64,000 bases of DNA, taken from Micrococcaceae bacterium Sec5.1. GTDB lineage: Bacteria > Actinomycetota > Actinomycetes > Actinomycetales > Micrococcaceae. The notes beneath the pieces were generated by a model, which searched no databases, was not told where the DNA came from, and saw only the letters and a list, made by a program, of their open reading frames with translations. The translations under genes and the position numbers were made by a program. This document shows, piece by piece, positions 1-64,000 of this stretch (position 1 is the first letter of the stretch; every line of letters begins with the position of its first letter). The DNA is taken from NCBI GenBank assembly GCA_039636795.1, contig CP143430.1:5270001-5334000 (forward strand), read 5' to 3'.

Positions 1-201
1 GAAATGGCCGAGGGCGCGCCGAATCATTGGCTGGCCTGGTTTGCCAGCGACCATGTAGATCGAACCGCCGCAACCGCCGTGGAAGTGGGCTCTTCGGCAT
101 TGGTCCCAGTCACAGACAGCCCCATGGGGCGGATGGCAATCCTGCAGGCGCCGCAGGGAGAAATCTTCGGCATCATCGACGCGCCCCGGACCAAGGATTA
201 A
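1..201 (+). CDS. VOC (glyoxalase-like) family protein, C-terminal part
   Basis: Open from the first base, so the start lies outside the window; 66 codons remain. The visible tail has the last strands of a vicinal-oxygen-chelate module: a DPxG-like 'DSPMGRMAILQAPQG' stretch followed by a short 'IFGI' strand, as in glyoxalase/bleomycin-resistance proteins. The substrate cannot be told from this fragment. The last codons (PRTKD, stop) lie in an 18-bp tandem repeat unit (185-201, repeated at 203-219), so the present stop may come from repeat expansion. The next gene is on the opposite strand. Confidence 0.7.
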   Translation, partial: EMAEGAPNHWLAWFASDHVDRTAATAVEVGSSALVPVTDSPMGRMAILQAPQGEIFGIIDAPRTKD

Positions 202-240
202 GCCCGGACCAAGGACTAAACCCGCACCAACAAGTAATCC
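185..240. repeat. Short 18-bp-period tandem repeat at the end of the VOC gene
   Basis: The unit CCCGGACCAAGGAYTAA occurs at 185-201 and 203-219, and a decayed third copy starts at 221. The first unit encodes the end of the VOC protein and its TAA stop, and the second repeats the same stop. It fills the gap before the end of the minus-strand paaX-like gene. Confidence 0.6.
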
Positions 241-251
241 TGGACCAACGG

Positions 252-1136
252 CTACGTCAGGACAGGGTCCAAGGCTTCGCTGATGACCTCATGGGCGTGT
301 GCCGCAGCGAGCGGCGCGGCGAGCCGGTGCACTGCCTGGAAGGTCCGGCGGACTTCCGGCCCATGCCACTCTGGCGGAAGGTAGTCCGACGGCAGGTTGG
401 GGTCCCGGTAAGGGAACTTGCGCCACAAGGTGAGCATCGGAATGTAGTAGCGGAAAGCGTCGCGCCGCACCTCGGCCGTGGAATCAGCCAGGGCCGCCTC
501 AGGGTCGGTGCCCACCAGGTCAATCCACTGCTGCTCTGCGCCCCGGTAGATCTCAAGGAACTCCGTGAACTGTTCATCGAGTTCCTTGAGATCCCACCAT
601 TCGGAGATCTTGGGCCGCATGGGGCCATCGAAAACATAGTCGCTGCGGAAGAGGTCCACGAACTCGATGAGCCCGCTGGCAGTGAGGCGTTCGCGAGCTT
701 GCTCCAGCTTGTGTGCTGGAGCAATCCATACACCGGAAGCCACGGACCCAAATCCCAGGCTGGACAAGGCGGACCTCAGCTGGTGCCGGCGGTTCCGCAT
801 CGATTCGGGCACGGAGAACACGGCGAGCACCCACGTATCCACGGGAGCTGGCTGTTCGGGGGCGAAGATCCGCCGATCACCTTCACGGAAGACGTCGCTC
901 ACCGATTCGGCAATCTTGTACTTGGCAATGCCGCCTTCGCGGACGCTCTTCAGGACACCCTTGGCCTTAAGCCTGGAAACGGACGACCTCACACCTGGCG
1001 CGTCATAGCCGAGCGTACCGAGCATCGAAACCAGCGCGGAGACCGGCAACGCATCACCGGCATTCCTGCCATAAAGACCGAAGATCGTGACCAGGAGTTG
1101 CTGATGGCGCACCGGGGGTGCCGGGACGGCGAACAT
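252..1136 (-). CDS. PaaX-family transcriptional regulator
   Basis: 294 aa, the normal length for PaaX regulators. The N-terminal region (about 10-75) is a winged helix-turn-helix ('LPVSALVSMLGTLGYDAPGVRSSVSRLKAKG' core). The middle and C-terminal part ('RRHQLRSALSSLGFG', 'VWIAP', 'WDLKELDEQF', 'RKFPYRDPNLP') carries the conserved blocks of the PaaX effector domain. PaaX proteins repress aromatic-acid operons and are released by aryl-CoA intermediates. Its place as last gene of an operon built around an aryl-CoA ligase fits an aryl-CoA-sensing repressor. It is separated from the thioesterase gene by 160 bp holding a strong inverted repeat, so it may also have its own promoter. Confidence 0.88.
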   Translation of the reverse strand: MFAVPAPPVRHQQLLVTIFGLYGRNAGDALPVSALVSMLGTLGYDAPGVRSSVSRLKAKGVLKSVREGGIAKYKIAESVSDVFREGDRRIFAPEQPAPVDTWVLAVFSVPESMRNRRHQLRSALSSLGFGSVASGVWIAPAHKLEQARERLTASGLIEFVDLFRSDYVFDGPMRPKISEWWDLKELDEQFTEFLEIYRGAEQQWIDLVGTDPEAALADSTAEVRRDAFRYYIPMLTLWRKFPYRDPNLPSDYLPPEWHGPEVRRTFQAVHRLAAPLAAAHAHEVISEALDPVLT

Positions 1137-1254
1137 TGAAGGACCCTCATTTCCGCGCCAGTTAAGGCGCCAGTCATGTTCATCATAGGTGCGGAACCAT
1201 CAATGGCCGGGAAGGGCGGACCCCGTCCTGCCGATGCTGAGGGCGGCCTTCCTC

Positions 1255-1311
1255 CGAGATGGCATTTAACCCCAATGCCAAGGCTCAACATTGGGGTTAT
1301 CTGCCATCTCG
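1255..1311. repeat. Large inverted repeat overlapping the thioesterase stop codon
   Basis: Arms at 1255-1277 and 1289-1311 are complementary over 23 nt with two mismatches, around an 11-nt loop. One arm runs into the last codons of the minus-strand thioesterase gene (…SRDGR, stop at 1297-1299). There is no U-tract, so it is a processing or partial termination structure, or a mobile palindrome, rather than a classical terminator. It lies between the thioesterase and paaX genes, which share a strand. Confidence 0.7.
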
Positions 1312-1776
1312 CGACGCTATTCGGTGGCACCGCACAGCGCGGACAAAATGTTCCGGCCAAGGCTGCGCGGCGGTGTTGCCGTTGGGGACGTGGACCGTGG
1401 TGACCGTCCCGAACGCGGCCACCTCGCTGCCGTCCGACGACGCACCCTGGTGAGTGGCGCCGTCGGACGTTCCGCCAGCATCTTCACGCGAGTGGCCGCG
1501 GACCTCGAAGGCCATGGTCAGCGAGGTCCGGCCGAGCGCGTGGATTTTCACCGTGGCGGTGACGCGCTGGCCGAACCAGAGCTTGGCCTTGTAGTTGATC
1601 ACCTGTTGGACGCGGGGAGCGTTGGGGAAGTAGTCCGGCAGCTCCAGGGAGCGAAACAGCTCTGCTTCGGCGGCTTCCACCCACCTGAGGATCGCCGAGT
1701 TGTGTTGGTGGCCGGAGGCGTCGGTGTCCACCCACTCAACCGTCCGCTGAACACTCGCTTCAGGAAACGCGTCCAT
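1297..1776 (-). CDS. Acyl-CoA thioesterase, 4-hydroxybenzoyl-CoA (hotdog) type
   Basis: 159 aa hotdog-fold thioesterase. Near the N-terminus it has the family signature 'WVDTDASGHQHNSAILRW', with the Asp that serves as catalytic residue in 4-hydroxybenzoyl-CoA thioesterases and the following GH. A central insertion rich in G, S and D (around 100-120) looks like a variable loop. The start is ATG with AGGAG overlapping the stop of the upstream permease gene, so the two are translationally linked. In context it would hydrolyse an aryl-CoA or ring-cleavage CoA ester; this is the second thioesterase of the operon. The C-terminus is encoded by one arm of a large inverted repeat. Confidence 0.8.
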   Translation of the reverse strand: MDAFPEASVQRTVEWVDTDASGHQHNSAILRWVEAAEAELFRSLELPDYFPNAPRVQQVINYKAKLWFGQRVTATVKIHALGRTSLTMAFEVRGHSREDAGGTSDGATHQGASSDGSEVAAFGTVTTVHVPNGNTAAQPWPEHFVRAVRCHRIASRDGR

Positions 1777-1783
1777 GATTCTC

Positions 1784-3175
1784 CTAGCGGGTGCTGACTA
1801 CCGCGGTCTCGTCGTCCGGATCCGCGACGTCGGCTCCCGCGCTGGGCGCAACAAATGTCACCTCGGGTTGCGGCTTCGGAATCATTGCGACGGCGGCTGC
1901 TGCCACCACTGCGATGCCCGCGAAGATCGCGAAGTTGGCCTCGAACGGCAGCTTGGAACCTGCAATCCAACCGCCGATCAGTGGCCCGGAGATCGCGCCC
2001 AGACGGGCGAAGCTGAGAGCCCAACCCGTGGCGGTGCCGCGCACCTTGGCCGGGTAGTAATCGGCTATGTAGCCCGTGAGGACCAGCGACGTTGAGATGG
2101 AACCGACGCCTGCGAAGGCCACGAAGAGCAGGTTGACCACCATGGTGTTGGGGAAGACGAGGAGCATGATGCCCAGGCCACCCAGGATGTAGAACACCAC
2201 CAGGATGAGCTTCTTGCCATACTTGTCTGCCGCACGGCCCAGGAGCAGACCGCCGATCGCGGAGGCAAGGCTGAAGACCAAAAGGAACGTCAGGGACGAG
2301 CCGAGATCGTAGCCGGCCTTCTTCATGATGCTCGGCAGCCATGTGTTGAGCCCGTAGACGAGCACCAGGCCGCAGAACAACGAAACCCAGAAGAACACCG
2401 TGGAGCGCAGGTACTTCCTTGAGAACATCGTGGTGATGGTTTTCCACCACGGATCGGCGGCGTGTGAGGCGGCCTGGGAACCGGACTGTGCTACCGGCGC
2501 CACCGGCTGGTAGTCGACGATCTCCAGCTTGGCAGCCAAGGCCTTTGCCTCCGTGTTACGTCCCTTGGACTCGAGGTACTCCAACGATTCCGGGAGGAAT
2601 TTCCAAATGATGGGCAGCAGGACAATCGGCGCGGCACCAATAGCGATGACCGCCCGCCAGCCACCAACCGGCAGCACGAACATCGCAGCAAGCGCGGCCG
2701 CAACGATGCCCAGCGAGTAGCCCGAATACATGAGGCCGTAGTTGTAGGAACGCCTATTGGGAGCTGAGTACTCGATTGTCAGGGCTGCCGCCACGGGGAT
2801 GACGCCGCCCATGCCTAGTCCCCCAATGAGGCGGAAGATGCCAAACAGCTCGGGCGTGGGAGCCCAGGCCGCACCTGCCTGAGTGATCGTGAAGATGACC
2901 ATGGAAGCCAACAGCATCTTCTTACGGCCTACGAGGTCGCTGAGAGTCCCGATGAACAGGGCTCCAATAAGCATGCCGATCAAGGCATATGATCCCAGCC
3001 CACCCAGGGCAAGCGGGCTGAGGTTCCATTGCTTGTACTCGGCCAGCGCCGGAAGCACTGCCCCCAGAACACCGACGTCGTAACCCTCAGCGAGGATGGC
3101 GAGCCAGCAACAAAACAACACCAAGCCGGTGGTGCGCTTGGGCACGTTCCAGTCATTAACCGGTTCGGCGGCCAT
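1784..3175 (-). CDS. MFS transporter, aromatic acid:H+ symporter (AAHS) family
   Basis: 463 aa with about twelve membrane segments. The start was set at the ATG two bases after the stop of the monooxygenase gene; the frame stays open further upstream but that stretch is antisense to the monooxygenase. AAHS marks are present: an acidic first helix ('LAEGYDVGVLG'), the loop 2-3 motif 'GTLSDLVGRKK', and the loop 8-9 copy 'GRAADKYGKK'. AAHS permeases (PcaK, BenK, GenK) import benzoate-type acids with protons. The position inside the aryl-CoA operon makes it the likely uptake system for the operon's substrate (anthranilate, salicylate or a similar acid). The exact substrate cannot be read from sequence. 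Confidence 0.9.
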   Translation of the reverse strand: MAAEPVNDWNVPKRTTGLVLFCCWLAILAEGYDVGVLGAVLPALAEYKQWNLSPLALGGLGSYALIGMLIGALFIGTLSDLVGRKKMLLASMVIFTITQAGAAWAPTPELFGIFRLIGGLGMGGVIPVAAALTIEYSAPNRRSYNYGLMYSGYSLGIVAAALAAMFVLPVGGWRAVIAIGAAPIVLLPIIWKFLPESLEYLESKGRNTEAKALAAKLEIVDYQPVAPVAQSGSQAASHAADPWWKTITTMFSRKYLRSTVFFWVSLFCGLVLVYGLNTWLPSIMKKAGYDLGSSLTFLLVFSLASAIGGLLLGRAADKYGKKLILVVFYILGGLGIMLLVFPNTMVVNLLFVAFAGVGSISTSLVLTGYIADYYPAKVRGTATGWALSFARLGAISGPLIGGWIAGSKLPFEANFAIFAGIAVVAAAAVAMIPKPQPEVTFVAPSAGADVADPDDETAVVSTR

Positions 3176-3177
3176 GG

Positions 3178-5568
3178 CTACTTCACCAACGCAGATGCAG
3201 TGGCGGACGCGGGTGTCCAGCGGAGGTGGGTGGTGGTTTCTTCGGTGTCGGGTTCCTTGAGGAGGGACAGGCGGGGGCGGACGGCGTCGGTGCGGGCGCT
3301 TGGGGGTTTGCGGCGGCCGGCGCGGAATTGCGGGATCCATTGTGCGCCGGGGCCGTAGTATTCCTGTTCCGCGGCGGCGTGCAAAGTCCATTGCGGATCG
3401 TAAAGGTGTGTACGGCCCAGGGCGATCAGGTCGGCCCGGCCTGCGAGGAGGATGGAGTTCACGTCGTCGTAGCTGGAAATAGCGCCGACGGCGATCACGG
3501 CCACGCCTGCCGGAGCGGCCACTTCCTGGCGGATGCGGTCCGCGAACGGCGTCTGGTAGCTGCGGCCGAATGCGGGCTTCTCCTCCTTGGCGACCTGGCC
3601 GGTGGAAACGTCCAGGCCGGCGGCGCCGTGCTCCACAAACGCCTTGGCAATCTCGATCGAGTCGTCGGAGGTGTTGCCGCCTTCGATCCAGTCCGTCGCG
3701 GAGATACGCACTGTGATCGGCTTGTTGGCAGGCCAAGCCGCGCGGACGGCGTCGAATACTTCCAGCGGGAACCGCAGCCGGTTCTCCAGGTTGCCACCGT
3801 ATTCGTCGGTGCGCTTGTTGGAAACCGGAGAGAGGAAGGAGGACAGCAGGTAGCCGTGGGCGGCGTGGATTTCCAGGAGGTCAAAGCCTGCCTCATCCGC
3901 CCGGACCGCGGAAGCCACGAACTCCGCCTTGATGGCATCCATCCCTGCGCGATCCAGCTCCACGGGGGTCTGGTTTTCGTTGCTGTACGGCAGTGCAGAA
4001 GGCCCGACGGCGGTCCAGTTGCCCGATTCGAGGGGCTGGTCGATGCCTTCCCACATGAGCTTGGTGGAGCCCTTGCGGCCTGAGTGGCCCAGCTGCGCGC
4101 CGATCTTGGCGGTGGAGCGGGCGTGGACAAAGTCCACGATTTCCTTCCAGCTGTCCCGTTGTTCGTCCGTGTACAGGCCGCTGCAGCCGGGGGTGATGCG
4201 CCCCGTTTCGGACACGCAGACCATTTCGGTCATGACCAGGCCCGCGCCGCCGAGGGCTTTGGAGCCGAGGTGGACTTTGTGGAAGTCTCCCGGGATGCCA
4301 TCGGTGGCGGAGTACATGTCCATCGGGGAGACGATGATGCGGTTCTTCAACTCCAGTTCCCCGATGCGGAAGGGCTGGAACATCGCCGGCGCGACCTGGG
4401 CCAGGCCCTGGGATTCGGCGAAGTTCCGGTCCACGGTGTGGGCGAATTCGGGATCGCGGAGGCGCAGGTTTTCCTGAGTGATGCGGCGGCTGCGGGTGAG
4501 CAGGTTGAACGCGAACTGGGTGGGGTCCTGATCCTTGTACTGGCCGATCCGTTCAAACCATTCCAGCGATGCCTGCGCGGCGCGTTGCGTGGAGGCGACG
4601 ACGGGACGCCGCTCAGCCTCGTACGCGGCCAAGGCGGAATCCACGTCCCGGTGCTCGTGCAGGCATGCAGCCAGAGCAAGGGAGTCTTCCATGGCCAGTT
4701 TCGTGCCCGAGCCGATGGAGAAGTGCGCGGTGTGGGCGGCGTCGCCGAGCAGGACAACGTTGCCCTTGCGCCAGCTCTGGTTGCGGACCGTGGTGAAGTT
4801 GATCCACTTGGAGTTGTTGGTGAGGACCTCGTAGCCGTTCAGTTCTTCCGCGAAGATTTCACGGATTTTGGCAACGGCCTTCTCGTCGGAGACCCCGGGC
4901 GGGAAGACATCGTTGGCGGTCTCGTCGAAGCCGGCGGCCTGCCACACTTCCTGGTGCATTTCCACGATGAACGTCGAACCCTCATCGGAGTACGGGTAGC
5001 CGTGGATCTGCATGACACCCCACTCAGTTTCCTTCACAAAGAACTTGAAGGCCTCGAATACCTGGTCCGTGCCGAGCCACATGAACTTGTTGGTCCGCGG
5101 GTCCAGGTCCGGGCCAAACGCGTCGGCGTACTTCGCACGGATCTGGGAGTTCACACCATCAGCGGCGAGCACCAGATCGTGGTTTGCTTCGAGTTCCTCA
5201 ATGGCAGGCGCCATGGTGCTGAACCGGACGTCGACGTTCAGTTCCAGGCAGCGGCGCTGCAGCAGTTCCAACAGTTCCTTGCGGCTCATCGCCGCGAACC
5301 CCTGCCCGCCGACGGTGATCATCTGATCGCGGAAGTGGATGTCGATATCAGACCAGCGCGCGAACCGGCGGCTCATGTATTCGGCCACCACGGGATCGGC
5401 GTTGCCGATGCCGCCGAGGGTCTCATCGGAAAACACGACGCCGAAGCCGAAGGTGTCGCTGGCAGCGTTGCGTTCCCAGAGGGTGATGTCGTGCGACGGG
5501 TCCAGCTGCTTCATCAGTGCTGCGAAGTACAGGCCGCCCGGGCCGCCTCCAACAATTGCGATCTTCAT
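3178..5568 (-). CDS. Bifunctional aryl-CoA monooxygenase / old-yellow-enzyme reductase (salicylyl-CoA 5-hydroxylase or 2-aminobenzoyl-CoA monooxygenase/reductase type)
   Basis: 796 aa two-domain flavoprotein. Residues 1 to about 390 are a class A FAD monooxygenase: the dinucleotide motif 'IVGGGPGGLY' near residue 6 and the second FAD motif 'GDAAHTAHF' near residue 275. From about residue 396 an old-yellow-enzyme (NADH:flavin oxidoreductase) TIM barrel follows ('FRIGELELKNRIIVSPM', 'GAQLGHSGRKG', 'EIHAAHGYLLSSF'). This architecture is known for 2-aminobenzoyl-CoA monooxygenase/reductase of Azoarcus and for proteins named salicylyl-CoA 5-hydroxylase. It would hydroxylate the ring at C5 and, in the anthraniloyl case, also reduce it. 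The chosen ATG (MKIAIVG) has AAGGAG seven bases upstream; another ATG two codons earlier overlaps that site. The ligase gene ends 14 bp upstream. Confidence 0.9.
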   Translation of the reverse strand: MKIAIVGGGPGGLYFAALMKQLDPSHDITLWERNAASDTFGFGVVFSDETLGGIGNADPVVAEYMSRRFARWSDIDIHFRDQMITVGGQGFAAMSRKELLELLQRRCLELNVDVRFSTMAPAIEELEANHDLVLAADGVNSQIRAKYADAFGPDLDPRTNKFMWLGTDQVFEAFKFFVKETEWGVMQIHGYPYSDEGSTFIVEMHQEVWQAAGFDETANDVFPPGVSDEKAVAKIREIFAEELNGYEVLTNNSKWINFTTVRNQSWRKGNVVLLGDAAHTAHFSIGSGTKLAMEDSLALAACLHEHRDVDSALAAYEAERRPVVASTQRAAQASLEWFERIGQYKDQDPTQFAFNLLTRSRRITQENLRLRDPEFAHTVDRNFAESQGLAQVAPAMFQPFRIGELELKNRIIVSPMDMYSATDGIPGDFHKVHLGSKALGGAGLVMTEMVCVSETGRITPGCSGLYTDEQRDSWKEIVDFVHARSTAKIGAQLGHSGRKGSTKLMWEGIDQPLESGNWTAVGPSALPYSNENQTPVELDRAGMDAIKAEFVASAVRADEAGFDLLEIHAAHGYLLSSFLSPVSNKRTDEYGGNLENRLRFPLEVFDAVRAAWPANKPITVRISATDWIEGGNTSDDSIEIAKAFVEHGAAGLDVSTGQVAKEEKPAFGRSYQTPFADRIRQEVAAPAGVAVIAVGAISSYDDVNSILLAGRADLIALGRTHLYDPQWTLHAAAEQEYYGPGAQWIPQFRAGRRKPPSARTDAVRPRLSLLKEPDTEETTTHLRWTPASATASALVK

Positions 5569-5582
5569 GCTCATGCTCCTTC

Positions 5583-7262
5583 TCAAGCCTGGCTCTGGCC
5601 GGCAGGGGTAAGTTGTTGGGTTTCTGCTTCGCCTGTGGCGCTCTCCTGGCGGAGGCCATCGCGGAGCTTGAAGTGCTGGAGTTTTCCGCTCGGATTGCGG
5701 GGCAACTCGGTGACGAAGCGGACATCGCGCGGGTACTTGTACGGGGCGATGGTCTGCTTCACGAAGTCCTGGATTTCCTTGCGCTTCGCAGCGTCGCCAG
5801 TGACGCCCTCACGCAGGACGATAAACGCGCAAACTATGCTCCCGCGCTCAGGATCAGGCCGGCCGATCACCGCGTTCTCCACCACGTCCGGGTGCTGGTC
5901 GATGGCGGTTTCCACCTCGGGCGCGCCGATGTTGTAGCCGGAGGACACGATCATGTTGTCCGAGCGGGCCTGGTACGTGAAGTAGCCGTCTTCATCCATG
6001 GAGAACGTATCGCCCGTGACGTTCCAGCCCTTCACCACGTAGTTCTTTTGGCGTACGTCGTCGAGGTAACGGCAACCCGTGGGCCCAATCACGGCCAGCC
6101 GGCCGGACTGGCCTGGGCCCAGCTCGTTCCCGTCCTGATCAAGAATGGTTGCGCGGAAGCCCGGCACAGCCTTCCCGGTGGTACCTGGACGGATGTCGTC
6201 TCCGGCCGCGGAAATGAACACGTGAAGCAACTCCGTGGCGCCGATTCCATTGACCAGCCTCAGGCCCGTCACTTCACGGACCGCTTCCCACGTCTCCTTG
6301 GACAGGTGCTCACCCGCCGAGACAGCAACGCGGAGGCCACGGAGCAAGTCACCGCGCTTTTCCTTCAGGATCGCCCGATAGGCAGTGGGGGCTGTGAAGA
6401 GGATGGTGGCTCCAGCAGCCGAAGCGTGCTCGGCCAGTTCCACAGGCCCGGCCTTCTCGGTCAGGAGCGACGATGCGCCAAACCGCAGCGGGAAGATCAC
6501 CAGTCCGCCGAGCCCGAAGGTGAAGGCAAGCGGAGGAGAGCCGGCGAAGACATCATCAGCCGTGGGCTGCAGGATGTAGCGGGCAAACGTGTCCGCATTC
6601 GCCAGGACATCACGGTGGAAGTGCATGGTCACCTTGGGCACACCGGTGGTCCCGGACGTTGGACCCAGCAGGGCTACGTCGTCTGCAGACGTGTCCATAG
6701 CCGTGAACTCCCCGCTCTTGGCCGTGCAGCGTTGGGTGAGGTCGCCGTCGTCGGGTCCTCCATAGCTCAGGACGGTGACGTCCTCGCCTGCCGCCGTCGC
6801 GAGTTCGTCCACGAAGCGGTGATCGGAAATCGCGACCACGGGCTTGGTGAGCTGGATCAGTGTGGCCACTTCGCTGGAACGCAGCATGGGCATCGTAGTA
6901 ACTACTACCGCGCCCGCCTTGAGCACACCCAGCCAAGCGGCAACCAGCCATGGATTGTTGGGGCCGCGGAGCAGCACACGGTTTCCGGGCTCTACTCCGA
7001 GGTCTTCGGTAAGGACCTGGGCAACCTGGTTGGAGTGCAGCTGCAGCTGTCCATAAGACCAGACTGTGCCATCCGGAGTACGGAGCGCGGGACGGTCCGG
7101 GCCGAACGTCTCGACGGCGTTGTCGATCAGCACGGCGGCAGCGTTCAGCCGCTCCGGGTAGTGGAGTTCGGGCAGGGTAAATTCGAGCGCCGGCCAGGTG
7201 TTGGCGGGCGGCAGGTGGTCGCGGGTGAACGTGTCCACGTGGGCCGATGGCGTCATGCTCAT
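5583..7262 (-). CDS. Benzoate/anthranilate-CoA ligase (AMP-binding, ANL superfamily)
   Basis: 559 aa acyl-adenylate-forming ligase of the benzoate-CoA ligase group. The P-loop is 'GPTSGTTGVPK' near residue 200, the A5 region is 'NGIGATELLHVF', and the C-terminal hinge and lysine motif are 'ARSDNMIVSSGYNIG' and 'PRNPSGKLQ', with the last Lys catalytic for adenylation. The start has GAAAGGAAC seven bases upstream. It would activate an aromatic acid to its CoA thioester, the first step of the operon's pathway. The fused monooxygenase/reductase just downstream acts on such CoA esters. Anthranilate or salicylate are the best candidates; benzoate is less likely because no box (epoxidase) genes are present. 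Confidence 0.88.
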   Translation of the reverse strand: MSMTPSAHVDTFTRDHLPPANTWPALEFTLPELHYPERLNAAAVLIDNAVETFGPDRPALRTPDGTVWSYGQLQLHSNQVAQVLTEDLGVEPGNRVLLRGPNNPWLVAAWLGVLKAGAVVVTTMPMLRSSEVATLIQLTKPVVAISDHRFVDELATAAGEDVTVLSYGGPDDGDLTQRCTAKSGEFTAMDTSADDVALLGPTSGTTGVPKVTMHFHRDVLANADTFARYILQPTADDVFAGSPPLAFTFGLGGLVIFPLRFGASSLLTEKAGPVELAEHASAAGATILFTAPTAYRAILKEKRGDLLRGLRVAVSAGEHLSKETWEAVREVTGLRLVNGIGATELLHVFISAAGDDIRPGTTGKAVPGFRATILDQDGNELGPGQSGRLAVIGPTGCRYLDDVRQKNYVVKGWNVTGDTFSMDEDGYFTYQARSDNMIVSSGYNIGAPEVETAIDQHPDVVENAVIGRPDPERGSIVCAFIVLREGVTGDAAKRKEIQDFVKQTIAPYKYPRDVRFVTELPRNPSGKLQHFKLRDGLRQESATGEAETQQLTPAGQSQA

Positions 7263-7321
7263 GGCCGTTCCTTTCAGTGGTGCGTCAGTGAAGCTGGGGA
7301 TGGTGGTGGGGGTAAAGCTGT

Positions 7322-8188
7322 TCAGGCGCGGATCATGCCTTCTTGGGCGACTGTGGCGAGGAGCCTTCCTTGCCGGTCGAAGAAGCGGCCCATGGCCAGG
7401 CCCCTGTTGCTCTGGCCTGATATGGCCTCTTGTGCATAGAGGACCCAGTCGTCGGCGCGGCCATTGCGGTGGAACCACATTGAGTGGTCAAGGCTTGCGG
7501 TGGCGAGGCCGGGAGTGGACCAGTTGAGTCCGTTGACCCGGAGTAGCGGCTCCAGGATGGTGTAGTCGCAAACGTAGGCAAGGGCAGTGCGGTGGAGGTT
7601 GGCGTCGTCGGGGAGGCTGTCGAAAGCCTTGACCCAAATTGCCTGCTGCGGCATGGATCCACCCTCAAGCTCGATGTATACCGGTCCCGGAATATGCCGC
7701 ATGTCGAAACTACGGCCTGTAGACCAATAGTCTGCGGCTGGGCCTTCAGTGCCGTCCAGTGCTTCCGCTGCGGAGCGCAGGGATTCAGGCTCGACGGCGG
7801 CAGGAGCCTCCGGCTGGAAGTCCGGGCCATCTTCGGGAACCTGGAACGAACCCATCGCGGCATATACAGGCTTGCCGTTCTGGAAACCACGGACATTGCG
7901 GGTGGAGTAGCCCCGGCCGTCACGCAAGCGCTCCACTTCATAGCGAACATGGGCACCGATGTCCACGGGCCGCATGAAGTAGCTGTGCATCGAGTGGAGC
8001 TGCCTGTCGGCCTCCACTGAAAGCATCATGGCGGCTGCAGCTTGGGCCACCATGTCTCCGCCATAGGCTTTTGGCCACGGAACGTATTGGGTGGTGGCTT
8101 CGTAGGCTTCGTCAAAAACCTCCGCTTCAACGGCTGTCATCTCCACAGCCCTAAGGAAGGTCTCCGAGGTCAAGGTTCCAGTGATCAT
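7322..8188 (-). CDS. Acyl-CoA thioesterase II (TesB family)
   Basis: 288 aa double-hotdog thioesterase, the usual TesB length. The family's C-terminal block is intact: 'SLDHSMWFHR', 'DDWVLYAQEA', 'GLAMGRFFDRQGRL' and 'VAQEGMIR', including the Asp and Gln that with Ser/Thr form the E. coli TesB active site. The start is the ATG five bases after the cupin stop; upstream codons in frame are antisense to the cupin gene and were dropped. In this operon it probably releases the free hydroxylated aromatic acid (gentisate or 5-hydroxyanthranilate type) from CoA, so that the next enzymes can cleave the ring. Confidence 0.88.
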   Translation of the reverse strand: MITGTLTSETFLRAVEMTAVEAEVFDEAYEATTQYVPWPKAYGGDMVAQAAAAMMLSVEADRQLHSMHSYFMRPVDIGAHVRYEVERLRDGRGYSTRNVRGFQNGKPVYAAMGSFQVPEDGPDFQPEAPAAVEPESLRSAAEALDGTEGPAADYWSTGRSFDMRHIPGPVYIELEGGSMPQQAIWVKAFDSLPDDANLHRTALAYVCDYTILEPLLRVNGLNWSTPGLATASLDHSMWFHRNGRADDWVLYAQEAISGQSNRGLAMGRFFDRQGRLLATVAQEGMIRA

Positions 8189-8193
8189 GGTGG

Positions 8194-8676
8194 TTATGCC
8201 CGGCGGTAGTCGGCGAGGGTTTCGTCCGGGACGTCGTCGAGGTTGACCACGAGGTTCTCCGGGGTGCGGGCTGTGAGCCACACGAGTTCTTCGGTGACGG
8301 ACATGTTTGCTTCAACGTGCGGCATGAACGGCGGAACGAAGACCCAGTCGCCGGCCTTCATGTCCAGGAACTCTGAGTAGTTTTCGCCGAAGTAGATGCG
8401 GCCGTGGCCACGAAGAACGTAGCCGCCGGTTTCGGCTTCACCGTGGTGGTGCGGCAGGGAACGGTAGCCGGGGGTGTTGGAAACCTGGCCGAACCAGATC
8501 TTGGTTGCCGGGGTGTGCTGGATGCTTACTCCGGAGACGCGGATGCAATCCCCGGACTGGGCGGTGTTGGTGTCTTCTTCGCCTGCGCGGGTCACGACGG
8601 GGACAACCTTGCCGTCAGCGCCGGCGTAGATGGAGTTGTCGCCTTCCAGGCGGTAATCGGTGGTGGTCTGGCTCAT
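8194..8676 (-). CDS. Small single-domain cupin protein, candidate ring-cleavage dioxygenase
   Basis: 160 aa with one complete cupin barrel. Motif 1 reads 'GYRSLPHHHGEAETGGYVL', giving His-His-Glu metal ligands, and motif 2 reads 'GDWVFVPPFMPHVEAN', giving the fourth His. Gentisate and salicylate dioxygenases are bicupins of about 350 aa, so this is not a normal member of that family. A single-cupin metal dioxygenase or isomerase acting on the hydroxylated product is the best guess from position between the FAH-family hydrolase and thioesterase genes. RBS GGAGAAC precedes the ATG. Confidence 0.75.
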   Translation of the reverse strand: MSQTTTDYRLEGDNSIYAGADGKVVPVVTRAGEEDTNTAQSGDCIRVSGVSIQHTPATKIWFGQVSNTPGYRSLPHHHGEAETGGYVLRGHGRIYFGENYSEFLDMKAGDWVFVPPFMPHVEANMSVTEELVWLTARTPENLVVNLDDVPDETLADYRRA

Positions 8677-8701
8677 GGGGTTCTCCTTTTGGCGGTGGGT
8701 T

Positions 8702-9574
8702 TTAGGCGTTGGCGGGGACTGGCGCGACCGGCGCGTGGATTCGGAACTGGTTTTCCAGGCGGCCGATGCCGTCGATCTCGGTGGCGAGGACGTCGCCGTC
8801 GTTCAGGAAACGCGGCGGGGTCATCCCCATGCCTACTCCCCCTGGCGTGCCCGTGAGGACAAGATCGCCGGGGCGCAGGATGGTGAACTGGGAAATGTAG
8901 GACAGGAGCTGCGCGGGGCCGAACACCAGGGTGCTGGTATTGCCCTGCTGCACGAGCTCACCGTTGACGTAGCCACGGACCTCGAAGCTTTCGCTTGCTT
9001 CATCCGCAGTCAGCATCACGGGGCCCACTGGGGTTGTGCCGTCCCAGGCCTTGCCTTGGAACCACTGCAGGGTGCGGCTCTGCCAGTCACGCATGGAGAC
9101 GTCATTGGCAACGGTGTATCCCGCAATTGCCGCCCGGGCCTGCTCTTCGTCAGCGCGAAACAGCTCAGAACCCACGACGACGGCCAGCTCGGCTTCCCAG
9201 TCCACGCGACCGCTGCCATGGACTTCTACTGCGTCCGCGGCTCCGATCAGGGTGTCAGCGTATTTGGCGAACAGGGTGGGAAATTCAGGAAGTTCGCGTC
9301 CCATTTCCTGGATGTGGTCCCCGTAGTTCAGCCCGCAACAGATGACCTTTCCTGCGCGCGGCAGGAGCGGGGCGAAGTCAGCTTCAGTCGCTGCGATGAC
9401 GGCTTGCCCGCCCTCCGCCGCTGCTTCGGCTGCCTTCTCGGAGATCATGCGCCATTCCGGTTGGGCCAGGAGCGCGCCGACGTCGGTGGCCGGCAGCGCA
9501 ACGTAAGTGTCGGTGCCCGTGGCGAGTGCCGCCGTCGTACTTCCGCCGGAGGTGCGCAAGGTGGCAAGTTTCAT
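8702..9574 (-). CDS. Fumarylacetoacetate hydrolase (FAH) family protein
   Basis: 290 aa. The C-terminal FAH domain (about 70-285) shows 'VICCGLNYGDHIQEMG', the metal-ligand region 'VDWEAELAVVVG' with its two Glu, 'YTVANDVSMRDWQ' with the Asp, and 'LVLTGTPGGVG'. Such enzymes hydrolyse fumarylpyruvate or maleylpyruvate, or decarboxylate/isomerise oxalocrotonate-type ring-cleavage products. First gene of the minus-strand operon; RBS GAAGGAGC sits upstream of the ATG. Placed after a candidate ring-cleavage cupin it would act on the opened-ring diketo acid. Longer upstream reading in this frame covers the promoter region and was not used. Confidence 0.85.
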   Translation of the reverse strand: MKLATLRTSGGSTTAALATGTDTYVALPATDVGALLAQPEWRMISEKAAEAAAEGGQAVIAATEADFAPLLPRAGKVICCGLNYGDHIQEMGRELPEFPTLFAKYADTLIGAADAVEVHGSGRVDWEAELAVVVGSELFRADEEQARAAIAGYTVANDVSMRDWQSRTLQWFQGKAWDGTTPVGPVMLTADEASESFEVRGYVNGELVQQGNTSTLVFGPAQLLSYISQFTILRPGDLVLTGTPGGVGMGMTPPRFLNDGDVLATEIDGIGRLENQFRIHAPVAPVPANA

Positions 9575-9708
9575 GGGTTCTGCTCCTTCGAGATTCAATG
9601 TGTCGACTTTTTTACGATCGTCACATATGCTCAACGTAGCACGGCAGAAATGATCTGCACAGAGGCATTTCAAAACTTTTTGCAGTCGCCACAACAAGGA
9701 GGAACAGC
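9575..9708. promoter_or_regulatory. Divergent promoter region between the FAH operon and ridA
   Basis: The 134 bp between the two divergent starts must hold the promoters of the seven-gene aryl-CoA operon (leftward) and of the RidA-family gene (rightward). It contains AT-rich tracts (TTTTTTACG near 9608, CAAAACTTTTTG near 9669) and a short palindrome ACGATCGT at 9613-9620. No convincing -35/-10 pair or PaaX box could be fixed by eye, but this is the natural place for the operator of the PaaX-type regulator. Confidence 0.45.
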
Positions 9709-10107
9709 ATGAGCCACAAAACAATCAACCCGGAGTCACTCCCCAAGCCATCCGGTTTTGCGCACGGCATGCTTGCCGGCAACACGGTGTTCCTGGGTGG
9801 ACAGACTGCCTTGGACAAGAACATGAACATCGTTCCCGGCGGCATTGTGGAGCAGTTCACGCAAGCGTTCTCCAACGTGCTGACCACGTTGCGGGAAGCC
9901 GGTGGACAGCCGGAGGACCTCGTCAACGTCACCATCTACCTAATCGACGTAGACGACTACATGGCGAACGGCCGCGAGATCGGACGGATCTGGCGTGAAA
10001 TGGCTGGCACTCAATACCCGGCCATGGCCGGCATCGGCGTGACCCGGCTGTGGCAGAAAGAGGCCCTGATCGAAATCCAGGGCATCGCAGTTATTCCTGA
10101 GGGCTAA
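9709..10107 (+). CDS. Rid (YjgF/UK114) family protein lacking the deaminase Arg
   Basis: 132 aa, a complete Rid-family chorismate-mutase-like fold ('GNTVFLGGQTALD', 'NVTIYLIDVDDYMANG', 'IEIQGIAVI'). A strong AAGGAGGA lies six bases before the ATG. RidA hydrolyses reactive enamines/imines using an Arg that in E. coli sits in 'PARS'. Here the matching position reads 'PAMA' (Met106), so imine deaminase activity is doubtful, and the protein belongs with the Arg-less Rid groups. It is transcribed divergently from the aryl-CoA operon, where a role with an amino-aromatic intermediate is tempting but unproven. Confidence 0.85.
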   Translation: MSHKTINPESLPKPSGFAHGMLAGNTVFLGGQTALDKNMNIVPGGIVEQFTQAFSNVLTTLREAGGQPEDLVNVTIYLIDVDDYMANGREIGRIWREMAGTQYPAMAGIGVTRLWQKEALIEIQGIAVIPEG

Positions 10108-10139
10108 ATCTCTGGCCTCTGCTGCGGCCTTAGTGAAGC

Positions 10140-10493
10140 ATGTCCCCTATGGGAACCGTCACCGAATATCTGGAAAACGTCAGCGAGGGCAATCGCGAAA
10201 TCCTGGAGCGGATAGTTGCGATCGCGCGTGAACTTGCCCCGGACGCCGAGGAAGGCACCAGCTACGGCATGCCTGCTTTGCTGGTGGACGGCAAGGGCTT
10301 CGTAAGTGTGATCGAAACCAAGAAGCACCTTGCCCTGTACCCGTTTAGCGGGCAGATCCTGCCTGAGATGTCCGAGGAGCTGGGCGGCTACTCGTGGTCG
10401 CCGGGGACGTTGCGGTTCTCTGCGGACAACCCGGTGCCGGACTCCATGGTTCGGAGGATTCTGGAGACGAGGCTGGCTGCGATCCGTAAGTAG
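10140..10493 (+). CDS. DUF1801 domain protein (YdhG/iron-chaperone-like fold)
   Basis: 117 aa. The sequence 'SYGMPALLVDGKGFVSVIETKKHLALYPFSG' and the ending 'MVRRILETRL' are typical of the DUF1801 family, small SRPBCC-unrelated alpha/beta proteins of unknown function related to frataxin-like YdhG. It follows ridA by 32 bp on the same strand with a weak ribosome binding site; the start could also be the ATG three codons later. It ends four bases before the convergent pcaR stop. Nothing links it to the neighbouring pathways beyond position. Confidence 0.75.
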   Translation: MSPMGTVTEYLENVSEGNREILERIVAIARELAPDAEEGTSYGMPALLVDGKGFVSVIETKKHLALYPFSGQILPEMSEELGGYSWSPGTLRFSADNPVPDSMVRRILETRLAAIRK

Positions 10494-10497
10494 CTAT

Positions 10498-11301
10498 CTA
10501 GTGCTTTGCTGACACGTCCTGCGATATAGCGTTGGCTGTGGCGACGACTTCCTGCCGCACTGACTCGAGATACTTGTCCGGGTCCGGCTCCGCCGCGACA
10601 GCCTGGGCCTGCAGGGACACGTTGATCGCCGCAACATTATCGCCGTTGTTGTGGTTCCACACCGGCGCCGCGATGGACATCAGCCCGATTTCCAGCTCCT
10701 GGTCCAGCAGGCACCAGCCTTGCGCACGCACCTGCTCGACGGCGGCCCTCAAGTCTGCAGCGTTGGCCACGGTTCGCGGCGTGATGGGCTTGAGTTCGAC
10801 GTTGGCCAGGTATGCCTCGAGCTTGGCCTGTGGCAAACCGGCGAGCAGCACCCGGCCCATGGAGGTGGCGTATGCCGGGAAACGGGTGCCCACCGTGATA
10901 CCCACGTTCATGATTCGGCGAGTAGCGACGCGGGCAACGTAGAAGATGTCCGGGCCATCCAGGACTGCGGCCGACGTGGACTCCCCCAGCTTTAGGCTCA
11001 ACTGCTCCAGATGTGGCTGAGCCAGCTGAGGCAGGGACAGCGCCGAAAGATACGAATAGCCGAGCTGCAGCACCTTGGCGGTGAGGGCGAAGGTCTTGCC
11101 GTCCGTGCGGACGTAGCCGAGCTCAACAAGGGTATGAAGAAAACGGCGTGCCGTTGCGCGGGTCAAGTCAGTGCGGGCTGCCACCTCACTGAGGGTCATG
11201 ACCGGGTTGTTCGCGTCGAACGCCCGGATCACGGCCAGCCCCCGGGCCAACGACTGAACATACTGGTCGCTGGCCTGCGGGGTAACTGCGGAATCGGTCA
11301 T
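10498..11301 (-). CDS. pcaR: IclR-family regulator of the beta-ketoadipate pathway (PcaR/PobR type)
   Basis: 267 aa. The N-terminal winged helix (about 15-85: 'GLAVIRAFDANNPVMTLSEVA', 'TARRFLHTLVELGYV') and IclR effector domain ('VARVATRRIMNVGITVGTRFPAYATSMGRVLLA') match the PcaR/PobR branch. PcaR activates pca genes with beta-ketoadipate as inducer in Pseudomonas. The gene is the last of the pca operon, 71 bp after pcaJ. The gap has a small perfect hairpin (11335-11350, CTCTGC/GCAGAG). The ATG at 11301 was chosen with AGGA nine bases upstream; an in-frame TTG three codons earlier is possible. Confidence 0.85.
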   Translation of the reverse strand: MTDSAVTPQASDQYVQSLARGLAVIRAFDANNPVMTLSEVAARTDLTRATARRFLHTLVELGYVRTDGKTFALTAKVLQLGYSYLSALSLPQLAQPHLEQLSLKLGESTSAAVLDGPDIFYVARVATRRIMNVGITVGTRFPAYATSMGRVLLAGLPQAKLEAYLANVELKPITPRTVANAADLRAAVEQVRAQGWCLLDQELEIGLMSIAAPVWNHNNGDNVAAINVSLQAQAVAAEPDPDKYLESVRQEVVATANAISQDVSAKH

Positions 11302-11372
11302 GGTTACCAATCCTAGGGTGCGTTGCGGGGCCTACTCTGCATCCGCAGAGCAGGCTCGCAACGAGAGGAGTG

Positions 11373-12041
11373 TTAGGCGCCGGGCTTCAGGGGCAGGGGA
11401 ACGAGCTCCTGGATTTCCTCGAAGGTGCAGCCGAACGTCTCGCGCACAGTGACGCCGTCGGGCCCTGTGAGGAAGACAGCTTTGTCCGTGTACACGCGGG
11501 TGACGCAGCCGACGCCCGTGAGCGGGTAAGTGCACTGTTCCACGAGCTTGGACGCTCCCTCGCGGGTCAAGAGCGTCATCATCACGAACACGTCCTTAGC
11601 ACCGGTGGCCAGGTCCATCGCGCCACCGACGGCGGGGATCGCGTCCGGGGCTCCGGTGTGCCAGTTGGCGAGGTCGCCTGTGGCGGAGACCTGGAAGGCG
11701 CCGAGGACGCAGATGTCCAAGTGACCGCCGCGCATGATCGCGAAGGAGTCGGCGTGGTGGAAGTACGATGCTCCAGGCAGCTCGGTGACGGGGATCTTGC
11801 CAGCGTTGATCAAGTCACCGTCGATCTCGTCGCCTTCAGCCGCGGGACCCATCCCGAGCATCCCGTTCTCCGTGTGGAGCGTGATGTTCTGTTCTTCGGT
11901 GAGGTAGTTGGACACGAGCGTTGGCTGGCCGATGCCCAGGTTCACAAAGGAACCCGGTGCGATGTCGCGTGCCACCAACTGGGCGAGTTCGTCGCGACCC
12001 AACGGCTTCTCGGACGTCTGGATACTTGTCGCAGTGCTCAT
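11373..12041 (-). CDS. pcaJ: 3-oxoadipate CoA-transferase subunit B
   Basis: 222 aa beta subunit of a class I CoA-transferase. The catalytic Glu is seen in 'LHTENGMLGMG', the equivalent of the SENG/TENG motif. Also conserved are 'VNLGIGQPTLV', 'GGHLDICVLGAFQVS' and 'MDLATGAKDVFVMM'. With subunit A it moves CoA from succinyl-CoA to beta-ketoadipate. The ATG lies two bases after the stop of pcaI with AAGGTGG upstream, so the two subunits are coupled. Confidence 0.93.
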   Translation of the reverse strand: MSTATSIQTSEKPLGRDELAQLVARDIAPGSFVNLGIGQPTLVSNYLTEEQNITLHTENGMLGMGPAAEGDEIDGDLINAGKIPVTELPGASYFHHADSFAIMRGGHLDICVLGAFQVSATGDLANWHTGAPDAIPAVGGAMDLATGAKDVFVMMTLLTREGASKLVEQCTYPLTGVGCVTRVYTDKAVFLTGPDGVTVRETFGCTFEEIQELVPLPLKPGA

Positions 12042-12043
12042 GA

Positions 12044-12730
12044 TCAAGCCACCTTCCCTTTTGTGCCGGCAGAACCAACCCGGACCACACTGTTGACGTA
12101 AATCCCCGGCGTCACCACGTTCTCCGGATCCAACGAACCGGTGGGCACGATCTCCGAGACCTGCACAATGGTGTGCCTGGCAGCGGCCGCCATGATGGGG
12201 CCGAAGTTACGGGCGGTCTTGCGGTACACGAGGTTGCCCTTGCCGTCCGCCTTGAGTGCTTTGATCAGTGCGACATCGGCGTGAATCGGCGTTTCGAATA
12301 CCTGCCACTTCCCGTCCAACAAGCGCGTTTCCTTGCCCTCAGCCAACGTGGTGCCGTAGCCGGTAGGTGTGAAGAACCCGCCGATTCCAGCGCCGGCGGC
12401 ACGGATGCGCTCAGCCAGGTTCCCCTGGGGAACCAGTTCCAGCTCGATCTCACCCGCATGGAACTTGGCATCGAAGTGCCAGGAATCGGACTGCCGAGGG
12501 AAGGAACAGATCATCTTGCGGACCCTGCCTTCCTTGATCAGCAACGCTAGCCCCTGATCGCCCTGGCCGGCATTGTTGTTCACCACGGTGAGGTCCTTCG
12601 CGCCACAGTCCATCAGGGCGTCGATCAATTCGAATGGCTGCCCGGCGTTGCCGAACCCGCCGATCATCACCGTGGAACCGTCCTTGATACCAGCGACTGC
12701 TTCGCCAACAGTGTCAATGAAATTCAGCAT
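12044..12730 (-). CDS. pcaI: 3-oxoadipate CoA-transferase subunit A
   Basis: 228 aa alpha subunit. Typical blocks are 'GSTVMIGGFGNAGQPFELIDAL', 'LTVVNNNAG', 'KMICSFPRQSD' and the glycine-rich 'GAGIGGFFTPTGYGT' before the conserved 'GKETRLLDGK'. It pairs with the adjacent pcaJ product and acts one step before the thiolase PcaF, whose gene is 14 bp upstream. RBS AAGGG precedes the ATG. Confidence 0.93.
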   Translation of the reverse strand: MLNFIDTVGEAVAGIKDGSTVMIGGFGNAGQPFELIDALMDCGAKDLTVVNNNAGQGDQGLALLIKEGRVRKMICSFPRQSDSWHFDAKFHAGEIELELVPQGNLAERIRAAGAGIGGFFTPTGYGTTLAEGKETRLLDGKWQVFETPIHADVALIKALKADGKGNLVYRKTARNFGPIMAAAARHTIVQVSEIVPTGSLDPENVVTPGIYVNSVVRVGSAGTKGKVA

Positions 12731-12744
12731 GACTCTTTACCCTT

Positions 12745-13959
12745 CTAAGCCGATGCGCCGGCAGTGACGTTTTCGAGCACCACAGCCAGGCCTTGGCCCA
12801 CGCCGATGCAGATCGCCGCGACACCCCAGCGCCGTCCGGAGGCCTGCAGGGAACGGGCAAGCGTGCCGAGGAGGCGGGTGCCGGAGGCACCCAGTGGGTG
12901 GCCCATCGCAATTGCCCCGCCATGCTGGTTCACGATTCCGGGGTCGATCCCCCACGCGTCAACGCAGGCCAGCGACTGCGCGGCGAAGGCTTCATTAAGT
13001 TCGACGGCGCCAACCTGGTCCCAGCCGATGCCCGCCTTCGCGAGGGCCTTGTTTGCCGCCTCCACCGGGGCGAACCCGAAGAACTGGGGATCGTTGCCAT
13101 GGGCGCCGCGGCCGGCGATACGGGCCAGAGGGTCGAGACCAAGGATGGAAGAAGCAGCCTCCGAACCGATCCACGCAGCCGAAGCTCCATCATTCAAAGG
13201 CGAGGCGTTACCGGCGGTGACCGTGCCGCCGTCGGGCCCTGAACCCTCGGCACGGAACACGGTCTTCAGCGTGGCGAGCTTCTCTGCGGTGGAACCGGCC
13301 CGGATGCCCTCGTCCCGGACCAAGTCTGTCCCCGGAACTGGTGCCACCAGGTTGTCGTAGAAGCCGTCGTTCCATGCGGAATCGGCCAGGTTGTGCGAAT
13401 CAGCAGCGAACTGGTCCTGGCGTTCACGGGTGATCCCATACTTCTCGCGCAGCCGTTCGGTGGCTTCGCCCAGTGAGATGGTCCAGTCCTTGTTCATGGC
13501 CGGGTTCACCAGACGCCAGCCGAGCGTGGTGGATGCCAGCGTCATGTCCCCGGCCGGGTAAGGCTTGGACGTCTTCGGCAGCACCCAAGGTGCACGCGAC
13601 ATGGACTCTGCACCGCCCACCAACATCAGGTCGGCGTCGCCGGCGTTGATCTGGCGCGAAGCGATGATCGCTGCGTCCAGGGAGGAGCCGCACAGACGAT
13701 TGACCGTTGTCCCGGGAATCGACACGGGCAAGCCTGCCAGCAGGGTAGCCATCCGGGCCACGTTGCGGTTTTCTTCGCCGGCGCCGTTGGCGTTGCCGAA
13801 GACCACCTCGTCGATCCGTTCAACGTCCAGCCCCGGAGCCCTGCGAACGGACTCGCGGACCACATGGGCAGCAAGGTCATCGGGACGGACAGCAGCAAGA
13901 CCGGAGCCGAACTTGCCAAAGGGTGTGCGTACGGCGTCGTACACGTATGCCTGGTTCAT
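12745..13959 (-). CDS. pcaF: Beta-ketoadipyl-CoA thiolase
   Basis: 404 aa, the standard thiolase length. The acylated Cys is in 'NRLCGSSLDA' near residue 90, the His general base in 'NQHGGAIAMGHPLGASG', and the second Cys in 'CIGVGQG' (usually CIGGGQG; one Gly is Val here). It cleaves 3-oxoadipyl-CoA to succinyl-CoA and acetyl-CoA, the last step of the pathway. The ATG has AAGGAATC upstream. A palindromic repeat separates it from pcaC, so pcaF-pcaIJ-pcaR may be a partly independent transcription unit. Confidence 0.93.
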   Translation of the reverse strand: MNQAYVYDAVRTPFGKFGSGLAAVRPDDLAAHVVRESVRRAPGLDVERIDEVVFGNANGAGEENRNVARMATLLAGLPVSIPGTTVNRLCGSSLDAAIIASRQINAGDADLMLVGGAESMSRAPWVLPKTSKPYPAGDMTLASTTLGWRLVNPAMNKDWTISLGEATERLREKYGITRERQDQFAADSHNLADSAWNDGFYDNLVAPVPGTDLVRDEGIRAGSTAEKLATLKTVFRAEGSGPDGGTVTAGNASPLNDGASAAWIGSEAASSILGLDPLARIAGRGAHGNDPQFFGFAPVEAANKALAKAGIGWDQVGAVELNEAFAAQSLACVDAWGIDPGIVNQHGGAIAMGHPLGASGTRLLGTLARSLQASGRRWGVAAICIGVGQGLAVVLENVTAGASA

Positions 13960-13982
13960 GGGGATTCCTTTGATTCTCTCTG

Positions 13983-14069
13983 CCCAACTAGGGGACAGTA
14001 AACGTCGCTGTGAGCCTTCAATGGGACATGTGCTGTCCCCTAGTTGGGTGGGGTGGGGACTAGTTGGGT
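13983..14069. repeat. Palindromic repeat, CCCAASTAG family, copy 1
   Basis: A perfect 16-bp inverted repeat (CCCAACTAGGGGACAG at 13983-13998, its complement at 14033-14048) encloses a 34-nt loop. A further half copy ending in ACTAGTTGGG follows at about 14059-14068, and the TAG of this half copy is the stop codon of the minus-strand pcaC gene. The same CCCAASTAG terminus flanks the palindromes at 21174-21245 and 50148-50217. It lies between pcaC and pcaF. Confidence 0.75.
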
Positions 14070-14509
14070 TCGGGGGATGGGGAAGCTGCGTCGATCTCGG
14101 CGAAGACTTTCTGCGCCGTCTTGAAGGCCGAATTGGCCGAGGGAACACTGCAATAAATTGCGGTCTGCAGCAGGATTTCCTTGATCTCGTCCCTGCTCAG
14201 GCCGTTGTTGAGAGCCGCCCGGATGTGCATGGCGAGCTCCTCCCAGTGACCGTGCGCCACGAGTGCCGTGAGGGTGACGGCGGAGCGCATTTGCCGGCTA
14301 AGACCGGGCCGCGTCCAGATGCCACCCCAGGCGATCCTGGTGATCATGTCCTGATAGTCCTCGGTAAAGGAGTCCATGGTGGCGTTCGCGCGGTCCACAT
14401 GCTCATCGCCGAGCACTTCGCGGCGTACCGCCATGCCGGCGTCGTAGATGTCCTGTCCGGTGGCGCTCGGCTGAACAGCACCATTCCGCTCGGGAGACAA
14501 AGAGGTCAT
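14060..14509 (-). CDS. pcaC: 4-carboxymuconolactone decarboxylase
   Basis: 149 aa member of the AhpD/CMD fold. Conserved parts are 'YDAGMAVRREVLGDEHVDRA', 'WTRPGLSRQMRSAVTLTALVAHGHWEELAMH' and 'GLSRDEIKEILLQTAIYCSVPSAN'. It decarboxylates gamma-carboxymuconolactone to beta-ketoadipate enol-lactone, which PcaD then hydrolyses. Its ATG overlaps the pcaD stop (ATGA). The last codons, Pro-Asn-stop, are read from a CCCAACTAG repeat terminus. Confidence 0.92.
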   Translation of the reverse strand: MTSLSPERNGAVQPSATGQDIYDAGMAVRREVLGDEHVDRANATMDSFTEDYQDMITRIAWGGIWTRPGLSRQMRSAVTLTALVAHGHWEELAMHIRAALNNGLSRDEIKEILLQTAIYCSVPSANSAFKTAQKVFAEIDAASPSPEPN

Positions 14510-15309
14510 CGTCCGTTCTCCTTCATAAAGTCGCGCATCAACCCGGCCACAACTGCAGGCGCCTCCGCTGGCGCGAGGTGCGCGACGCCGTCGAGCGCCA
14601 CCGCCTGAGCGGTACCGCCGCCCGCGGTGATACCGGAAACAACAGCTTCGGCCAGTGACGGCGGCGCCACAGAGTCCTCGACGCCGGCAATCGCCTGGGT
14701 GGGAACGGTGATGCTTCCGAGCTGCTCGCGGACGTCGAATCCGGCGAGGGCTTCACAGCAGAACGAGTAGCTGAAGCGGTCGGCGTCGCGGAGTGAGTGC
14801 AGGAGGCGGCTGCTTATGTCCGGCTGTCGGTCCATGAAGCCAGCGGCAAACCAGCGTTCGGCGGAGCCCTGAATCATCACGGGCGTACCCAGTTTGCGCA
14901 CAGTTTCGGCGCGCTCCAGCCAGCCCTCGGGCGTGCCGAGTTTGGCGCCGCTGCACTGGACAGACAGGCTGCGGAGACGGTCGCCGTGCTTGATGCCGAG
15001 CTGCAAGCCGGTGGCCCCACCCAGCGAGACGCCCGCGTAGTGGAACTTCGCGCCCGGACTCACAAAGTCGACGAGATCGACGACCGCGTCCGCCAGTTCC
15101 GCGATATCGAAACCTTCGGTGGCGGCTGGCGAGATGCCGTGGCCGGGGAGGTCCCAACCGATGACGTCGTACTCGTCTCCAAGGAGGGTCGCGGTTTCCG
15201 CCCAGAGCACAGTGGACGTACCCAGCGACGGACCCACCACAAGGAGCGGCTTGGTTCCCAGTTCGCGCTGCGGGGAGAGCAGAACGGCCTTGACGGTTGG
15301 CTTAGCCAC
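14506..15309 (-). CDS. pcaD: 3-oxoadipate enol-lactonase
   Basis: 267 aa alpha/beta hydrolase. The nucleophile Ser is in 'YAGVSLGGATGLQ', the oxyanion region in 'VVGPSLGTS', and the catalytic His in 'GVAHLAP'. It hydrolyses beta-ketoadipate enol-lactone to beta-ketoadipate. The start is a GTG at 15309 with GGGAG seven bases upstream, giving an 8-bp overlap with pcaB; the upstream open frame lies antisense-free but inside pcaB and shows no homology. No fusion with PcaC (PcaL) is present, unlike in some actinobacteria. Confidence 0.92.
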   Translation of the reverse strand: MAKPTVKAVLLSPQRELGTKPLLVVGPSLGTSTVLWAETATLLGDEYDVIGWDLPGHGISPAATEGFDIAELADAVVDLVDFVSPGAKFHYAGVSLGGATGLQLGIKHGDRLRSLSVQCSGAKLGTPEGWLERAETVRKLGTPVMIQGSAERWFAAGFMDRQPDISSRLLHSLRDADRFSYSFCCEALAGFDVREQLGSITVPTQAIAGVEDSVAPPSLAEAVVSGITAGGGTAQAVALDGVAHLAPAEAPAVVAGLMRDFMKENGR

Positions 15310-16732
15310 GGGTGGCTCCCTTCGTTGTCGGTGAGTCGGAGGCGGCAGACCTTGCATAGTCCGGATAGGCGGCAAGGATCCGGCGCGTGATCTCGGCGGC
15401 CTCTCCGAGGTAGCTCGCGGGGTCAAGCAATGCCTCGAGCTGCGTGTCAGAAAGCTTGTCCGCAGGGACAGCCTCGCGGAGCAGCTTTGTGTAGATCCGG
15501 GACTGTTCCGCGGCCGGCGCTTTGAGAGTCTCATCGACGACGTTCTGTAGCTTCTGTTTTCCGTCCGGGCCCAGGAGAGGCACGACGGCGGCCATCACAC
15601 CTTCGCTGAGCAGCAGCGGCCCCGAAATTTCGAGGTTCCGGCGCATCGCTTCCGGGAAGACACGAAGGCCTTCCGTGAGTTCACGGAGATGTCCAGCGGC
15701 ACCAAGGGCTAGCGCGAGCAGCTGGCGCAGGGCCGGCCATTCACTGTGCCAGGCACCGTCCGGGCGCTCATCGTTGAAGGTGGCCGCCGCGAGATGCAGT
15801 TGCGACGCGAGGCCGGGTGCCTGCAACGCCGCGCTGCGAATCAACACGGACAACACCGGGTTCTGCTTCTGCGGCATGGCCGAGGAAACCCCGCGTCCGG
15901 CAGCCAAAGGTTCACCAAGCTCGGCAACTTCCGGCCGGCTCAAAAACAGCAGGTCCGCGGCGATTTTGCCGAAGGAATCAATCAGGGCAGCAAGTCCATC
16001 GCCCAGGGACGTGACGGCCAGTCGGTTGGTGTGCCAAGGAGCAGGAGCCGTAGCGAGGCCAAGCTTTGAGGCCAAAGAGTCGGCCAGATCAAAGGGGGTG
16101 GTCCGCGAGGAAGCAGTCAGTTTGGTTGCCGACGCCAAAGTCCCGCCAGCCCCGCCAAACTGGATGGGCAGCTCAAGGGATTCCAACTGCGCAGCCGCAG
16201 CCGCCACACCGTGGAACCACTGCGCAGCCTTGAGCCCGAACGTGTACGGAAGCGCATGCTGCGTCAGGCTCCTGCCCACGCACAGTGTGTCCGCGTGCTG
16301 CCCCGCCAAGATGGCGAGCGCCGTCGTCGTGCGTTTCACGTCGGCCAGCAGTGCGGAAATGGTGCGGCTGGCGAGCAGCATGAGGGCGGAGTCGAGGACG
16401 TCCTGGCTGGTCAGGGAGGTGTGCACAGCGGTTACCGCAAAAGAGTCCACGGACTTCACCCGGGCGCGCAAATCACCAAGCAGCGGAATCACCGGGTTGC
16501 CCCCGCCTTGGGCGCGTTCCGCGATTGCGGCAACATCATAAGAACCGGGATTGGCGGCTTCGGCCACAACTGGGCCGGATCCTGCAGGAACGAGTCCCGC
16601 CTCCTCGAGGACAACCGCCCAGGCGGCTTCGACGTCGAGGATCGCCGCGATCACGGCACGGTCGCCCGTCAGCGCCGCCACAGCGCGCGACGCCGAGACC
16701 GGGCTTAGGAGGCCGAAGTCGCCGTCGGTCAT
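15302..16732 (-). CDS. pcaB: 3-carboxy-cis,cis-muconate cycloisomerase
   Basis: 476 aa protein of the fumarase/aspartase superfamily. The signature loop 'SSAMPQKQNPV' lies near residue 280, with 'VHTSLTSQDVLDSA' and 'GRSLTQHALPYTFGLKAAQW' as the other active-site regions. It lactonises 3-carboxymuconate, the product of PcaHG, to gamma-carboxymuconolactone. Its ATG overlaps the pcaG stop (ATGA). It is somewhat longer at the C-terminus than the proteobacterial enzyme. Confidence 0.93.
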   Translation of the reverse strand: MTDGDFGLLSPVSASRAVAALTGDRAVIAAILDVEAAWAVVLEEAGLVPAGSGPVVAEAANPGSYDVAAIAERAQGGGNPVIPLLGDLRARVKSVDSFAVTAVHTSLTSQDVLDSALMLLASRTISALLADVKRTTTALAILAGQHADTLCVGRSLTQHALPYTFGLKAAQWFHGVAAAAAQLESLELPIQFGGAGGTLASATKLTASSRTTPFDLADSLASKLGLATAPAPWHTNRLAVTSLGDGLAALIDSFGKIAADLLFLSRPEVAELGEPLAAGRGVSSAMPQKQNPVLSVLIRSAALQAPGLASQLHLAAATFNDERPDGAWHSEWPALRQLLALALGAAGHLRELTEGLRVFPEAMRRNLEISGPLLLSEGVMAAVVPLLGPDGKQKLQNVVDETLKAPAAEQSRIYTKLLREAVPADKLSDTQLEALLDPASYLGEAAEITRRILAAYPDYARSAASDSPTTKGATRG

Positions 16733-17343
16733 GGCCGGTTTTCGCTTGCAGGTGAGTCCGCGTTGACGCTGGTTTCCAGCGAACCGTCCTGCTGGAAATC
16801 CAGGAATACGGTCTCATCGCCGCCCTGCAGCCGGATGTCCCAGGTGAGTCCGCCGTCGGGGTCGCGACGGGCGATCAGGGTCTTGCGACGCTCGGGATCC
16901 AGGGAGCTAAGGAGCGGATCGTTGGCCAGCGCTTCCTCATTTTCCGGAAGATACACGCGGGTGAAAAGGCGGTTCATGAGGCCGCGGGCAAAGACCGCCA
17001 CGGAGATGAACGGGGCCGAACCCGGCGAGGTGGGTCCGGGGTTGACGGTAGTGAACGTGTAAACGCCGGAGTTGCCCACGGAGCCGCGGCCCCAGCCGGT
17101 GAAGGTGTAGCCATTCCGGACCAGGGAGCCGGTGCGCTGGACGATGTTGCCCTCGGAGTCCGGCTGCCAAATTTCAAGGATGGCGTCCGGGATGGTGTTG
17201 CCGGCGCCGTCGTAGACCGTGCCTTGGAGGCGGATGCTTCCCGGGCTGCCCGGGGCGAGGAGTTCGTTGTCCTTGTTAAACGGGAGGGCGTAACCGTAGA
17301 AGGGTCCGACGGTCTGGCCCGGTGTGGGTGTCAGCTTGCTCAT
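16729..17343 (-). CDS. pcaG: Protocatechuate 3,4-dioxygenase, alpha subunit
   Basis: 204 aa intradiol dioxygenase fold. Seen are 'TPGQTVGPFYGYALPF', 'DAILEIWQPDSEG', 'FTGWGRGSVGNSGVYTFTTVNPG', 'FISVAVFARGLMNRLFTRVYLP'. The alpha subunit lacks the iron ligands, which sit in the beta subunit next door. Together they open protocatechuate to 3-carboxy-cis,cis-muconate. The ATG follows the pcaH stop by four bases, with GAGGAG spanning that stop. Confidence 0.93.
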   Translation of the reverse strand: MSKLTPTPGQTVGPFYGYALPFNKDNELLAPGSPGSIRLQGTVYDGAGNTIPDAILEIWQPDSEGNIVQRTGSLVRNGYTFTGWGRGSVGNSGVYTFTTVNPGPTSPGSAPFISVAVFARGLMNRLFTRVYLPENEEALANDPLLSSLDPERRKTLIARRDPDGGLTWDIRLQGGDETVFLDFQQDGSLETSVNADSPASENRP

Positions 17344-17347
17344 GTGC

Positions 17348-18217
17348 TTACTCCTCGTCCCCGGCGTCGCCGAATGCTTCGTTCTCTGTCCAAGTCCGCT
17401 TGGAGCCGGTCAGGATGATGTCCCACTTGTAGCCAAGGGCCCATTCGGGGCTCGTCAGCTCGTGGTCGTACTCAGCCACCAGGCGGTCGCGGGCCTCCTG
17501 GTCCACGATGGACTGGTAGATGGGGTCCAGCGGGAAGAGCTGATCGCCCGGGAAGTACATCTGGGTGACGATGCGCTGCGTGAACTCCGAGCCGAACATG
17601 GAGAAGTGGATGTGGGCCGGGCGCCAGGCGTTCAGGTGGTTCTTCCACGGGTACGCGCCGGGTTTGATGGTGGTGAAGCTGTATGAGCCGTCGTCACCGG
17701 TGATGCAGCGGCCGACGCCGGTGAAGTTCGGGTCCAGCGGTGCGGGGTGCTGGTCGCGCTTGTGGATGTAGCGGCCGGCTGCGTTGGCCTGCCAGATTTC
17801 CACGAGCTGGCCCGCAACCGGGCGGCCGTCGCCATCAAGAACGCGGCCAGCAACGATGATGCGCTCACCTTGCGGCTCACCGTTGTGCTGGATGGTCAGG
17901 TCCGATTCCAGCGCGTGCACGTCCTGGTGGCCGAACGCGGGCGAGAATAGCTCGATCGTCTCCGGGTCCGCGTGGTGCAGGCTCTTGGTCGGGTGGCGCA
18001 GGATGCTGCTGCGGTACGGAGCGTAGTCCAGCCGGGGCATGGTCTCCGGCGCCTTGCCGTTCTTGAGTGCCTCCGCATAGCGGTCCCCGATGCCCTTCAT
18101 CTCAGCACTGAGATCCGCCTGGGTTTCCACTTTCTTGGAATCATGGGCGGCGTGCGGCTCAGCGGGAGGCACGAGTTCCTCGGATTCGAGCGCTTCTGCT
18201 GTCTGTTCTTGTGGCAC
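17348..18217 (-). CDS. pcaH: Protocatechuate 3,4-dioxygenase, beta subunit
   Basis: 289 aa. The Fe(III) ligands are visible as Tyr in 'AGRYIHKRD', Tyr in 'PGAYPWKNH', and two His in 'RPAHIHFSMFG'. The core starts at about residue 60 ('RLDYAPYRSSILRHPTK'); an acidic N-terminal extension of some 45 residues makes it longer than the usual 235-240 aa. The start is GTG at 18217 with AAAGGAG six bases upstream. It is the catalytic partner of PcaG and is preceded by the dehydroshikimate dehydratase gene that makes its substrate. Confidence 0.93.
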   Translation of the reverse strand: MPQEQTAEALESEELVPPAEPHAAHDSKKVETQADLSAEMKGIGDRYAEALKNGKAPETMPRLDYAPYRSSILRHPTKSLHHADPETIELFSPAFGHQDVHALESDLTIQHNGEPQGERIIVAGRVLDGDGRPVAGQLVEIWQANAAGRYIHKRDQHPAPLDPNFTGVGRCITGDDGSYSFTTIKPGAYPWKNHLNAWRPAHIHFSMFGSEFTQRIVTQMYFPGDQLFPLDPIYQSIVDQEARDRLVAEYDHELTSPEWALGYKWDIILTGSKRTWTENEAFGDAGDEE

Positions 18218-18253
18218 AGTCGGCTCCTTTCGGTTGATGGCTTCGTTACGGGT

Positions 18254-20125
18254 CTAGATGCGGTGCAGCGAGTCGTATTGGACGGCGTGGCGCACCGGCG
18301 CGTTGGGCGCTCCGTAGCCGTCGTAGTTGCCGCGGCGTTCCACCATTTCGAAGAAAACGCTGCCAACCGTGGCGGTGTAGAAGTGGAGGAATTCTCCGTT
18401 GGCGTCGCGGTCGTACAGGAGATTGAGCTCCTTGAGGGTGGCCAGGAATTCCGGTTCAAGATCGAACCGCGCGTCCAAGTCTTCGTAATAGTTGGCGGGG
18501 ATCTGCAGGAACTCGAGGCCCCGATCGCGGGCCGCCCGGGCTGCACCCACGAGGTCGTCCACGGCGAACGCGATGTGTTCCTGGTACGTTTTGCGGGCAG
18601 TCTGCGTCTGCTGTGCCGGTGCCAGGTTCAGCACCAGCCTGACTGAGCCGTTCGAGGTCTCCATGACCTGTGAGCGCACCAGGCCGCTGGGGCTCGGAAC
18701 CTCAGCGAATGGCTGCGGCTCAAGGGCCAGGGCGCTGGTGTAGAACAGGACGGCTTCGTCGAAGTGCTGCCACGGCTGGGCCAGATTTACGTGGTCAATC
18801 ACTGCGTTTTGCACGTTGGAAACGTGTTCCAGCCCCTCGCCAAACTCGTGCGTCCAGGCGGCGGTCCCGTCCGGGCTGCCCTGGCACAGGAAGATTTCGG
18901 TGGAGTCCGGGGCGGAGATGCCTTGGAACACTTCCTCGTCAGCCTGGACCTTGCGTGCCACGACTGGCGCCTTGAGTTGTTGGGCGCGAGCGGAGGCAAT
19001 CACTGGAGAGTCGACGTCGAAACCTAGGGCGGCAATAGCCGGTTCGGCGTGCTGTGCTGCTTGCTCGTTGATGATTACGCGCGCCTGGCCCATGGTCCAG
19101 AGCTGGACGTCCTTAGTGCGGTGGCGGCCCTCGAACTCGAAGCCAAGCTGGCCGAGGAGTTTCTCAAGCTGGGCGGTGTCGTCGGCCTTGACCTCTGCGA
19201 AGTTGAAGCCGGCTGGCTCGTTCACCTTTGGCAAGGTGGCCAGTTCCATGGGATAACGACGCCGGGAGGCGCTTCCGTTCCCGGCGGCGGAATCCGCGGA
19301 GGTGCTTTCGAGCCACTTGGCGCTCTGCTCCTCCAGCCAGATCAGGGAACGCATGGCGTCCACGGCCGTCCGTTCGACGTCGGACTGGCGGAAGACATCG
19401 TTGAAAACTTCCAGCGAAACCGGACCTGTATAGCCGGCGCGGACCACGTGGCCCATGAACTTGGCAAGCTCGAACTGACCCTCGCCAGGGAAAACGCGGT
19501 AGTGGCGGCTCCAGGACAGCACATCCATCGAGAGCTTGGGTGCGTCGGCAACCTGGACGAAGAAGATCTTCTCCGCGGTGATCTTCTCGATCGGCGCAGT
19601 GTCCCAGTCGCGGGAGAGGATGTGGAAGGAGTCCAGGCACGTGCCGAGGTTGGGGTGGTCAACCATCTCGACCAAGCGATACGCGTGCTCGTAATCGTTG
19701 ACGTACTTCCCCCAGGCCAATGCTTCGTAGGCAACTTTGACGCCGTGGTCCCCCGCCAGTTCAGCAAGCTCTGCCAGTTGGGAGGCACGAAGTTCGTCGT
19801 CATCAATGGTTGCCGTCGCCACGTTGGAGCAGACCAGGATGGTGTCCATGCCCAGGCGTTCCATCAGGTTGAACTTCGCCTCGGCCCTGCGAAGGTTGGC
19901 TTTGAGCAGGTCCGGAGTGACGCCGTCGAAATCGCGGAACGGCTGGTACAGGTCCAGACCCAAGCCGAGATCGGCGGCCATTTTTCGCACATCTTCGGGG
20001 CTGAGCGGCGAGGTGACGAGGTCCTGCTCGAAGATTTCGATGCCGTCAAACCCCGCGATTGCGCAGGCCTGCATCTTCTCTTTCAGTGTTCCGGAGAGGC
20101 AGACGGTAGCGATTCCGGTTCGCAT
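18254..20125 (-). CDS. quiC1: 3-dehydroshikimate dehydratase fused to an HPPD-like VOC domain (QuiC1/QsuB type)
   Basis: 623 aa two-domain enzyme. Residues 1 to about 285 are a sugar-phosphate isomerase-like TIM barrel with the four metal ligands at E134, D165, Q191 and E239, exactly where they are in Pseudomonas QuiC1. The C-terminal half (about 300-623) resembles 4-hydroxyphenylpyruvate dioxygenase and keeps a His-His-Glu triad ('IDHVNLA', 'EHIAFAV', 'FFEMVER'). It dehydrates 3-dehydroshikimate to protocatechuate. The role of the HPPD-like half is not settled; some homologues may have a second reaction. It overlaps aroE by one base (TGATG), tying the two steps together. Confidence 0.92.
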   Translation of the reverse strand: MRTGIATVCLSGTLKEKMQACAIAGFDGIEIFEQDLVTSPLSPEDVRKMAADLGLGLDLYQPFRDFDGVTPDLLKANLRRAEAKFNLMERLGMDTILVCSNVATATIDDDELRASQLAELAELAGDHGVKVAYEALAWGKYVNDYEHAYRLVEMVDHPNLGTCLDSFHILSRDWDTAPIEKITAEKIFFVQVADAPKLSMDVLSWSRHYRVFPGEGQFELAKFMGHVVRAGYTGPVSLEVFNDVFRQSDVERTAVDAMRSLIWLEEQSAKWLESTSADSAAGNGSASRRRYPMELATLPKVNEPAGFNFAEVKADDTAQLEKLLGQLGFEFEGRHRTKDVQLWTMGQARVIINEQAAQHAEPAIAALGFDVDSPVIASARAQQLKAPVVARKVQADEEVFQGISAPDSTEIFLCQGSPDGTAAWTHEFGEGLEHVSNVQNAVIDHVNLAQPWQHFDEAVLFYTSALALEPQPFAEVPSPSGLVRSQVMETSNGSVRLVLNLAPAQQTQTARKTYQEHIAFAVDDLVGAARAARDRGLEFLQIPANYYEDLDARFDLEPEFLATLKELNLLYDRDANGEFLHFYTATVGSVFFEMVERRGNYDGYGAPNAPVRHAVQYDSLHRI

Positions 20126-21039
20126 CAGTGACCCGCCTTCGTCAGCTCAGGGGCCAGCGAGGCTGCGGCATCTTCCACGGCGATCAGCTCCAGGAAGTGT
20201 GCCCGCATGCGGTCGCGATCGGCGTCGCGTCCGGTGAAGAGCTGGAAAGCGTCGGCCGCCTGACCGACCGCCATCCTGCCGCCGTCGAGGACGTCGCAAC
20301 CCTTGGCGCGCGCCTCGCGGACCAGGCGTGTGTCGATCGGCCGGTAAACGATGTCGGCAACCCAGTGGCGCGGTTCCAGGAGGTCGATGTCCAGGGGCAG
20401 TCCCGGATGGGCGGCCATACCAATGGGGGTGCAGTGCACCAGGCCGTCCGCGAGCGGCATGATCTGCGGCAAGTCAGTGGGAGTGCGCGGCGTGACTGTG
20501 GCCGCCGGGAAAAGTCCGCCTAGTTCCTCGGCACGATCGGCTGCGCGGGCTGCATCCATGTCCACGAGGTCCAGCACGCCGACCCCGGCCTTGAGCAACG
20601 CGTAGGCGACGGCGGACCCGGCACCGCCAGCACCCAGCTGGACAACGTGGTCGCGCTTCGCCCCGGGCAGGCCGTCGGCGAGCGCCGAGCCGAAGCCGGA
20701 GAAGTCAGTGTTGTGGCCGATGAACCGACCATCCTGGATCAGGACTGTATTGACAGCACCCAGCCTGTGGGCGTCGTCGGAAATTTCGTCGAGATGCTCC
20801 AGTACCAACTGCTTGCACGGGTGCGTGATGTTCAGGCCGTTGAAGCCCATGCGCTGGGCTGCGGTGAGGAGATCCCCGACGGCGGTGGCCGGCAACGCAA
20901 GTTCCAGCAGATCGATGGGGCGGTACAGCAAGCGAAGGCCCTGCACGTCGGCTTCGCGTTCGTGCATGGGCGGCGTGAGCGAGGGCATGACGCCTTCGCC
21001 TATGAGGCCCACCAGAACGGACTCGGCTCGGTTGCTCAT
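20125..21039 (-). CDS. Quinate/shikimate dehydrogenase (AroE/QsuD type)
   Basis: 304 aa. Catalytic Lys is in 'NITHPCKQ' and Asp in 'GHNTDFSGFG'. The Rossmann motif is 'LGAGGAGSAVAYAL', followed by 'DMDAARAADR': the Asp after the second strand, in place of the NADP-binding Asn-Arg-Thr, suggests NAD use and hence a catabolic quinate/shikimate dehydrogenase rather than the biosynthetic AroE. It oxidises shikimate (and likely quinate) to the dehydro acids used by QuiC1. No separate quinate dehydratase (aroD/quiB) gene lies in this cluster, so 3-dehydroquinate must be handled elsewhere. First gene of the cluster; PcaR-like boxes lie upstream. Confidence 0.9.
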   Translation of the reverse strand: MSNRAESVLVGLIGEGVMPSLTPPMHEREADVQGLRLLYRPIDLLELALPATAVGDLLTAAQRMGFNGLNITHPCKQLVLEHLDEISDDAHRLGAVNTVLIQDGRFIGHNTDFSGFGSALADGLPGAKRDHVVQLGAGGAGSAVAYALLKAGVGVLDLVDMDAARAADRAEELGGLFPAATVTPRTPTDLPQIMPLADGLVHCTPIGMAAHPGLPLDIDLLEPRHWVADIVYRPIDTRLVREARAKGCDVLDGGRMAVGQAADAFQLFTGRDADRDRMRAHFLELIAVEDAAASLAPELTKAGH

Positions 21040-21125
21040 CCTAAAGCTCCTTTGACTTCAGCACCGCGGGCTGTTGGCGCTTTTCGGGCGCCGCCTGACC
21101 GGGTGCTATTTAGATTACTACAAGT

Positions 21126-21159
21126 GTTCATATTCCGCACGCTTGTTCTTATCGCGAAC
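21126..21159. promoter_or_regulatory. Two PcaR-like operator boxes upstream of the aroE-quiC1-pca operon
   Basis: Two tandem 15-mers, GTTCATATTCCGCAC (21126-21140) and GTTCTTATCGCGAAC (21145-21159), are spaced 19 bp apart. Both fit GTTC-N7-GNAC, close to the 15-bp site GTTCGATAATCGCAC known for PcaR in Pseudomonas putida. They lie 87-120 bp upstream of the aroE start. The regulator could be the pcaR gene at the end of the same operon or the adjacent second IclR gene. Assignment rests on motif resemblance only. Confidence 0.55.
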
Positions 21160-21173
21160 ATTTCTGCCAACCT

Positions 21174-21245
21174 CACCCAAACCAAGTAGCAATAGTGCGC
21201 GTTTTGGACCTTCTAAACGCGCTTAACAGCGACCTAGTTGGGTTA
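21174..21245. repeat. Palindromic repeat, CCCAASTAG family, copy 2
   Basis: An imperfect inverted repeat has arms of about 30 nt (21174-21204 and 21215-21244) around a 10-nt loop. Read on the minus strand it follows the IclR stop codon directly: TAA then CCCAACTAGGTCGCTG, then AAGCGCGTTT. The same CCCAA(C/G)TAGGTCGC and GCGCGTT blocks recur at 50148-50217. It sits between the second IclR gene and the pca promoter and may act as a 3'-end structure. Confidence 0.7.
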
Positions 21246-22013
21246 GCGCTGGGGCAGGCGGGCCGCGAGTTCAGCCGCGGCCTCCTGCAACGTGGGTACG
21301 TGGGCGATGAGTTCGTCCATGGTGAGACGAAAAACCGGCACGGCCGTGGCAAGAGACGCAAAGGCGTGGCCCTGGGAATTGAGGACCGGCACCGCGACGG
21401 CGCGCATGCCGATCTCGTTTTCTTCATCCATCACCGCATAGCCCTGCCGGCGCACCTGCTCAATCTCCGCCCGGAATGCGGCCCGGTCGGTAATGGAGCG
21501 CTCAGTGAGAGGCTCCAAAGGCAACTCTTCGAGCAGTCGTTCGCGTTCGGCGTCGTTCTCAAAAGCGACAATCGCCTTGCCCACGGACGTCGTGTGCAGC
21601 GCACCCAGATGGCCGGGATCGCTCGTGACGCGGAAAGTCTTGGGGCCGTCCACCTTATTGACGGTCAGATGATGGTTGCCGTCGCGCACGGAGAGGATGG
21701 TTGCCTCCTCGGTCTTCTCGGTGACGCGCTGGAGTACAGGAAGGGCGGTTGCTGCGAAGCCGTGGTGGTTGGACACCCGCTGGCCCAGCTGGAAAACCCG
21801 CAACCCCAGGTGATATCGACGGCCGTCGGGCTCGTAGTCGACGAATCCATCGCGCGTCAGCGAGCCGAGCAGGCGGTACGTCGTACTGAACGGAAGTCCT
21901 GCACTTCTGGCCAGATCCGCGGCACTCGCGCCCTTGGGCTCATTTCCCAGCAATACCAACAGGCCCAGGGCCTTGCCGACCATGTCGGTCTTTGTGTCCT
22001 CTTTCACACTCAT
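21243..22013 (-). CDS. IclR-family transcriptional regulator
   Basis: 256 aa. A winged helix-turn-helix covers residues 10-75 ('ALGLLVLLGNEPKGASAADLARSAGL', 'TTYRLLGSLTRDGFV') and an IclR ligand domain follows ('LGALHTTSVGKAIVAF', 'GYAVMDEENEIGMRAVAVPVL'). It faces the divergent shikimate-type permease gene across 202 bp that carries a clean 19-bp palindrome, its probable operator. It likely controls the permease, itself and possibly the quinate/shikimate genes on its other side. Start ATG at 22013. Confidence 0.85.
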   Translation of the reverse strand: MSVKEDTKTDMVGKALGLLVLLGNEPKGASAADLARSAGLPFSTTYRLLGSLTRDGFVDYEPDGRRYHLGLRVFQLGQRVSNHHGFAATALPVLQRVTEKTEEATILSVRDGNHHLTVNKVDGPKTFRVTSDPGHLGALHTTSVGKAIVAFENDAERERLLEELPLEPLTERSITDRAAFRAEIEQVRRQGYAVMDEENEIGMRAVAVPVLNSQGHAFASLATAVPVFRLTMDELIAHVPTLQEAAAELAARLPQR

Positions 22014-22021
22014 GCTTAGAT

Positions 22022-22132
22022 GCTCTCACATCGTGAGAGCTATTTCTAGATAGTGGGGACAAGTCTTGACAAGTGACCCCAGTCACGGCCACTATTGCTG
22101 TATTGCACAAGTAGCTCTCACCATGTGGTTAC
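22022..22132. promoter_or_regulatory. IclR-type operator pair between regulator and permease genes
   Basis: Site 1 is a perfect palindrome GCTCTCAC-ATC-GTGAGAGC at 22022-22040, nine bases upstream of the IclR start. Site 2 at 22114-22132, GCTCTCAC-CAT-GTGGTTAC, has the same left arm, spacer length and GTG, with a decayed right arm. The sites are 92 bp apart, allowing joint control of both divergent genes. The link to the adjacent regulator is inferred from position. Confidence 0.7.
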
Positions 22133-22215
22133 TTTGGGATTGATCCGGCCGCACCTCGCTCTGGTCTTCCCGCAGAAGCCAGACCCGCGACATCGTCGTC
22201 ACAGAAGGAACACCC

Positions 22216-23538
22216 ATGAGCCACACAATGCCGTCAGCGACGCCAGGCACAGTTACCCCAGCAGGAACACCCAAGAAGGCGGCACTCGCCAGCTTCCTGG
22301 GAAGCGCAGTGGAGTACTACGACTTCTTCATCTTCGGCTCCGCCGCAGCCCTGATTTTCCCGCACGTGTTCTTCCCGGACGCGGACACCAACGCATCGAT
22401 CATGTCCTTCGCAACGTTCGGCTTCGCCTACGTTGCCCGCCCTGTGGGCGCTGTCATCCTGGGCCACTTCGGCGACAGGATCGGCCGGCAGAAGGTCCTC
22501 ATGTTCACACTGGTCCTGATGGGTGCCGCGACTTTCGTGATCGGCTGCCTCCCGGACTTCAAGACCATTGGCTGGTGGGCTCCCGTCCTGCTGGTACTTG
22601 CCCGCCTTGCCCAAGGTCTTTCGGCTGCCGGTGAGCAGGCCGGTGCCTCGTCAATGACACTGGAGCACGCTCCGGACAACCGCCGCTCGTTCTTCACCTC
22701 GTGGACACTGACCGGCACCCAAGGCGGCCAGATTTTGGCAGCGCTCGTCTTCATTCCAGTACTCGCGCTCCCGGACGAGATCAAATACGGCATTGGCTGG
22801 CGCATCCCGTTCTGGCTCAGTGCCGTAGTAGTCATCGTGGCGTTCTTCATCCGACGCACCCTGCACGAGCCGCCGGCATTCGCCGAGGCCAAGAAGAACA
22901 ACCAGATCGCCAAGCTGCCCATTGCCGATCTCCTCAAGCTGCACTGGCGCGACGTCCTCCGCGTGGTGTGCTGCGCCTTCATCGCCGCCGTGAGTACCGT
23001 ATTTGGAACTCTGGCCATCAAGTACGCACAGGACGTGGCCCACGTCAGCGGCACCATCACGTTGTGGCTCGTTGTAGTAGCCAACATTGTGGCCCTCGGT
23101 ACCCAGCCGCTGTTCGGCATGCTCGCGGACAAGATCGGCCGCAAGCCCGTCTTCATCTACGGCGCCATCGCCAGCGCCATCATGACTCCGGTGTTCCTGC
23201 TGACTTTGGAATCGGGAGTCGTCCCGCTCATGTTCCTGGTCTCCGTGGTGTTCTTCTCCTTCGGGTATGCAGCCGCCAACGCCGTGTGGCCGTCCTTCTA
23301 CGGTGAAATGTTCAGCACCAAGGTCCGCTTCTCCGGTTTGGCCATCGGTACGCAGCTCGGCTTCCTCATGGCCGGCTTTGCTCCGACCATCGTCACCGCC
23401 CTCGGCGGCACCAAGCCTGGCGGTTGGGTCCAGATCTCCATCTTCACCGCTGTCATCTGCGTGATCGCAGCGGTCTCAGCCATGACGGCACGCGAGTCAG
23501 CAAAGGTCCCGACGGCGGAACTCGGCTTGCACAAGTAA
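22216..23538 (+). CDS. MFS metabolite:H+ symporter (MHS family), shikimate/quinate-type permease
   Basis: 440 aa, about twelve membrane segments. The first segment carries the MHS mark 'GSAVEYYDFFIFGSAAAL', the loop 2-3 motif is 'GHFGDRIGRQKVL', and the loop 8-9 copy is 'GMLADKIGRKPVF'; 'GEQAGASSMTLEHAP' is also typical. Related permeases are ShiA and PcaT. Next to shikimate dehydrogenase and dehydroshikimate dehydratase genes it most likely imports shikimate, quinate or dehydroshikimate. RBS AGAAGGAA; a strong terminator follows at 23582. Confidence 0.88.
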   Translation: MSHTMPSATPGTVTPAGTPKKAALASFLGSAVEYYDFFIFGSAAALIFPHVFFPDADTNASIMSFATFGFAYVARPVGAVILGHFGDRIGRQKVLMFTLVLMGAATFVIGCLPDFKTIGWWAPVLLVLARLAQGLSAAGEQAGASSMTLEHAPDNRRSFFTSWTLTGTQGGQILAALVFIPVLALPDEIKYGIGWRIPFWLSAVVVIVAFFIRRTLHEPPAFAEAKKNNQIAKLPIADLLKLHWRDVLRVVCCAFIAAVSTVFGTLAIKYAQDVAHVSGTITLWLVVVANIVALGTQPLFGMLADKIGRKPVFIYGAIASAIMTPVFLLTLESGVVPLMFLVSVVFFSFGYAAANAVWPSFYGEMFSTKVRFSGLAIGTQLGFLMAGFAPTIVTALGGTKPGGWVQISIFTAVICVIAAVSAMTARESAKVPTAELGLHK

Positions 23539-23581
23539 GTCGCCGCAGCTGCACCTGTACTTATTTGGCGCAGGCAATGGG

Positions 23582-23616
23582 AAAGCCCGGAATGTCCTCT
23601 GACATTCCGGGCTTTT
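23582..23616. terminator. Bidirectional rho-independent terminator
   Basis: A perfect 15-bp stem (23582-23596 with 23601-23615) around the tetraloop CTCT, starting AAAGCCCGG and ending CCGGGCTTTT. A-tract and T-tract on either side make it work for both the permease gene and the convergent protease gene, whose stop is at 23637. Confidence 0.92.
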
Positions 23617-23636
23617 CCTGTCCACCACAGAACTAC

Positions 23637-26378
23637 CTACCGCGGGTTCAGCGCCACCGGCTTGAACTTCCCCATGCCCGTCCCGGAGTACATCAGCAGC
23701 GTTCCGTCCCCGGCGACTCCTACCACAGAGGGGTCGCCAGTACCCGTAAACCCGTTGCCGAGGGCAGCGATGCTGGAGAACATGTTCCACCCCGAACCAA
23801 GGTAGGAGCGTGTGAGGAAGCCGCCAGCGCCGTTTCCCGGGTAGAGCCAGAGCCCGCCATCACCGGAACGGCCAACGAGGTCTTCCCTTCCGTCGCCGTT
23901 GAAGTCACCGGCCTGCAGGACCAGGTTGAACATGTCCCACCCGGTGCCGATCTGCTTGCGGGCAAGGAAGCCCCCGGAGCCGTTGCCGGGGTAGACCCAC
24001 AGCACGCCGTCGCCGGACTGGGCAACGATGTCCGGCTTTCCGTCGCCCGTGAAATCGCCCGGGGCCAGCAACTGCTCGAAGCCTTGCCATCCGGTTCCGA
24101 TCTGTTGACGGGCAAGGAACTGTCCCGTGCCATCGGTCGGGTAGAGCCACAGTGTCCCATCGGAAGCCCGGGCTACAAGATCGGGGTGCGAATCGCCGTC
24201 GAAATCTCCAGCACTCAACACCGACGTGAACTGGTCCCAGCCCCACCCGACTTGAACACGCGGAAGGAAACTGCCGGATCCGTTGCCCGGGTAAAGCCAC
24301 AACGCGCCGTCGGTTGCGCGCGCCAGGATGTCGGCGACAGCATCGCCGTCGAAATCGCCCGCTTCCCACACCTGAAGGAACTGGTTCCAGCCGGTCCCGA
24401 TCGCAAGCCGATCCGCGAAGCCACTGCCGTCGCCCGGATAGAGGGTCATGCCCCCGCCCGCTGCAGCCGTCAGGACGTCCACGCGCTTGTCGCCCGTGAA
24501 GTCCCGGCCGCCGACGATGTCACCTACCCCGTTCCAACCAGTTCCGACGGCGGCACGCGGCAGGAAGCCGCCCTTGCCATCGCCGGGGTAGACGTAGAGG
24601 GTGCCGTCGTTGGCACGTGCCAGCAAACCTGGAGCGCCGCCGCCGAATGAACCTGAGGCTGCCAGACCATTGAAGGAATCCCAGCCCTGGCCGATCTGCG
24701 TTTGGGCGAGGAAACCACCCGTGCCATTGCCTGGATACAACCACAGGCGGCCATCAGAGCCGGCAGCAATCAGGTCACTCCGGCCATCCGCGTTGAAGTC
24801 CCCCGCCGCAACCAATTGGGTAAAGCCCTGCCACCCAAAACCGATCTGGCTCCGGGTCAGGAATCCGCCCTTGCCGTTGCCCGGATACAGCCAGAGTGCC
24901 CCGTCGCTGGTGCGGGCCAGGATGTCCGCGAAGCCGTCACCATTGAAGTCCGACGTTCCCAGGACGGCGTTGAAAATGCCCCAGCCCGAGCCGATTTGCA
25001 CCGGATCATCCAGTCGGTTTCCCGGAAGGCCACTGAAGAGCAGCAGCGAACCGTCCGCTTCGCGGGAGATGACGTCAGCCAGTTTGTCGCCGTCGAAGTC
25101 GCCGGCGGAGAAGCGCATGCGTGCCTTGAGTTTAGGATCTGCGTTGATGGTGACGGTCGCCGAGGTGGTGGAGACGGAGTTGATCGTGACTTGGGTGCCC
25201 GTGTACGTGGTGAAGATGCTGCCGGCTTGCCAGGCGTGGTTCGTCGCGTAATAAGGATCCGAAAACGGAATGGTGGACGGCATGAGAATCAGCGACGAGG
25301 CAATCGTTGCGCCGCCGCGTTGGACGATCTTGACGCCCCTGTTGCCAGCGGGCCTGCCCTGCTCGCCGAGATAACTGTCGTACCCCACCGGCTGCCTGAG
25401 TTCCAGGTAGTAGACCTCTTTGCTGACCGGGTCTGTGAACTTGATGGCCCTCTGCGCCTCGGTGCCTCCCCAGGGCTTCAGCGTGTAGCTTTTGACGCCT
25501 GTGGCCACCCCGACATCCCGAATTTCGTCGCCGCGGCCCAGCCCCGCGTAGTCCCAGAAGCTGGAGCTCACCACCGGCTGGGCGAACTGCGCCGCGCCCA
25601 TGAGGTCCGTGGTGTCCCCGTATTCGCGGATGTAGCAGGAGCTGTCCGTGAACCGCCCGGTGCTGTCCACGCCGACGTCGGATGCGCCGCTGTAGCACTG
25701 CAACGCATCGGCGTGCATCAGTCCGATCACGTGCCCGAATTCATGGCTCATGACGTTGTTGGAGAATTTGCTGATTTGTGGCATCAGCACCCGCCCGCTG
25801 TAGCTGCCACTGCTGTAGCCCACGCCCAAGGCGTTCCCGGAAAGCGTGGATGTCGGAATGAAGATCACCAGGGCGGTGTACGGGCTGGCTGTCCACTTCA
25901 ACTCGCTGGTGATGGTGGACATGATGGTGCTGTAGCTGTCCGTCGACTTGGCTTTGGATTGGAACCCGGAGACCTTGCTGTCCACGGTCATGGACAGCTT
26001 GTTGTCCGTCATGGCTTTCCAGTAGCTGCTGGTGGCCGCCACCGTCTGCTCGGCCCCTGACATGGAGATTGGGTTGGTATTATCGGCCAGTTTGGCCGTC
26101 ACCAAACGGACCCGGATATCGCCATTGGGGCCGGTTGCTGCTCCGCCCGCGCCGAGAAGGGATTCGACGTCGGTGATCTCGCCACTGCTGGACGGGGCTT
26201 GTCCGGGTGGCGTCTCGAAGACGTGCTCCGAATGCGGTGTCCCCTCGAAGAACCGTACGTTCGGACTATCGGGTGTGGGTTCCGGCACTGCCGAAGCAGG
26301 GGCCTGGACGAAAAACAGGCCGGTGGTGAAAACCACCAGGCCTGTGGACACCGCGATTGCGCGCCGCAAAAAACCCAT
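23637..26378 (-). CDS. Secreted metzincin-like metalloprotease with C-terminal VCBS/FG-GAP repeats
   Basis: 913 aa. The signal peptide (1 to about 33) ends 'APASA|VPEP'. The protease domain has the zinc motif HEFGHVIGLMH at residues 212-222 and a possible Met-turn in 'TTDLMGAAQ'. From about residue 420 to the end there are ten repeats of roughly 49 residues, each of the form 'AGDFDGD…DILAR…DGALWLYPGNG', the VCBS/FG-GAP type with a Ca-binding DxDxDG loop that forms a beta-propeller. Repeats 4, 5 and 10 have decayed loops. The ATG at 26378 has GGGGAG upstream; frame upstream of it lacks a signal. No secretion-system gene is nearby. Likely an exported, substrate-binding protease; target unknown. 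Confidence 0.88.
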   Translation of the reverse strand: MGFLRRAIAVSTGLVVFTTGLFFVQAPASAVPEPTPDSPNVRFFEGTPHSEHVFETPPGQAPSSSGEITDVESLLGAGGAATGPNGDIRVRLVTAKLADNTNPISMSGAEQTVAATSSYWKAMTDNKLSMTVDSKVSGFQSKAKSTDSYSTIMSTITSELKWTASPYTALVIFIPTSTLSGNALGVGYSSGSYSGRVLMPQISKFSNNVMSHEFGHVIGLMHADALQCYSGASDVGVDSTGRFTDSSCYIREYGDTTDLMGAAQFAQPVVSSSFWDYAGLGRGDEIRDVGVATGVKSYTLKPWGGTEAQRAIKFTDPVSKEVYYLELRQPVGYDSYLGEQGRPAGNRGVKIVQRGGATIASSLILMPSTIPFSDPYYATNHAWQAGSIFTTYTGTQVTINSVSTTSATVTINADPKLKARMRFSAGDFDGDKLADVISREADGSLLLFSGLPGNRLDDPVQIGSGWGIFNAVLGTSDFNGDGFADILARTSDGALWLYPGNGKGGFLTRSQIGFGWQGFTQLVAAGDFNADGRSDLIAAGSDGRLWLYPGNGTGGFLAQTQIGQGWDSFNGLAASGSFGGGAPGLLARANDGTLYVYPGDGKGGFLPRAAVGTGWNGVGDIVGGRDFTGDKRVDVLTAAAGGGMTLYPGDGSGFADRLAIGTGWNQFLQVWEAGDFDGDAVADILARATDGALWLYPGNGSGSFLPRVQVGWGWDQFTSVLSAGDFDGDSHPDLVARASDGTLWLYPTDGTGQFLARQQIGTGWQGFEQLLAPGDFTGDGKPDIVAQSGDGVLWVYPGNGSGGFLARKQIGTGWDMFNLVLQAGDFNGDGREDLVGRSGDGGLWLYPGNGAGGFLTRSYLGSGWNMFSSIAALGNGFTGTGDPSVVGVAGDGTLLMYSGTGMGKFKPVALNPR

Positions 26379-26651
26379 TGAATCTCCCCGGGGACGGAGT
26401 CTGTGGTTCCTGTGAGTCTCAAGAACCGAGATCAGGCTACAGCCGAGCCGGCAGGCGTCTCTGGAGGTGCGCGCCAACCGACGGCGAGTCCTGCCGCCGG
26501 TGGCGAGTACCGGCGTCGGGCCTTACCCGAAACGCAAGCATCCCGGAATGCTAACCGGACCCTAACCACGCCGAAATACTCCGGCAACAATGCCCCGCCA
26601 CACTGGAATAGCCGGCAAGTGCAGGCACCAGCTCCAGTTCAGGAGGACACC
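26379..26651. other. Intergenic region between divergent protease and small-protein genes
   Basis: About 270 bp with no credible open frame. It must hold the promoters of the protease (leftward) and the 78-aa protein (rightward). No clear operator, repeat or hairpin was recognised. Confidence 0.5.
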
Positions 26652-26888
26652 ATGCTGAAGGAAGTCACCACTCACACAACACGAATACGCGCTCTCAGCC
26701 AGCTCCACCGCGGAGACGAGATCGAGGCCCGCATGTCCGTTGGTCCCGCCTACGATGACGTGGTCATCCGCCGCGGACGAGTCCAGGAAACGGCGCCCGG
26801 AATCGGCGTCGTCTGGATCATGGACCAAGCCTCCGGGATGCGGAAAGCCATCAATACCGACGAATGCAGTGTTTGGCGCGTCGCCTGA
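26652..26888 (+). CDS. Small conserved-looking hypothetical protein, 78 aa
   Basis: Starts at an ATG six bases after a perfect AGGAGG, which is good evidence that it is translated. The sequence ('HRGDEIEARMSVGPAYDDVVIRRGRVQETAPGIGVVWIMDQ') predicts a small all-beta fold, with a central basic stretch and no membrane segment or Cys pair. I do not recognise the family. It ends 26 bp from the convergent MoaD-like gene. Confidence 0.7.
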   Translation: MLKEVTTHTTRIRALSQLHRGDEIEARMSVGPAYDDVVIRRGRVQETAPGIGVVWIMDQASGMRKAINTDECSVWRVA

Positions 26889-26914
26889 ACCCCGGCTTGA
26901 CCCCAAACACCCGC

Positions 26915-27202
26915 TTAGCCGCCGGCCACGGACTGGATTATCAAGACCTCCTGGCCAGCCGCAACCTCAGTATCCAGACCCTTCAGGCGCCGGACCTCAT
27001 CGCCGTTCACGTAAATATTCACGAAACGGCGGAGGGCACCGGTTTCATCCCGCAAACGCCTGGCCAGCACCGGATAGTCTCCGGTTACCGAGTCCAGCAA
27101 CTGTCCAACGGTCACAGCCCCGTCGGCGGACGCAGTCAGATAGGACTGTCCGCCGACGAGAGGCTGGAGGACACCCGGCAACACCACCGTAAAGTCAGCC
27201 AC
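26915..27202 (-). CDS. MoaD/ThiS-family ubiquitin-like sulfur carrier protein
   Basis: 95 aa ending in 'IIQSVAGG'. The C-terminal Gly-Gly is the hallmark of sulfur-carrier proteins that are adenylated and thiocarboxylated. Other marks are 'FTVVLPGVLQPLVGGQ', 'VGQLLDSVTGDYPVLARRL' and 'FVNIYVNGDEVRRLKGLDTEVAAGQEV'. The start is taken as GTG at 27202, eight bases after the stop of the sialidase-like gene; its ribosome site is weak, pointing to coupled translation. No MoeB/ThiF partner lies in the window, so the pathway served (molybdopterin, cysteine or other sulfur transfer) is unknown. Confidence 0.82.
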   Translation of the reverse strand: MADFTVVLPGVLQPLVGGQSYLTASADGAVTVGQLLDSVTGDYPVLARRLRDETGALRRFVNIYVNGDEVRRLKGLDTEVAAGQEVLIIQSVAGG

Positions 27203-27209
27203 AACGGGC

Positions 27210-28355
27210 CTAACCAGGTACCGGGGCGCTGGCTGATGCTTCCCGCTCCATGCCACTGCTGCTTCCAACCACGACGGCGGCACGCACGCACAGCACGTCC
27301 GGCAAGTGCGAGGCCACTTCAGTGAAGGTCTCGCCCTCGTCGGCGCTGGCATACACCGATCCGCCGCGGGTTCCGAAGTACACGCCAGTCGGTTCGGCGG
27401 TATCCACGGAGGCAGCATCCCGAAGGACTGCGTTGTATTCATGGTCCGGCAAACCAGTGTGAAGCTCTCTCCACGTTCCACCGGCATCTTCTGTGCGGTG
27501 CACACTCAGCTTGCCGTCCGGCGGGATGCGTTCGCCGTCGGCCTTCAGTGGAATGACCCAGGCTGTGCCCTCGCGCCGGGGATGGGTCAGCATCACGAAG
27601 CCGAAATCGGCAGGCAGCCCGTCCGCGATGGAGTTCCAGTTCTCGCCGTCATCGTCCGTGCGGTACACACCGTGGTGGTTCTGTGCGTACAAACGGCCCT
27701 CGACGGCGGCATCCGCAGCAATCTTGTGAACGCACTGGCCGAACTCCGGATTGGGATCGGGCATGAAGTAGGCCGAGATTCCCTTATTGCGGGGCTCCCA
27801 GGAGGTCCCGCCGTCGAGCGATCTGTAAACGCCGCCCGTGCTCATGGCAACATGGACCTTCTCGCCGGACGGATCCACCACGATCGAGTGGGCCGCCGCG
27901 CCACCATACCCCGCACCCCACTCGCTGCGATGAGGGTGGTCCCACAGTCCGCGGTTCAGCTCGAAGTGCTCGCCGCCGTCGGTCGATTTCCATACTGAAA
28001 TCGGTTCGCACCCGGCCCAAACCACACCAGGGCGGGACTCGGTGTCGGGGTAAATCTGCCAGATGCGTTCCAAGGCAGCGTCTGCGCCGTCCGGGAACTT
28101 GATGGCGCCCTGCTCGGGCTCGGTCCAGGTGGCACCGAGGTCATCGGAATGGGCAACGGTGGGTCCCCAGTGCTCCGAACGCACCCCCACCATGATTCTG
28201 GTTTTGCCGTCCCGGGTGTCTATCCCGATGCTGGGGATCTCGCTCATCAGGAAGTGCGGGCCGGAGAGGGACCATTCCTTGCGGTCCGGGCTGGTTGCCA
28301 GCCACAAACCCTTCTTGGTCCCGATCGCTAGGACATAACTTTCTGCGGTAGCCAT
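27210..28355 (-). CDS. BNR/Ycf48-like repeat beta-propeller protein (exo-alpha-sialidase-like)
   Basis: 381 aa. Several Asp-box repeats are visible: 'SDDLGATWTEP', 'STDGGEHFELN', 'SLDGGTSWEPR', 'TDDDGENWNSI', 'TEDAGGTWREL', 'SADEGETFTEV', which build a sialidase- or Ycf48-type propeller. The catalytic Arg triad of true sialidases is not evident and there is no signal peptide, so it is probably a cytoplasmic binding or scaffold protein. It is followed within 7 bp by a MoaD-like gene, a pairing that suggests joint function. Start is uncertain: ATG 28355 (MATAES) or 28364. Confidence 0.75.
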   Translation of the reverse strand: MATAESYVLAIGTKKGLWLATSPDRKEWSLSGPHFLMSEIPSIGIDTRDGKTRIMVGVRSEHWGPTVAHSDDLGATWTEPEQGAIKFPDGADAALERIWQIYPDTESRPGVVWAGCEPISVWKSTDGGEHFELNRGLWDHPHRSEWGAGYGGAAAHSIVVDPSGEKVHVAMSTGGVYRSLDGGTSWEPRNKGISAYFMPDPNPEFGQCVHKIAADAAVEGRLYAQNHHGVYRTDDDGENWNSIADGLPADFGFVMLTHPRREGTAWVIPLKADGERIPPDGKLSVHRTEDAGGTWRELHTGLPDHEYNAVLRDAASVDTAEPTGVYFGTRGGSVYASADEGETFTEVASHLPDVLCVRAAVVVGSSSGMEREASASAPVPG

Positions 28356-28466
28356 GAACCCCATCGAACCATCAGGGCGCATGGGTGGCAACGGGTTCCT
28401 TGGAGCTATGTGGATAACCACGGTGGTTTGGATGGCAGCCTGCGAAGAGCCCCGCGTCATGTTTCG

Positions 28467-29045
28467 CTAGAGGAGGTCCCGGATGAGTTCCGTTGCAGCA
28501 TCCATGCCGTACAGCTTGTTCAACGTATCCAGAATCTCCTCCGGGGAGCATGCAGTACCCTTTCGCCCTGACCGAACAGACATGGTCCAAACGGCGCGAA
28601 GACCCAGGTCAGGCCTCATGGATACCGTGTCAAAGGCAAACTCCTTGGCACTCACGATCTGGATTCCCCCGGGGAGCTTTTCTTCAGGGAAATCGCGGAA
28701 ATTCTCCGTCACGATACTTCCGGCGCCGCCCACAACTGCGGCGGCCAGCACATGCTCATCATCGGGATCAGGCAAGCTGTAGGTTCCTTCGAGCCCTTCC
28801 CACTGCATGACAATCGCGTCTCGAAAGCTGGAACGCATGCGCCCGACCAGGTGGGCAGCTTTTTTCCGTCCCTCTTCTTCGCTATCCCCCCGCTCGACAC
28901 GCTTAATCTCCTCATTGGCTTCGACCTCCGCCAGGATGGCCTCACTGAAGATGAAGCGGTAAGCTCCCTCGAATGCCAGAGACAATAGAAAATCGCGTTG
29001 CGTGCTCGGCCAAAGGACGCAACTGTCAAGAAGGGCCGTGAACAT
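28467..29045 (-). CDS. PIN-domain ribonuclease toxin
   Basis: 192 aa. PIN fold acidic residues are seen at D7 ('ALLDSCVLWP'), in 'FSEAILAEVEAN', and in 'LPDPDDEHVLAAAVVGGAGSIVTENFRDFP', where the last Asp also belongs to the metal site. The C-terminal 50 residues form an extra helical tail. PIN toxins cleave tRNA or rRNA. The gene starts 12 bp after the end of an excisionase-type DNA-binding gene, the usual order antitoxin then toxin. Confidence 0.85.
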   Translation of the reverse strand: MFTALLDSCVLWPSTQRDFLLSLAFEGAYRFIFSEAILAEVEANEEIKRVERGDSEEEGRKKAAHLVGRMRSSFRDAIVMQWEGLEGTYSLPDPDDEHVLAAAVVGGAGSIVTENFRDFPEEKLPGGIQIVSAKEFAFDTVSMRPDLGLRAVWTMSVRSGRKGTACSPEEILDTLNKLYGMDAATELIRDLL

Positions 29046-29057
29046 GGCCCTATCGTG

Positions 29058-29582
29058 TCACCCTTTGTGCTGCCGGCGCCGCTCCGCTGCTACAGCACGA
29101 GCCTTCTTCATCCTGTTGATCGCCGTTTCCGGGTCCTCATCGTCAATCGTTCCCATGGAATCCAAAGCTTCGTACTGCTCGGCTTTTCGGACTTCCTTGA
29201 ACGCCAGTACGTCTTCAAGCTTGATACGCCGGTGAGTTCCAGGCTTTTCGAAGGGAATCTTTCCAGCATCGAGGAGTCGAACGATTGTAGGCCGGGTCAC
29301 GCCCAAAAGCTCTGCTGCCTGCTGGGTCGTCAAAGTCATCGAACTGGCTGTGATCGTAATTGCCAGGCCCTTACGCATAGCCTCAACGGTCTTAACGAGC
29401 ACTTCGTAGATTTCGTGAGGGATCTCAACCTGATCACCGGCATCCGCGCCGGAAAGGAAGAACTGAGGAGAAGGCTGAGAACCATTCTTCTCAGCATGGG
29501 CCTCCATGAAGTTGTAGATCTTCCCCGTTTGAGGTGCCTCTGGTGCGAGGAAGGTTTCTTTGGCCGCTGCACTCATAGCCAT
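29058..29582 (-). CDS. Excisionase-type helix-turn-helix antitoxin partner of the PIN toxin
   Basis: 174 aa. The C-terminal half holds a MerR/excisionase-type wHTH ('MTLTTQQAAELLGVTRPTIVRLLDAGKIPFEKPGTHRRIKLEDVLAF'). The N-terminal half ('ADAGDQVEIPHEIYEVLVKTVEAMRKG') is the part commonly seen before such domains in type II antitoxins. It would neutralise the PIN toxin encoded next and repress the shared promoter. Start ATG at 29582, or the ATG two codons later. Just upstream two TCGTTTTG direct repeats (29615-29622, 29624-29631) are a candidate operator. Confidence 0.8.
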   Translation of the reverse strand: MAMSAAAKETFLAPEAPQTGKIYNFMEAHAEKNGSQPSPQFFLSGADAGDQVEIPHEIYEVLVKTVEAMRKGLAITITASSMTLTTQQAAELLGVTRPTIVRLLDAGKIPFEKPGTHRRIKLEDVLAFKEVRKAEQYEALDSMGTIDDEDPETAINRMKKARAVAAERRRQHKG

Positions 29583-29761
29583 GGTGTGCTCATTTTCCGT
29601 TTCCTGCGAATTTATCGTTTTGTTCGTTTTGGCTCATGCTAGTCCCTAGAGATAGAGGAAGCCAGCCGTGGTGGTTTGAAGCCCTCCACAGTTATCCACA
29701 TATGGAAGTAGTACACGGAAATACTCCGTACTGTGTCCGGCCTCACCCGTACTCTGTTTAT
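29583..29761. promoter_or_regulatory. Divergent promoter region of the PIN toxin-antitoxin genes and metH
   Basis: 179 bp between the antitoxin start and metH start. TCGTTTTG repeats at 29615-29622 and 29624-29631 (9-bp period) lie within 50 bp of the antitoxin start and fit autoregulation. Nearer metH there is AT-rich sequence and an imperfect hairpin around AGTAC…GTACT (29708-29733). No cobalamin riboswitch could be recognised; the leader is too short for one. Confidence 0.45.
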
Positions 29762-32700
29762 ATGCCTCGTTTTGCACTCGACATCGATTCCGTTCCTCGT
29801 CCCGTTCGCTCCCAGTCGCTTCTGGACGCCGTCAACCAGCGCGTCGTCATTGCTGATGGCGCGATGGGCACCATGCTGCAGGACCGGGAATTGTCGCTTG
29901 AGGCCGACTTCCAAAACCTCGAGGGCTGCAACGAGATCCTCAACCACACACGTCCGGACGTTATCGCGGACATCCATGACGCCTACTTCGCAGTGGGAAT
30001 CGATGCCGTGGAAACCAACACTTTCGGCGCGAACTGGTCCAACCTCTCCGACTACGGCATCGATGACCGCATCGAGGAACTGGCCAACAAGGGGGCCAGA
30101 ATCGCGCGGGAGCGCGCCGAAGCGGCCGAGGCCGAAGACGGTCGGATGCGCTGGGTCCTGGGGTCCATGGGGCCTGGCACCAAGCTCCCGAGCCTCGGCC
30201 ACACCAGCTACGACTACCTCAAGAAGACCTTTGCCCTGCAGGCCGAAGGGCTCATCGACGGCGGAGCCGACGCATTCCTCATCGAGACGAGCCAGGACCT
30301 CCTGCAGACCAAAGCCGCCGTGAACGGCTGCAAGCAGGCGATTGTCTCCCGCGGCGTCCGCCTCCCCATCTTCGTGGAGGTGACGGTGGAAACCACCGGA
30401 ACCATGTTGATGGGTTCCGAAATCGGCGCCGCACTCACCGCCCTGGAGCCATTGGGCGTCGACGCCATCGGCCTGAACTGCGCCACTGGTCCGGATGAGA
30501 TGAGCGAGCACCTGCGGCACCTCTCCAAGCAGTCCTCTGTCGCAATCGCCTGCATGCCCAACGCCGGGCTGCCGATTCTCGGCGCGAACGGCGCGCACTA
30601 TCCGCTCTCCCCCACGGAACTCGCCACTGCGCACGAGCAGTTCGTGCGCGAATTCGGCTTGGGTCTGGTGGGCGGCTGTTGCGGTACGACGCCGGAGCAC
30701 ATGGCCGCCGTCGTCGAACGTCTTGAGCCCTTCCGTACCAACGGCAACGCGCCCGACGCCGAGACCGTCACCGGCGGCGCGAAAAGCGCTGGCGGCCGGG
30801 TCCCCACCGAGCGGGAGGCCGGCGTCGCGTCCCTCTACCATCACGTTCCCTTCGACCAGGAGTCGGCTTATCTGGCCATTGGTGAGCGCACCAACGCCAA
30901 CGGTTCCAAGGCGTTCCGTCAAGCGATGTTGGAAGAGCGCTGGGACGACTGCGTCGATATCGCCCGCGAGCAGGTCCGGGTGGGCGCGCACTTGCTCGAT
31001 GTTTGCATCGACTATGTGGGGCGCGACGGCGTAGCCGACATCAAGGAGATCGTCTCGCGTTTCGCGTCGGCCTCCACCCTGCCGTTGGTCATCGACTCCA
31101 CTGAGCCCCCGGTGCTGCAGGCCGGACTCGAACACATCGGCGGCCGCCCGGTGGTCAACTCCGTCAACTACGAGGACGGCGACGGCCCGGAGAGCCGCTT
31201 TGCGCGCATCATGCCGCTTGTGAAGGAACACGGGACGGCCGTGATTGCCCTGACCATCGACGAACAGGGCCAAGCCCGCACCACCGAAGGGAAAGTGGCC
31301 ATCGCTTCCCGCCTCGTGGACGCGTTGGTGAGCGAATGGGGGATGCGCGTCGAAGACATCATCGTGGATGCCCTGACCTTCCCCATCGCCACCGGCCAGG
31401 AAGAAACCCGTCGGGACGCCATCGAAACCATTGAAGCCATCCGCCAGATCTCGACGAAGTACCCCGGCATCCAGACCACCCTCGGCGTGTCGAACGTGTC
31501 CTTCGGCCTGAACCCTGCCGCGCGCATGGTGCTGAACTCGGTGTTCCTGCACGAGGCCGTCCAGGCGGGCCTGACCAGCGGCATCATCGACGCCGCGAAG
31601 ATCGTCCCGCTCGCGTCGCTGCCGGATGAACAGCGCAAGGTGGCCCTGGACCTCGTCTGGGACCGTCGCGAGTACGACGCCGATGGCAACGTCACCTATG
31701 ACCCCTTGGCGATCATGCTCGACCTCTTCGCCGGCGTCGACACCGCCGCGCTTAAGGACCAGCGCGCCGCGGAACTCGCGGCGCTGCCTACCGGCGAACG
31801 TCTGCAGCGACGCATCATCGACGGCGAAGGCAAGGGCCTCGAAGAGGACCTCGACCTCGCACGCAGCGAAGGCATGACCCCGCTCGGCATCATCAACGAC
31901 CAATTGCTGGAGGGCATGAAGGTTGTGGGTGAACGCTTCGGCGCCGGTGAGATGCAGCTTCCCTTCGTGCTGCAATCCGCTGAGGTGATGAAGAACGCGG
32001 TCGCACTACTCGAGCCGCACATGGAGAAGTCGGATTCATCGGGCAAGGGCACCATGGTGATCGCGACCGTTCGCGGCGACGTGCACGATATTGGTAAGAA
32101 CCTCGTGGACATCATCCTTACCAACAACGGCTACAAAGTGGTCAACATCGGCATCAAACAGGGCATCGCCGAGATCATGGCCGCGGCCGAGGAGCATGAC
32201 GCCGACGTGATTGGCATGTCTGGCCTGCTCGTGAAGTCCACTGTGGTGATGAAGGAAAACCTTGCCGAGCTCCAGTCCCGGGGCCTGGCGAAAAAGTGGC
32301 CCATCATCCTCGGCGGTGCAGCCCTGACGCGTGCCTACGTGGAGCAGGACCTGGCGGAGCAGTTTGAAGGGACCGTCAGGTACGCCAAGGACGCCTTTGA
32401 GGGCCTCGCTCTCATGGAACCGTTGGTGCAGGTGGCGCGCGGCGCTGACCCGGACGCGGTCGGCCTCCCGCCACTGAAGAAGCGGATCCACAAGAGTGGC
32501 CCGAAGTTCACGGTCACCGAACCGGAGGCAATGCCCGGCCGGTCCGACGTCACCGCCGAAAACCCTGTGCCTGCCCCACCCTTCTGGGGCACGCGAATTG
32601 TCCGCGGCGTCGCGTTGCACGATTACGCTGCTTTGCTCGATGAGCGCGCCACTTTCATGGGCCAGTGGGGGCTCAAGCCCGGGCGGGGCGACGACGGCGC

Positions 32701-33427
32701 CTCCTACGACGAACTGGTGGAACTCGAAGGCCGCCCGCGTCTGCGGTATTGGCTGGACCGGATCCTCGCGGAGGGCATGCTCGATGCATCGGTCGCCTAC
32801 GGCTATTTCCCGGTAGTGGCCGAGGGCGAACAGGTGGTGGTGCTGCACCATGGAGAGGACCTCGACGGCGTCCTCGGCACTCCCGGGCTGCTCGCCCCCG
32901 ATGGCGGCTCCGGCGGTCCAATCGGCACCGAGCGCCTGCGCTTCGACTTCCCACGCCAGCGGCGGGACCGGCACTTGTGCCTCGCCGACTTCGTTCGTTC
33001 CCGTGAATCGGGCCAGATCGACGTCCTGCCGATCCAGCTGGTCACCGCGGGCTCGAAGATCGAAGAAGTGACTTCCAAGCTGTTCGCAGGGAACCACTAC
33101 CGCGACTACTACGAGCTCAATGGCCTGGTCATGCAGCTCACCGAGGCGCTGGCTGAATTCTGGCATGCGCGGATCCGTTCCGAGCTGGGTTTCGCAGCCG
33201 AAGAGCCCAAGGACAAAGCCGGATACTTCAAGCTCGACTACCGCGGTGCGCGCTTCTCGCTGGGATATCCGGCGTGCCCGGACATGGAGGATCGCCGCAA
33301 GGTCACGGAGCTGCTGAAACCGGAACGGATGGGCGTGATCCTCAGCGATGAACTGATGCTGCACCCGGAGCAGTCAACTGACGCTTTCGTGTTCCATCAC
33401 CCGGAGGCCAAGTACTTCAAGGTATGA
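29762..33427 (+). CDS. metH: Cobalamin-dependent methionine synthase
   Basis: 1221 aa with all four MetH modules in order. The homocysteine/zinc barrel (1 to about 330) has its Cys ligands in 'GLNCATGP' and 'VGGCCGTTPEH'. The methyl-tetrahydrofolate barrel (about 345-650) starts 'GERTNANGSKAF'. The B12 module has the DxHxxG motif at D773, H775, G778 ('RGDVHDIGKNLV') plus 'MSGLLVKS' and 'GGAALTR'. The AdoMet reactivation domain (about 930-1221) has 'RLRYWLDRILAEG' and 'GYPACPDMEDRRKV'. It methylates homocysteine using methyl-B12. The ATG (MPRFALD) is the first that leaves the zinc barrel complete. A probable B12 importer is encoded convergently. Confidence 0.96.
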   Translation: MPRFALDIDSVPRPVRSQSLLDAVNQRVVIADGAMGTMLQDRELSLEADFQNLEGCNEILNHTRPDVIADIHDAYFAVGIDAVETNTFGANWSNLSDYGIDDRIEELANKGARIARERAEAAEAEDGRMRWVLGSMGPGTKLPSLGHTSYDYLKKTFALQAEGLIDGGADAFLIETSQDLLQTKAAVNGCKQAIVSRGVRLPIFVEVTVETTGTMLMGSEIGAALTALEPLGVDAIGLNCATGPDEMSEHLRHLSKQSSVAIACMPNAGLPILGANGAHYPLSPTELATAHEQFVREFGLGLVGGCCGTTPEHMAAVVERLEPFRTNGNAPDAETVTGGAKSAGGRVPTEREAGVASLYHHVPFDQESAYLAIGERTNANGSKAFRQAMLEERWDDCVDIAREQVRVGAHLLDVCIDYVGRDGVADIKEIVSRFASASTLPLVIDSTEPPVLQAGLEHIGGRPVVNSVNYEDGDGPESRFARIMPLVKEHGTAVIALTIDEQGQARTTEGKVAIASRLVDALVSEWGMRVEDIIVDALTFPIATGQEETRRDAIETIEAIRQISTKYPGIQTTLGVSNVSFGLNPAARMVLNSVFLHEAVQAGLTSGIIDAAKIVPLASLPDEQRKVALDLVWDRREYDADGNVTYDPLAIMLDLFAGVDTAALKDQRAAELAALPTGERLQRRIIDGEGKGLEEDLDLARSEGMTPLGIINDQLLEGMKVVGERFGAGEMQLPFVLQSAEVMKNAVALLEPHMEKSDSSGKGTMVIATVRGDVHDIGKNLVDIILTNNGYKVVNIGIKQGIAEIMAAAEEHDADVIGMSGLLVKSTVVMKENLAELQSRGLAKKWPIILGGAALTRAYVEQDLAEQFEGTVRYAKDAFEGLALMEPLVQVARGADPDAVGLPPLKKRIHKSGPKFTVTEPEAMPGRSDVTAENPVPAPPFWGTRIVRGVALHDYAALLDERATFMGQWGLKPGRGDDGASYDELVELEGRPRLRYWLDRILAEGMLDASVAYGYFPVVAEGEQVVVLHHGEDLDGVLGTPGLLAPDGGSGGPIGTERLRFDFPRQRRDRHLCLADFVRSRESGQIDVLPIQLVTAGSKIEEVTSKLFAGNHYRDYYELNGLVMQLTEALAEFWHARIRSELGFAAEEPKDKAGYFKLDYRGARFSLGYPACPDMEDRRKVTELLKPERMGVILSDELMLHPEQSTDAFVFHHPEAKYFKV

Positions 33428-33436
33428 GGCGGCGCC

Positions 33437-36424
33437 TCAAGGTGTAAGTTGGCGCCGGTCCTTGGCTTTGGGGCCTTGGGGGCGGGCACTCTTTGTGCCC
33501 GCCTTCTTGGTGCTCGTCCTCCTGGATCCAGCGTCCTCAACCCGGGTGGTTTGGCCGTCCTGGCTGGAGACTGGCTTCGCTCGCCTGAAAGCGGCCAGGA
33601 TAGCCCGCCCCACAGCAGCGATTCCGATGATCGTGGTGATGCCACGCAGGGTGTCCCATCCCGCCGTCGAGGTCACTAGGGAGTAGAGCAGGAAGCTGCT
33701 GAGGTTGGTGCCCAGCGGGGCACCGGGCGCGTACGAAATGCCGGTTCCGGCACCGACAGCGAAGGGCCAGAACCAGAGATTGGTCAGCAGGCCGAAGACA
33801 TAGGACGCCACAACGCCGTACCCACAAAGCATCCATAGTTCAGCCCGTCCTCGAACCCGGCGTGGCAACAGGCCCGCCCCAGCCCCCACCCAGGCGCAGG
33901 CGAAGATCTGGAACGGCGACCAAGGGCCGATACCGCTCCACAGGACACTGGAAACGGCGATGGTCAGCGCCCCGAGGAGCATGCCGAAGCGGGGACCGAA
34001 GGCGCGGCCGGCCAGGATCAGCAGGATGAACACTGCTTCAACGCCCCCGACGCCGGTGCTCGCCACACGAACTGCCGAACCGACTGCAGCCAAGACGCCC
34101 AGCAAGGCCACGGTGTGTGCGGAACGCACTGAGCCGTCGAGGGACACCACAATGCCGACAACGGCAAGGGGTGCGATCGCCAGAGCCGCGTAGGGGACGG
34201 CCGCGGCCGCATCCTCAGGTAGGGCCGCCGCGAGCAACGGCCAGCAGAACGCGCCGAGGGCCAAAACGTTGGCAGCCGCGAGAACCGCGATCTCCAAGGC
34301 CCGCGGCAAGCGGAGGTGGCGTTGCGGGGTCCGCTCTGCGCCCCGAACTTCGGAATTATCGCGCAGAGCGGGCCCCACAACCGCGGGAGTCGCAACTGCG
34401 GGCCTCGCAGCCGGGGCTGGCGTCACCGAAGTCGTGTCTGCACTGGATGCGTATGCGGCGTCGGCCTGCGCGGCTGGCGCCACGCCTTCGTCCATCTGCA
34501 CGATCCGGGCGCCAAGGCCGTGGGCGAAATCGACGTCATGCGTGGCGATAAGTACTGCTGCGCCAGAGTCCGCCAATGCGCGCAAGGCGGCCGAGACTCC
34601 TGCCCGGGCCTCAGGATCGAGCCCGCGGGTGGGCTCATCAATAAGGAGGACTTGGGGGTCGCCCGCAGTCTGAAGCGCGATGGCGAGGATACGGCGCTCT
34701 CCGGCCGACAGGTCCCGCGGATGCTCGTGACCTATCGGCATCCCAACCTCACCACGCAATCGGACCAGGCGGGATGTTGCCGATTTTGACAGGGTCCTGT
34801 CCGAGCCATTCGCGTCTGATTTACGCCGTGCCCGTGCTTCGCGCCGATCTGCCGCCCGGAGCTCAGCAGCCACTGTGTCCCTCGTGAAAAGGTCATCAGA
34901 GGCGTCCGGAACCAGGGCGACGCGGCCGCCGCCGACCGTGCCGCTGGTTCCTTCCCCGAGCGCGAGGGCCACCAGGAGCGAGGACTTCCCGGCCCCGTTC
35001 GGCCCAACCAAGGCGACCACTTCGCCAGGGTGGAGGGTCAGTGAGGCGTCGCTTACGAGCGCCTTGCCGTCGCGGTGCACCGCGAGCTTTGTCGCAGTCA
35101 GCACCGGCGCGTCCTCCGGTTTCGACGTCGGTGAGACTGCCGCCGTCGGTGACAGTGCCAACCTCGGTGACACTGCCGGCGTCGGACCTATTCCACCCGG
35201 ACGTGCAGGTGCTGGCGCGGCGCCTGCTACCAAGCCGCCGTCGTGAATTCTCCACCACAAATCGGCGACGCGTAAAAGCGGCTCCGCCCGATGCTCAGCC
35301 ACAATGATGCAGATGCCCGATCCGTGGGCGAGGGCGTCGAGTACTGCGATGACCCGGGCCCGCGCTGTGGTGTCGAGGTCGGCAAGCGGCTCGTCAACCA
35401 GGAGCAGGGCCGGGTGCTCCACCACGGCAGCGGCGATGGCCACGAGCGTTGCCTCGCCGGCCGAGAGAGAGTTGAGGTTCCGGTCCAGGAGCGCCGACAC
35501 TCCAATCCACTCCGCGACCTCCACCGTGCGGGCCCGGGCGATGCCGGCTGCAACGCCGCGCAGTTCAAGCGAAAGTGAGATTTCGTCCCGGACGCGGGTG
35601 CTGGCGAAAGCGGCGCGTGGGTTTTGCAGGACGACGCCGACGACGCCGGCGGTATCGCGTGGCGGCGCGGCGGCACGGTCCACTCCGGCGACACAGACCG
35701 TGCCGGTAAGCTCTCCGCCGTCGACGTGTGAAAGGAGTCCCGCAACGCCCCGCAGGATGGTGGACTTTCCGGAGCCGGTGGGCCCGGTAACAACGGTTAT
35801 TGTCCCGGGGCCTGGCTTGAAGTTTTCGACCTGCAGCCGCGTGTCGCCGATGCGGAATTGGGCGCCCCGGATCTCAAGGGGCAAGCCGGAATCGCTGCCG
35901 GCTTGGTGCGCCGCCCTGCTCCCGAAGCCACGCAATTCCAAGGCCGCGGCTACCCGGCTGGCGTGCTCAAGAGTTCGCTCAAGTACCGGAACAAGGGCTC
36001 TCGGCCCCAGGCGTTCGCCCCGCAACCGGAAGGCCAAGCGGACGGAGGCAACGGCGTCGGCGAGTGCGGGGAGCGCAGCCCAAGCCACCACAAGCGTGCG
36101 GGCTATGCCTTGGAATGGGCCACCGCGGGCCAGCCGCATGAAGCCCCTTGCCACGTCCACGAAGGCGTTGAGCAGTCCGAAGGCAAGGATCATCCCGGCA
36201 ATCGGCAGGGCTGAAACAACCGCCTCCCACAGACCAGGCGATGTTACGGGTCCGAGGAAGACCACGTGGGCGTATGGGGCGGGCAACCGCACTGACGGGA
36301 GTTCCAGCAGCACCGGCCCGACGGTGCCCGCTCCGTTGAAAAGGATGCGATAGATGACCCGCGCCGCTATGAAGACGACGGCGAGCGCCGCGGCAGCGCG
36401 TAACGGCGCGGGTCGAAGGGTCAT
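33437..36424 (-). CDS. Four-in-one ECF transporter: EcfT, two ABC ATPases and S component in one chain (probable cobalamin importer)
   Basis: 995 aa. Residues 1 to about 190 are an EcfT-like membrane scaffold ('GMILAFGLLNAFVDVARG', then 'ALEHASRVAAALELRGFGSR'). ATPase 1 has Walker A 'GPTGSGKST' near 215, signature 'SLSAGEATLVA' and Walker B 'ALLLVDEPLADLD'. ATPase 2 has 'GPNGAGKSS' near 473, 'DLSAGERRILA' and 'VLLIDEPTRGLD'. From about 690 to 940 six hydrophobic segments form the S component. Group II ECF systems usually have these as separate chains. Cobalamin is inferred from the convergent metH and from the DUF4430-like lipoprotein, whose stop overlaps this start (ATGA). The C-terminal 50 residues are a basic, Lys/Arg-rich tail. 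Confidence 0.88.
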   Translation of the reverse strand: MTLRPAPLRAAAALAVVFIAARVIYRILFNGAGTVGPVLLELPSVRLPAPYAHVVFLGPVTSPGLWEAVVSALPIAGMILAFGLLNAFVDVARGFMRLARGGPFQGIARTLVVAWAALPALADAVASVRLAFRLRGERLGPRALVPVLERTLEHASRVAAALELRGFGSRAAHQAGSDSGLPLEIRGAQFRIGDTRLQVENFKPGPGTITVVTGPTGSGKSTILRGVAGLLSHVDGGELTGTVCVAGVDRAAAPPRDTAGVVGVVLQNPRAAFASTRVRDEISLSLELRGVAAGIARARTVEVAEWIGVSALLDRNLNSLSAGEATLVAIAAAVVEHPALLLVDEPLADLDTTARARVIAVLDALAHGSGICIIVAEHRAEPLLRVADLWWRIHDGGLVAGAAPAPARPGGIGPTPAVSPRLALSPTAAVSPTSKPEDAPVLTATKLAVHRDGKALVSDASLTLHPGEVVALVGPNGAGKSSLLVALALGEGTSGTVGGGRVALVPDASDDLFTRDTVAAELRAADRREARARRKSDANGSDRTLSKSATSRLVRLRGEVGMPIGHEHPRDLSAGERRILAIALQTAGDPQVLLIDEPTRGLDPEARAGVSAALRALADSGAAVLIATHDVDFAHGLGARIVQMDEGVAPAAQADAAYASSADTTSVTPAPAARPAVATPAVVGPALRDNSEVRGAERTPQRHLRLPRALEIAVLAAANVLALGAFCWPLLAAALPEDAAAAVPYAALAIAPLAVVGIVVSLDGSVRSAHTVALLGVLAAVGSAVRVASTGVGGVEAVFILLILAGRAFGPRFGMLLGALTIAVSSVLWSGIGPWSPFQIFACAWVGAGAGLLPRRVRGRAELWMLCGYGVVASYVFGLLTNLWFWPFAVGAGTGISYAPGAPLGTNLSSFLLYSLVTSTAGWDTLRGITTIIGIAAVGRAILAAFRRAKPVSSQDGQTTRVEDAGSRRTSTKKAGTKSARPQGPKAKDRRQLTP
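33481..33510 (+). terminator. metH terminator hairpin inside the convergent ECF coding region
   Basis: Perfect 9-bp stem GGCGGGCAC (33481-33489) with GTGCCCGCC (33495-33503), loop TCTTT, then TTCTT. It starts 54 bp after the metH stop but lies inside the last codons of the convergent ECF gene, in the part that encodes its basic tail. The two genes are only nine bases apart, so there is no other room for it. Confidence 0.65.
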
Positions 36425-36972
36425 GCCTTGGGTGCGGCCGGTGCGCCGTCGATGGTGTACAGCAGTTCCAGGCTCTCTCCTGGCTTCACCTGCTGGGTGG
36501 CGAGGCCTTCCTGGGCGTAGGCCCAGTCGCCGGCGGCCGGCTTGACCCAAATGGACCAGTAGGCAAAGCCCGCCGGCATCTTGTCGCATTCTTCGCGGTA
36601 TGTGCCGCCCTTGTGGGTGATGTCGAAGTCGGCGGCCGGCACGCCATTGACCCGGCACACCAGTTCGGTGGGGTATTGCTTTGTTCCCTCGGTTTTCACC
36701 TTGGCTTCATCGAGCACCTTGGCAGCGGTCGTTGGCGCGTCCACGGCAACGCAAACAGTCTTGTCGGCGGCAGCCTGCTTCAGGGCGCCGGAATCGACGA
36801 TGACCTTCACACCGGTGCAGGGCCCGGCGTCAGCGCTGGAGGAAGCCGAGGTTGCGGACGGCGCGGTGCTTGGCTGGGTGGCAGCCGGCGTGGAACAGGC
36901 GGCGAGGGTAATCAGGAGACCAGCGGCGGCGAGGGAGCTCGCGGCGGCGGTGCAGATCTTGGAAAAAGTCAC
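36421..36972 (-). CDS. DUF4430-like lipoprotein, probable cobalamin-binding partner of the ECF transporter
   Basis: 183 aa. The signal peptide ends in a lipobox 'ITLAACS' (Cys near residue 26), followed by a Ser/Thr/Ala linker to about 50. The rest ('VKVIVDSGALKQ', 'PTELVCRVNGVPAADF', 'YWSIWVKPAAGDWAYAQEG', 'LELLYTIDG') looks like the DUF4430 fold, which is related to the C-terminal domain of eukaryotic transcobalamin and intrinsic factor. ECF systems do not normally need a binding protein, so this is likely a surface B12-capturing accessory. It is translationally coupled to the ECF gene. Confidence 0.75.
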   Translation of the reverse strand: MTFSKICTAAASSLAAAGLLITLAACSTPAATQPSTAPSATSASSSADAGPCTGVKVIVDSGALKQAAADKTVCVAVDAPTTAAKVLDEAKVKTEGTKQYPTELVCRVNGVPAADFDITHKGGTYREECDKMPAGFAYWSIWVKPAAGDWAYAQEGLATQQVKPGESLELLYTIDGAPAAPKA

Positions 36973-37082
36973 GAGTCAAGGGTAGGACGTTCATTGTCCC
37001 CAGGCGCTTGGTATCGCGTTGTGTGACGTTATGTCTAGGCTGAGGTTGGACAGTGAGACTGGTTCCCACCCGGTGGATCACC

Positions 37083-37113
37083 GAGAACAGCGATGACGGA
37101 GAACAACGATGAC
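37083..37113 (+). repeat. Duplicated ribosome-binding-site/start unit with a 7-codon upstream frame
   Basis: The 15-mer GAGAACARCGATGAC occurs at 37083-37097 and 37099-37113. The first copy supplies an ATG (37093) that opens a 7-codon frame, MTENNDD, ending with a TGA at 37114-37116 just inside the real gene. The second copy supplies the true start at 37109. The short frame could couple or dampen translation. Confidence 0.55.
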
Positions 37114-37888
37114 TGAAGCAAACAGCAATGCCCGTGCACAGCAGCTGAAAGCCCTGCACGAGGCACCGGAAATCCTGAGTGTGGTTAACGTGTGGGACGC
37201 CATCAGCGCCCAGACAATTGCAGCACTTCCTGAAACGAAGGCCATTGCCACTGCAGGGCATTCGATTGCTGCGGCCTTTGGCTATGCAGACGGAACCATG
37301 CCCCTGGACGTCGCGCTTGAAGGGGTGAAACGAATAGTCAACGCTGTCGATCTGCCGGTCACCGCCGATCTGGATGATGGCTACGGCAACCCGGCCGAGA
37401 CTATCCGTCGAGCTATTGGGATCGGGGTAGTTGGTGCAAACGTCGAAGACCGGTTGCGGCCGTTCGACGAGGCCGTTGCCCGTGTCCAGTCGATCATTTC
37501 AGCCGCCGCAGACGAAGGGATCCCGTTCCAGTTAAACGCACGCACCGACGCGATCGCCCGGGGCGGGGACCGGCCAGTCACGGACAGTATTGAGGACGCC
37601 ATCAGGAGGGGACGAGCCTTCCTCGACGCCGGTGCTTCACTGGTTTTCGTACCTGGCGCCATGACCCGTGAGGTCATCGAGCCGCTGGTTCAGGGCCTCG
37701 GACACGGGAAGCTCTCCGTGATCGGCGCACCGGGAGCCCTGCCGGCAGCAGAGCTCCAGGAACTCGGTGTGGCACGTGTGTCCTACGGTCCGTTTACCCA
37801 GCGGGTGGCTCTGCGCGCACTTCGGGACCTGGCCAGCGACCTTTATGGCTCTGGCGTCATGCCTGCTGACACTCCGGCCCTGAACTAG
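37109..37888 (+). CDS. Isocitrate lyase / PEP-mutase superfamily protein
   Basis: 259 aa TIM-barrel protein. It has 'DLPVTADLDDGYGNPAETIRRAI', the Asp-rich metal-binding loop of the family, then 'GVVGANVEDRL' and 'FQLNARTDAI'. The KKCGH motif of isocitrate lyase is absent, so it is rather an oxaloacetate decarboxylase, 2-methylisocitrate lyase-like or phosphonopyruvate-type enzyme. The true substrate is not readable. It is transcribed away from the lipoprotein gene across 136 bp. Confidence 0.8.
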   Translation: MTEANSNARAQQLKALHEAPEILSVVNVWDAISAQTIAALPETKAIATAGHSIAAAFGYADGTMPLDVALEGVKRIVNAVDLPVTADLDDGYGNPAETIRRAIGIGVVGANVEDRLRPFDEAVARVQSIISAAADEGIPFQLNARTDAIARGGDRPVTDSIEDAIRRGRAFLDAGASLVFVPGAMTREVIEPLVQGLGHGKLSVIGAPGALPAAELQELGVARVSYGPFTQRVALRALRDLASDLYGSGVMPADTPALN

Positions 37889-38010
37889 GCGCTTTTGCCC
37901 GCTGGGTTCCGAGGTCCTGTGGTCGCATCACATAAGGTAACGTCCTGTCTTCGCCCCGTGGACCAGAGCCTATTCTGGGCAGTAGCCAGCGCCCGACAGT
38001 GAAGGAAGCC

Positions 38011-39042
38011 ATGCCCACCAGCGAACATCCCCTGCGCAAGCTTGGTTTCCTCACTATTGGCCTGTTCGACCCCGTGGACCCGGCCGCCGGGCACCAATCC
38101 ACGTTGGAGATCATCGAACTCGGCGAGCGGCTCGGCTTCAACAGCGCTTGGCTGCGGCACCGCCATCTGCAGTTCGGGATCTCCTCTCCGGTTGCGGTCA
38201 TGGCCGCGGCAAGCCAGCGCACCTCCAGGATCGAGCTTGGCACAGCAGTGACGCCATTGGGATGGGAAAACCCCTTGCGCTTGGCAGAGGATCTGGCCAC
38301 CGTGGACCTGCTCTCCGGTGGACGGATCAATCCGGGGCTGAGCGTAGGGGAACCCATGAACTACGACACGCTGAAGCATGAGCTCTACCCGGAAACCGCT
38401 GACCTGGAGGACTTCAGCTACACCCGCGTGGACCGGCTTGCCCGTCTGATCGCCGGCGAAAAGGTGCGGGATTTCTCCGGCAAGCAAGGTGTGGTGGAGG
38501 AATTCTCCAACCGCGTGGAGCCGCACTCTTCCGGGCTTCGTTCGCGGCTTTGGTATGGGGCGGCGAGCATGAAATCAGCGGAATGGGCCGGGACAAACGG
38601 GTTCAATTTGCTCTCCAGCAGTGTGATCTTCCCCGAAACGGGCCAAGAACCGGATTTTGCCCGCGTCCAACAGTCCCAGATTCGCGCCTACCGCGAAGCC
38701 TCTGCCCTGGCAGGGAACACTGCCCGGGTATCGCAGGGCCTGGTAGTGATCCCGACCGACTCGGCTTCGCCCGCCCAGCGGCAGAAATATCAACGGTACG
38801 TCGATGAACGCACACCCCGCACGCGGGCACCACAGGGGCCCAAGCGCATGATGTTCGCGGAAGACATCATCGGTACGAGCGAGGAGATTGCTGAGCAGCT
38901 CTACGCCCACCAAGGATTCCAGGAAGTTGACGAGGTTGCTTTCGCACTGCCCTTCAGCTTTGACCATGAGGACTACGTGCAGATCCTCACTGACATTGCG
39001 GACAAACTGGGGCCGGCCCTGGGGTGGAAGCCGGCCGGCTGA
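38011..39042 (+). CDS. Luciferase-like (LLM class) flavin-dependent oxidoreductase
   Basis: 343 aa bacterial-luciferase-type TIM barrel. Visible are 'LGFLTIGLFDP', 'LEIIELGERLGFNSAWLRHRH', 'TSRIELGTAVTPLGWENPLRLAEDLATVDLLSGGRINPGLSVG' and the C-terminal 'QEVDEVAFALPFSFDHEDYVQILTDIADKLGP'. Such enzymes use FMN or F420 to oxidise varied small molecules. The ATG at 38011 has GAAGGAA upstream. The gene stands alone; an 87-bp remnant repeat begins eight bases after its stop. Confidence 0.85.
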   Translation: MPTSEHPLRKLGFLTIGLFDPVDPAAGHQSTLEIIELGERLGFNSAWLRHRHLQFGISSPVAVMAAASQRTSRIELGTAVTPLGWENPLRLAEDLATVDLLSGGRINPGLSVGEPMNYDTLKHELYPETADLEDFSYTRVDRLARLIAGEKVRDFSGKQGVVEEFSNRVEPHSSGLRSRLWYGAASMKSAEWAGTNGFNLLSSSVIFPETGQEPDFARVQQSQIRAYREASALAGNTARVSQGLVVIPTDSASPAQRQKYQRYVDERTPRTRAPQGPKRMMFAEDIIGTSEEIAEQLYAHQGFQEVDEVAFALPFSFDHEDYVQILTDIADKLGPALGWKPAG

Positions 39043-39050
39043 ACAGCCCT

Positions 39051-39137
39051 TTAATCCACGAACTCCGACTGCGCCTCAATGAAGTCCCCATCCATACAAC
39101 GTCAGCACACACTGACCTTGTGTGGATGAAGGCCGCC
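39051..39137 (-). pseudogene. Remnant copy of the 3' end of the 66-aa gene at 46894 (left repeat of the island)
   Basis: These 87 bp match 46894-46980 at about 90 percent, with two single-base indels. The match covers the stop codon and the last 28 or so codons of the small minus-strand gene 46894-47094 and then ends abruptly; the two indels break the frame. The two copies stand in the same orientation and bracket the 39.3-46.9 kb operon. Confidence 0.8.
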
Positions 39138-39237
39138 TTTTGGGATCACGGTCGTGCCCTACGGCGTCGGGCTGTCAGTAGCCCAGGGACCGGCGTATGC
39201 GGGACGAGAAAGAAAGAATCGTTTCGGCGAAGTATCG

Positions 39238-39315
39238 TTGACAATCTACAACCACCCCGAGTATTGTCGACAATCGACGGTACTTGCCCATCCAAGCCTC
39301 GTCGACAATCGACGA
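39238..39315 (+). promoter_or_regulatory. Promoter and GntR operator boxes of the 39.3-46.2 kb operon
   Basis: A perfect -35 TTGACA (39238-39243) is followed after 18 bp by TATTGT (39262-39267). The -10 lies inside ATTGTCGACAAT (39263-39274), which continues into GTCGA-CAA-TCGAC. A second palindrome TCGTCGA-CAA-TCGACGA occupies 39299-39315. The same core appears at the promoter of the GntR gene at the far end of the operon. Overlap with the -10 implies repression. RBS GGAGG for the first gene follows. Confidence 0.75.
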
Positions 39316-39341
39316 AGATAAAATCCAAACTGGAGGAAAAA

Positions 39342-40031
39342 ATGGCATTCGACATCAAGCCGAAGTTCGTAACGTTCGACATGAACGGAACGCTGATTAA
39401 GTTCGCTATCGCCGACGCGACCCGAACGGTCCTGGGCGAACGCCTGCCGGCAGAGCTCGCCGATGAATACTTGCAGGCCACCAAGGCATACCGGATCGAT
39501 GAGTGCATGGGCGATTACAAGCCCTTCCACCAAATCATCGCCAACTCCATGGAACGCGCCTCGCGCAGGCTCGGCCTTGAGTACCGGGAGGCCGATGCAA
39601 GGGCAGTCTACGAAATCGTCCCGACGTGGGGCCCGTACCCGGGTGTAACCGAGGCACTGAACCGCTTGGCTGAGGCAGTCCCCCTGGTCATCATTACCAA
39701 CAGCGACACCGTGCATGCTGAGCGACTTTCGGAGAACCTCCAAGCTCCCTTCGCAACCGTCATCAGCGCCGAGCAGATGGGCATGTACAAGCCCCGCCTC
39801 GGAGCGTTTGAATACATGTTCGACAAGCTTGGCGCGACACCTGACGAGATCGTGCACGTCTCCGCGAGCCCGATGTACGACCTTCGGTCCGCAGCCACCC
39901 TGGGCATCAGGAACAAGGTGTATGTGGACCGTGGCTTCGAGCATGACGAGCACTGGCTCGGCTACGAGCGGATCACCGACATTGCCGAGCTCCCCGTCCT
40001 CTTCGGCCTGCCACGTTCCGCTGCTTCGTAA
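39342..40031 (+). CDS. HAD-superfamily hydrolase, haloacid dehalogenase type II-like
   Basis: 229 aa. Motif I is 'VTFDMNGTLIKF' with nucleophile D13; residue 15 is Asn instead of the second Asp of phosphatases, as in haloacid dehalogenases where this place is Tyr. Motif II is 'LVIITNSD', motif III Lys is in 'GMYKPRLGAFEYM', and motif IV is 'HVSASPMYDLRSAATLGI'. A C-Cl or other substituted-acid hydrolase is more likely than a phosphatase. First gene of the operon, RBS TGGAGGA; four-gene spacing to the next Rid gene is 17 bp. Confidence 0.82.
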   Translation: MAFDIKPKFVTFDMNGTLIKFAIADATRTVLGERLPAELADEYLQATKAYRIDECMGDYKPFHQIIANSMERASRRLGLEYREADARAVYEIVPTWGPYPGVTEALNRLAEAVPLVIITNSDTVHAERLSENLQAPFATVISAEQMGMYKPRLGAFEYMFDKLGATPDEIVHVSASPMYDLRSAATLGIRNKVYVDRGFEHDEHWLGYERITDIAELPVLFGLPRSAAS

Positions 40032-40048
40032 GAAAGACCTGATGACAG

Positions 40049-40519
40049 GTGAGCGTCACTACGGCGGGCTCGGCCTTGGATCGGCTTCGGGCCCTTGGCC
40101 TGGAGCTTCCAACCCTCGCTGACAGCCCTTATTACGTGGACCACCGCGCCGTGGGTTCCAGTATCCACATCGCCGGCCAACTGCCTTACAAGGACGGTGT
40201 GCTGCTGGGCCAAGCCATCGTGGGCCGGGACGTGGGGCTGGAGAAAGCGCGGGAGCTCGCCCGCCATGCCGCCCTCAATTGCCTCGCCGCGGCTGTGCAG
40301 GCAGTGGGGGACCTGGACCGGGTCCGGATCGTGCAGATGCTGGTGTTCGTGGCCAGCACACCGGACTTCGGCCTGCAATCGCGGGTCGCCAACGCGGCCA
40401 GCGAATTGCTCATCGAGGTGTTGGGGGAGAACGGACGGCACGCCCGGACCGCAATCGGCGTCGCCGGGCTGCCGGCCAACACTCCTGTAGAGATCCAGAT
40501 GATCTGCACAGCCGCTTAG
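40049..40519 (+). CDS. Rid-family protein (YjgF/YER057c/UK114-like subgroup 1)
   Basis: 156 aa, longer than RidA because of an N-terminal 'SALDRLRALGLELPT' segment typical of subgroup 1. The Arg used by RidA for enamine/imine hydrolysis is kept as R133 in 'GRHARTAIGV', with 'VEIQMI' after it. It starts at a GTG with only a weak GACAG site, so it is probably coupled to the upstream HAD gene. Next to a D-threonine-aldolase-like PLP enzyme and two amine-oxidising flavoproteins, an imine-hydrolysing role is reasonable. Confidence 0.85.
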   Translation: MSVTTAGSALDRLRALGLELPTLADSPYYVDHRAVGSSIHIAGQLPYKDGVLLGQAIVGRDVGLEKARELARHAALNCLAAAVQAVGDLDRVRIVQMLVFVASTPDFGLQSRVANAASELLIEVLGENGRHARTAIGVAGLPANTPVEIQMICTAA

Positions 40520-40558
40520 GCGCGGATATGTTGGCGGCAAATTCATGAGGAGAACAGC

Positions 40559-41665
40559 GTGAACCGTATCCAAGGAGCGCTCAACGCCCTGGTTGAGCGG
40601 GTCGACACCCCGGCGCCGATCGTGCTGATCGACGTTATGCAGGACAACATCCATCGCATGCAGGGCTTCGCCGCCCAGCAGGACCTCGACGTCAGGCCGC
40701 ACGTAAAAACGCACAAATGCGTCGAAATCGCTCGTCGTCAGGTCAAGGCCGGAGCTGTGGGAATCACCGCTGGCAATGTTGGCGAGGCCGAAGTCTTCGC
40801 CGCAGCTGGCTTCGACGATATCTTCATCGCCTACCCGATCTGGCCTTCGGGAACGAAAGGCTTGCGCATCCGCAAACTTGCCGTAACCACCCGGCTGCGG
40901 GTCGGCGTCGACAATTTCGCGGCGATCGATGCCCTTGCTGATGCGATGGGATCTGAGGCGGAACGACTGCAGGTTGTCATCGAGGTGGACTGCGGAGCAC
41001 GTCGTTCCGGTGCACCACCCGAGTTTGCAGGCGAGCTCGCCGCCGCCGCGCGCAGGCGTGGACTTGTGCCGGTGGGTGTCTTCACCTATCCAGGTCATGG
41101 AAGCGCCAGCCCGGACGCCCGCCAGCGCGCTACAACGGACCAGGAAGCCGCGCTCACCACAGCGGTGCGGAGCTTCAGCGCGGTGGGCATCAGCGCAGAC
41201 GTCGTCAGCGCTGGCTCAACACCCACCATTGAGTACGCTACGAGCAACGTGATCACTGAGATCAGGCCCGGCGAGTACGTGTTCAATGACTTGAACAACA
41301 CTCGGCTCGGAGCCTGCACGGAAGATCAGATTGCCCTGTTTGTGGCTGCCACGGTGGTCAGCGACTGGGTTCCCGATCAGGTCATTCTCGACGTAGGAAC
41401 CAAAGCACTAAGCCGGGAAGGCAGCCCCGAGATCGGTTATGGCGCTGTCCCCGGTACGTCGGCCGTTCTCTCCAAGCTCAACGAGTACCACGGGTTCCTC
41501 CCCCTGCCGGCCGGCGATTTCCACCCGGGTGTCGGCACGGTTCTCCCGATCGTGCCGAACCACGTTTGCCCGGTCGTGGTCAATTTCGAGGAGTACATCG
41601 TCACTGACAGCACGGGAACCTCGCTGGAACGGTGGCGGGTGGATGCCCGCGGCTTCCTGAGCTGA
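40559..41665 (+). CDS. D-threonine aldolase / D-hydroxy-amino-acid dehydratase family PLP enzyme (DSD1-like)
   Basis: 368 aa fold-type III PLP enzyme. The PLP Lys is K50 in 'RPHVKTHK', and the metal pair His-x-Cys lies in 'PNHVCPVVV' near the C-terminus. The family covers D-threonine aldolase, D-threo-3-hydroxyaspartate dehydratase and D-serine dehydratase, all Zn/Mn dependent. It starts at GTG with TGAGGAG upstream. The operon's substrate is therefore probably a D-amino acid with a beta-hydroxyl group; aldol cleavage or dehydration cannot be told apart by eye. Confidence 0.85.
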   Translation: MNRIQGALNALVERVDTPAPIVLIDVMQDNIHRMQGFAAQQDLDVRPHVKTHKCVEIARRQVKAGAVGITAGNVGEAEVFAAAGFDDIFIAYPIWPSGTKGLRIRKLAVTTRLRVGVDNFAAIDALADAMGSEAERLQVVIEVDCGARRSGAPPEFAGELAAAARRRGLVPVGVFTYPGHGSASPDARQRATTDQEAALTTAVRSFSAVGISADVVSAGSTPTIEYATSNVITEIRPGEYVFNDLNNTRLGACTEDQIALFVAATVVSDWVPDQVILDVGTKALSREGSPEIGYGAVPGTSAVLSKLNEYHGFLPLPAGDFHPGVGTVLPIVPNHVCPVVVNFEEYIVTDSTGTSLERWRVDARGFLS

Positions 41666-41750
41666 TTCGTGGGGGCCGACATGTCCGGACCCCAGCCCGC
41701 AAACCCCAGACCCCGCAACCCAAGAAACATACCGTACAAGGACTACCACC

Positions 41751-42485
41751 ATGAGACTTGATAAGACCACTGCCGTCATAACCGGCGCCAGCAGCGGAAT
41801 CGGGGAAGCAGTGAGTTCCCACTTCCGGCGCGAACGTGCCCGCCTGCTGCTCACCGGCCGCAGGGAGCAGCTGGACAGCGTCGAACCTGATGACGTGTAC
41901 GTCCCCGGAGATCTCAATGACGAGGCTTTCGTCGAAGGCCTCGCCCGCCGGGCCGCCGAAGCGTTCGGCACCGTGGGCGTCGTCGTCCTTAACCATGGCC
42001 TGCAGGTAAGCGGCCCGCTGACGGAGATGGCGTATGAAGATGCCAAAAACGTGCTCCACAGCAACCTCCTCAGCGCCTTCCTGATGATGAAGCATTTTGC
42101 ACCGTTGATGCCTGCCAAGGGAGGCTCGTTCGTCCTGGTCAGTTCACGGCTGGGAATGGTTGGCAAGCCTGATGAAGTCCTTTACTCCGCGGCCAAGGGC
42201 GGCCTCATCATGCTCGCCAAGGGCGCCGCAATCGAGTGGGCCGCACGCAATATCCGCGTCAACGTGGTCGCGCCGGGACTGACCGTCACTCCGGTCATCG
42301 AGGCATCGTTCCAGCGCAGGCCCGATCCCGAGGCGTACCGGGCAGAACGCGAGGGCCAGATCCCGCTCCGGCGCCTGGCCACCCCCGAAGAAATCGCTGA
42401 CGCCATACTTTTCATGGCGTCACGGGAATCGTCCTACATCACCGGCGCGGTACTGCCCGTCGACGGCGGCTACACGGCCGCCTGA
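41751..42485 (+). CDS. Short-chain dehydrogenase/reductase
   Basis: 244 aa classical SDR. Cofactor motif 'TGASSGIG' lies at residues 11-18, 'NHG' in place of NNAG near 85, catalytic Ser in 'VLVSSRLG', and Tyr-Lys in 'YSAAKGG'. The C-terminus ends 'GAVLPVDGGY', as usual. The short variable part after the first strand ('GRREQLDS') with Arg suggests NADP. It would oxidise or reduce a hydroxyl/keto intermediate of this operon. Confidence 0.88.
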   Translation: MRLDKTTAVITGASSGIGEAVSSHFRRERARLLLTGRREQLDSVEPDDVYVPGDLNDEAFVEGLARRAAEAFGTVGVVVLNHGLQVSGPLTEMAYEDAKNVLHSNLLSAFLMMKHFAPLMPAKGGSFVLVSSRLGMVGKPDEVLYSAAKGGLIMLAKGAAIEWAARNIRVNVVAPGLTVTPVIEASFQRRPDPEAYRAEREGQIPLRRLATPEEIADAILFMASRESSYITGAVLPVDGGYTAA

Positions 42486-42497
42486 ACACCACACCGC

Positions 42498-42543
42498 TTG
42501 GCACACCAACTCCCCACAAATTGGCACACCAACTCCCCACAAA
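42498..42543 (+). repeat. Perfect 23-bp tandem duplication before the flavoprotein gene
   Basis: The 23-bp unit beginning TTGGCACACCAACTCC is present twice, at 42498-42520 and 42521-42543, without any difference. It ends 11 bp before the ATG of the next gene and spans the intergenic gap after the SDR gene. Identity of the copies means a recent duplication. Confidence 0.85.
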
Positions 42544-42554
42544 GTAGGACAACG

Positions 42555-43961
42555 ATGAAAGCCCTCACAGCAACACCCCGAAACGGAGACCTCGGCTTCT
42601 GGATGGCAGGACTCGCGGAAAACCGGCCGGCATACCCGCGTTTCGCAGGGCAGGGGTCCGTGGATCTGGCCATCATAGGCGGTGGCTACACAGGCCTCTG
42701 GGCTGCATACTTCGCCAAGAAACTCGAACCCTCACTCGAGGTCGCGGTTTTTGAGGCAGAACAGATCGGCTACGGAGCCTCCGGGCGAAACGGCGGCTGG
42801 CTTTCTGCGATGCCCCCGGGAAACCGGGCCACCTTCGCCCGCGCATCAGGAGATGGGTTGGACGCAAGCCGGGCATTGCAGCGGGAGTTCGTGACCGGCG
42901 TCGACTCCGTCCTTAGTATCCTTCAGGCCGAGGGTATCGACGCGGATCAGCACAAGGGCGGCGCGCTCGTCGCTGCCCACACGAAGGCGGGGCTGGGGCG
43001 GCTGGTAGCCAGGCGTGACGCCGACTGGAAGTATGGGTTGACCGAAGACGATGTTCACTTGCTCGACCGGGACGAGTTCCAGAGCAAGATCAACATCTCC
43101 ACCGTCCACGGCGGGCTCTTCTACAAGCCCTGCGCCCGCATTCATCCGGCGAAACTTATCTATGGCCTCGCGGACACCCTCACGTCCATGGGCGTGGAGA
43201 TCTACGAAAACAGCCGGATAAACAGTATTGACGGCAAGACCCTGACCTTGGCCAACGGACAGGTCACGGCGGCCAAAAAATTCATCTGCACGGAAGGGTA
43301 CTCCGGGCAACTCCTGGGCAGCAGGGCTTTGATACCGATCAACTCCTCCATGATCGTGACCAAGCCCCTGTCCGAGGAGGCCTGGCAGCAGATCGGCTGG
43401 AATGGGCGTCAGTGCCTGAGCGATTCCGCCCACACATTCATCTATTCGCAGCGAACAGCGGACGGACGCATCGCCATTGGCGGCCGTGGAAGGCCCTACC
43501 GCTACGGTTCCGGTACGGGCGGCGCCGGTGCCACAGCCCAGTCCACGGTTGACCTGATCTCCACAAAGCTTCGCTCCTTCTTCCCGGGTATCCACCTCGA
43601 AGTGGACCACGCCTGGTCCGGAGTCCTGGGCGTTACCCGCGACTGGAACGGCGGAGTGCACTGGGACCAGGCATCCGGAATCGGATCGTCCACCGGCTAT
43701 GCCGGACACGGTGTTACAGCCGCCTACGTGGGCGGCCGAACACTCGCGGAATTGGCTTTCGAACGGGAAACGGAACGGACCACACTCCCCTGGGTTGGCT
43801 ACCGCGCACGGAACTGGGAACCGGAACCCATTCGCTGGCTGGGTGTTCACGGCATGTACCGGCTTTTCGGTCTTGCTGATCAGTGGGAAGAGCGCAAGGA
43901 TTCCACCAAGACGTCCCTCCTGGCCAGATTCGGCAGCAGGCTCGCCGGACTTCACGAATAA
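42555..43961 (+). CDS. FAD-dependent amino-acid/amine oxidoreductase (DAO family, PuuB-like)
   Basis: 468 aa. The FAD dinucleotide motif 'AIIGGGYTGLWAAYFAKK' lies near residue 35, then 'GYGASGRNGGWLSAMPPGN', the usual second block of gamma-glutamylputrescine oxidase-like enzymes. 'GRIAIGGRGRPYRYGSG' and 'GYAGHGVTAAYVGGRTLAEL' form the C-terminal FAD site. Such enzymes oxidise C-N bonds to imines, which spontaneously or with a Rid protein hydrolyse. Start ATG at 42555 with AGGAC close upstream, just after the 23-bp duplication. Confidence 0.86.
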   Translation: MKALTATPRNGDLGFWMAGLAENRPAYPRFAGQGSVDLAIIGGGYTGLWAAYFAKKLEPSLEVAVFEAEQIGYGASGRNGGWLSAMPPGNRATFARASGDGLDASRALQREFVTGVDSVLSILQAEGIDADQHKGGALVAAHTKAGLGRLVARRDADWKYGLTEDDVHLLDRDEFQSKINISTVHGGLFYKPCARIHPAKLIYGLADTLTSMGVEIYENSRINSIDGKTLTLANGQVTAAKKFICTEGYSGQLLGSRALIPINSSMIVTKPLSEEAWQQIGWNGRQCLSDSAHTFIYSQRTADGRIAIGGRGRPYRYGSGTGGAGATAQSTVDLISTKLRSFFPGIHLEVDHAWSGVLGVTRDWNGGVHWDQASGIGSSTGYAGHGVTAAYVGGRTLAELAFERETERTTLPWVGYRARNWEPEPIRWLGVHGMYRLFGLADQWEERKDSTKTSLLARFGSRLAGLHE

Positions 43962-44007
43962 CGCACCATGCAAAAACCTTCATTTGAAACGCCCCCGGAG
44001 GTACATC

Positions 44008-44919
44008 ATGAAGACCATAAGCAGGATCCAGGCTGCAGCCGCAGGGTTTGCAATGCTGGTGGCCCTCACCGGCTGTGGCGGGTCAACGAGCACCTCCCCA
44101 ACAGATCCGAAAACGGCCGACATCTCCGAGGGCGTCCAGCCTGACGAAAAGGCTGTGAGCCTGTTGCCCGCGTTCTATAAGGACAAGGGCGAACTGACGG
44201 TCGCGATGGACCTGCACTACCCGCCGACGACGTTCCTCGCCGAAGACAACTCGACGCCGATCGGCCTGAACCCGGACATTGCCCGCCTGATAGCCAAGAA
44301 GCTCGGCCTGAAGCTGAAGTTCGAGAACACCGTCTTCGACACGATCATTCCGGGCATTGACGGTGGCCGCTACGACTTCACCGTCACCACCATGGCACCA
44401 ACGCCGGAGCGGCTGAAGGTCCTGGACATGATCGACTACTTCAAGGCCGGCAACTCAGTGGCAGTGAGCGCTGGAAATCCGTTGAAACTCACCAACGAAA
44501 CCCTGTGCGGCAAAAACATTGCCGTCACAGCGGGCTCCACAGGCCAACTCAAGCGCCTCCCGGCCCTCTCGGAGCAGACCTGCACCTCCAAGGGACAGCC
44601 AGCCATCAACGCCGTGACCCTGCCCAACGTCCAGGACGCCCTGACCCAGCTGGCGTCCAAGCGCATCGACGGCATCCTCTACGACACAACCTCCCTCGCA
44701 TGGGCCGAGAAGCAGCAGCCCAAATCGTTCACCATCCTGACCCCGCAGATCAACGTCGGCTCCAGCGACGTGACGGCGATCGGCCTGAAAAAGGGCTCTC
44801 CCCTGACCCCCGCCCTCCAGGCCGCCGTCCAGTCCGTCCTGAACAGCCCGGAGTACAAGAAGTCCCTCTCGAACTGGGGCCTTGAATCCGGCGCCATCAC
44901 CGAAGCCAAGCTCAACTAG
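44008..44919 (+). CDS. Amino-acid-type ABC substrate-binding lipoprotein (SBP_bac_3), without transporter genes
   Basis: 303 aa. The signal peptide ends in lipobox 'LVALTGCGG' (Cys near residue 24). The family-3 solute-binding fold follows: 'GELTVAMDLHYPPTTFLAEDN', 'IGLNPDIARLIAKKLGL', 'GIDGGRYDFTVTTMAPTPERLKVLDMIDYFKAG'. Family 3 binds polar amino acids and related compounds. RBS GGAGG. No permease or ATPase gene is found in the operon, so the protein must use a transporter encoded elsewhere or act as a sensor. Confidence 0.88.
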   Translation: MKTISRIQAAAAGFAMLVALTGCGGSTSTSPTDPKTADISEGVQPDEKAVSLLPAFYKDKGELTVAMDLHYPPTTFLAEDNSTPIGLNPDIARLIAKKLGLKLKFENTVFDTIIPGIDGGRYDFTVTTMAPTPERLKVLDMIDYFKAGNSVAVSAGNPLKLTNETLCGKNIAVTAGSTGQLKRLPALSEQTCTSKGQPAINAVTLPNVQDALTQLASKRIDGILYDTTSLAWAEKQQPKSFTILTPQINVGSSDVTAIGLKKGSPLTPALQAAVQSVLNSPEYKKSLSNWGLESGAITEAKLN

Positions 44920-44935
44920 GAGACGTGCTCCCCAA

Positions 44936-45025
44936 ATGCAAACCATCAGTCGCAGAAGCATGGGCTTCGCCCGCCCAACAGCAGACACCCTGCTGTTCAT
45001 GAATGAAGATATCGAGGTGCTCTAA
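44936..45025 (+). CDS. Possible 29-aa leader-like ORF
   Basis: An ATG-to-TAA frame of 29 codons ('MQTISRRSMGFARPTADTLL…') fills the gap between the binding-protein gene and the oxidase gene. Its stop lies two bases before the oxidase ATG, and the oxidase RBS (GAGGTG) is inside it. The closest GGAG is about 14 bases before its own ATG, so translation is uncertain. It may couple the oxidase to upstream translation or be a gene scrap. No family is recognised. Confidence 0.3.
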   Translation: MQTISRRSMGFARPTADTLLFMNEDIEVL

Positions 45026-45027
45026 GC

Positions 45028-46161
45028 ATGGATGGAAAACTCGCCGTCATCGGCCTGGGCAGCATCGGAAGCATGGCACTCTGGCAGGCCTCCCGTCTTT
45101 CCGATTCCGTGGTCGGTTTCGAAACACACACCCCGGCCCATGGACGCAGCGCCGTAGGCGGCGACACCCGGCTGTTCCGCATGATTTATCGTGGCAGCCC
45201 GGCGCTCTACCCCATCCTGGAGCGTTCACGGGATCTCTGGGCGGAACTCGAGGCAGAAACCGGACAGGACATCCTCACCCGCTGTGGCGGACTCTCCATC
45301 GGCACCACCGATGGGCCATACCTCCGCAGCGTCCTGGAGACTGCCCGCACAAATGGGGCTGCACACCAGATCCTGAGCCGTGAGGAAATGGCTGAACGCT
45401 ACCCGCAGCACAACCTCCGGGCTGACGACTCCGCGGTGTTCGACCCCAACGCAGGGGTCCTACGGACCGACCGGGCAGTAACGGCCGCCATCGCCGCTGC
45501 ACAAGCCAACGGGGCAACGGTCCTTAACAACACTCCTGTTACCGGCATACGGGAAACCAACGACGGCGTCGTCGTCACCTCCGAGGACAGCACCTGGACC
45601 TTCGAGAACGTCATCGTCGCCTCAGGGGGCTGGTCACGGCGGCTCATGCCTGACTACCTGAAGGCGCACACGGAAACCCGCAGGGTTTTCCTGAGCTGGT
45701 TTGTTGCCCGCGACGCCGCCCAGTTCACCCCGGAGAAGTTCCCCACTTTCAGCTGGATGTACGAGGACCGCTCCATGTACGGGGCACCGACCGTGGACGG
45801 CGTTACGGTCAAAGCCACCCTCGACGGCAGGGGCACGGTGACGACGGACCCCGATGCTTTCCCCAGAGAACTCACAACAGCCGAAATTGCCGACACCTTG
45901 GAAACCGTCACCGAGTTCTTGCCCGGCCTGGCTCCCAGCATCATCCGCTCCGACGCCTTCCCGGACCTCTACACCGAGGACCGGAACCCGCTGTTGGGCT
46001 GGCTCGGCAGGTCAAGCAGGATCTACGGCGCCACAGGCTTCTCCGGTGGCGGATTCAAAAACGCCACGGGTTTCGGCCACATCGCCGCGTACGAAGCGCT
46101 CGGAAAACAGTCGCTCGACGGCCTGGAATTCGTACGCCCGGAGCGGTTCAGGACGAGCTAG
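45028..46161 (+). CDS. Sarcosine oxidase / N-methyltryptophan oxidase-like flavoprotein
   Basis: 377 aa, the length of monomeric sarcosine oxidases. FAD motif 'AVIGLGSIGSMALWQASR' and the following 'HGRSAVGGDTRLFRMIYRGS' are typical of this group. The C-terminal 'GATGFSGGGFKNATGFGHIAA' is the second FAD block. The position of the Cys that binds FAD covalently in sarcosine oxidase reads Asp in 'FPDLYTEDRNPL', so flavin is probably not covalently held. It would oxidise a secondary or primary amino acid to the imine plus H2O2, giving the operon a second amine oxidase. Confidence 0.86.
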   Translation: MDGKLAVIGLGSIGSMALWQASRLSDSVVGFETHTPAHGRSAVGGDTRLFRMIYRGSPALYPILERSRDLWAELEAETGQDILTRCGGLSIGTTDGPYLRSVLETARTNGAAHQILSREEMAERYPQHNLRADDSAVFDPNAGVLRTDRAVTAAIAAAQANGATVLNNTPVTGIRETNDGVVVTSEDSTWTFENVIVASGGWSRRLMPDYLKAHTETRRVFLSWFVARDAAQFTPEKFPTFSWMYEDRSMYGAPTVDGVTVKATLDGRGTVTTDPDAFPRELTTAEIADTLETVTEFLPGLAPSIIRSDAFPDLYTEDRNPLLGWLGRSSRIYGATGFSGGGFKNATGFGHIAAYEALGKQSLDGLEFVRPERFRTS

Positions 46162-46166
46162 GCCGG

Positions 46167-46183
46167 TATAATCGACAATCGAC
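46167..46183 (+). promoter_or_regulatory. GntR autoregulatory operator at a TATAAT -10
   Basis: A consensus -10 TATAAT (46167-46172) overlaps ATCGACAATCGAC (46171-46183), the same core as the two boxes at 39263-39315. No good -35 is visible. The ATG of the GntR gene follows after a GGGAGG site, so this is a separate, self-repressed promoter for the regulator. Confidence 0.65.
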
Positions 46184-46197
46184 AAGGGAGGTGGCAC

Positions 46198-46860
46198 ATG
46201 GACCGCAAGTTCACGTGGCAGGAACAGCGGATGACGACGCCGGACGGTGTCTACCGTGTGCTCCGCACCGCCATCCTGAACGGTACTGTGCCTCCAGGGG
46301 AACAACTTCGCGAGACGCACATCGCCGCAGACCTCGGCATCAGTCGATCCCCGCTCCGTGAGGCGCTGACCAAACTTGAGGAGGAAGGGCTGGTCGTCAA
46401 GATCCCCTTCCGAGGGTCCTTCGTTGTAGAAGTCAGCGCTCGTGACGTCGCAGAAATCGCGTCGATCCGGGTGCTCGTCGAGACCTATGCTGCCGAGCTC
46501 TCAGCCCCCACCCTGCGGGGTCCCGAGCGGCTCCGGCTCAAACAAACCATCGAGGAACTTTACCGGGCCACCGACACCAACGACATCCCCGCCAGCATCG
46601 ACGCCCACCTTCGTTTCCACAGGCTCTTCTACGAATTTTCTGGGAACACCGCCCTGCAGAACATGTGGAACGGGTGGGAGAACAAGTTGCGTCTCTACCT
46701 GGCGGTCGATCACCGTACCTATAGCGACCTGCACGACATCGCTGTTGAGCACGAGAAATTGGCTGAGCTTGCTCTGGCAGGAGACTTCGATGCCTTCCGT
46801 CAGGAAATGGTCAGCCAATTCCAGAATGCCCTTCATGAAGAACCACTAGAGCAGAAGTAA
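46198..46860 (+). CDS. GntR-family regulator, FCD (FadR) subfamily
   Basis: 220 aa. The winged helix is at about 18-80 ('VYRVLRTAILNGTVPPGEQLRE', 'LGISRSPLREALTKLEEEGLV'). The FCD ligand domain follows ('IASIRVLVETYAAEL', 'DAHLRFHRLFYEFSGN', 'HRTYSDLHDIAVEHEKLAELALAGD') with Asp/His metal ligands. The operator GTCGA-CAA-TCGAC is found before this gene and before the operon's first gene, so it probably represses both until the substrate is present. ATG with AAGGGAGG upstream. Confidence 0.88.
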   Translation: MDRKFTWQEQRMTTPDGVYRVLRTAILNGTVPPGEQLRETHIAADLGISRSPLREALTKLEEEGLVVKIPFRGSFVVEVSARDVAEIASIRVLVETYAAELSAPTLRGPERLRLKQTIEELYRATDTNDIPASIDAHLRFHRLFYEFSGNTALQNMWNGWENKLRLYLAVDHRTYSDLHDIAVEHEKLAELALAGDFDAFRQEMVSQFQNALHEEPLEQK

Positions 46861-46893
46861 CCCGGCTTTCCGCGACGTTGGCTCGGCCCTGCC

Positions 46894-47094
46894 TTAGTCC
46901 ACGAACTCCGACTGCGTCTCAATGAAGTCCCAGTCCTGCACCGTCAGCACCCCACTGACCTTGTCTGGATGAGGGCCGCCGGCCTCGGCAATATGCTGCA
47001 GGACCGGCAACGGAAGTTCCTCGGCACGCAGGTTTTCGCGTAGCCACTCCTTGCTGTCCAAGTGCAGGTCCAGCCACCACATGAAGATTTCCAT
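46894..47094 (-). CDS. Small hypothetical protein, 66 aa
   Basis: 'MEIFMWWLDLHLDSKEWL…' with a strong GGAAGGTGG ribosome site ten bases before the ATG, so likely a real gene. Predicted mixed helix and strand, acidic, no membrane segment. The family is not recognised. The last 87 bp have a second, broken copy at 39051-39137 on the far side of the preceding operon. It is transcribed away from the CHAT gene. Confidence 0.65.
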   Translation of the reverse strand: MEIFMWWLDLHLDSKEWLRENLRAEELPLPVLQHIAEAGGPHPDKVSGVLTVQDWDFIETQSEFVD

Positions 47095-47141
47095 CGCAGA
47101 CCACCTTCCTTCGGATTAACCGTAGGCCGGGGCCGGGTCGT

Positions 47142-47168
47142 CTACAAGGGCTGCCCTACAAGGGTTGC
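47142..47168. repeat. Direct repeat in the promoter region before the CHAT gene
   Basis: CTACAAGGGYTGC occurs at 47142-47154 and 47156-47168 (14-bp period). It lies in the 197-bp region (47095-47291) between the divergent 66-aa gene and the CHAT gene and is the only ordered element seen there; it could be an operator. No clear -35/-10 pair was found. Confidence 0.45.
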
Positions 47169-47291
47169 TCCATCACGGCCTCGGCTATCAGGGTCTTGTG
47201 GGGAATCGGGCGAAGGGCCAATCTGTACCTAGGACGCTGGCGCGCAGGTTTCAAGAACCCGTGCCGACGCCCCTCGCACAAGGGATCCGCC

Positions 47292-49817
47292 ATGGACTGT
47301 GACATCGAGCTGGAGATCGATACCGGCTCTGCACGCGGCGAATACACGGTGCACGTGGTCCGTGCTCCGGCAGGAGGCCACGCTTCGGGGATGTTCACTT
47401 TGGACGTTGACGGCATCCTGGACCGGCTTCCCCAACTTGAAGCCACCGTCCTTGCCTCCGCAGTGGCCGCCCGGCGCACTATGCCCGTGGCCGAGATGGC
47501 AGTCCGCGAAGTAGGCCAACAATTGTTCCAGGCCTTGTTCACGCGCGAGGTCTACGGCACGTACCGGGCCAGCCTTGGCGCGGCCCAACACGCTGGCCAG
47601 CAACTCAGGGTGGTCCTGCGGCTTGCCGCGCCGGAATTGGCAACCATGCCGTGGGAGACCCTCTTCGACCCCGAAACCGAAACGTACCTGTGCCAAACGG
47701 AACCCCTGTTGCGGCATATCCCTGCTCCCGACTACAACCAGAACCCCTTGGACGTGGCTCCCCCGCTGCGGATCCTGGGCATCGTCGCTTCACCCCGGGA
47801 CCTTCCTACCCTCGATGTCGATGCCGAGAAGGACCACCTGAGCAGGGCGTTGGCTGGCCCCGTGGCCGAAGGACGCGTGGAGCTGGTTTGGTCCAGGAGC
47901 GGGACCTGGGACGACGTTCAGTCCCTGCTGCTCGCCGGCCCATGGCATGTGGTCCATTTCGTGGGCCACGGCGATTACGATTCCCGGACCGACGAAGGCA
48001 GGATCGCTCTCGTCGGACCCGACGGCAGGGCCGCCATGGTCCGCGCCGTGCGCCTCATGGCCTTGCTCAGCGTTGCCGCACCACGCCCGCGACTCGTGGT
48101 GTTGAACTCGTGTTCCTCCGGAGAGATGGGCCAATCGGACCTCTTTTCCGGTACCGCTTCGTCCTTGGTCAGGAGCGGGATAGGCGCCGTCGCGGCAATG
48201 CAGTTCGCCATCAGTGACTCCGCGGCCATCGCCTTCGCCCACGGCTTCTACGCCGCAATCGCCAATGGCCGAACGGTGGACGAGGCAGCACGCGTCGGCC
48301 GGATCTCGGTTATGGCCAGCCCGGACGGCACACTCGAGTGGGTCACCCCGGCCCTCTACGTCCGGGGCGGCTCCACTCAACTCTTCACGCTGCGCGGCAC
48401 GCCACGCGCAACGGTTTCGGAAGCACGTTCGACGCCGGCACCCGCCTTGGACGGGCCAGCCGGCCAAGCTACGGTTCCGACGGCGCCACCCACCTCGGGC
48501 GGGCAAGCGTCCGCCCCGCTCCAAGCTTCGGGCGGCTCCGGCGCGGGAGACGGCGCTGCCGCGAGGGCCGCACAAACCAACGCCGACCAGGCCATGAAGC
48601 GAGCCCAATTGCGAGCCCTTTACGTCCAGGCTTCGGCGGAATTAAGGGCACGACGCTTCGAGCAAGCCGTGGAATTGTTCGATGACCTCCTGACCTTGGA
48701 GCCCGGCTATCGTGACGCCACGGCACTAAGGGAGAGCGCACAGCATCGGCTGGACATGTCCCGCACCTACCGTGAGGCACTCGCCGCTGAAGAGACCGGC
48801 GATTGGCTGGCCGCGGCGGACGGCTTTGCCCTGGTGCAGGAAGATCCGGAGTTCCCGGAAGCAGCAAGCCGACGACAGGACTGCGAGCGCCGTCAGCGCA
48901 TCTCCGACCTCCAGGGCGAGCTGCGCTACCACTCGTCTTTGGGCTCGTGGGGAGCCGTGGTGGACGTATCAGCCGAACTTGCGACGCTGGACCCGGACGC
49001 GGCCGACCCCGACGGACTTGCGAGCGCTGCCAGGGCTGAGATCGAGAAGGCGAAGCCACCAGAACCGGAGCCGCCAAAGCAACCTTCCCCGGAAAGAGGT
49101 TCATATACGGCAGCGGACCTTTCTCCAGAGCCCCGGCGGCCAACCACAGCCCCCACAACGAGAGTCAAAGCACCAAACCAGGTCCCGCCGTCGAGCACTC
49201 CATTCGCGAAACCGCCGCAACCAGCACTTGCTTGGACCCCGCTCGCGTGGGGCGGTGCGGCCTTGGCGGTCGCGGGCGCCATGGGGGCGTGCATCGTGGT
49301 GTTCTTCATGTGGTTCGACGAGACTTACTGGCAGGACAACGGCGGCGACATCGTGCTCCGGATCCTGTACGGACTTCTGGCACCGCTCGGTTATGTGCTG
49401 CTCATGGTCGCCGGACTGCCCGAGCGGACCGTACCAGCGCGTGTTGCGATGACCGGCGTCGTGCTTTCCGGGGCGATCTTTGGGCTTGCCGGCCTTAACT
49501 ACACCGTGGAAGTGACCGCCGTCGTGGCCAGTTTTATCCTGGCCGCCTTCGGACTTTGGGCGGGCATCATGGCCTTGAAGCACCCGGAACTGCGAACGTT
49601 TGCGTGGCTCCTGCTGCTGCCCACCGTGCTGCAACCGATCATCTGGATCCAAGGGAAAGGCGTGTTCATGGAGAGCTGGTACATGTCGCAGGCGCTGCCG
49701 TTGCTGCTGCATCTGATGCTTCTTTGCGCGGTGGGCGTGGTGTTCGTCGTGATGGCGCGGCGCCTTCGGCCAGCCACTGTAGCGGGACCAGCTGCCAAGG
49801 CCGGAACGTCGCCATGA
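47292..49817 (+). CDS. CHAT-domain (caspase-like) protease with TPR-like linker and C-terminal membrane domain
   Basis: 841 aa. Residues 1 to about 370 form a CHAT peptidase: catalytic His226 in 'VVHFVGHGDYD' and Cys274 in 'VVLNSCSSGE', followed by 'GIGAVAAMQFAISDSAAIAFAHGFYAAI'. About 440-620 is helical and repeat-like ('QASAELRARRFEQAVELFDDLLTLEPGYRDA'), a TPR-type scaffold. A Pro-rich linker leads to about six membrane helices (about 650-830). CHAT proteases act in bacterial cell-death and antiphage systems by cleaving partner proteins. Its stop overlaps the start of the next gene. ATG with AAGGGA upstream. Confidence 0.88.
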   Translation: MDCDIELEIDTGSARGEYTVHVVRAPAGGHASGMFTLDVDGILDRLPQLEATVLASAVAARRTMPVAEMAVREVGQQLFQALFTREVYGTYRASLGAAQHAGQQLRVVLRLAAPELATMPWETLFDPETETYLCQTEPLLRHIPAPDYNQNPLDVAPPLRILGIVASPRDLPTLDVDAEKDHLSRALAGPVAEGRVELVWSRSGTWDDVQSLLLAGPWHVVHFVGHGDYDSRTDEGRIALVGPDGRAAMVRAVRLMALLSVAAPRPRLVVLNSCSSGEMGQSDLFSGTASSLVRSGIGAVAAMQFAISDSAAIAFAHGFYAAIANGRTVDEAARVGRISVMASPDGTLEWVTPALYVRGGSTQLFTLRGTPRATVSEARSTPAPALDGPAGQATVPTAPPTSGGQASAPLQASGGSGAGDGAAARAAQTNADQAMKRAQLRALYVQASAELRARRFEQAVELFDDLLTLEPGYRDATALRESAQHRLDMSRTYREALAAEETGDWLAAADGFALVQEDPEFPEAASRRQDCERRQRISDLQGELRYHSSLGSWGAVVDVSAELATLDPDAADPDGLASAARAEIEKAKPPEPEPPKQPSPERGSYTAADLSPEPRRPTTAPTTRVKAPNQVPPSSTPFAKPPQPALAWTPLAWGGAALAVAGAMGACIVVFFMWFDETYWQDNGGDIVLRILYGLLAPLGYVLLMVAGLPERTVPARVAMTGVVLSGAIFGLAGLNYTVEVTAVVASFILAAFGLWAGIMALKHPELRTFAWLLLLPTVLQPIIWIQGKGVFMESWYMSQALPLLLHLMLLCAVGVVFVVMARRLRPATVAGPAAKAGTSP

Positions 49818-50158
49818 GCCGGCTGGTTGAGTTCACCACCGACGACGGCGGCACGGTAGTTGTGGAAGTCGCGAGCACAGCCGGGAGCATCGTGACCCGG
49901 GGCGGCGATCACGCGGGGGATCATTCCGGCGTCTTCGCGAGAGCCCAACAGACGTTCCAGCGGGCCTTGGAACATGTTCGGCCCGCAGTACAGGGCGTGA
50001 TTGATGAGTTGCTGAGTCTGGAGAACCGCCCCGATGAGGTCAGCGTTGAGTTCGGCATAGACCTCCATGCCGAGGCCGGAGCTTTCATTGCATCGGCCAG
50101 CACTGCGTCCAACTTCAAGGTGCGGCTGACGTGGAACAAACCGTCCCCACCCAAGTAG
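49814..50158 (+). CDS. Trypsin-co-occurring-domain (CU044_2847 family)-like small protein
   Basis: 114 aa. 'LVEFTTDDGGTVVVEV' at the start and 'DEVSVEFGIDLHAEAGAFIASASTASNFKVRLTWNK' at the end match the small beta-rich family found beside trypsin-like and CHAT proteases (trypsin-co-occurring domain 1). A helical middle ('ARAQQTFQRALEHVRPAVQGVIDEL') links the two. It overlaps the CHAT gene by ATGA, so the two are made together and probably interact, as substrate, regulator or activator. The stop TAG is the first part of a long palindromic repeat. Confidence 0.75.
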   Translation: MSRLVEFTTDDGGTVVVEVASTAGSIVTRGGDHAGDHSGVFARAQQTFQRALEHVRPAVQGVIDELLSLENRPDEVSVEFGIDLHAEAGAFIASASTASNFKVRLTWNKPSPPK

Positions 50159-50217
50159 GTCGCAGTTGAGCGCGTTCTGAGCCCTCAAAACGCGCTCAGC
50201 TGCGACTTACTTGGGTG
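50148..50217. repeat. Palindromic repeat, CCCAASTAG family, copy 3
   Basis: 29-bp arms (50148-50176 and 50189-50217) match with two mismatches around a 12-nt loop. Both ends carry CACCCAAGTA; the interior has GTCGCAG and GAGCGCGTT, the same blocks as in the copy at 21174-21245. The TAG in CCCAAGTAG is the stop codon of the preceding gene. There is no U-tract. Confidence 0.85.
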
Positions 50218-50262
50218 AGCAGACGGCCTGTTCAAGGACACCTCGCGGCGCAACAATAAGGT

Positions 50263-50769
50263 ATGGCTGCGGAGAATTTCAGCGGACGGATTCCTTTGGT
50301 TGTCGGCGTCTTGCCCGACCAGCACGTGGAGGTGCTGCAAACAGCCCGGACGCTGGCTGAGCAACTCGGCGTGCCGCTGGTTTGTGCCTACGTGGACGAG
50401 GCCAGTTACCTCGTGGAATGGGACCCGGCGCGGGAGACACACCGAATGTCGCTTCATCCGGAGAAGGATGACGAGGAGGTCGCAGCTGTCCGTAGTGATC
50501 TGGGCAAGGTCATCGGCGAAGCCATGGATGGCGGCTCAGCGGATTGGACTCTGCGGTTGCTCGCTGGAGATCCTGCCCGCGCCCTGGGCCGACTCGCCGA
50601 GGACATCCACGCCTCGATGATCATCGTCGGTACGCCGGAACCTGGTTTGGGACACCGCATTTCCGAGGCATTGAACGGCTCGGTGGCGGCATGGTTGAGC
50701 CACCACCAACGCCGGCCGGTGCTGATCGTGCCGCAGAAAAAGCCCCAGGAAGCTGCCCGTAAAAACTAA
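50263..50769 (+). CDS. Universal stress protein (UspA family)
   Basis: 168 aa single USP domain. It begins 'RIPLVVGVLPDQHVEVLQTARTLAEQLGVPLVCAYVD' and ends with the ATP-binding-type stretch 'IIVGTPEPGLGHRISEALNGSVAAWLSHHQRRPVLIVP', close to the G-2x-G-9x-G(S/T) motif. The gene stands alone, with only a weak AAGG site before the ATG, and is followed by a strong hairpin. Role in stress or energy limitation is by family only. Confidence 0.86.
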   Translation: MAAENFSGRIPLVVGVLPDQHVEVLQTARTLAEQLGVPLVCAYVDEASYLVEWDPARETHRMSLHPEKDDEEVAAVRSDLGKVIGEAMDGGSADWTLRLLAGDPARALGRLAEDIHASMIIVGTPEPGLGHRISEALNGSVAAWLSHHQRRPVLIVPQKKPQEAARKN

Positions 50770-50859
50770 AGCGAAAGTACTTATTCGAGGTGGTGGCAAT
50801 GCCGTCCCGCCCAACGTAGAGTGATTACTGCAGGAAGCGGAAGCACCTGCTCAAAGACC

Positions 50860-50905
50860 GCTCCGGAGTGCGTATCCCCCAATAACGCACTCCGGAGCTC
50901 TTTGT
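50860..50905. terminator. Terminator hairpin after the usp gene
   Basis: Perfect 14-bp stem GCTCCGGAGTGCGT (50860-50873) with its complement (50885-50898), 11-nt loop, followed by TCTTTGTTT. It ends the usp transcript and, being 62 bp from the convergent gntP stop, may serve both. Confidence 0.85.
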
Positions 50906-50967
50906 TTAAGCCGCACTCTCACGGGTACAGGCGCACGACGCCGGCACTCGGCTTGAGTGCCGAAAGG

Positions 50968-52359
50968 TCACCTCACGAACGTGTACAGCAGCGCCGCCAT
51001 TGCGAAGCCCACGATCGACAACACTGTCTCCAGGACGGTCCACGTCTTCAGGGTGTCCTTGACTGACATGTTGAAGTACTTGGAGATGATCCAGAAGCCG
51101 CCATCGTTGACGTGGCTGGCGATGATGGAGCCGGAGGAGATCGCCACCACGATCAGGGCGAGCTGCGGCTGGGAGTAACCCGAGGCCAAGCTCGGGGCCA
51201 GGATGCCGCCGGTGGTGACGATCGCCACGGTCGCCGAGCCCTGTGCAATGCGCATGCCCGCGCTGATCACGAAGGCGGAGAGGATGATCGGCAGGCCGGC
51301 CTGGGCCAGCGAGTCCGCCACAGCCTTGCCCACACCGGTAGCCGAAAGAACTGCGCCAAAGAACGCACCGGCGCCAACAACCAGCAGGATCATGCCCACG
51401 GGACGAAGCGATGAACCCGTGATTTCGCTGAGTTCGGCGGAGCTCATGCCGCGTCGGATGCCCAGGAGCCACATGGCCAGCAGCACGGCGACGGTCAGCG
51501 CGATGGCCGGGTTACCGAAGAACTGGAGTATGTCCCGGAAAACACCGGGAGGAGCAAAGATGTTACCGAACGTGCCGCCAAGGATGAGGATCATGGGCAG
51601 GCCGATAGCCAGCAGCACCAGCCCGATGGACGGCTCGTGGCCACGCGCTTCCTCGGCCTCAGCAACGATGCGGTCCTCGGGAACATTCACCATCACGCGC
51701 TTGCCGATCCACGTGCCCCACAAAATACCGGAGGCGAACCAGGCCGGGATGCCGCAGATGAGGCCCATGAGGATGATCCAGCCAAGGTCAACATGGAAAA
51801 GGCCGGCGGCAGCAACGGGACCGGGGTGCGGTGGCAGGAAGGCGTGTGTCACGGAGAGGCCGGCCAGCAACGGAAGCGCGTACAGTGCCAGCGACTTACC
51901 ACCGCGAATTGCAGCGACGTAAACCAAGGGCGCCAGGACGAAGATGCCGATATCGAAGAACACCGGAATACCCAGCACAAAGCCGGTGATACCCATGGCG
52001 AGCGGGGTGCCCTTTTCGCCGAAGATCTTCACGAGCCTGCCGAGCAGCACTTCCGCGCCCCCAGAGCGTTCGAGGATGGCACCGAGCACTGTACCGAGGC
52101 CGATGATCACGGTGATGTGGCCAAGGATGCCGGCAAAGCCCTTCTCAATCAGGGCGTCACTGCTCTTGGTGGCCGAGCCGACCAACGCTTCAACCGAGAC
52201 CCCACCCACCAAAGCCACGATCACGCCGGTTCCCACCAGGGCGATGAACGGTTCGAGCTTGACCTTGATGATCAGGAACAGCAGGAGGGCGATGCCCGCG
52301 CCTGCCAGGAGGAGCAGGCCGGCGGTGTCATGCCGCAGCCATTCGAGAAATTCATTCAT
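50968..52359 (-). CDS. GntP-family gluconate/sugar-acid permease
   Basis: 463 aa with 12 or more membrane segments. 'GIPVFFDIGIFVLAPLVYVAA', 'GLSVTHAFLPPHPGPVAAAGLFHVDLG' and 'SGSIIASHVNDGGFWIISKYFNMSVKDTLKTWTVLET' are nearly diagnostic of GntP. The family imports gluconate and similar aldonic acids. Here it is the last gene of a run with KDPG aldolase, an N-acyl-D-amino-acid deacylase and a D-amino acid deaminase, which points to an amino-sugar acid such as (N-acetyl)glucosaminate as cargo. ATG at 52359 with AGAAAG upstream. Confidence 0.92.
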   Translation of the reverse strand: MNEFLEWLRHDTAGLLLLAGAGIALLLFLIIKVKLEPFIALVGTGVIVALVGGVSVEALVGSATKSSDALIEKGFAGILGHITVIIGLGTVLGAILERSGGAEVLLGRLVKIFGEKGTPLAMGITGFVLGIPVFFDIGIFVLAPLVYVAAIRGGKSLALYALPLLAGLSVTHAFLPPHPGPVAAAGLFHVDLGWIILMGLICGIPAWFASGILWGTWIGKRVMVNVPEDRIVAEAEEARGHEPSIGLVLLAIGLPMILILGGTFGNIFAPPGVFRDILQFFGNPAIALTVAVLLAMWLLGIRRGMSSAELSEITGSSLRPVGMILLVVGAGAFFGAVLSATGVGKAVADSLAQAGLPIILSAFVISAGMRIAQGSATVAIVTTGGILAPSLASGYSQPQLALIVVAISSGSIIASHVNDGGFWIISKYFNMSVKDTLKTWTVLETVLSIVGFAMAALLYTFVR

Positions 52360-52381
52360 GGGGATTCTTTCTGGGTGAGTC

Positions 52382-53017
52382 CTACTTGAGGGTGCCGGTA
52401 AACGCGGCGGCACGGGCCGCGATGTCTGCCCAGTTGCCTGCAGCGACCGCTGCGGGCGGGACCACGCTGGTGCCGCAGCAGACTGCGGCAGCACCGGCGT
52501 CGAGATAGCTCTTTGCGTTGGAAGCGTCGATGCCTCCCGAAGGCAACAGGCGGATGCCCGGGTAGGGGCCCTGCAGATCCTTCAGATACGCAGGTCCGAG
52601 TTGCCGGGCAGGGAAAATCTTGACGACGCCGGACCCAAGGTCCAATGCCTGCGCCACTTCGGTGGGCGTCATGGCGCCAAGGCTGAAGGGTATGCCGGCG
52701 GCCACGGCGACTGCGGCGACCTCGGGCCGAATGCCAGGTGTCACCAGGAACTTGGCCCCGGCGTCGATCGCTGCGCGGGCTTGGTCAGCGGTCAGGACCG
52801 TACCGATTCCGACGGCGGCACCATGGTCTGCTGCAGTCTCTGCCGCGCGCTTGACGTGCTTGAGCGCATCCGGTGTGGTGAACGTCAGTTCCACGCTGCG
52901 GATGCCGCCGTCGGCCAATGCCCGGCAGAGATCCGCGGCGTCCGTGATGGACGGAGCGCGGACCACGGCCAGGGTGCGGTCGGCTTCAAGCTGCTGGATG
53001 AATTCTTCAGGAGTCAT
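52382..53017 (-). CDS. eda: 2-keto-3-deoxy-6-phosphogluconate (KDPG) aldolase
   Basis: 211 aa class I aldolase. The Schiff-base Lys is in 'GVVKIFPARQLGPAYLKDL', the Glu general acid in 'SVELTFTTPDA', and the phosphate site in 'RLLPSGGIDASN'. It splits KDPG to pyruvate and glyceraldehyde-3-phosphate. Its ATG overlaps the stop of the deacylase gene. With the KDG kinase across the divergent promoter it completes the lower part of the cluster's pathway. Confidence 0.9.
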   Translation of the reverse strand: MTPEEFIQQLEADRTLAVVRAPSITDAADLCRALADGGIRSVELTFTTPDALKHVKRAAETAADHGAAVGIGTVLTADQARAAIDAGAKFLVTPGIRPEVAAVAVAAGIPFSLGAMTPTEVAQALDLGSGVVKIFPARQLGPAYLKDLQGPYPGIRLLPSGGIDASNAKSYLDAGAAAVCCGTSVVPPAAVAAGNWADIAARAAAFTGTLK

Positions 53018-54696
53018 GGGTGGTGCTGCTTTCCTTCTCGGGTGAGTCCGTCACTGCTTCGACGCAGCGCACGGCCGGCGCGGGCACCGGTGGGCTGGCC
53101 GCCGTCGATCGCTGCTTCGCCGTTGACGAAGACGTAATGGATGCCGCTGGCGGCTTGGCGGGGATTCTCAAAAGTGGCTTCGTCGCGGATGGTCTCCGGA
53201 TCGAAGAGCACGACGTCGGCCGCGTAGCCCTCGCGAACCAGTCCCCTGTTGTGGAGCTTGAGTCGTGCGGCCGGCCGCCCAGTCAGGTGATGAACGGTTT
53301 CCTCGAGGCTGAGCAATCCGAGATCGCGGGAGTAGTGGCCGAGGTAGCGCGGGAAGGTTCCCCAGGCGCGGGGGTGTGGCTTGGCGCCGACCAGGAGGCC
53401 GTCGCTGCCGCCGGTGTGCGTGCGGTGTTTCATGATGGCCTGGACGTTTTCCTCGTGCCCCACGTGCTGCAGGATGCCGGTGCCGAGGCGGTCTTCGGTG
53501 AGGATGCGGGCGAAGACATCGAACGGCTGCTCGTTGGTCTCCGCGGCGATGTCCTTGATGGTCTTGCCCACGAGTCCTGCGAGCGCCGGGTTCTGGACGC
53601 CGCTGATTTCCAGGGTGTCCCACTCGGCAACTACCCCGTGGCAGCCGTCGGATCCGTAGATCTCCACGGCTTCCCGGATGCGGGCGCGGGACTCGGGATC
53701 TGCCAGGCGGGCAAGCGTCGCTTCCGTTCCGCCGGACGATGCCCAGCTGGGCAGGATCGCGGAAAGCGTGGTGGCGCCGGGGAGGTAGGGGTAGGTGTCC
53801 AGGGTGATGTCGACGCCTTGCTCCAGGGCTTCATCGATGAGCTCCAGGAGTTCGCCTGCCCGGCCCTTGTTCTCCGCGAAGTTCATGGTGGCGTGGGACA
53901 AATGAAGGGCGCAGCCTGTGTCCCGGCTCAGCCCGATCATCTCCGCATACGCACCCAGCGCACCCTTGCCGTAGGAACGGTGATGGGGTGCGTAGAAGCC
54001 GCCCAGCTCCCCCACAGTCCTGCAGAGGCCAGCGAGTTCTTCGGTCTGCGCGTACATGCCCGGCGTGTAGGTCAGGCCGGAGGACATTCCGACGGCGCCC
54101 TCCTCCATGGCCAACCGGATGACGTCCTGCATCTGCTGCTGTTGCTCCGGCGTCGGGTCGCCTTCGGCGAAGCCCATCACCATGGCCCGGACGGTTCCTT
54201 GAGGTACCAGGTAGGCTGCATTGGTGGCGATGCGGCCTGTAGAGCCATCCGCATCGGTGACCTCGCTATCCAGCCGTTCCAGGTACTCCCCCACGGTCCG
54301 CCAGTTCCAGTCGAAGTCCGTTGGGTTATCGTTCCAACCAGCGATCTTCTCCCGGACACCGGCAAGCGTGGCATCATCCACTGGCGCGTAAGACAGGCCG
54401 TCCTGGCCGAGCAGTTCTGTAGTAACGCCTTGGCTGAGCTTCGCGTAGTGCTGCCTGTTAACAAGCAGTTGCAGGTCAGAATGCGCGTGCATGTCGATGA
54501 AGCCGGGACTCAGGACCAGGCCGGCGGCGTCGATAACGCGGTCCGCGCCGGTTGAGGCTGCAGTGAGGGAACCAGCGGTGAGGGAACCGGCGTCGACGAC
54601 GGCGGCAATCACCGCACCGTCCAGCAGGACATCCGCCGTGCGGCGGTCCGCTCCGGTTCCATCCACCAGGGTGGCGTTGCTGATAAGGGTCTTCAT
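53014..54696 (-). CDS. N-acyl-D-amino-acid deacylase family amidohydrolase, candidate N-acetylglucosaminate deacetylase
   Basis: 560 aa amidohydrolase of the D-aminoacylase group. Metal-site marks are 'GFIDMHAHSDLQLL', 'GFYAPHHRSYGKGALGAY', 'LHLSHATMNFAENKGRAGELLELIDEA' and 'HTGGSDGLLVGAKPHPRAWG', whose Asp is the catalytic base. D-aminoacylases remove the acyl group from N-acyl-D-amino acids. Next to genes for KDG/KDPG metabolism the likely substrate is N-acetyl-D-glucosaminate, which has the D (2R) configuration at its amino carbon. Coupled with eda by ATGA. Confidence 0.85.
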   Translation of the reverse strand: MKTLISNATLVDGTGADRRTADVLLDGAVIAAVVDAGSLTAGSLTAASTGADRVIDAAGLVLSPGFIDMHAHSDLQLLVNRQHYAKLSQGVTTELLGQDGLSYAPVDDATLAGVREKIAGWNDNPTDFDWNWRTVGEYLERLDSEVTDADGSTGRIATNAAYLVPQGTVRAMVMGFAEGDPTPEQQQQMQDVIRLAMEEGAVGMSSGLTYTPGMYAQTEELAGLCRTVGELGGFYAPHHRSYGKGALGAYAEMIGLSRDTGCALHLSHATMNFAENKGRAGELLELIDEALEQGVDITLDTYPYLPGATTLSAILPSWASSGGTEATLARLADPESRARIREAVEIYGSDGCHGVVAEWDTLEISGVQNPALAGLVGKTIKDIAAETNEQPFDVFARILTEDRLGTGILQHVGHEENVQAIMKHRTHTGGSDGLLVGAKPHPRAWGTFPRYLGHYSRDLGLLSLEETVHHLTGRPAARLKLHNRGLVREGYAADVVLFDPETIRDEATFENPRQAASGIHYVFVNGEAAIDGGQPTGARAGRALRRSSDGLTREGKQHHP

Positions 54697-54706
54697 GGCA
54701 GGGGTC

Positions 54707-56020
54707 CTAGAAGAAGGTATGGATAAGGTCGACGACGGCCTGGTTGCCTGTGTTTTCGGCGGACGAGAGCACCGGGATGACGGTCCACTTATCGAAGGCT
54801 GTGCAGGGATGGGACAGGCCCAGGCGGATCACATCGCCGGGTTGGACGCTGGTGGTGTCGGGATCGTAGGTCATGAAGCAGTGCTGATCGTTGACCGACG
54901 TGATTTCGGCTCCACGCAGTGATTCCATCGCTCCGCCGAGCACGGGACCGATGAGCTGCGGCTCCGGAAGTCCTTCGTCGAACGGGAGGTCGCGTTTGCC
55001 GGCGTCGAGGATGGCCAAGCCCGGCTCCGTTTGCGATACGACCCTCGCCCAAGCGTGCATTCCCGCCCGGAACGGCTGATCACCCTCGCGGGAGAAAGGC
55101 GAGATTCCGCGGTAGAACCCGTCGTCGTGAATGATGTAGGCGCCGCTGCGGATCATGAGGTCCACGCTGGGATCTCCCATTTCGGCCCCTGTGCTGATGC
55201 AGGGCGAGAGGACGGTGACGACGTCATCGAAGTAGGCGCTGCCACCGGCGGTGATGATCACTTCGCTGGAATCGTAGAAACCCCCGGCGAGCAGTTCCTC
55301 GTGAAGCAGCCGCATCTGGGCGAGGTAGCCGCGGACGGCACCCAGTCCGGCGTCGTCGGCTGTGTGCGCGAGCGAGCCTTCGTAGCCGCTGACACCTACC
55401 AACCGCAGATTCGGTGAAGCAGCAACCGCGCGGGCCACCGCCATGGCAGCGTCAACGCCCCGGGCTCCGGTCCGGCCTCCATGCGCACCGAGCTCTACGA
55501 GCACATCCAGCACGGCGTCGCTGCCGGAGAGCACGCGGTTGATGACCTCCATGGTTCCCACCGAGTCCACCCACGACAGGATCGGCGCATCGGCAGTGGA
55601 CGTTCCCGCCACCCATTCGATGGCGTGCGGGTCCGTGAGGCTGTTGGCGAGCTGAAGGTTCCGGACGCCGAACTCGCGGGCTACCCGAAGCTGCGCGAAG
55701 TTCGCCAACGTGATTCCCCAGGCTCCGCGATTGAGCTGCTCGGTCCAGAGCTGGGGAGACATCGTCGTCTTGCCGTGCGGCGCTAACAGCACGCCGTGTT
55801 CCTTGCACCATTCGGCCAAGTGATCGGCGTTGGCCTGGAGCGCAGCACTATCAAGTGTGAGCAGCGGCGTCTGGAGATCGGCCAGCGTGTGCTTGGCCGC
55901 AAGGAATTCGGCGTGCGTGCTCCCGTTGGCGGTGGCCGGAATGGCCTTGTGCCGCCAATCGAGTTGACGGTCTGCAAGGCTGGCCACTGCGTGTGCCGAG
56001 ATGGCTTCGGAAGTGTTCAC
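54707..56020 (-). CDS. D-amino-acid deaminase/dehydratase of the DSD1/D-threonine aldolase family, candidate glucosaminate deaminase
   Basis: 437 aa PLP fold-type III enzyme. PLP Lys is K84 in 'LLAPHGKTTMSPQLW', and the metal pair His-x-Cys in 'LGLSHPCTAFDKW'. It is longer than D-threonine aldolase by an N-terminal extension of about 50 residues, as in proteins annotated amino acid deaminase. It would remove water and then ammonia from a D-beta-hydroxy amino acid; glucosaminate would give 2-keto-3-deoxygluconate. Start is GTG at 56020 with AAGGGA upstream. First gene of the leftward operon. Confidence 0.84.
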   Translation of the reverse strand: MNTSEAISAHAVASLADRQLDWRHKAIPATANGSTHAEFLAAKHTLADLQTPLLTLDSAALQANADHLAEWCKEHGVLLAPHGKTTMSPQLWTEQLNRGAWGITLANFAQLRVAREFGVRNLQLANSLTDPHAIEWVAGTSTADAPILSWVDSVGTMEVINRVLSGSDAVLDVLVELGAHGGRTGARGVDAAMAVARAVAASPNLRLVGVSGYEGSLAHTADDAGLGAVRGYLAQMRLLHEELLAGGFYDSSEVIITAGGSAYFDDVVTVLSPCISTGAEMGDPSVDLMIRSGAYIIHDDGFYRGISPFSREGDQPFRAGMHAWARVVSQTEPGLAILDAGKRDLPFDEGLPEPQLIGPVLGGAMESLRGAEITSVNDQHCFMTYDPDTTSVQPGDVIRLGLSHPCTAFDKWTVIPVLSSAENTGNQAVVDLIHTFF

Positions 56021-56041
56021 GGGTTCATTCCCTTCGCGGTT

Positions 56042-56074
56042 GCGTTGCGTATTTTGCAACGCTGGTTGCAAACC
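56042..56074. promoter_or_regulatory. Operator array between the divergent amino-sugar-acid operons
   Basis: Overlapping palindromes are GCGTTGC-N7-GCAACGC (56042-56062) and TTTGCAAC-GCTG-GTTGCAAA (56053-56072). They share GTTGC/GCAAC half-sites. The array lies 22-52 bp from the leftward GTG start and about 80-110 bp from the rightward ATG, so one regulator, most likely the IclR protein encoded at 57163, could control both operons. Confidence 0.7.
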
Positions 56075-56150
56075 TGATGGTGATATGTCTAACATGGTGG
56101 CGGATCGAGAGTCAAGGCCGCGCAGAAGCGCACGAACTAGTGGGAGAACG

Positions 56151-57158
56151 ATGCTTTCAGCTGTATGCGTTGGCGAAACAATGGCCATGCTTACCCCTGT
56201 CCAGGCCGTTCCCCTGCACCTCGCAACCGAACTCCACTGCGGAATTGGTGGCGCTGAGTCCAATGTCGCCATGGGACTCGCGGCCATGGGCCTGGAGACG
56301 CACTGGGTTAGCCGGGTGGGCCATGACGGCTTCGGCACGCGCATCCTTGACGAGCTTCAAGCGCACGGAGTGGGAGTCTCCGGCGTCGAGGTGGACGAGT
56401 CCCGGCCCACCGGCCTCTACGTGAAGGTCCCCGCCCAGGAAACAGACCCCGACGGCGGCAGCTCAGTTTTGTACTATCGGCAGGGTTCTGCGGCGTCGGC
56501 CATGGGACGCCCATTGCTTTCCAATCCCGCTGTTTCGTCACTGCTGGAAAATGCGGCCCTCATCCACCTGAGTGGCATCACCGCTGCCCTGTCCGCCGAG
56601 TGCCTGTCTCTCCTGGAGGCCATGCTGACCGAGCCGCGGAACGGGCGCATCGTCAGCTTCGACGTCAATTGGCGCGAAGCCCTCTGGGCGGGCCAGGATC
56701 GTTCGGTCCTGCAGCGCCTGGCGAACCTGGCCGACGTCGTGCTGGTTGGAAAAGACGAAGCCGAGCACGCCTTTGGCACCACCGACGAAGCCGAACTCCG
56801 TCGTCTAATGCCGGACCCTCAGGTGCTGGTCATCAAGAACGAGGCGATCAGCGCCATCTCTTTGGACCGGGCCGGCACCCGGGAGGAAGTTCCCGCACTG
56901 TCCGTCGCCGTCGTCGAGCCTGTTGGCGCGGGTGACTCGTTCGCCGCCGGTTACCTCAGCGGCATGCTGTTCGGGCTGGGACAAAAGGAGAGCCTCCGGC
57001 GGGGGCACGTCGCTGCTGCCTGTACCTTGACCGTCCATGGCGACCGCGGCCCACTGCCTGACGCTGTTGAGCTCGCGGCCATCCTCGATTCTTCGGATGA
57101 GGACTGGGCTGCTATCCATGTTGAAGAGGGACGTTTCAACACCAGAACCGGAGCGTGA
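56151..57158 (+). CDS. kdgK: 2-keto-3-deoxygluconate kinase (PfkB family)
   Basis: 335 aa ribokinase-fold sugar kinase. Seen are 'CVGETMAMLTP', the sugar-binding 'CGIGGAESNVAMGLAAMG', 'FDVNWREALWAG', 'LVGKDEAEHAFG' and the anion-hole/catalytic motif 'PVGAGDSFAAGYLSGML'. This set, especially the GGAESNVA start, fits KDG kinases. It would make KDPG for the aldolase encoded across the divergent promoter. The ATG at 56151 has GGGAG upstream; codons further up are in the promoter. Confidence 0.87.
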   Translation: MLSAVCVGETMAMLTPVQAVPLHLATELHCGIGGAESNVAMGLAAMGLETHWVSRVGHDGFGTRILDELQAHGVGVSGVEVDESRPTGLYVKVPAQETDPDGGSSVLYYRQGSAASAMGRPLLSNPAVSSLLENAALIHLSGITAALSAECLSLLEAMLTEPRNGRIVSFDVNWREALWAGQDRSVLQRLANLADVVLVGKDEAEHAFGTTDEAELRRLMPDPQVLVIKNEAISAISLDRAGTREEVPALSVAVVEPVGAGDSFAAGYLSGMLFGLGQKESLRRGHVAAACTLTVHGDRGPLPDAVELAAILDSSDEDWAAIHVEEGRFNTRTGA

Positions 57159-57162
57159 CATT

Positions 57163-57924
57163 TTGAGCCAGAGCCTCATGCGGGCCATCGACCTGCTCGC
57201 CGAACTCGCTGCGAAGCCCGCCACCCTTGACGAACTCTCGTCCAAAGCATCCGTGCACAAAACCACTGTGATGCGGCTCCTGCACGCCATGGAGGAGAAG
57301 CGGTTTGTGGTGCGGGACGAAGAGCAGCGGTTCATGCTGGGTTCCAAACTGTTCGAACTGTCATCGCTGGCCCTTGAGCAGAGGGACATCCGCAAGGTAG
57401 CGCATCCGCACCTCGCCGAGCTGAATGGTCGCACTGGGCACACCGTGCACCTCGCGGCATTTGAAGGAAGCGAGGTGGTGTACATCGATAAGTTCGAGTC
57501 CCACCACCCCGTCCGCATGTACTCGCGCATCGGCCTGACTGCATCGCTGCACTCGGCCGCTGTGTCCAAAGTCCTCCTCGCCGACATGCCGCGGAGCCGG
57601 CAGGAAAAGATCGCGGCGGGGCTGGACTACATCAAAGTTACCGAGAACACCCTGACCTCGCCGGAGGCCTTACTGGCCGAACTCGAGCAGGTCAAGGAAC
57701 AGGGCTGGGCCCACGACAACGCTGAGCACGAGGCATTCGTGCACTGCATCGCGGCCCCCATCCGCGACGCCAGCGGTGCTGTTGTTGCCGCAGCCTCTTG
57801 TTCGGTACCGGTAGTGATGCTCAGCTATGAAGGCTTGCTGGAGCTGCTGCCCGACCTCAAAGCCAGCACCGAGGCCATCTCGAATGACCTCGGCTGGATC
57901 AGCCACGAAAGGAACTCAGCATGA
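57163..57924 (+). CDS. IclR-family regulator of the amino-sugar-acid cluster
   Basis: 253 aa from a TTG start with GGAG nine bases upstream; an ATG 15 codons earlier inside the kinase gene is the alternative. The winged helix is at about 1-65 ('LMRAIDLLAELAAKPATLDELSS', 'TTVMRLLHAMEEKRFVV') and the ligand domain follows ('RMYSRIGLTASLHSAAVSKVLLADMP', 'CIAAPIRDASGAVVAAASCSVP'). KdgR-type IclR proteins sense KDG, and the neighbouring genes make and use KDG, so it is a good KdgR-like candidate. Confidence 0.85.
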   Translation: MSQSLMRAIDLLAELAAKPATLDELSSKASVHKTTVMRLLHAMEEKRFVVRDEEQRFMLGSKLFELSSLALEQRDIRKVAHPHLAELNGRTGHTVHLAAFEGSEVVYIDKFESHHPVRMYSRIGLTASLHSAAVSKVLLADMPRSRQEKIAAGLDYIKVTENTLTSPEALLAELEQVKEQGWAHDNAEHEAFVHCIAAPIRDASGAVVAAASCSVPVVMLSYEGLLELLPDLKASTEAISNDLGWISHERNSA

Positions 57925-58325
57925 GTGAAAAGAACGTAGTACTGACCGAAAACGCCCCGGCCCCGGCGCACGTATTCTCCCAGGGCATCAAAAAGGGCGG
58001 GATGTTCCAGGTCTCGGGCCAGGGCCCCATGGATCCCGCCACCAACCAGTACATCGGCGAGGGCGACGTCCGCGTCCAGACACGTCGCACGCTGGAGAAC
58101 GTGAAGGCCATCCTCGAAGCTGGCGGATCCTCCGTTGAAGACGTCATCATGTTCCGCGTGTACCTCACCACCCGTGATGACTTTGCCGCGATGAACGAGG
58201 TTTACGGGGAGTTCATTCGCGAGAACGTGCCCAGCGGTTTGCTGCCGAGCCGCACCACCGTGTTTGTGGATCTCCCCCACGAGGTCATGCTGGTGGAGAT
58301 CGACGCCCTGGCTGTTACTGCGTAG
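57921..58325 (+). CDS. RidA-family enamine/imine deaminase
   Basis: 134 aa. The catalytic Arg is R111 in 'LLPSRTTVFVDLP' and the Glu E126 in 'VEIDALAV', so a true imine deaminase is likely. It overlaps the IclR stop (ATGA), placing it in the kinase operon. D-amino-acid dehydration by the DSD1-like enzyme passes through an enamine/imine, which this protein would hydrolyse to the keto acid. Confidence 0.9.
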   Translation: MSEKNVVLTENAPAPAHVFSQGIKKGGMFQVSGQGPMDPATNQYIGEGDVRVQTRRTLENVKAILEAGGSSVEDVIMFRVYLTTRDDFAAMNEVYGEFIRENVPSGLLPSRTTVFVDLPHEVMLVEIDALAVTA

Positions 58326-58359
58326 GCTCCCAGGCCGCGACACCCATTTTCTTACGCGC

Positions 58360-58413
58360 CACAGTTTCGGGCTGGCGACACCTATATCCAAGCGTCGTCA
58401 GCCCGTTTCTGTG
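58360..58413. terminator. Hairpin between convergent ridA and membrane-protein genes
   Basis: Arms at 58360-58379 and 58394-58413 pair over CACAG and CGGGCTGGCGAC with one mismatch and a 3-nt internal loop, around a 14-nt terminal loop. It lies 34 bp after the ridA stop and 38 bp from the convergent stop. The T-run is poor, so termination strength is uncertain. Confidence 0.6.
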
Positions 58414-58451
58414 ACCCCAGTGATTTTGCGCGGCGCCAGCGTTCTCCTGGG

Positions 58452-58673
58452 CTAGGGAGCCGGGGTTTCGCTCTTGTTCTTGCGGCGGTTTTGGATCCCG
58501 AGGATGAGGAAAGTGATGCCCATCCCAAGGAATGCGATCCAGGCAGGGTTGACTATGACCGCCATGGTTACCGCGACAATGAGGAAGACGATTCCAACTG
58601 GGAGCAATGCCGAACTCCTGTACTTGTCCGCTCGGGTGTTCCGGTCCAAGGTGGGCTTTGTGTCATCGCTCAT
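58452..58673 (-). CDS. Small two-helix membrane protein, 73 aa
   Basis: A charged N-terminus ('MSDDTKPTLDRNTRADKYRS') is followed by two hydrophobic helices (about 22-43 and 45-62) and a basic tail ending 'NRRKNKSETPAP'. I recognise no family. The ribosome site is weak. It ends convergent to ridA and follows the LssY_C gene by 141 bp on the same strand; no clear element was seen in that gap. Confidence 0.65.
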   Translation of the reverse strand: MSDDTKPTLDRNTRADKYRSSALLPVGIVFLIVAVTMAVIVNPAWIAFLGMGITFLILGIQNRRKNKSETPAP

Positions 58674-58814
58674 CTACGCGAGGCTACGTGGGCTGCTGGA
58701 CGAGGCGCAAGCGTTGCTGCGACGCGCGTTGCTTCCTCACCCACTTTGACTCTCACAGCGCGCCGACACGCCGCATTCCCCGGCGCGTCGCGGGACCCTC
58801 GGCGCCAAAGAAGG

Positions 58815-60116
58815 TCAGGAAGCCACCCGGCGAACCACCGACGGCGGGACGGCTGGAACGCGCTGGCGCTTGGCATAGATCCTGGCCCGTTGGCTGGACA
58901 AAGCAAGGAGCACCAGGATGTCCGTGGCCAAGCCGGACAGGCCTGCCTCAAGTGTGAGGTTGGTGGTCCCCGTGGAGGCATCGATGGCTTGGACCACGAT
59001 CGAGATGGAGCTGAGTCCCATCGCAATGACTCGGGCGCCGTTGCTGCCGAGGAATATCCGCCAGGCAAGGAATACCTCGCCGAGTCCGAAGACCAGGACG
59101 ATCGCAGCTATGGTGACGATTGCCGCCGTCGTGGTTTGCGGGTCAAGGTTGGCGTCCTCGATGGTGATGTCGCCGCCCGAGGTGAGCAACGTGATGGCCA
59201 AAGCCAGCGCCGCCAAGGCCCGGATGACCACGAGGAATGCGCCCGTCATGGTGGGTGCGGGACGGCGGTCGCGGCTGTCCGTCTGGCTGGCTGGTTGGTC
59301 GGCGGGGACGGGCACACGGCGGGCGTCGATGATGGGCAGATCGCCGTCTGTAGAGATGGAGTCGCCGCCGCCGTTGCGCGAGTGATATCCGGTGGAAAAG
59401 TCCTTGATGACGCGGACGGTCACCGCAGGCGCAGCCTCAGACACCGTCCGCACGATGTGGTCCCGCTCCACATCCGTATTCTGCTCGATCTTGTGCGTGA
59501 TCTGCAGGGTGAACAGTGAGAAGCCAACGCTGCGATCGTAGGTGCCGGCGGCGAGCCAGTCCACCTTGTGCCCGCCGGGCAGCATCCAACCCTCGGGGCA
59601 GCGCCAAAAGCGGACGTGGTGGCGTTTGCCGGGGTTGCTGTCCACTTCCTGCTGGTAGGCGAAGTCCTGCTGACGGTCAAAGAGGTACAAGGGGCTGACG
59701 GGCGCCTGGGTGTAGCTCTGCCTCAAAAGTGTCGAGCTCACGATGCGACGGCTGCTGGCGAAGGTCACGTCGTCGGCAATGGTCCACCCGGCGGCCCGCA
59801 TGATCGCATGGATCTGCGGCTCCGTGCCCATAAGGGCCACGTTCACAGGGTCACCGAGCAGTCCGTCACTGGTTCGGGCCCGGCCGATGAAGTAGCCGGG
59901 AACGTAAATGGTGGTCAGTATTCGGTGGAGGCGGGGCAGCAGCAGGTAGGCAAGGAAGGCCCAGAACACAAAGGAGAACCACACCTGGCCCCACCCGAGG
60001 TGAAAGCTCTCCCCCACCAACAGGAATGCCAGCCACGCAGCTGCGGCTCCACCAAGAACGAAGAATGCGTGGTCGAGCCGGCTGTCCGTGACTGCCTTGT
60101 TCGGCGCTTTGTACAT
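58815..60116 (-). CDS. LssY C-terminal-domain membrane protein
   Basis: 433 aa. Two membrane helices near the N-terminus (about 17-70) are followed by a soluble LssY_C domain ('DPVNVALMGTEPQIHAIMRAAGWTIADD', 'SPLYLFDRQQDFAYQQEVD', 'RHHVRFWR', 'WLAAGTYDRSVGFSLFTLQITHKI'). The C-terminal third has about four helices. LssY-type domains accompany lipid-phosphatase and membrane-modifying proteins, but the function is unknown. The ATG at 60116 has GGGGGAG upstream. Confidence 0.8.
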   Translation of the reverse strand: MYKAPNKAVTDSRLDHAFFVLGGAAAAWLAFLLVGESFHLGWGQVWFSFVFWAFLAYLLLPRLHRILTTIYVPGYFIGRARTSDGLLGDPVNVALMGTEPQIHAIMRAAGWTIADDVTFASSRRIVSSTLLRQSYTQAPVSPLYLFDRQQDFAYQQEVDSNPGKRHHVRFWRCPEGWMLPGGHKVDWLAAGTYDRSVGFSLFTLQITHKIEQNTDVERDHIVRTVSEAAPAVTVRVIKDFSTGYHSRNGGGDSISTDGDLPIIDARRVPVPADQPASQTDSRDRRPAPTMTGAFLVVIRALAALALAITLLTSGGDITIEDANLDPQTTTAAIVTIAAIVLVFGLGEVFLAWRIFLGSNGARVIAMGLSSISIVVQAIDASTGTTNLTLEAGLSGLATDILVLLALSSQRARIYAKRQRVPAVPPSVVRRVAS

Positions 60117-60240
60117 TCGGAACTCCCCCTTGGTGCACGTGCCCCTTAAGCTTCGCCTCCCGCCCTCCTTGTGTACACAGGCTTGGGCGTTAAGGTTCGA
60201 CGCCGGAACTTGCATTGGCGCCTACGCAACCAAAAGCATT

Positions 60241-60281
60241 CCACTTGTGGCATTGACTCACCACTCCACTTGTGTCATTCT
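60241..60281 (+). promoter_or_regulatory. Promoter with direct repeats before the PadR-sulfatase operon
   Basis: CCACTTGTGKCATT is found at 60241-60254 and 60266-60279. A -35 TTGACT (60253-60258) and a -10 like CATTCT (60276-60281) lie 17 bp apart and overlap the second repeat. Repeats placed this way suggest autoregulation by the PadR protein encoded next. The region 60117-60334 holds nothing else obvious. Confidence 0.5.
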
Positions 60282-60334
60282 TTTCTTAGAAGACGTGATC
60301 CGCGTCACGCAATGACCCGCCAATGGAGAGAACA

Positions 60335-60937
60335 ATGAAGCTCGAACACATCCTTCTTGGAGTCCTGCTGGAGCACCCGAGCACGGGCTACGACATCAAG
60401 AAGTTCCTGGACACCCACGGCCGCTTCCTGCGCTCAAATACGCAGATGAGCCAGGTCTACCGCTCGCTCGGGAGCATGGAGAGCCAGGGTTGGGTGACCC
60501 ATAGCGTGGACCCCCGGCCCGGCGCCCAGGACGCAAAGACCTACCGCGTCACTGATGAAGGAGCCACGGTGTTCCTCGATTGGCTCACCGGACCGTACCA
60601 CCCGGCCAGCCGTTTCCAGGACCCCGAACTCGCCGCGCGGTTGTCCTTTGCCGGCTTCATGAGCGCCGAGCAACTCCTCCGGATTCTGGACGTCGAAATC
60701 CAGACCCGCCAGGACGAAATCGCCCGCTACCGCAACCGCGACCGCAGGGAACAATGGGCTCCCACCATCGCCTTTGACACGGAGCTGGCCGAATCCGTGG
60801 GAGAGCGCCTGCACCTCATGGGCGCGAGCGCCATCGACGCCCACGTGGCTGGACTCATCAGCCTGCGCAAGGAGCTCCTGGATGGACAGCTGTCGTCCCG
60901 CTCGCTCACCGCAGTACCGGCGGAGCTGCGACCATGA
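60335..60937 (+). CDS. PadR-family transcriptional regulator
   Basis: 200 aa. The N-terminal PadR winged helix (1 to about 80) has 'MKLEHILLGVLLEHPSTGYDIKKFLD', 'SQVYRSLGSMESQGWV' and 'KTYRVTDEGATVFLDWL'. The C-terminal helical dimerisation part resembles the Vir_act_alpha_C/PadR type. ATG at 60335 has GGAGAG upstream and is preferred over the ATG four codons earlier. Its stop overlaps the sulfatase start, so it likely controls sulfatase and permease expression. Confidence 0.87.
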   Translation: MKLEHILLGVLLEHPSTGYDIKKFLDTHGRFLRSNTQMSQVYRSLGSMESQGWVTHSVDPRPGAQDAKTYRVTDEGATVFLDWLTGPYHPASRFQDPELAARLSFAGFMSAEQLLRILDVEIQTRQDEIARYRNRDRREQWAPTIAFDTELAESVGERLHLMGASAIDAHVAGLISLRKELLDGQLSSRSLTAVPAELRP

Positions 60938-62700
60938 AGGCCATCATTCTCATGTTCGATAGCCTCAACAGGCACATGCTCTCCCCGTACGCCGCGGACA
61001 CGTTCGTAGATGCCCCCAACTTTGCCCGCCTCGCAGCAAAGACAGCCACGTTCGACAATTTTTATGCAGGTTCGATGCCCTGCATGCCAGCCCGCCGCGA
61101 GATGCACACGGGCCGCCACAATTTCCTGCACCGCAGTTGGGGGCCGCTGGAACCGTTCGACGATTCCATGCCGGAGATGCTGGGAAAGGCAGGAGTGCAC
61201 ACGCATCTCGTGTCAGACCACCCGCACTACTGGGAGGACGGAGGCGCCACCTATCACCCGCGTTACACAACCTGGGAGTTCTTCCGTGGCCAGGAAGGAG
61301 ACCCTTGGAAGGGTGTAGTAAATCCTTCCGGCGGAAGCCAGGACTGGCGTGCCGGGATGAAGCGTCAGGACCTCATCAACCGCAGTTACATGCCCACCGA
61401 GGCTGATCACTCCCAGACCAAAACTGTTGACGCCGGCCTGCACTTCATCGATACCAACCATGAAGCAGACAAGTGGATGCTCCAGATCGAGCTTTTCGAT
61501 CCGCATGAGCCCTTCTTCACGCACAGCAAATACAAGGCCTTGTACGAGCATGATTACGATGGCCCCGAATTCGATTGGCCTGGATATCAGAAGGTCACCG
61601 AGCCTCAGGATCAGGTGGAGCACGCCCGTTACGAGTATGCCGCTTTGGTCTCGATGTGCGACAAGTCGCTCGGACGCGTTCTGGATGCCATGGATCAGTA
61701 CAACCTGTGGGAAGACACCCTCCTCCTGGTGAACACGGACCACGGCTTCCTGCTGGGCGAGCACGGTTGGTGGGCCAAGTCTGTTCAGCCATGGTTCAAC
61801 GAGCTGGTTCACCTGCCCATGTTCCTGTGGGACCCGCGCACCGGCGGCAAGGACACCCGGCGTGGAGCTCTTGCCCAGACCATCGACATCGCACCCACCA
61901 TGCTGCGCTTCTTCGGCGTCGACCCTACGCAGGATATGCAGGGCCACGACCTTGCCGCCGTGCTGCAAGATGACAGCGAAGTACGCGAGGCGGCCCTGTT
62001 CGGTATTCACGGTGGCCACGTCAACGTCACTGACGGCCGCTACGTCTACATGCGTGCCGCCGTCGATCCTTCCAACGCACCGCTGGAGGATTACACGCTG
62101 ATGCCCACCCACATGCGGTCCCGGTTCTCAACGGCCGAACTCGCACAGTGGGAACCTGCGGAAGCGTTCAGCTTCACCAAGGGGCTGCGGACAATGCAAC
62201 TCCAGACCACCTCCATGATGAACTCGTGGGTCCACGGAACCCTCCTGTTCGACGTGGAAAACGACCCACACCAAACGAACCCGATCATCGATGACGAGCT
62301 GGAACTGCGCCTCCTGAAAACACTGGCCAAACTCATGCACGCCAACGATGCACCGGAAAGCCAGTTCCAGCGGCTCGGAATTCCCTTCGATTCCGAACCC
62401 ACAGCCCAGCACCTGCTCGCCGCCCAGCAAGCAGACAGGGCGCGGCTCGCCTTGGAACCCCTGCCTCCGATCGACAGCTTCGCCGACGGCGGAGCGGCCC
62501 TGACACTGCCCCTTCTGGAACTGCTCCAGGACGTCCGCGGCCGCGAAGCCGTGGAGAGGTACCTCCCCGACCTCATCAGCACTGAGTTGGTAAACATCCC
62601 CGCCCAGCTCAGCCTCTACCAGCTCGCAGCCGTCATCCCGGTTCCCTCGAGCGCCCTCGGGTCCATTGCCGAGGAACTGGCTGCCGTCCCCACGGCGTAA
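60934..62700 (+). CDS. Type I sulfatase (formylglycine-dependent arylsulfatase family)
   Basis: 588 aa. The modification motif C-x-P-x-R is CMPAR at residues 50-54, continued by 'REMHTGR', so Cys50 becomes formylglycine. Metal ligands include the Asp of 'LMFDSLNRHML' and the Asp-His of 'VNTDHGFLLGEHGWWAKS'. The C-terminal half has 'HGTLLFDVENDPHQTNPI', usual for sulfatases. There is no signal peptide, so it works inside the cell on an imported sulfate ester or a related phosphonate/phosphate diester. An anaerobic or FGE-type maturase is not in the window. Confidence 0.88.
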   Translation: MKAIILMFDSLNRHMLSPYAADTFVDAPNFARLAAKTATFDNFYAGSMPCMPARREMHTGRHNFLHRSWGPLEPFDDSMPEMLGKAGVHTHLVSDHPHYWEDGGATYHPRYTTWEFFRGQEGDPWKGVVNPSGGSQDWRAGMKRQDLINRSYMPTEADHSQTKTVDAGLHFIDTNHEADKWMLQIELFDPHEPFFTHSKYKALYEHDYDGPEFDWPGYQKVTEPQDQVEHARYEYAALVSMCDKSLGRVLDAMDQYNLWEDTLLLVNTDHGFLLGEHGWWAKSVQPWFNELVHLPMFLWDPRTGGKDTRRGALAQTIDIAPTMLRFFGVDPTQDMQGHDLAAVLQDDSEVREAALFGIHGGHVNVTDGRYVYMRAAVDPSNAPLEDYTLMPTHMRSRFSTAELAQWEPAEAFSFTKGLRTMQLQTTSMMNSWVHGTLLFDVENDPHQTNPIIDDELELRLLKTLAKLMHANDAPESQFQRLGIPFDSEPTAQHLLAAQQADRARLALEPLPPIDSFADGGAALTLPLLELLQDVRGREAVERYLPDLISTELVNIPAQLSLYQLAAVIPVPSSALGSIAEELAAVPTA

Positions 62701-62759
62701 CTCCAAGCCAGTGACACATCCCCAGCCCAGCCTGACAATGTAGACAGGACCTACAGCCC

Positions 62760-64000
62760 ATGACCACCCAACCCAGCCCCGCCCTCGCCACGGAAGCTCC
62801 AGCAGAAGGAGCAGCCCAGGCCAGCAAAGTCCCCCACCGCTGGCGAAACCTCGCTGTCCTCACCGGCGTTACCGTCGTGGACAATACGGAAGCCGGCCTG
62901 AGTGCCACCCTCTTCCCGACCATTGCGGCGGCCCTGAAACTGCAGAGCAGCCACCTTGGCCTGCTGGCCGCACTCGGCAAAATCATTGCTGTTCCGGCTG
63001 GTCCGGCGTGGGCCTGGCTTGCCGGAAAGATCGGCCGACGGAAAGCGCTGATCGCCACTACCTTGGCAGGTGGCGTCTTCGGTATAGCAGCAGGTTTTTC
63101 CCAGGACTTCGTTCAACTGTTGATCCTCAACACGCTGATGTCGGCGTCGATCATCGGTGGAAGCCCGATCGCCAACGCCATCATCGCGGACTCCTTCGAT
63201 GACAGCCAGCGCGGCAAGGCTGCGGGCTACTTCTACGGATTCATGAGCCTTATCAGCTCCTTCATTGCCCCGCTCATCGCCTTGTTCACAGGCATTACTG
63301 ACGGCTGGCGCTTCGGCATGTGGACCATCGGTGGCATCTGCCTTCTGGCCGGCCTGCTGGTGGCACTGCTCCTGAAGGACCCCGGAGTTGGCGCTTCCGA
63401 GAAGCAGCTCGCAGACCTCAGCGGCCGCGAGCGCCTGGCCCCTAAAGTCACTGTCCGCTCCGTGGCCTCGCTGTTCCGGATTCCGAGCTTCTCCATCATG
63501 ATGCTCTCGCGGTTGCTGTCCGGGCACCTCCTCATCACGATCTTCGGTATCCAGTTCCTGGTGGTGGAACGGGGGTTCACCAACGCTGTCGCGGCCATCG
63601 TCCTGGTGCCCTTTGGACTCGGCTACTTTGCCGGAACCGCGGGTGGCGGCTGGCTCGTCGCCCTCCTGGATCGGGTCCTTCCCGATCGCGGCCGGGTTGC
63701 CTACCTGCAGGGCGCCCAGGTTCTCTTCGCCGCCGTCGCATTCTTCGCCACCCAATTCGACTACGACAACATCGGCATCTACAGCGCGTTCTGGGCCTTG
63801 ATCGGCTTCGCCCAAGGAGCCAATCCGCCCGCCAACCGTCCGATCGTCGCGGCCGTCGTCCTGCCGGAACTTCGCGGCCAGGCCTTCGCCATCTTCCTGA
63901 CCGTTTTCGAGACCATCGGGTGGGCCGTGTTCTCCCTCGGAGCGGGCGCACTGGCCTCAAGCCTCGGAATCCAGGCCGTGTTCCTCTGGACCCTGGTGAT
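62760..64000 (+). CDS. MFS transporter, 3' end outside the window
   Basis: 413 codons are visible, still open at the last base. Twelve-helix MFS with loop 2-3 motif 'AWLAGKIGRRKALIA', 'IADSFDDSQRGKAAGYFYGFMSLIS' and a 'NPPANRPIVAAVVLPELRGQAFAIF' stretch late in the chain. The ATG follows AGGAC. Placed 59 bp after the sulfatase gene it most likely imports the sulfatase substrate or exports a product. No family-level substrate can be given. Confidence 0.85.
   Translation, partial: MTTQPSPALATEAPAEGAAQASKVPHRWRNLAVLTGVTVVDNTEAGLSATLFPTIAAALKLQSSHLGLLAALGKIIAVPAGPAWAWLAGKIGRRKALIATTLAGGVFGIAAGFSQDFVQLLILNTLMSASIIGGSPIANAIIADSFDDSQRGKAAGYFYGFMSLISSFIAPLIALFTGITDGWRFGMWTIGGICLLAGLLVALLLKDPGVGASEKQLADLSGRERLAPKVTVRSVASLFRIPSFSIMMLSRLLSGHLLITIFGIQFLVVERGFTNAVAAIVLVPFGLGYFAGTAGGGWLVALLDRVLPDRGRVAYLQGAQVLFAAVAFFATQFDYDNIGIYSAFWALIGFAQGANPPANRPIVAAVVLPELRGQAFAIFLTVFETIGWAVFSLGAGALASSLGIQAVFLWTLV

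Follow-up and report, generated by a model that had tools for sequence, protein, structure and literature searches.

The window, a 64,000-nucleotide stretch of the genome of the soil-dwelling Micrococcaceae bacterium Sec5.1, carries at 50968-58325 seven genes without internal stops, of which those for a GntP permease, a KDPG aldolase, an amidohydrolase (hereafter the deacylase) and a DSD1-type deaminase lie on the minus strand, and those for a PfkB kinase, an IclR regulator and a RidA protein run divergently on the plus strand. The family profile matches (Table 1) and the intact reading frames confirmed the seven genes and two divergent operons given, at the same positions, in a preliminary description of this DNA. 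The start of the deaminase was refined to a GTG at 56020 and that of the kinase lies at 56151, leaving a divergent promoter region of ~130 bp between them; the IclR start is uncertain (57037-57145). The candidate operator in this region was invariant in all seven Arthrobacter-type loci compared, the window among them, and the best NCBIfam match of the IclR protein was KdgR with 183 bits, below the cut-off of 275.

Table 1. Genes and candidate operator of the locus, in window coordinates.
Feature	Position	Strand	Length (aa)	Family match or setting
GntP-family permease, predicted importer of sugar acid	50968..52359	-	463	PF02447 (GntP_permease) 416 bits; TIGR00791 above cut-off
KDPG aldolase	52382..53017	-	211	KDPG/KHG aldolase family 150 bits; TIGR01182 eda above cut-off
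D-aminoacylase-like amidohydrolase, predicted N-deacylase	53014..54696	-	560	Amidohydro_3 133 bits
Fold-III PLP D-amino-acid deaminase, DSD1-like, predicted D-glucosaminate deaminase	54707..56020	-	437	D-ser_dehydrat PF14031 67 bits and Ala_racemase_N
Candidate IclR operator, perfect inverted repeat GCGTTGC-N7-GCAACGC	56042..56062	.		Within divergent promoter region
PfkB-family KDG kinase-like protein	56151..57158	+	335	PF00294 169 bits
IclR-family regulator, KdgR-like	57109..57924	+		IclR_C PF01614 168 bits
RidA-family enamine/imine deaminase	57921..58325	+	134	Ribonuc_L-PSP 104 bits; TIGR00004 106.5 bits, cut-off 106.25

The deaminase matched 3GWQ with 182 bits and has both motifs of the DSD1 type, namely PHGKTT, which we take to be the PLP lysine motif, and SHPC, a His-x-Cys presumably of the dehydratase type and not the His-x-Asp that we take to mark aldolases, as in SHVD of the D-threonine aldolase 4V15. 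D-Glucosaminate dehydratases are known relatives with the same two motifs. By text pattern, SHPC was found in 23 of 29 cluster-type deaminases, the other six giving no match. The DSD1-type D-serine/D-threonine deaminases share these motifs, but in a quick tree, 12 of whose 45 inner branches are open, the window deaminase belonged to its own clade of 28 sequences (SH-aLRT 87). This clade was separate from that of OngC, the five ong sequences clustering with 3GWQ, Comamonas and one actinobacterial sequence (L091), so that no grouping of the window deaminase with OngC was found in this tree. As for RidA, the 'catalytic Arg' of the preliminary description presumably refers to PSR in its sequence.

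The aldolase scored 186.4 bits with TIGR01182 (cut-off 156.05), as expected of an Eda family member, and its nearest natural solved relative was the T. maritima KDPG aldolase (133 bits), the KDPGal aldolase 2v81 reaching 74 bits. The best solved relative of the kinase was the 2-keto-3-deoxygluconate (KDG) kinase 1v19 of T. thermophilus (154 bits), and the NCBIfam KDG kinase models matched it below cut-off (146.6 bits vs. 400).

Conservation was assessed on the best 80 named loci found with the deacylase as query, which are spread over 21 genera and 12 families and include many Actinobacteria, Streptomyces among them. The deacylase was accompanied by the deaminase in 80/80 of these loci, by RidA and IclR in 72/80 each, by the kinase in 69/80 (it is missing from 11), by GntP in 51/80 and by the KDPG aldolase in 33/80; in 77, the deaminase preceded the deacylase in the same orientation with <400 bp between them, and a PF10282 lactonase gene adjoined GntP or lay within ~2.3 kb of it in four. 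All six loci examined with a deaminase at least 72% identical (L024-L029) had the seven genes in identical order, and another locus of the same genus (L032) carried five of the seven in more distant versions and a different arrangement.

The sequence search placed the deacylase nearest, among solved proteins, to the D-aminoacylases AfDam (1M7J, 277 bits) and BbDam (3GIP, 242 bits), with OngB at 198 bits, and Foldseek ranked AfDam 1st and OngB 7th. According to PMC12017989, OngB binds N-acetyl-D-glucosaminate (GlcNAc1A) via Ser290/Ser292, its sugar-hydroxyl-binding sites including Glu226, Ser290 and Ser292; the alpha-carboxylate is held by Lys254 and Ser291, and Lys254 and Cys97 are common to OngB and D-aminoacylases. 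At the sites of PpOngB, the GlcNAc1A deacetylase described there (9KB1/9KB3), the deacylase differs at the metal ligand (Cys97 to Asp) and at the substrate-binding positions (Lys254 to Thr, Glu226 to Tyr, Ser290 to Gly, Ser291 to Ala and Ser292 to Thr), and so carries none of the six alignable residues that mark the OngB group; the seventh, Gln298, falls at an insertion where the alignment is uncertain. The Cys/His/His metal site with catalytic Asp of subtype V amidohydrolases is likewise altered, Asp99 replacing the Cys, while His238, His268 and Asp432 are retained, and the Asp99 pattern is alike in 80/80 relatives. Moreover, the deacylase is longer than PpOngB by several tens of residues, chiefly in the insertion region, where Asp350 and His353 are invariant in 80/80 clade members. 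It shares the fold, the catalytic Asp and the metal His residues with AfDam and BbDam, and with AfDam also the Thr at the Ser292 site, but differs from both in the replaced Cys and Lys and in having sugar-acid genes as neighbours. Judged by its sequence, the deacylase is thus not an OngB but belongs to a clade in which Asp occupies the position of the metal-binding Cys. Because the GlcNAc1A-binding residues, Lys254 and Cys97 are absent, the substrate of OngB is not transferable to it, and the tacit equation with the marine enzyme in the preliminary description finds no support.

From the gene identities, conservation, operator candidate and catalytic signatures, all read from sequence, we infer the reactions, substrate, transport and regulation as follows. 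On balance, and with modest confidence, we favour the reading that the whole seven-gene set serves as one module in the catabolism of an N-acylated 2-amino-2-deoxy-D-aldonic acid, with GlcNAc1A as the likeliest substrate. The acid would be imported by GntP and deacylated by the amidohydrolase to D-glucosaminate; the PLP deaminase would then eliminate water across C2-C3, and hydrolysis of the resulting enamine/imine, speeded by RidA, would give KDG and ammonia, after which the PfkB kinase would convert KDG to KDPG and the aldolase would split KDPG into pyruvate and glyceraldehyde-3-phosphate. The KdgR-related IclR protein may recognise the inverted repeat in the divergent promoter region and respond to KDG or the substrate. 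This order of deacylase, D-beta-hydroxy-amino-acid deaminase, KDG kinase and KDPG aldolase had already been put forward in the preliminary description, and the gene families support it. The presence of a kinase and an aldolase suggests a six-carbon 2-keto-3-deoxy acid, since simple D-amino acids yield none, and conservation of the gene set across 80 loci and 21 genera supports a 2-amino-2-deoxy-aldonate route. Also in favour of this reading are the reaction order demonstrated for the ong cluster, the lactonase gene near GntP at four loci, the sugar-acid core kept without a deacylase at L031, the GntP of a Cupriavidus cluster whose deacylase has the OngB residues, and the GH18-like and AA10 genes of Streptomyces-like genomes. 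Against it speak the greater similarity of the deacylase to D-aminoacylases, its missing OngB residues, the lack of an AA10 or GH18 match in the genome, the absence of clear GH18 enrichment in the genus and the 11 loci without the kinase.

The same core chemistry might serve a different substrate, such as D-galactosaminate, another N-acyl-amino-aldonate, an acid with another (e.g. long-chain) acyl group or a lactone, or unmodified D-glucosaminate might be the main food and the deacylase serve a side source; we consider this unlikely, though it deserves serious weight. It would fit the differences from OngB at every alignable sugar-hydroxyl-binding site and at both alpha-carboxylate residues, as well as the invariant Asp350 and His353, and a related cluster (L031) keeps the deaminase, kinase, aldolase and IclR without any deacylase, so that the sugar-acid core is independent of the latter. 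However, both sugar-acid enzymes favour the gluco series, the aldolase resembling KDPG aldolase more than KDPGal aldolase and the kinase having a KDG kinase as its closest relative; this argument is weakened by a Klebsiella ong-type cluster whose genes are annotated as galactono-kinase and -aldolase, so that such labels decide little on the sugar series.

It is improbable, in our estimate, that the locus deacylates N-acyl-D-amino acids and then deaminates D-Ser, D-Thr or a D-beta-hydroxy amino acid, while the kinase and aldolase have another function: KDG kinase, KDPG aldolase and GntP recur at the loci in the numbers given above, even though the deacylase resembles D-aminoacylases by sequence more closely than it does OngB and shares the Thr of AfDam. 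The deaminase family also takes in D-serine deaminase-like proteins, and OngC accepts D-Ser and D-Thr too (PMC9537276). An amino-acid-type ABC importer occurs at a Mycobacterium aquaticum locus (L144) that lacks kinase and RidA and whose deaminase falls within the actinobacterial clade; three plasmid relatives likewise pair a DSD1-like deaminase with an amino-acid ABC importer, but these deaminases lie outside the actinobacterial cluster clade. That unrelated catabolic genes adjoin by chance, with no common pathway, has a negligible probability, because content and order are retained over the 21 genera and 12 families; nothing specific speaks for it, although deacylases of lower identity (32-39%, L087-L092) are often found without the rest of the cluster and nine weaker deaminase matches (L034-L042) had a deacylase beside them in one case and a kinase in none.

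For the GlcNAc1A reading, the source of the acid was sought in the genome. The preliminary description had linked the pathway to LPMO-cut chitin and proposed searching for AA10 LPMO and chitooligosaccharide oxidase genes, a link that found no support in this organism: profile searches of the strain's own genome gave no match for AA10 (PF03067; control matched in 1 of 14) or GH18 chitinase, AA10 was found in 0/121 sampled genomes of the genus, and no chitooligosaccharide oxidase was found among the FAD_binding_4 places checked. GH19 gave no match either, but its control search was silent too, so that GH19 genes may still be present; GH20 gave a single match. Of nine FAD_binding_4 places, seven were sent for domain analysis and six gave domains, L002 and the ninth place being left out; the piece at L008, probably in a wrong frame, matched no family. 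The best place, ~3 kb from the sole GH20 match, was rejected as an oligosaccharide oxidase on account of being a FAD-oxidase_C protein, and L005, of BBE architecture, had EncM as its nearest solved relative (388 bits; chitooligosaccharide oxidase, 112 bits). Thus no in-genome source was found among the AA10, GH18 and FAD_binding_4 places looked at. With neither an AA10 nor a GH18 match, the strain would scavenge acid that arises where other organisms oxidise chitin. In the genus (121 genomes), no clear GH18 enrichment was found among deacylase carriers (4/25 vs. 7/96 of the others, Fisher p 0.24; above cut-off, 2/25 vs. 3/96). The AA10 query matched 15/396 sampled genomes of the phylum; in a two-group split of the 396, it matched 11/15 genomes in the group that holds the window genome and 4/381 in the other. 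A link to chitin does show in Streptomyces-like genomes, where AA10 was present in 11/11 and a GH18-like gene lay 1.5-10 kb from the cluster in 10/11, associations that belong to one lineage and may represent one event; in Streptomyces, the acid could possibly come from the cell's own LPMOs.

Should the set act as predicted, soil Actinobacteria, Streptomyces included, would own a version of the oxidative chitin route, the known deacylases would gain a member whose metal site is unusual, and LPMO products would be predicted as shared food in soil. More tentatively, and somewhat short of an even chance, Actinomycetota, chiefly Streptomyces, would have put together a second route of their own for the oxidised chitin end, built from GntP, a deaminase that does not fall in the OngC clade, and a deacetylase of a new amidohydrolase subtype, with an Asp/His/His metal site and an enlarged insertion domain, that would have arrived at GlcNAc1A specificity independently of OngB, and LPMO-free strains would live on their neighbours' acid by cross-feeding in soil.

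The locus apparently holds a new actinobacterial version of the GlcNAc1A pathway that has not been described before. No paper on such a cluster was found in the open-access PMC literature, within which the claimed novelty of a version with GntP and IclR is borne out; subscription papers may hold one. In PMC9537276, the oxidative chitin route is described as essentially gammaproteobacterial, with one exception named, a betaproteobacterium, and the genome screen required four or more genes above 30% to occur together. An actinobacterial version may have been missed there through low identity and its different transporter and regulator; identities to the cluster proteins of Pseudoalteromonas shioyasakiensis, which is not the strain of that paper, were 30% (deacylase), 31% (deaminase), 32% (RidA) and 24% (kinase). 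In the Cupriavidus metallidurans cluster, a GntP 38% identical to the window permease replaces the SSS symporter of the others, and the deacylase carries the OngB residues. In chitin-degrading haloarchaea (Natrarchaeobius), PMC12343721 predicts, in silico only, conversion of D-glucosaminate to KDPG, by clusters with IclR and a 'RutC family' gene; that route begins with glucosamine, and its phosphorylation step comes ahead of the release of ammonia by a different lyase. The closest parallel, also drawn in the preliminary description, is the ong cluster of Pseudoalteromonas prydzensis ACAM 620, whose reaction order was demonstrated biochemically (PMC9537276). Its RidA protein OngD is essential there, so that RidA is no addition of the actinobacterial version, and the Vibrio, Klebsiella and Serratia versions have an added aldolase. 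The ong cluster has the SSS symporter OngIT and a MurR/RpiR regulator, whereas the present locus has GntP, IclR and a built-in aldolase, lacks the GH20 OngA and a TonB receptor gene, and lies in a genome without an AA10 match; the linked deacylase, fold-III PLP deaminase, RidA and KDG kinase genes, and the predicted order from acid to KDPG, are the same in both.

The source genome of the window is a single contig of 5.43 Mb, and the closest named relatives of the window deaminase and deacylase were found in Paenarthrobacter and Arthrobacter. The preliminary description had claimed seven genes in two divergent sets, and this arrangement was confirmed, with no stops found in any of the seven reading frames. 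These genes are well supported as a conserved amino-aldonate module, and the likeliest substrate predicted for the cluster is N-acetyl-D-glucosaminate (GlcNAc1A). A large ORF of 873 aa in the same window was CHAT-domain-like by eye, with a C-terminal membrane part.

Features located in the window
Feature	Position	Strand	Remark
DSD1-type deaminase, amidohydrolase (deacylase), KDPG aldolase, GntP permease	within 50968-58325	minus
PfkB kinase, IclR regulator, RidA	within 50968-58325	plus	divergent from the minus-strand four
Perfect palindrome	56042-56062		between the divergent genes
Large ORF	47196-49817		873 aa

All seven genes, with their order kept, were found in six of the six loci examined that carry a deaminase at least 72% identical to that of the window (L024-L029), one of which is carried by an Arthrobacter sp. 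StoSoilB13 plasmid of 1.35 Mb. Among 121 congeneric genomes sampled, in which the deacylase alone was sought, 25 carried it at ≥84% identity, the window's own counted; the deacylase of genome G479 was in two pieces. Scanning the named genomes with a deacylase-clade alignment retrieved at least 474 relatives, and the best 80 were analysed, which span 21 genera and 12 families, with Streptomycetaceae accounting for 45. The deacylase is present in these loci by selection, because it was the scan query; the other genes were scored by a tblastn match in the flank with an E-value of 1e-6 or better, so that a few matches may be paralogues (possibly GntP at 34-37% in L097, L124, and L128, and IclR at 34% in L144). 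On this basis, the deaminase was present in 80 of the best 80 loci (71 of the 71 loci whose two flanks each reach 5 kb or more), RidA in 72 (68), IclR in 72 (66), the kinase in 69 (61), GntP in 51 (47), and the aldolase in 33 (31). A similar picture was obtained by deaminase-based retrieval: among nine non-self relatives at least 49% identical (L025-L033), eight had the deacylase and eight the kinase, and the locus without the deacylase (L031) has IclR, kinase, deaminase, and aldolase. Among the weaker deaminase relatives (L034-L042), the deacylase was found in one of nine and the kinase in none. In a phylum sample of 396 genomes, a deacylase of 50-64% identity occurred in 14 besides the window's own. 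The deaminase adjoins it in 13 of these loci (L073-L085), together with RidA in 13, IclR in 12, kinase in 11, GntP in 9, and aldolase in 1, and was not found next to the deacylase in the fourteenth (L086). Near the distant deacylases (L087-L092, 32-39%), neither deaminase nor RidA was in reach in two of six. Pseudonocardiaceae versions (L117, L136, L146, and L158) were observed without the kinase and with a seven-bladed lactonase near GntP.

The nearest solved relative of the kinase is the T. thermophilus KDG kinase, and that of the aldolase, among natural proteins, is the T. maritima KDPG aldolase; by sequence, the two enzymes point to KDG and KDPG as intermediates. In the deaminase, a PLP-lysine motif is accompanied by a His-x-Cys pair; the corresponding pair of the D-threonine aldolase 4V15 is His-x-Asp. 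The reaction order predicted here has been demonstrated for Pseudoalteromonas prydzensis in PMC9537276, which describes deacetylation of GlcNAc1A by OngB, conversion of the product to KDG through deamination by OngC, and phosphorylation of KDG by KdgK, as well as an essential RidA protein, OngD, whose role is not known. RidA, which the preliminary description had taken for an addition of the actinobacterial form, is therefore not one. GntP is plausible as the importer of the acid, because an ong-type cluster on the Cupriavidus metallidurans CH34 megaplasmid (L191:4978-12346), with the OngB residues in its deacylase, contains in the symporter's place a GntP permease 38% identical to that of the window. 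The best curated match of the IclR regulator was KdgR, below the cut-off, and the palindrome was invariant in seven of seven loci.

The preliminary description had further tied the pathway to LPMO-cut chitin, which did not hold for Sec5.1: searches of its own genome for AA10 and GH18 gave no match to either, and one GH20 match was found. AA10 was matched in none of the 121 sampled genomes of the genus, and GH18 was not clearly commoner with the deacylase (4 of 25 carriers vs. 7 of 96 others, most matches being marginal). In the phylum sample, AA10 was present in 11 of 15 genomes with a deacylase of at least 50% identity (own included) vs. 4 of 381 others, and in all 11 Streptomyces-like (an inferred label) genomes with the cluster, at two to six genes each; as the Streptomyces-like cases may share one ancestral arrangement, this association does not represent independent events. 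A GH18-like gene, identified through similarity to the chitinase of Streptacidiphilus locus L150, was located beyond the kinase end of the cluster in 10 of these 11 genomes, at 1.5-10 kb from the closest gene of the cluster, and was not found in the stretch taken from the other (G370). Among the best 80 of the at least 474 named loci, a GH18-like gene was inside the fetched flank in six, and in L150 it is directly upstream of the deaminase. A PF10282 lactonase adjoins GntP in Amycolatopsis (L117) and lies ~2.3 kb or less away in three Saccharopolyspora loci, fitting a lactone-forming acid as substrate.

An earlier genome screen (PMC9537276) set a threshold of at least four genes with >30% identity to the marine set. 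Compared with the Pseudoalteromonas shioyasakiensis proteins, three genes of the window set showed 30-32% identity and the kinase 24%, and this low identity may explain why the actinobacterial set was missed. In the tree, the window deaminase stands apart from OngC, in a clade of 28 rows of which 27 are cluster-type; L036 and L091, taken as cluster type, fall outside it. The L191 deaminase is sister of the solved 'D-serine deaminase' 3GWQ, which may be a glucosaminate deaminase. A Comamonas odontotermitis plasmid cluster (L020:113-11946) combines a deaminase, RidA, MurR/RpiR, and a D-aminoacylase without the OngB residues with a galactono-kinase and a phosphogalactonate aldolase as well as an ABC importer of the oligopeptide type, and is possibly a galacto-series or other variant. 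On a Klebsiella pneumoniae plasmid (L190:7580-14844), the 'N-acyl-D-amino-acid deacylase' 9G5M shows the three Ser and the Gln298 site that mark OngB, and is encoded within an ong-type cluster with RidA, an SSS symporter, MurR/RpiR, and a kinase and aldolase annotated as galactono-type; this protein may be a GlcNAc1A deacetylase.

The residues binding GlcNAc1A are established for PpOngB (PMC12017989), and the window deacylase was aligned with OngB-type proteins (Pseudoalteromonas, Vibrio, Klebsiella, and Cupriavidus), AfDam, and others. It shares with OngB the catalytic Asp, both metal His, Tyr194, Tyr285, and Arg379, but differs in the metal Cys97 (Asp), Lys254 (Thr), Glu226 (Tyr), Ser290 (Gly), Ser291 (Ala), and Ser292 (Thr). 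Among the best 80 of the at least 474 relatives, Asp at the metal site, Tyr at the Glu226 site, Thr at the Ser292 site, and Asp350 and His353 of the enlarged insertion region were unchanged in all 80, while the Lys254 site was occupied by Thr (77) or Val (3), and the Ser291 site by Ser (31), Cys (27), or Ala (22). By sequence, the nearest solved relatives were AfDam (277 bits), BbDam (242), Klebsiella 9G5M (236), and OngB (198). The predicted structure (mean pLDDT 89) has the shared fold; OngB and the D-aminoacylases tie by Z, and Foldseek E-values rank AfDam first. These residue, sequence, and structure comparisons indicated that the window deacylase falls outside the OngB group.
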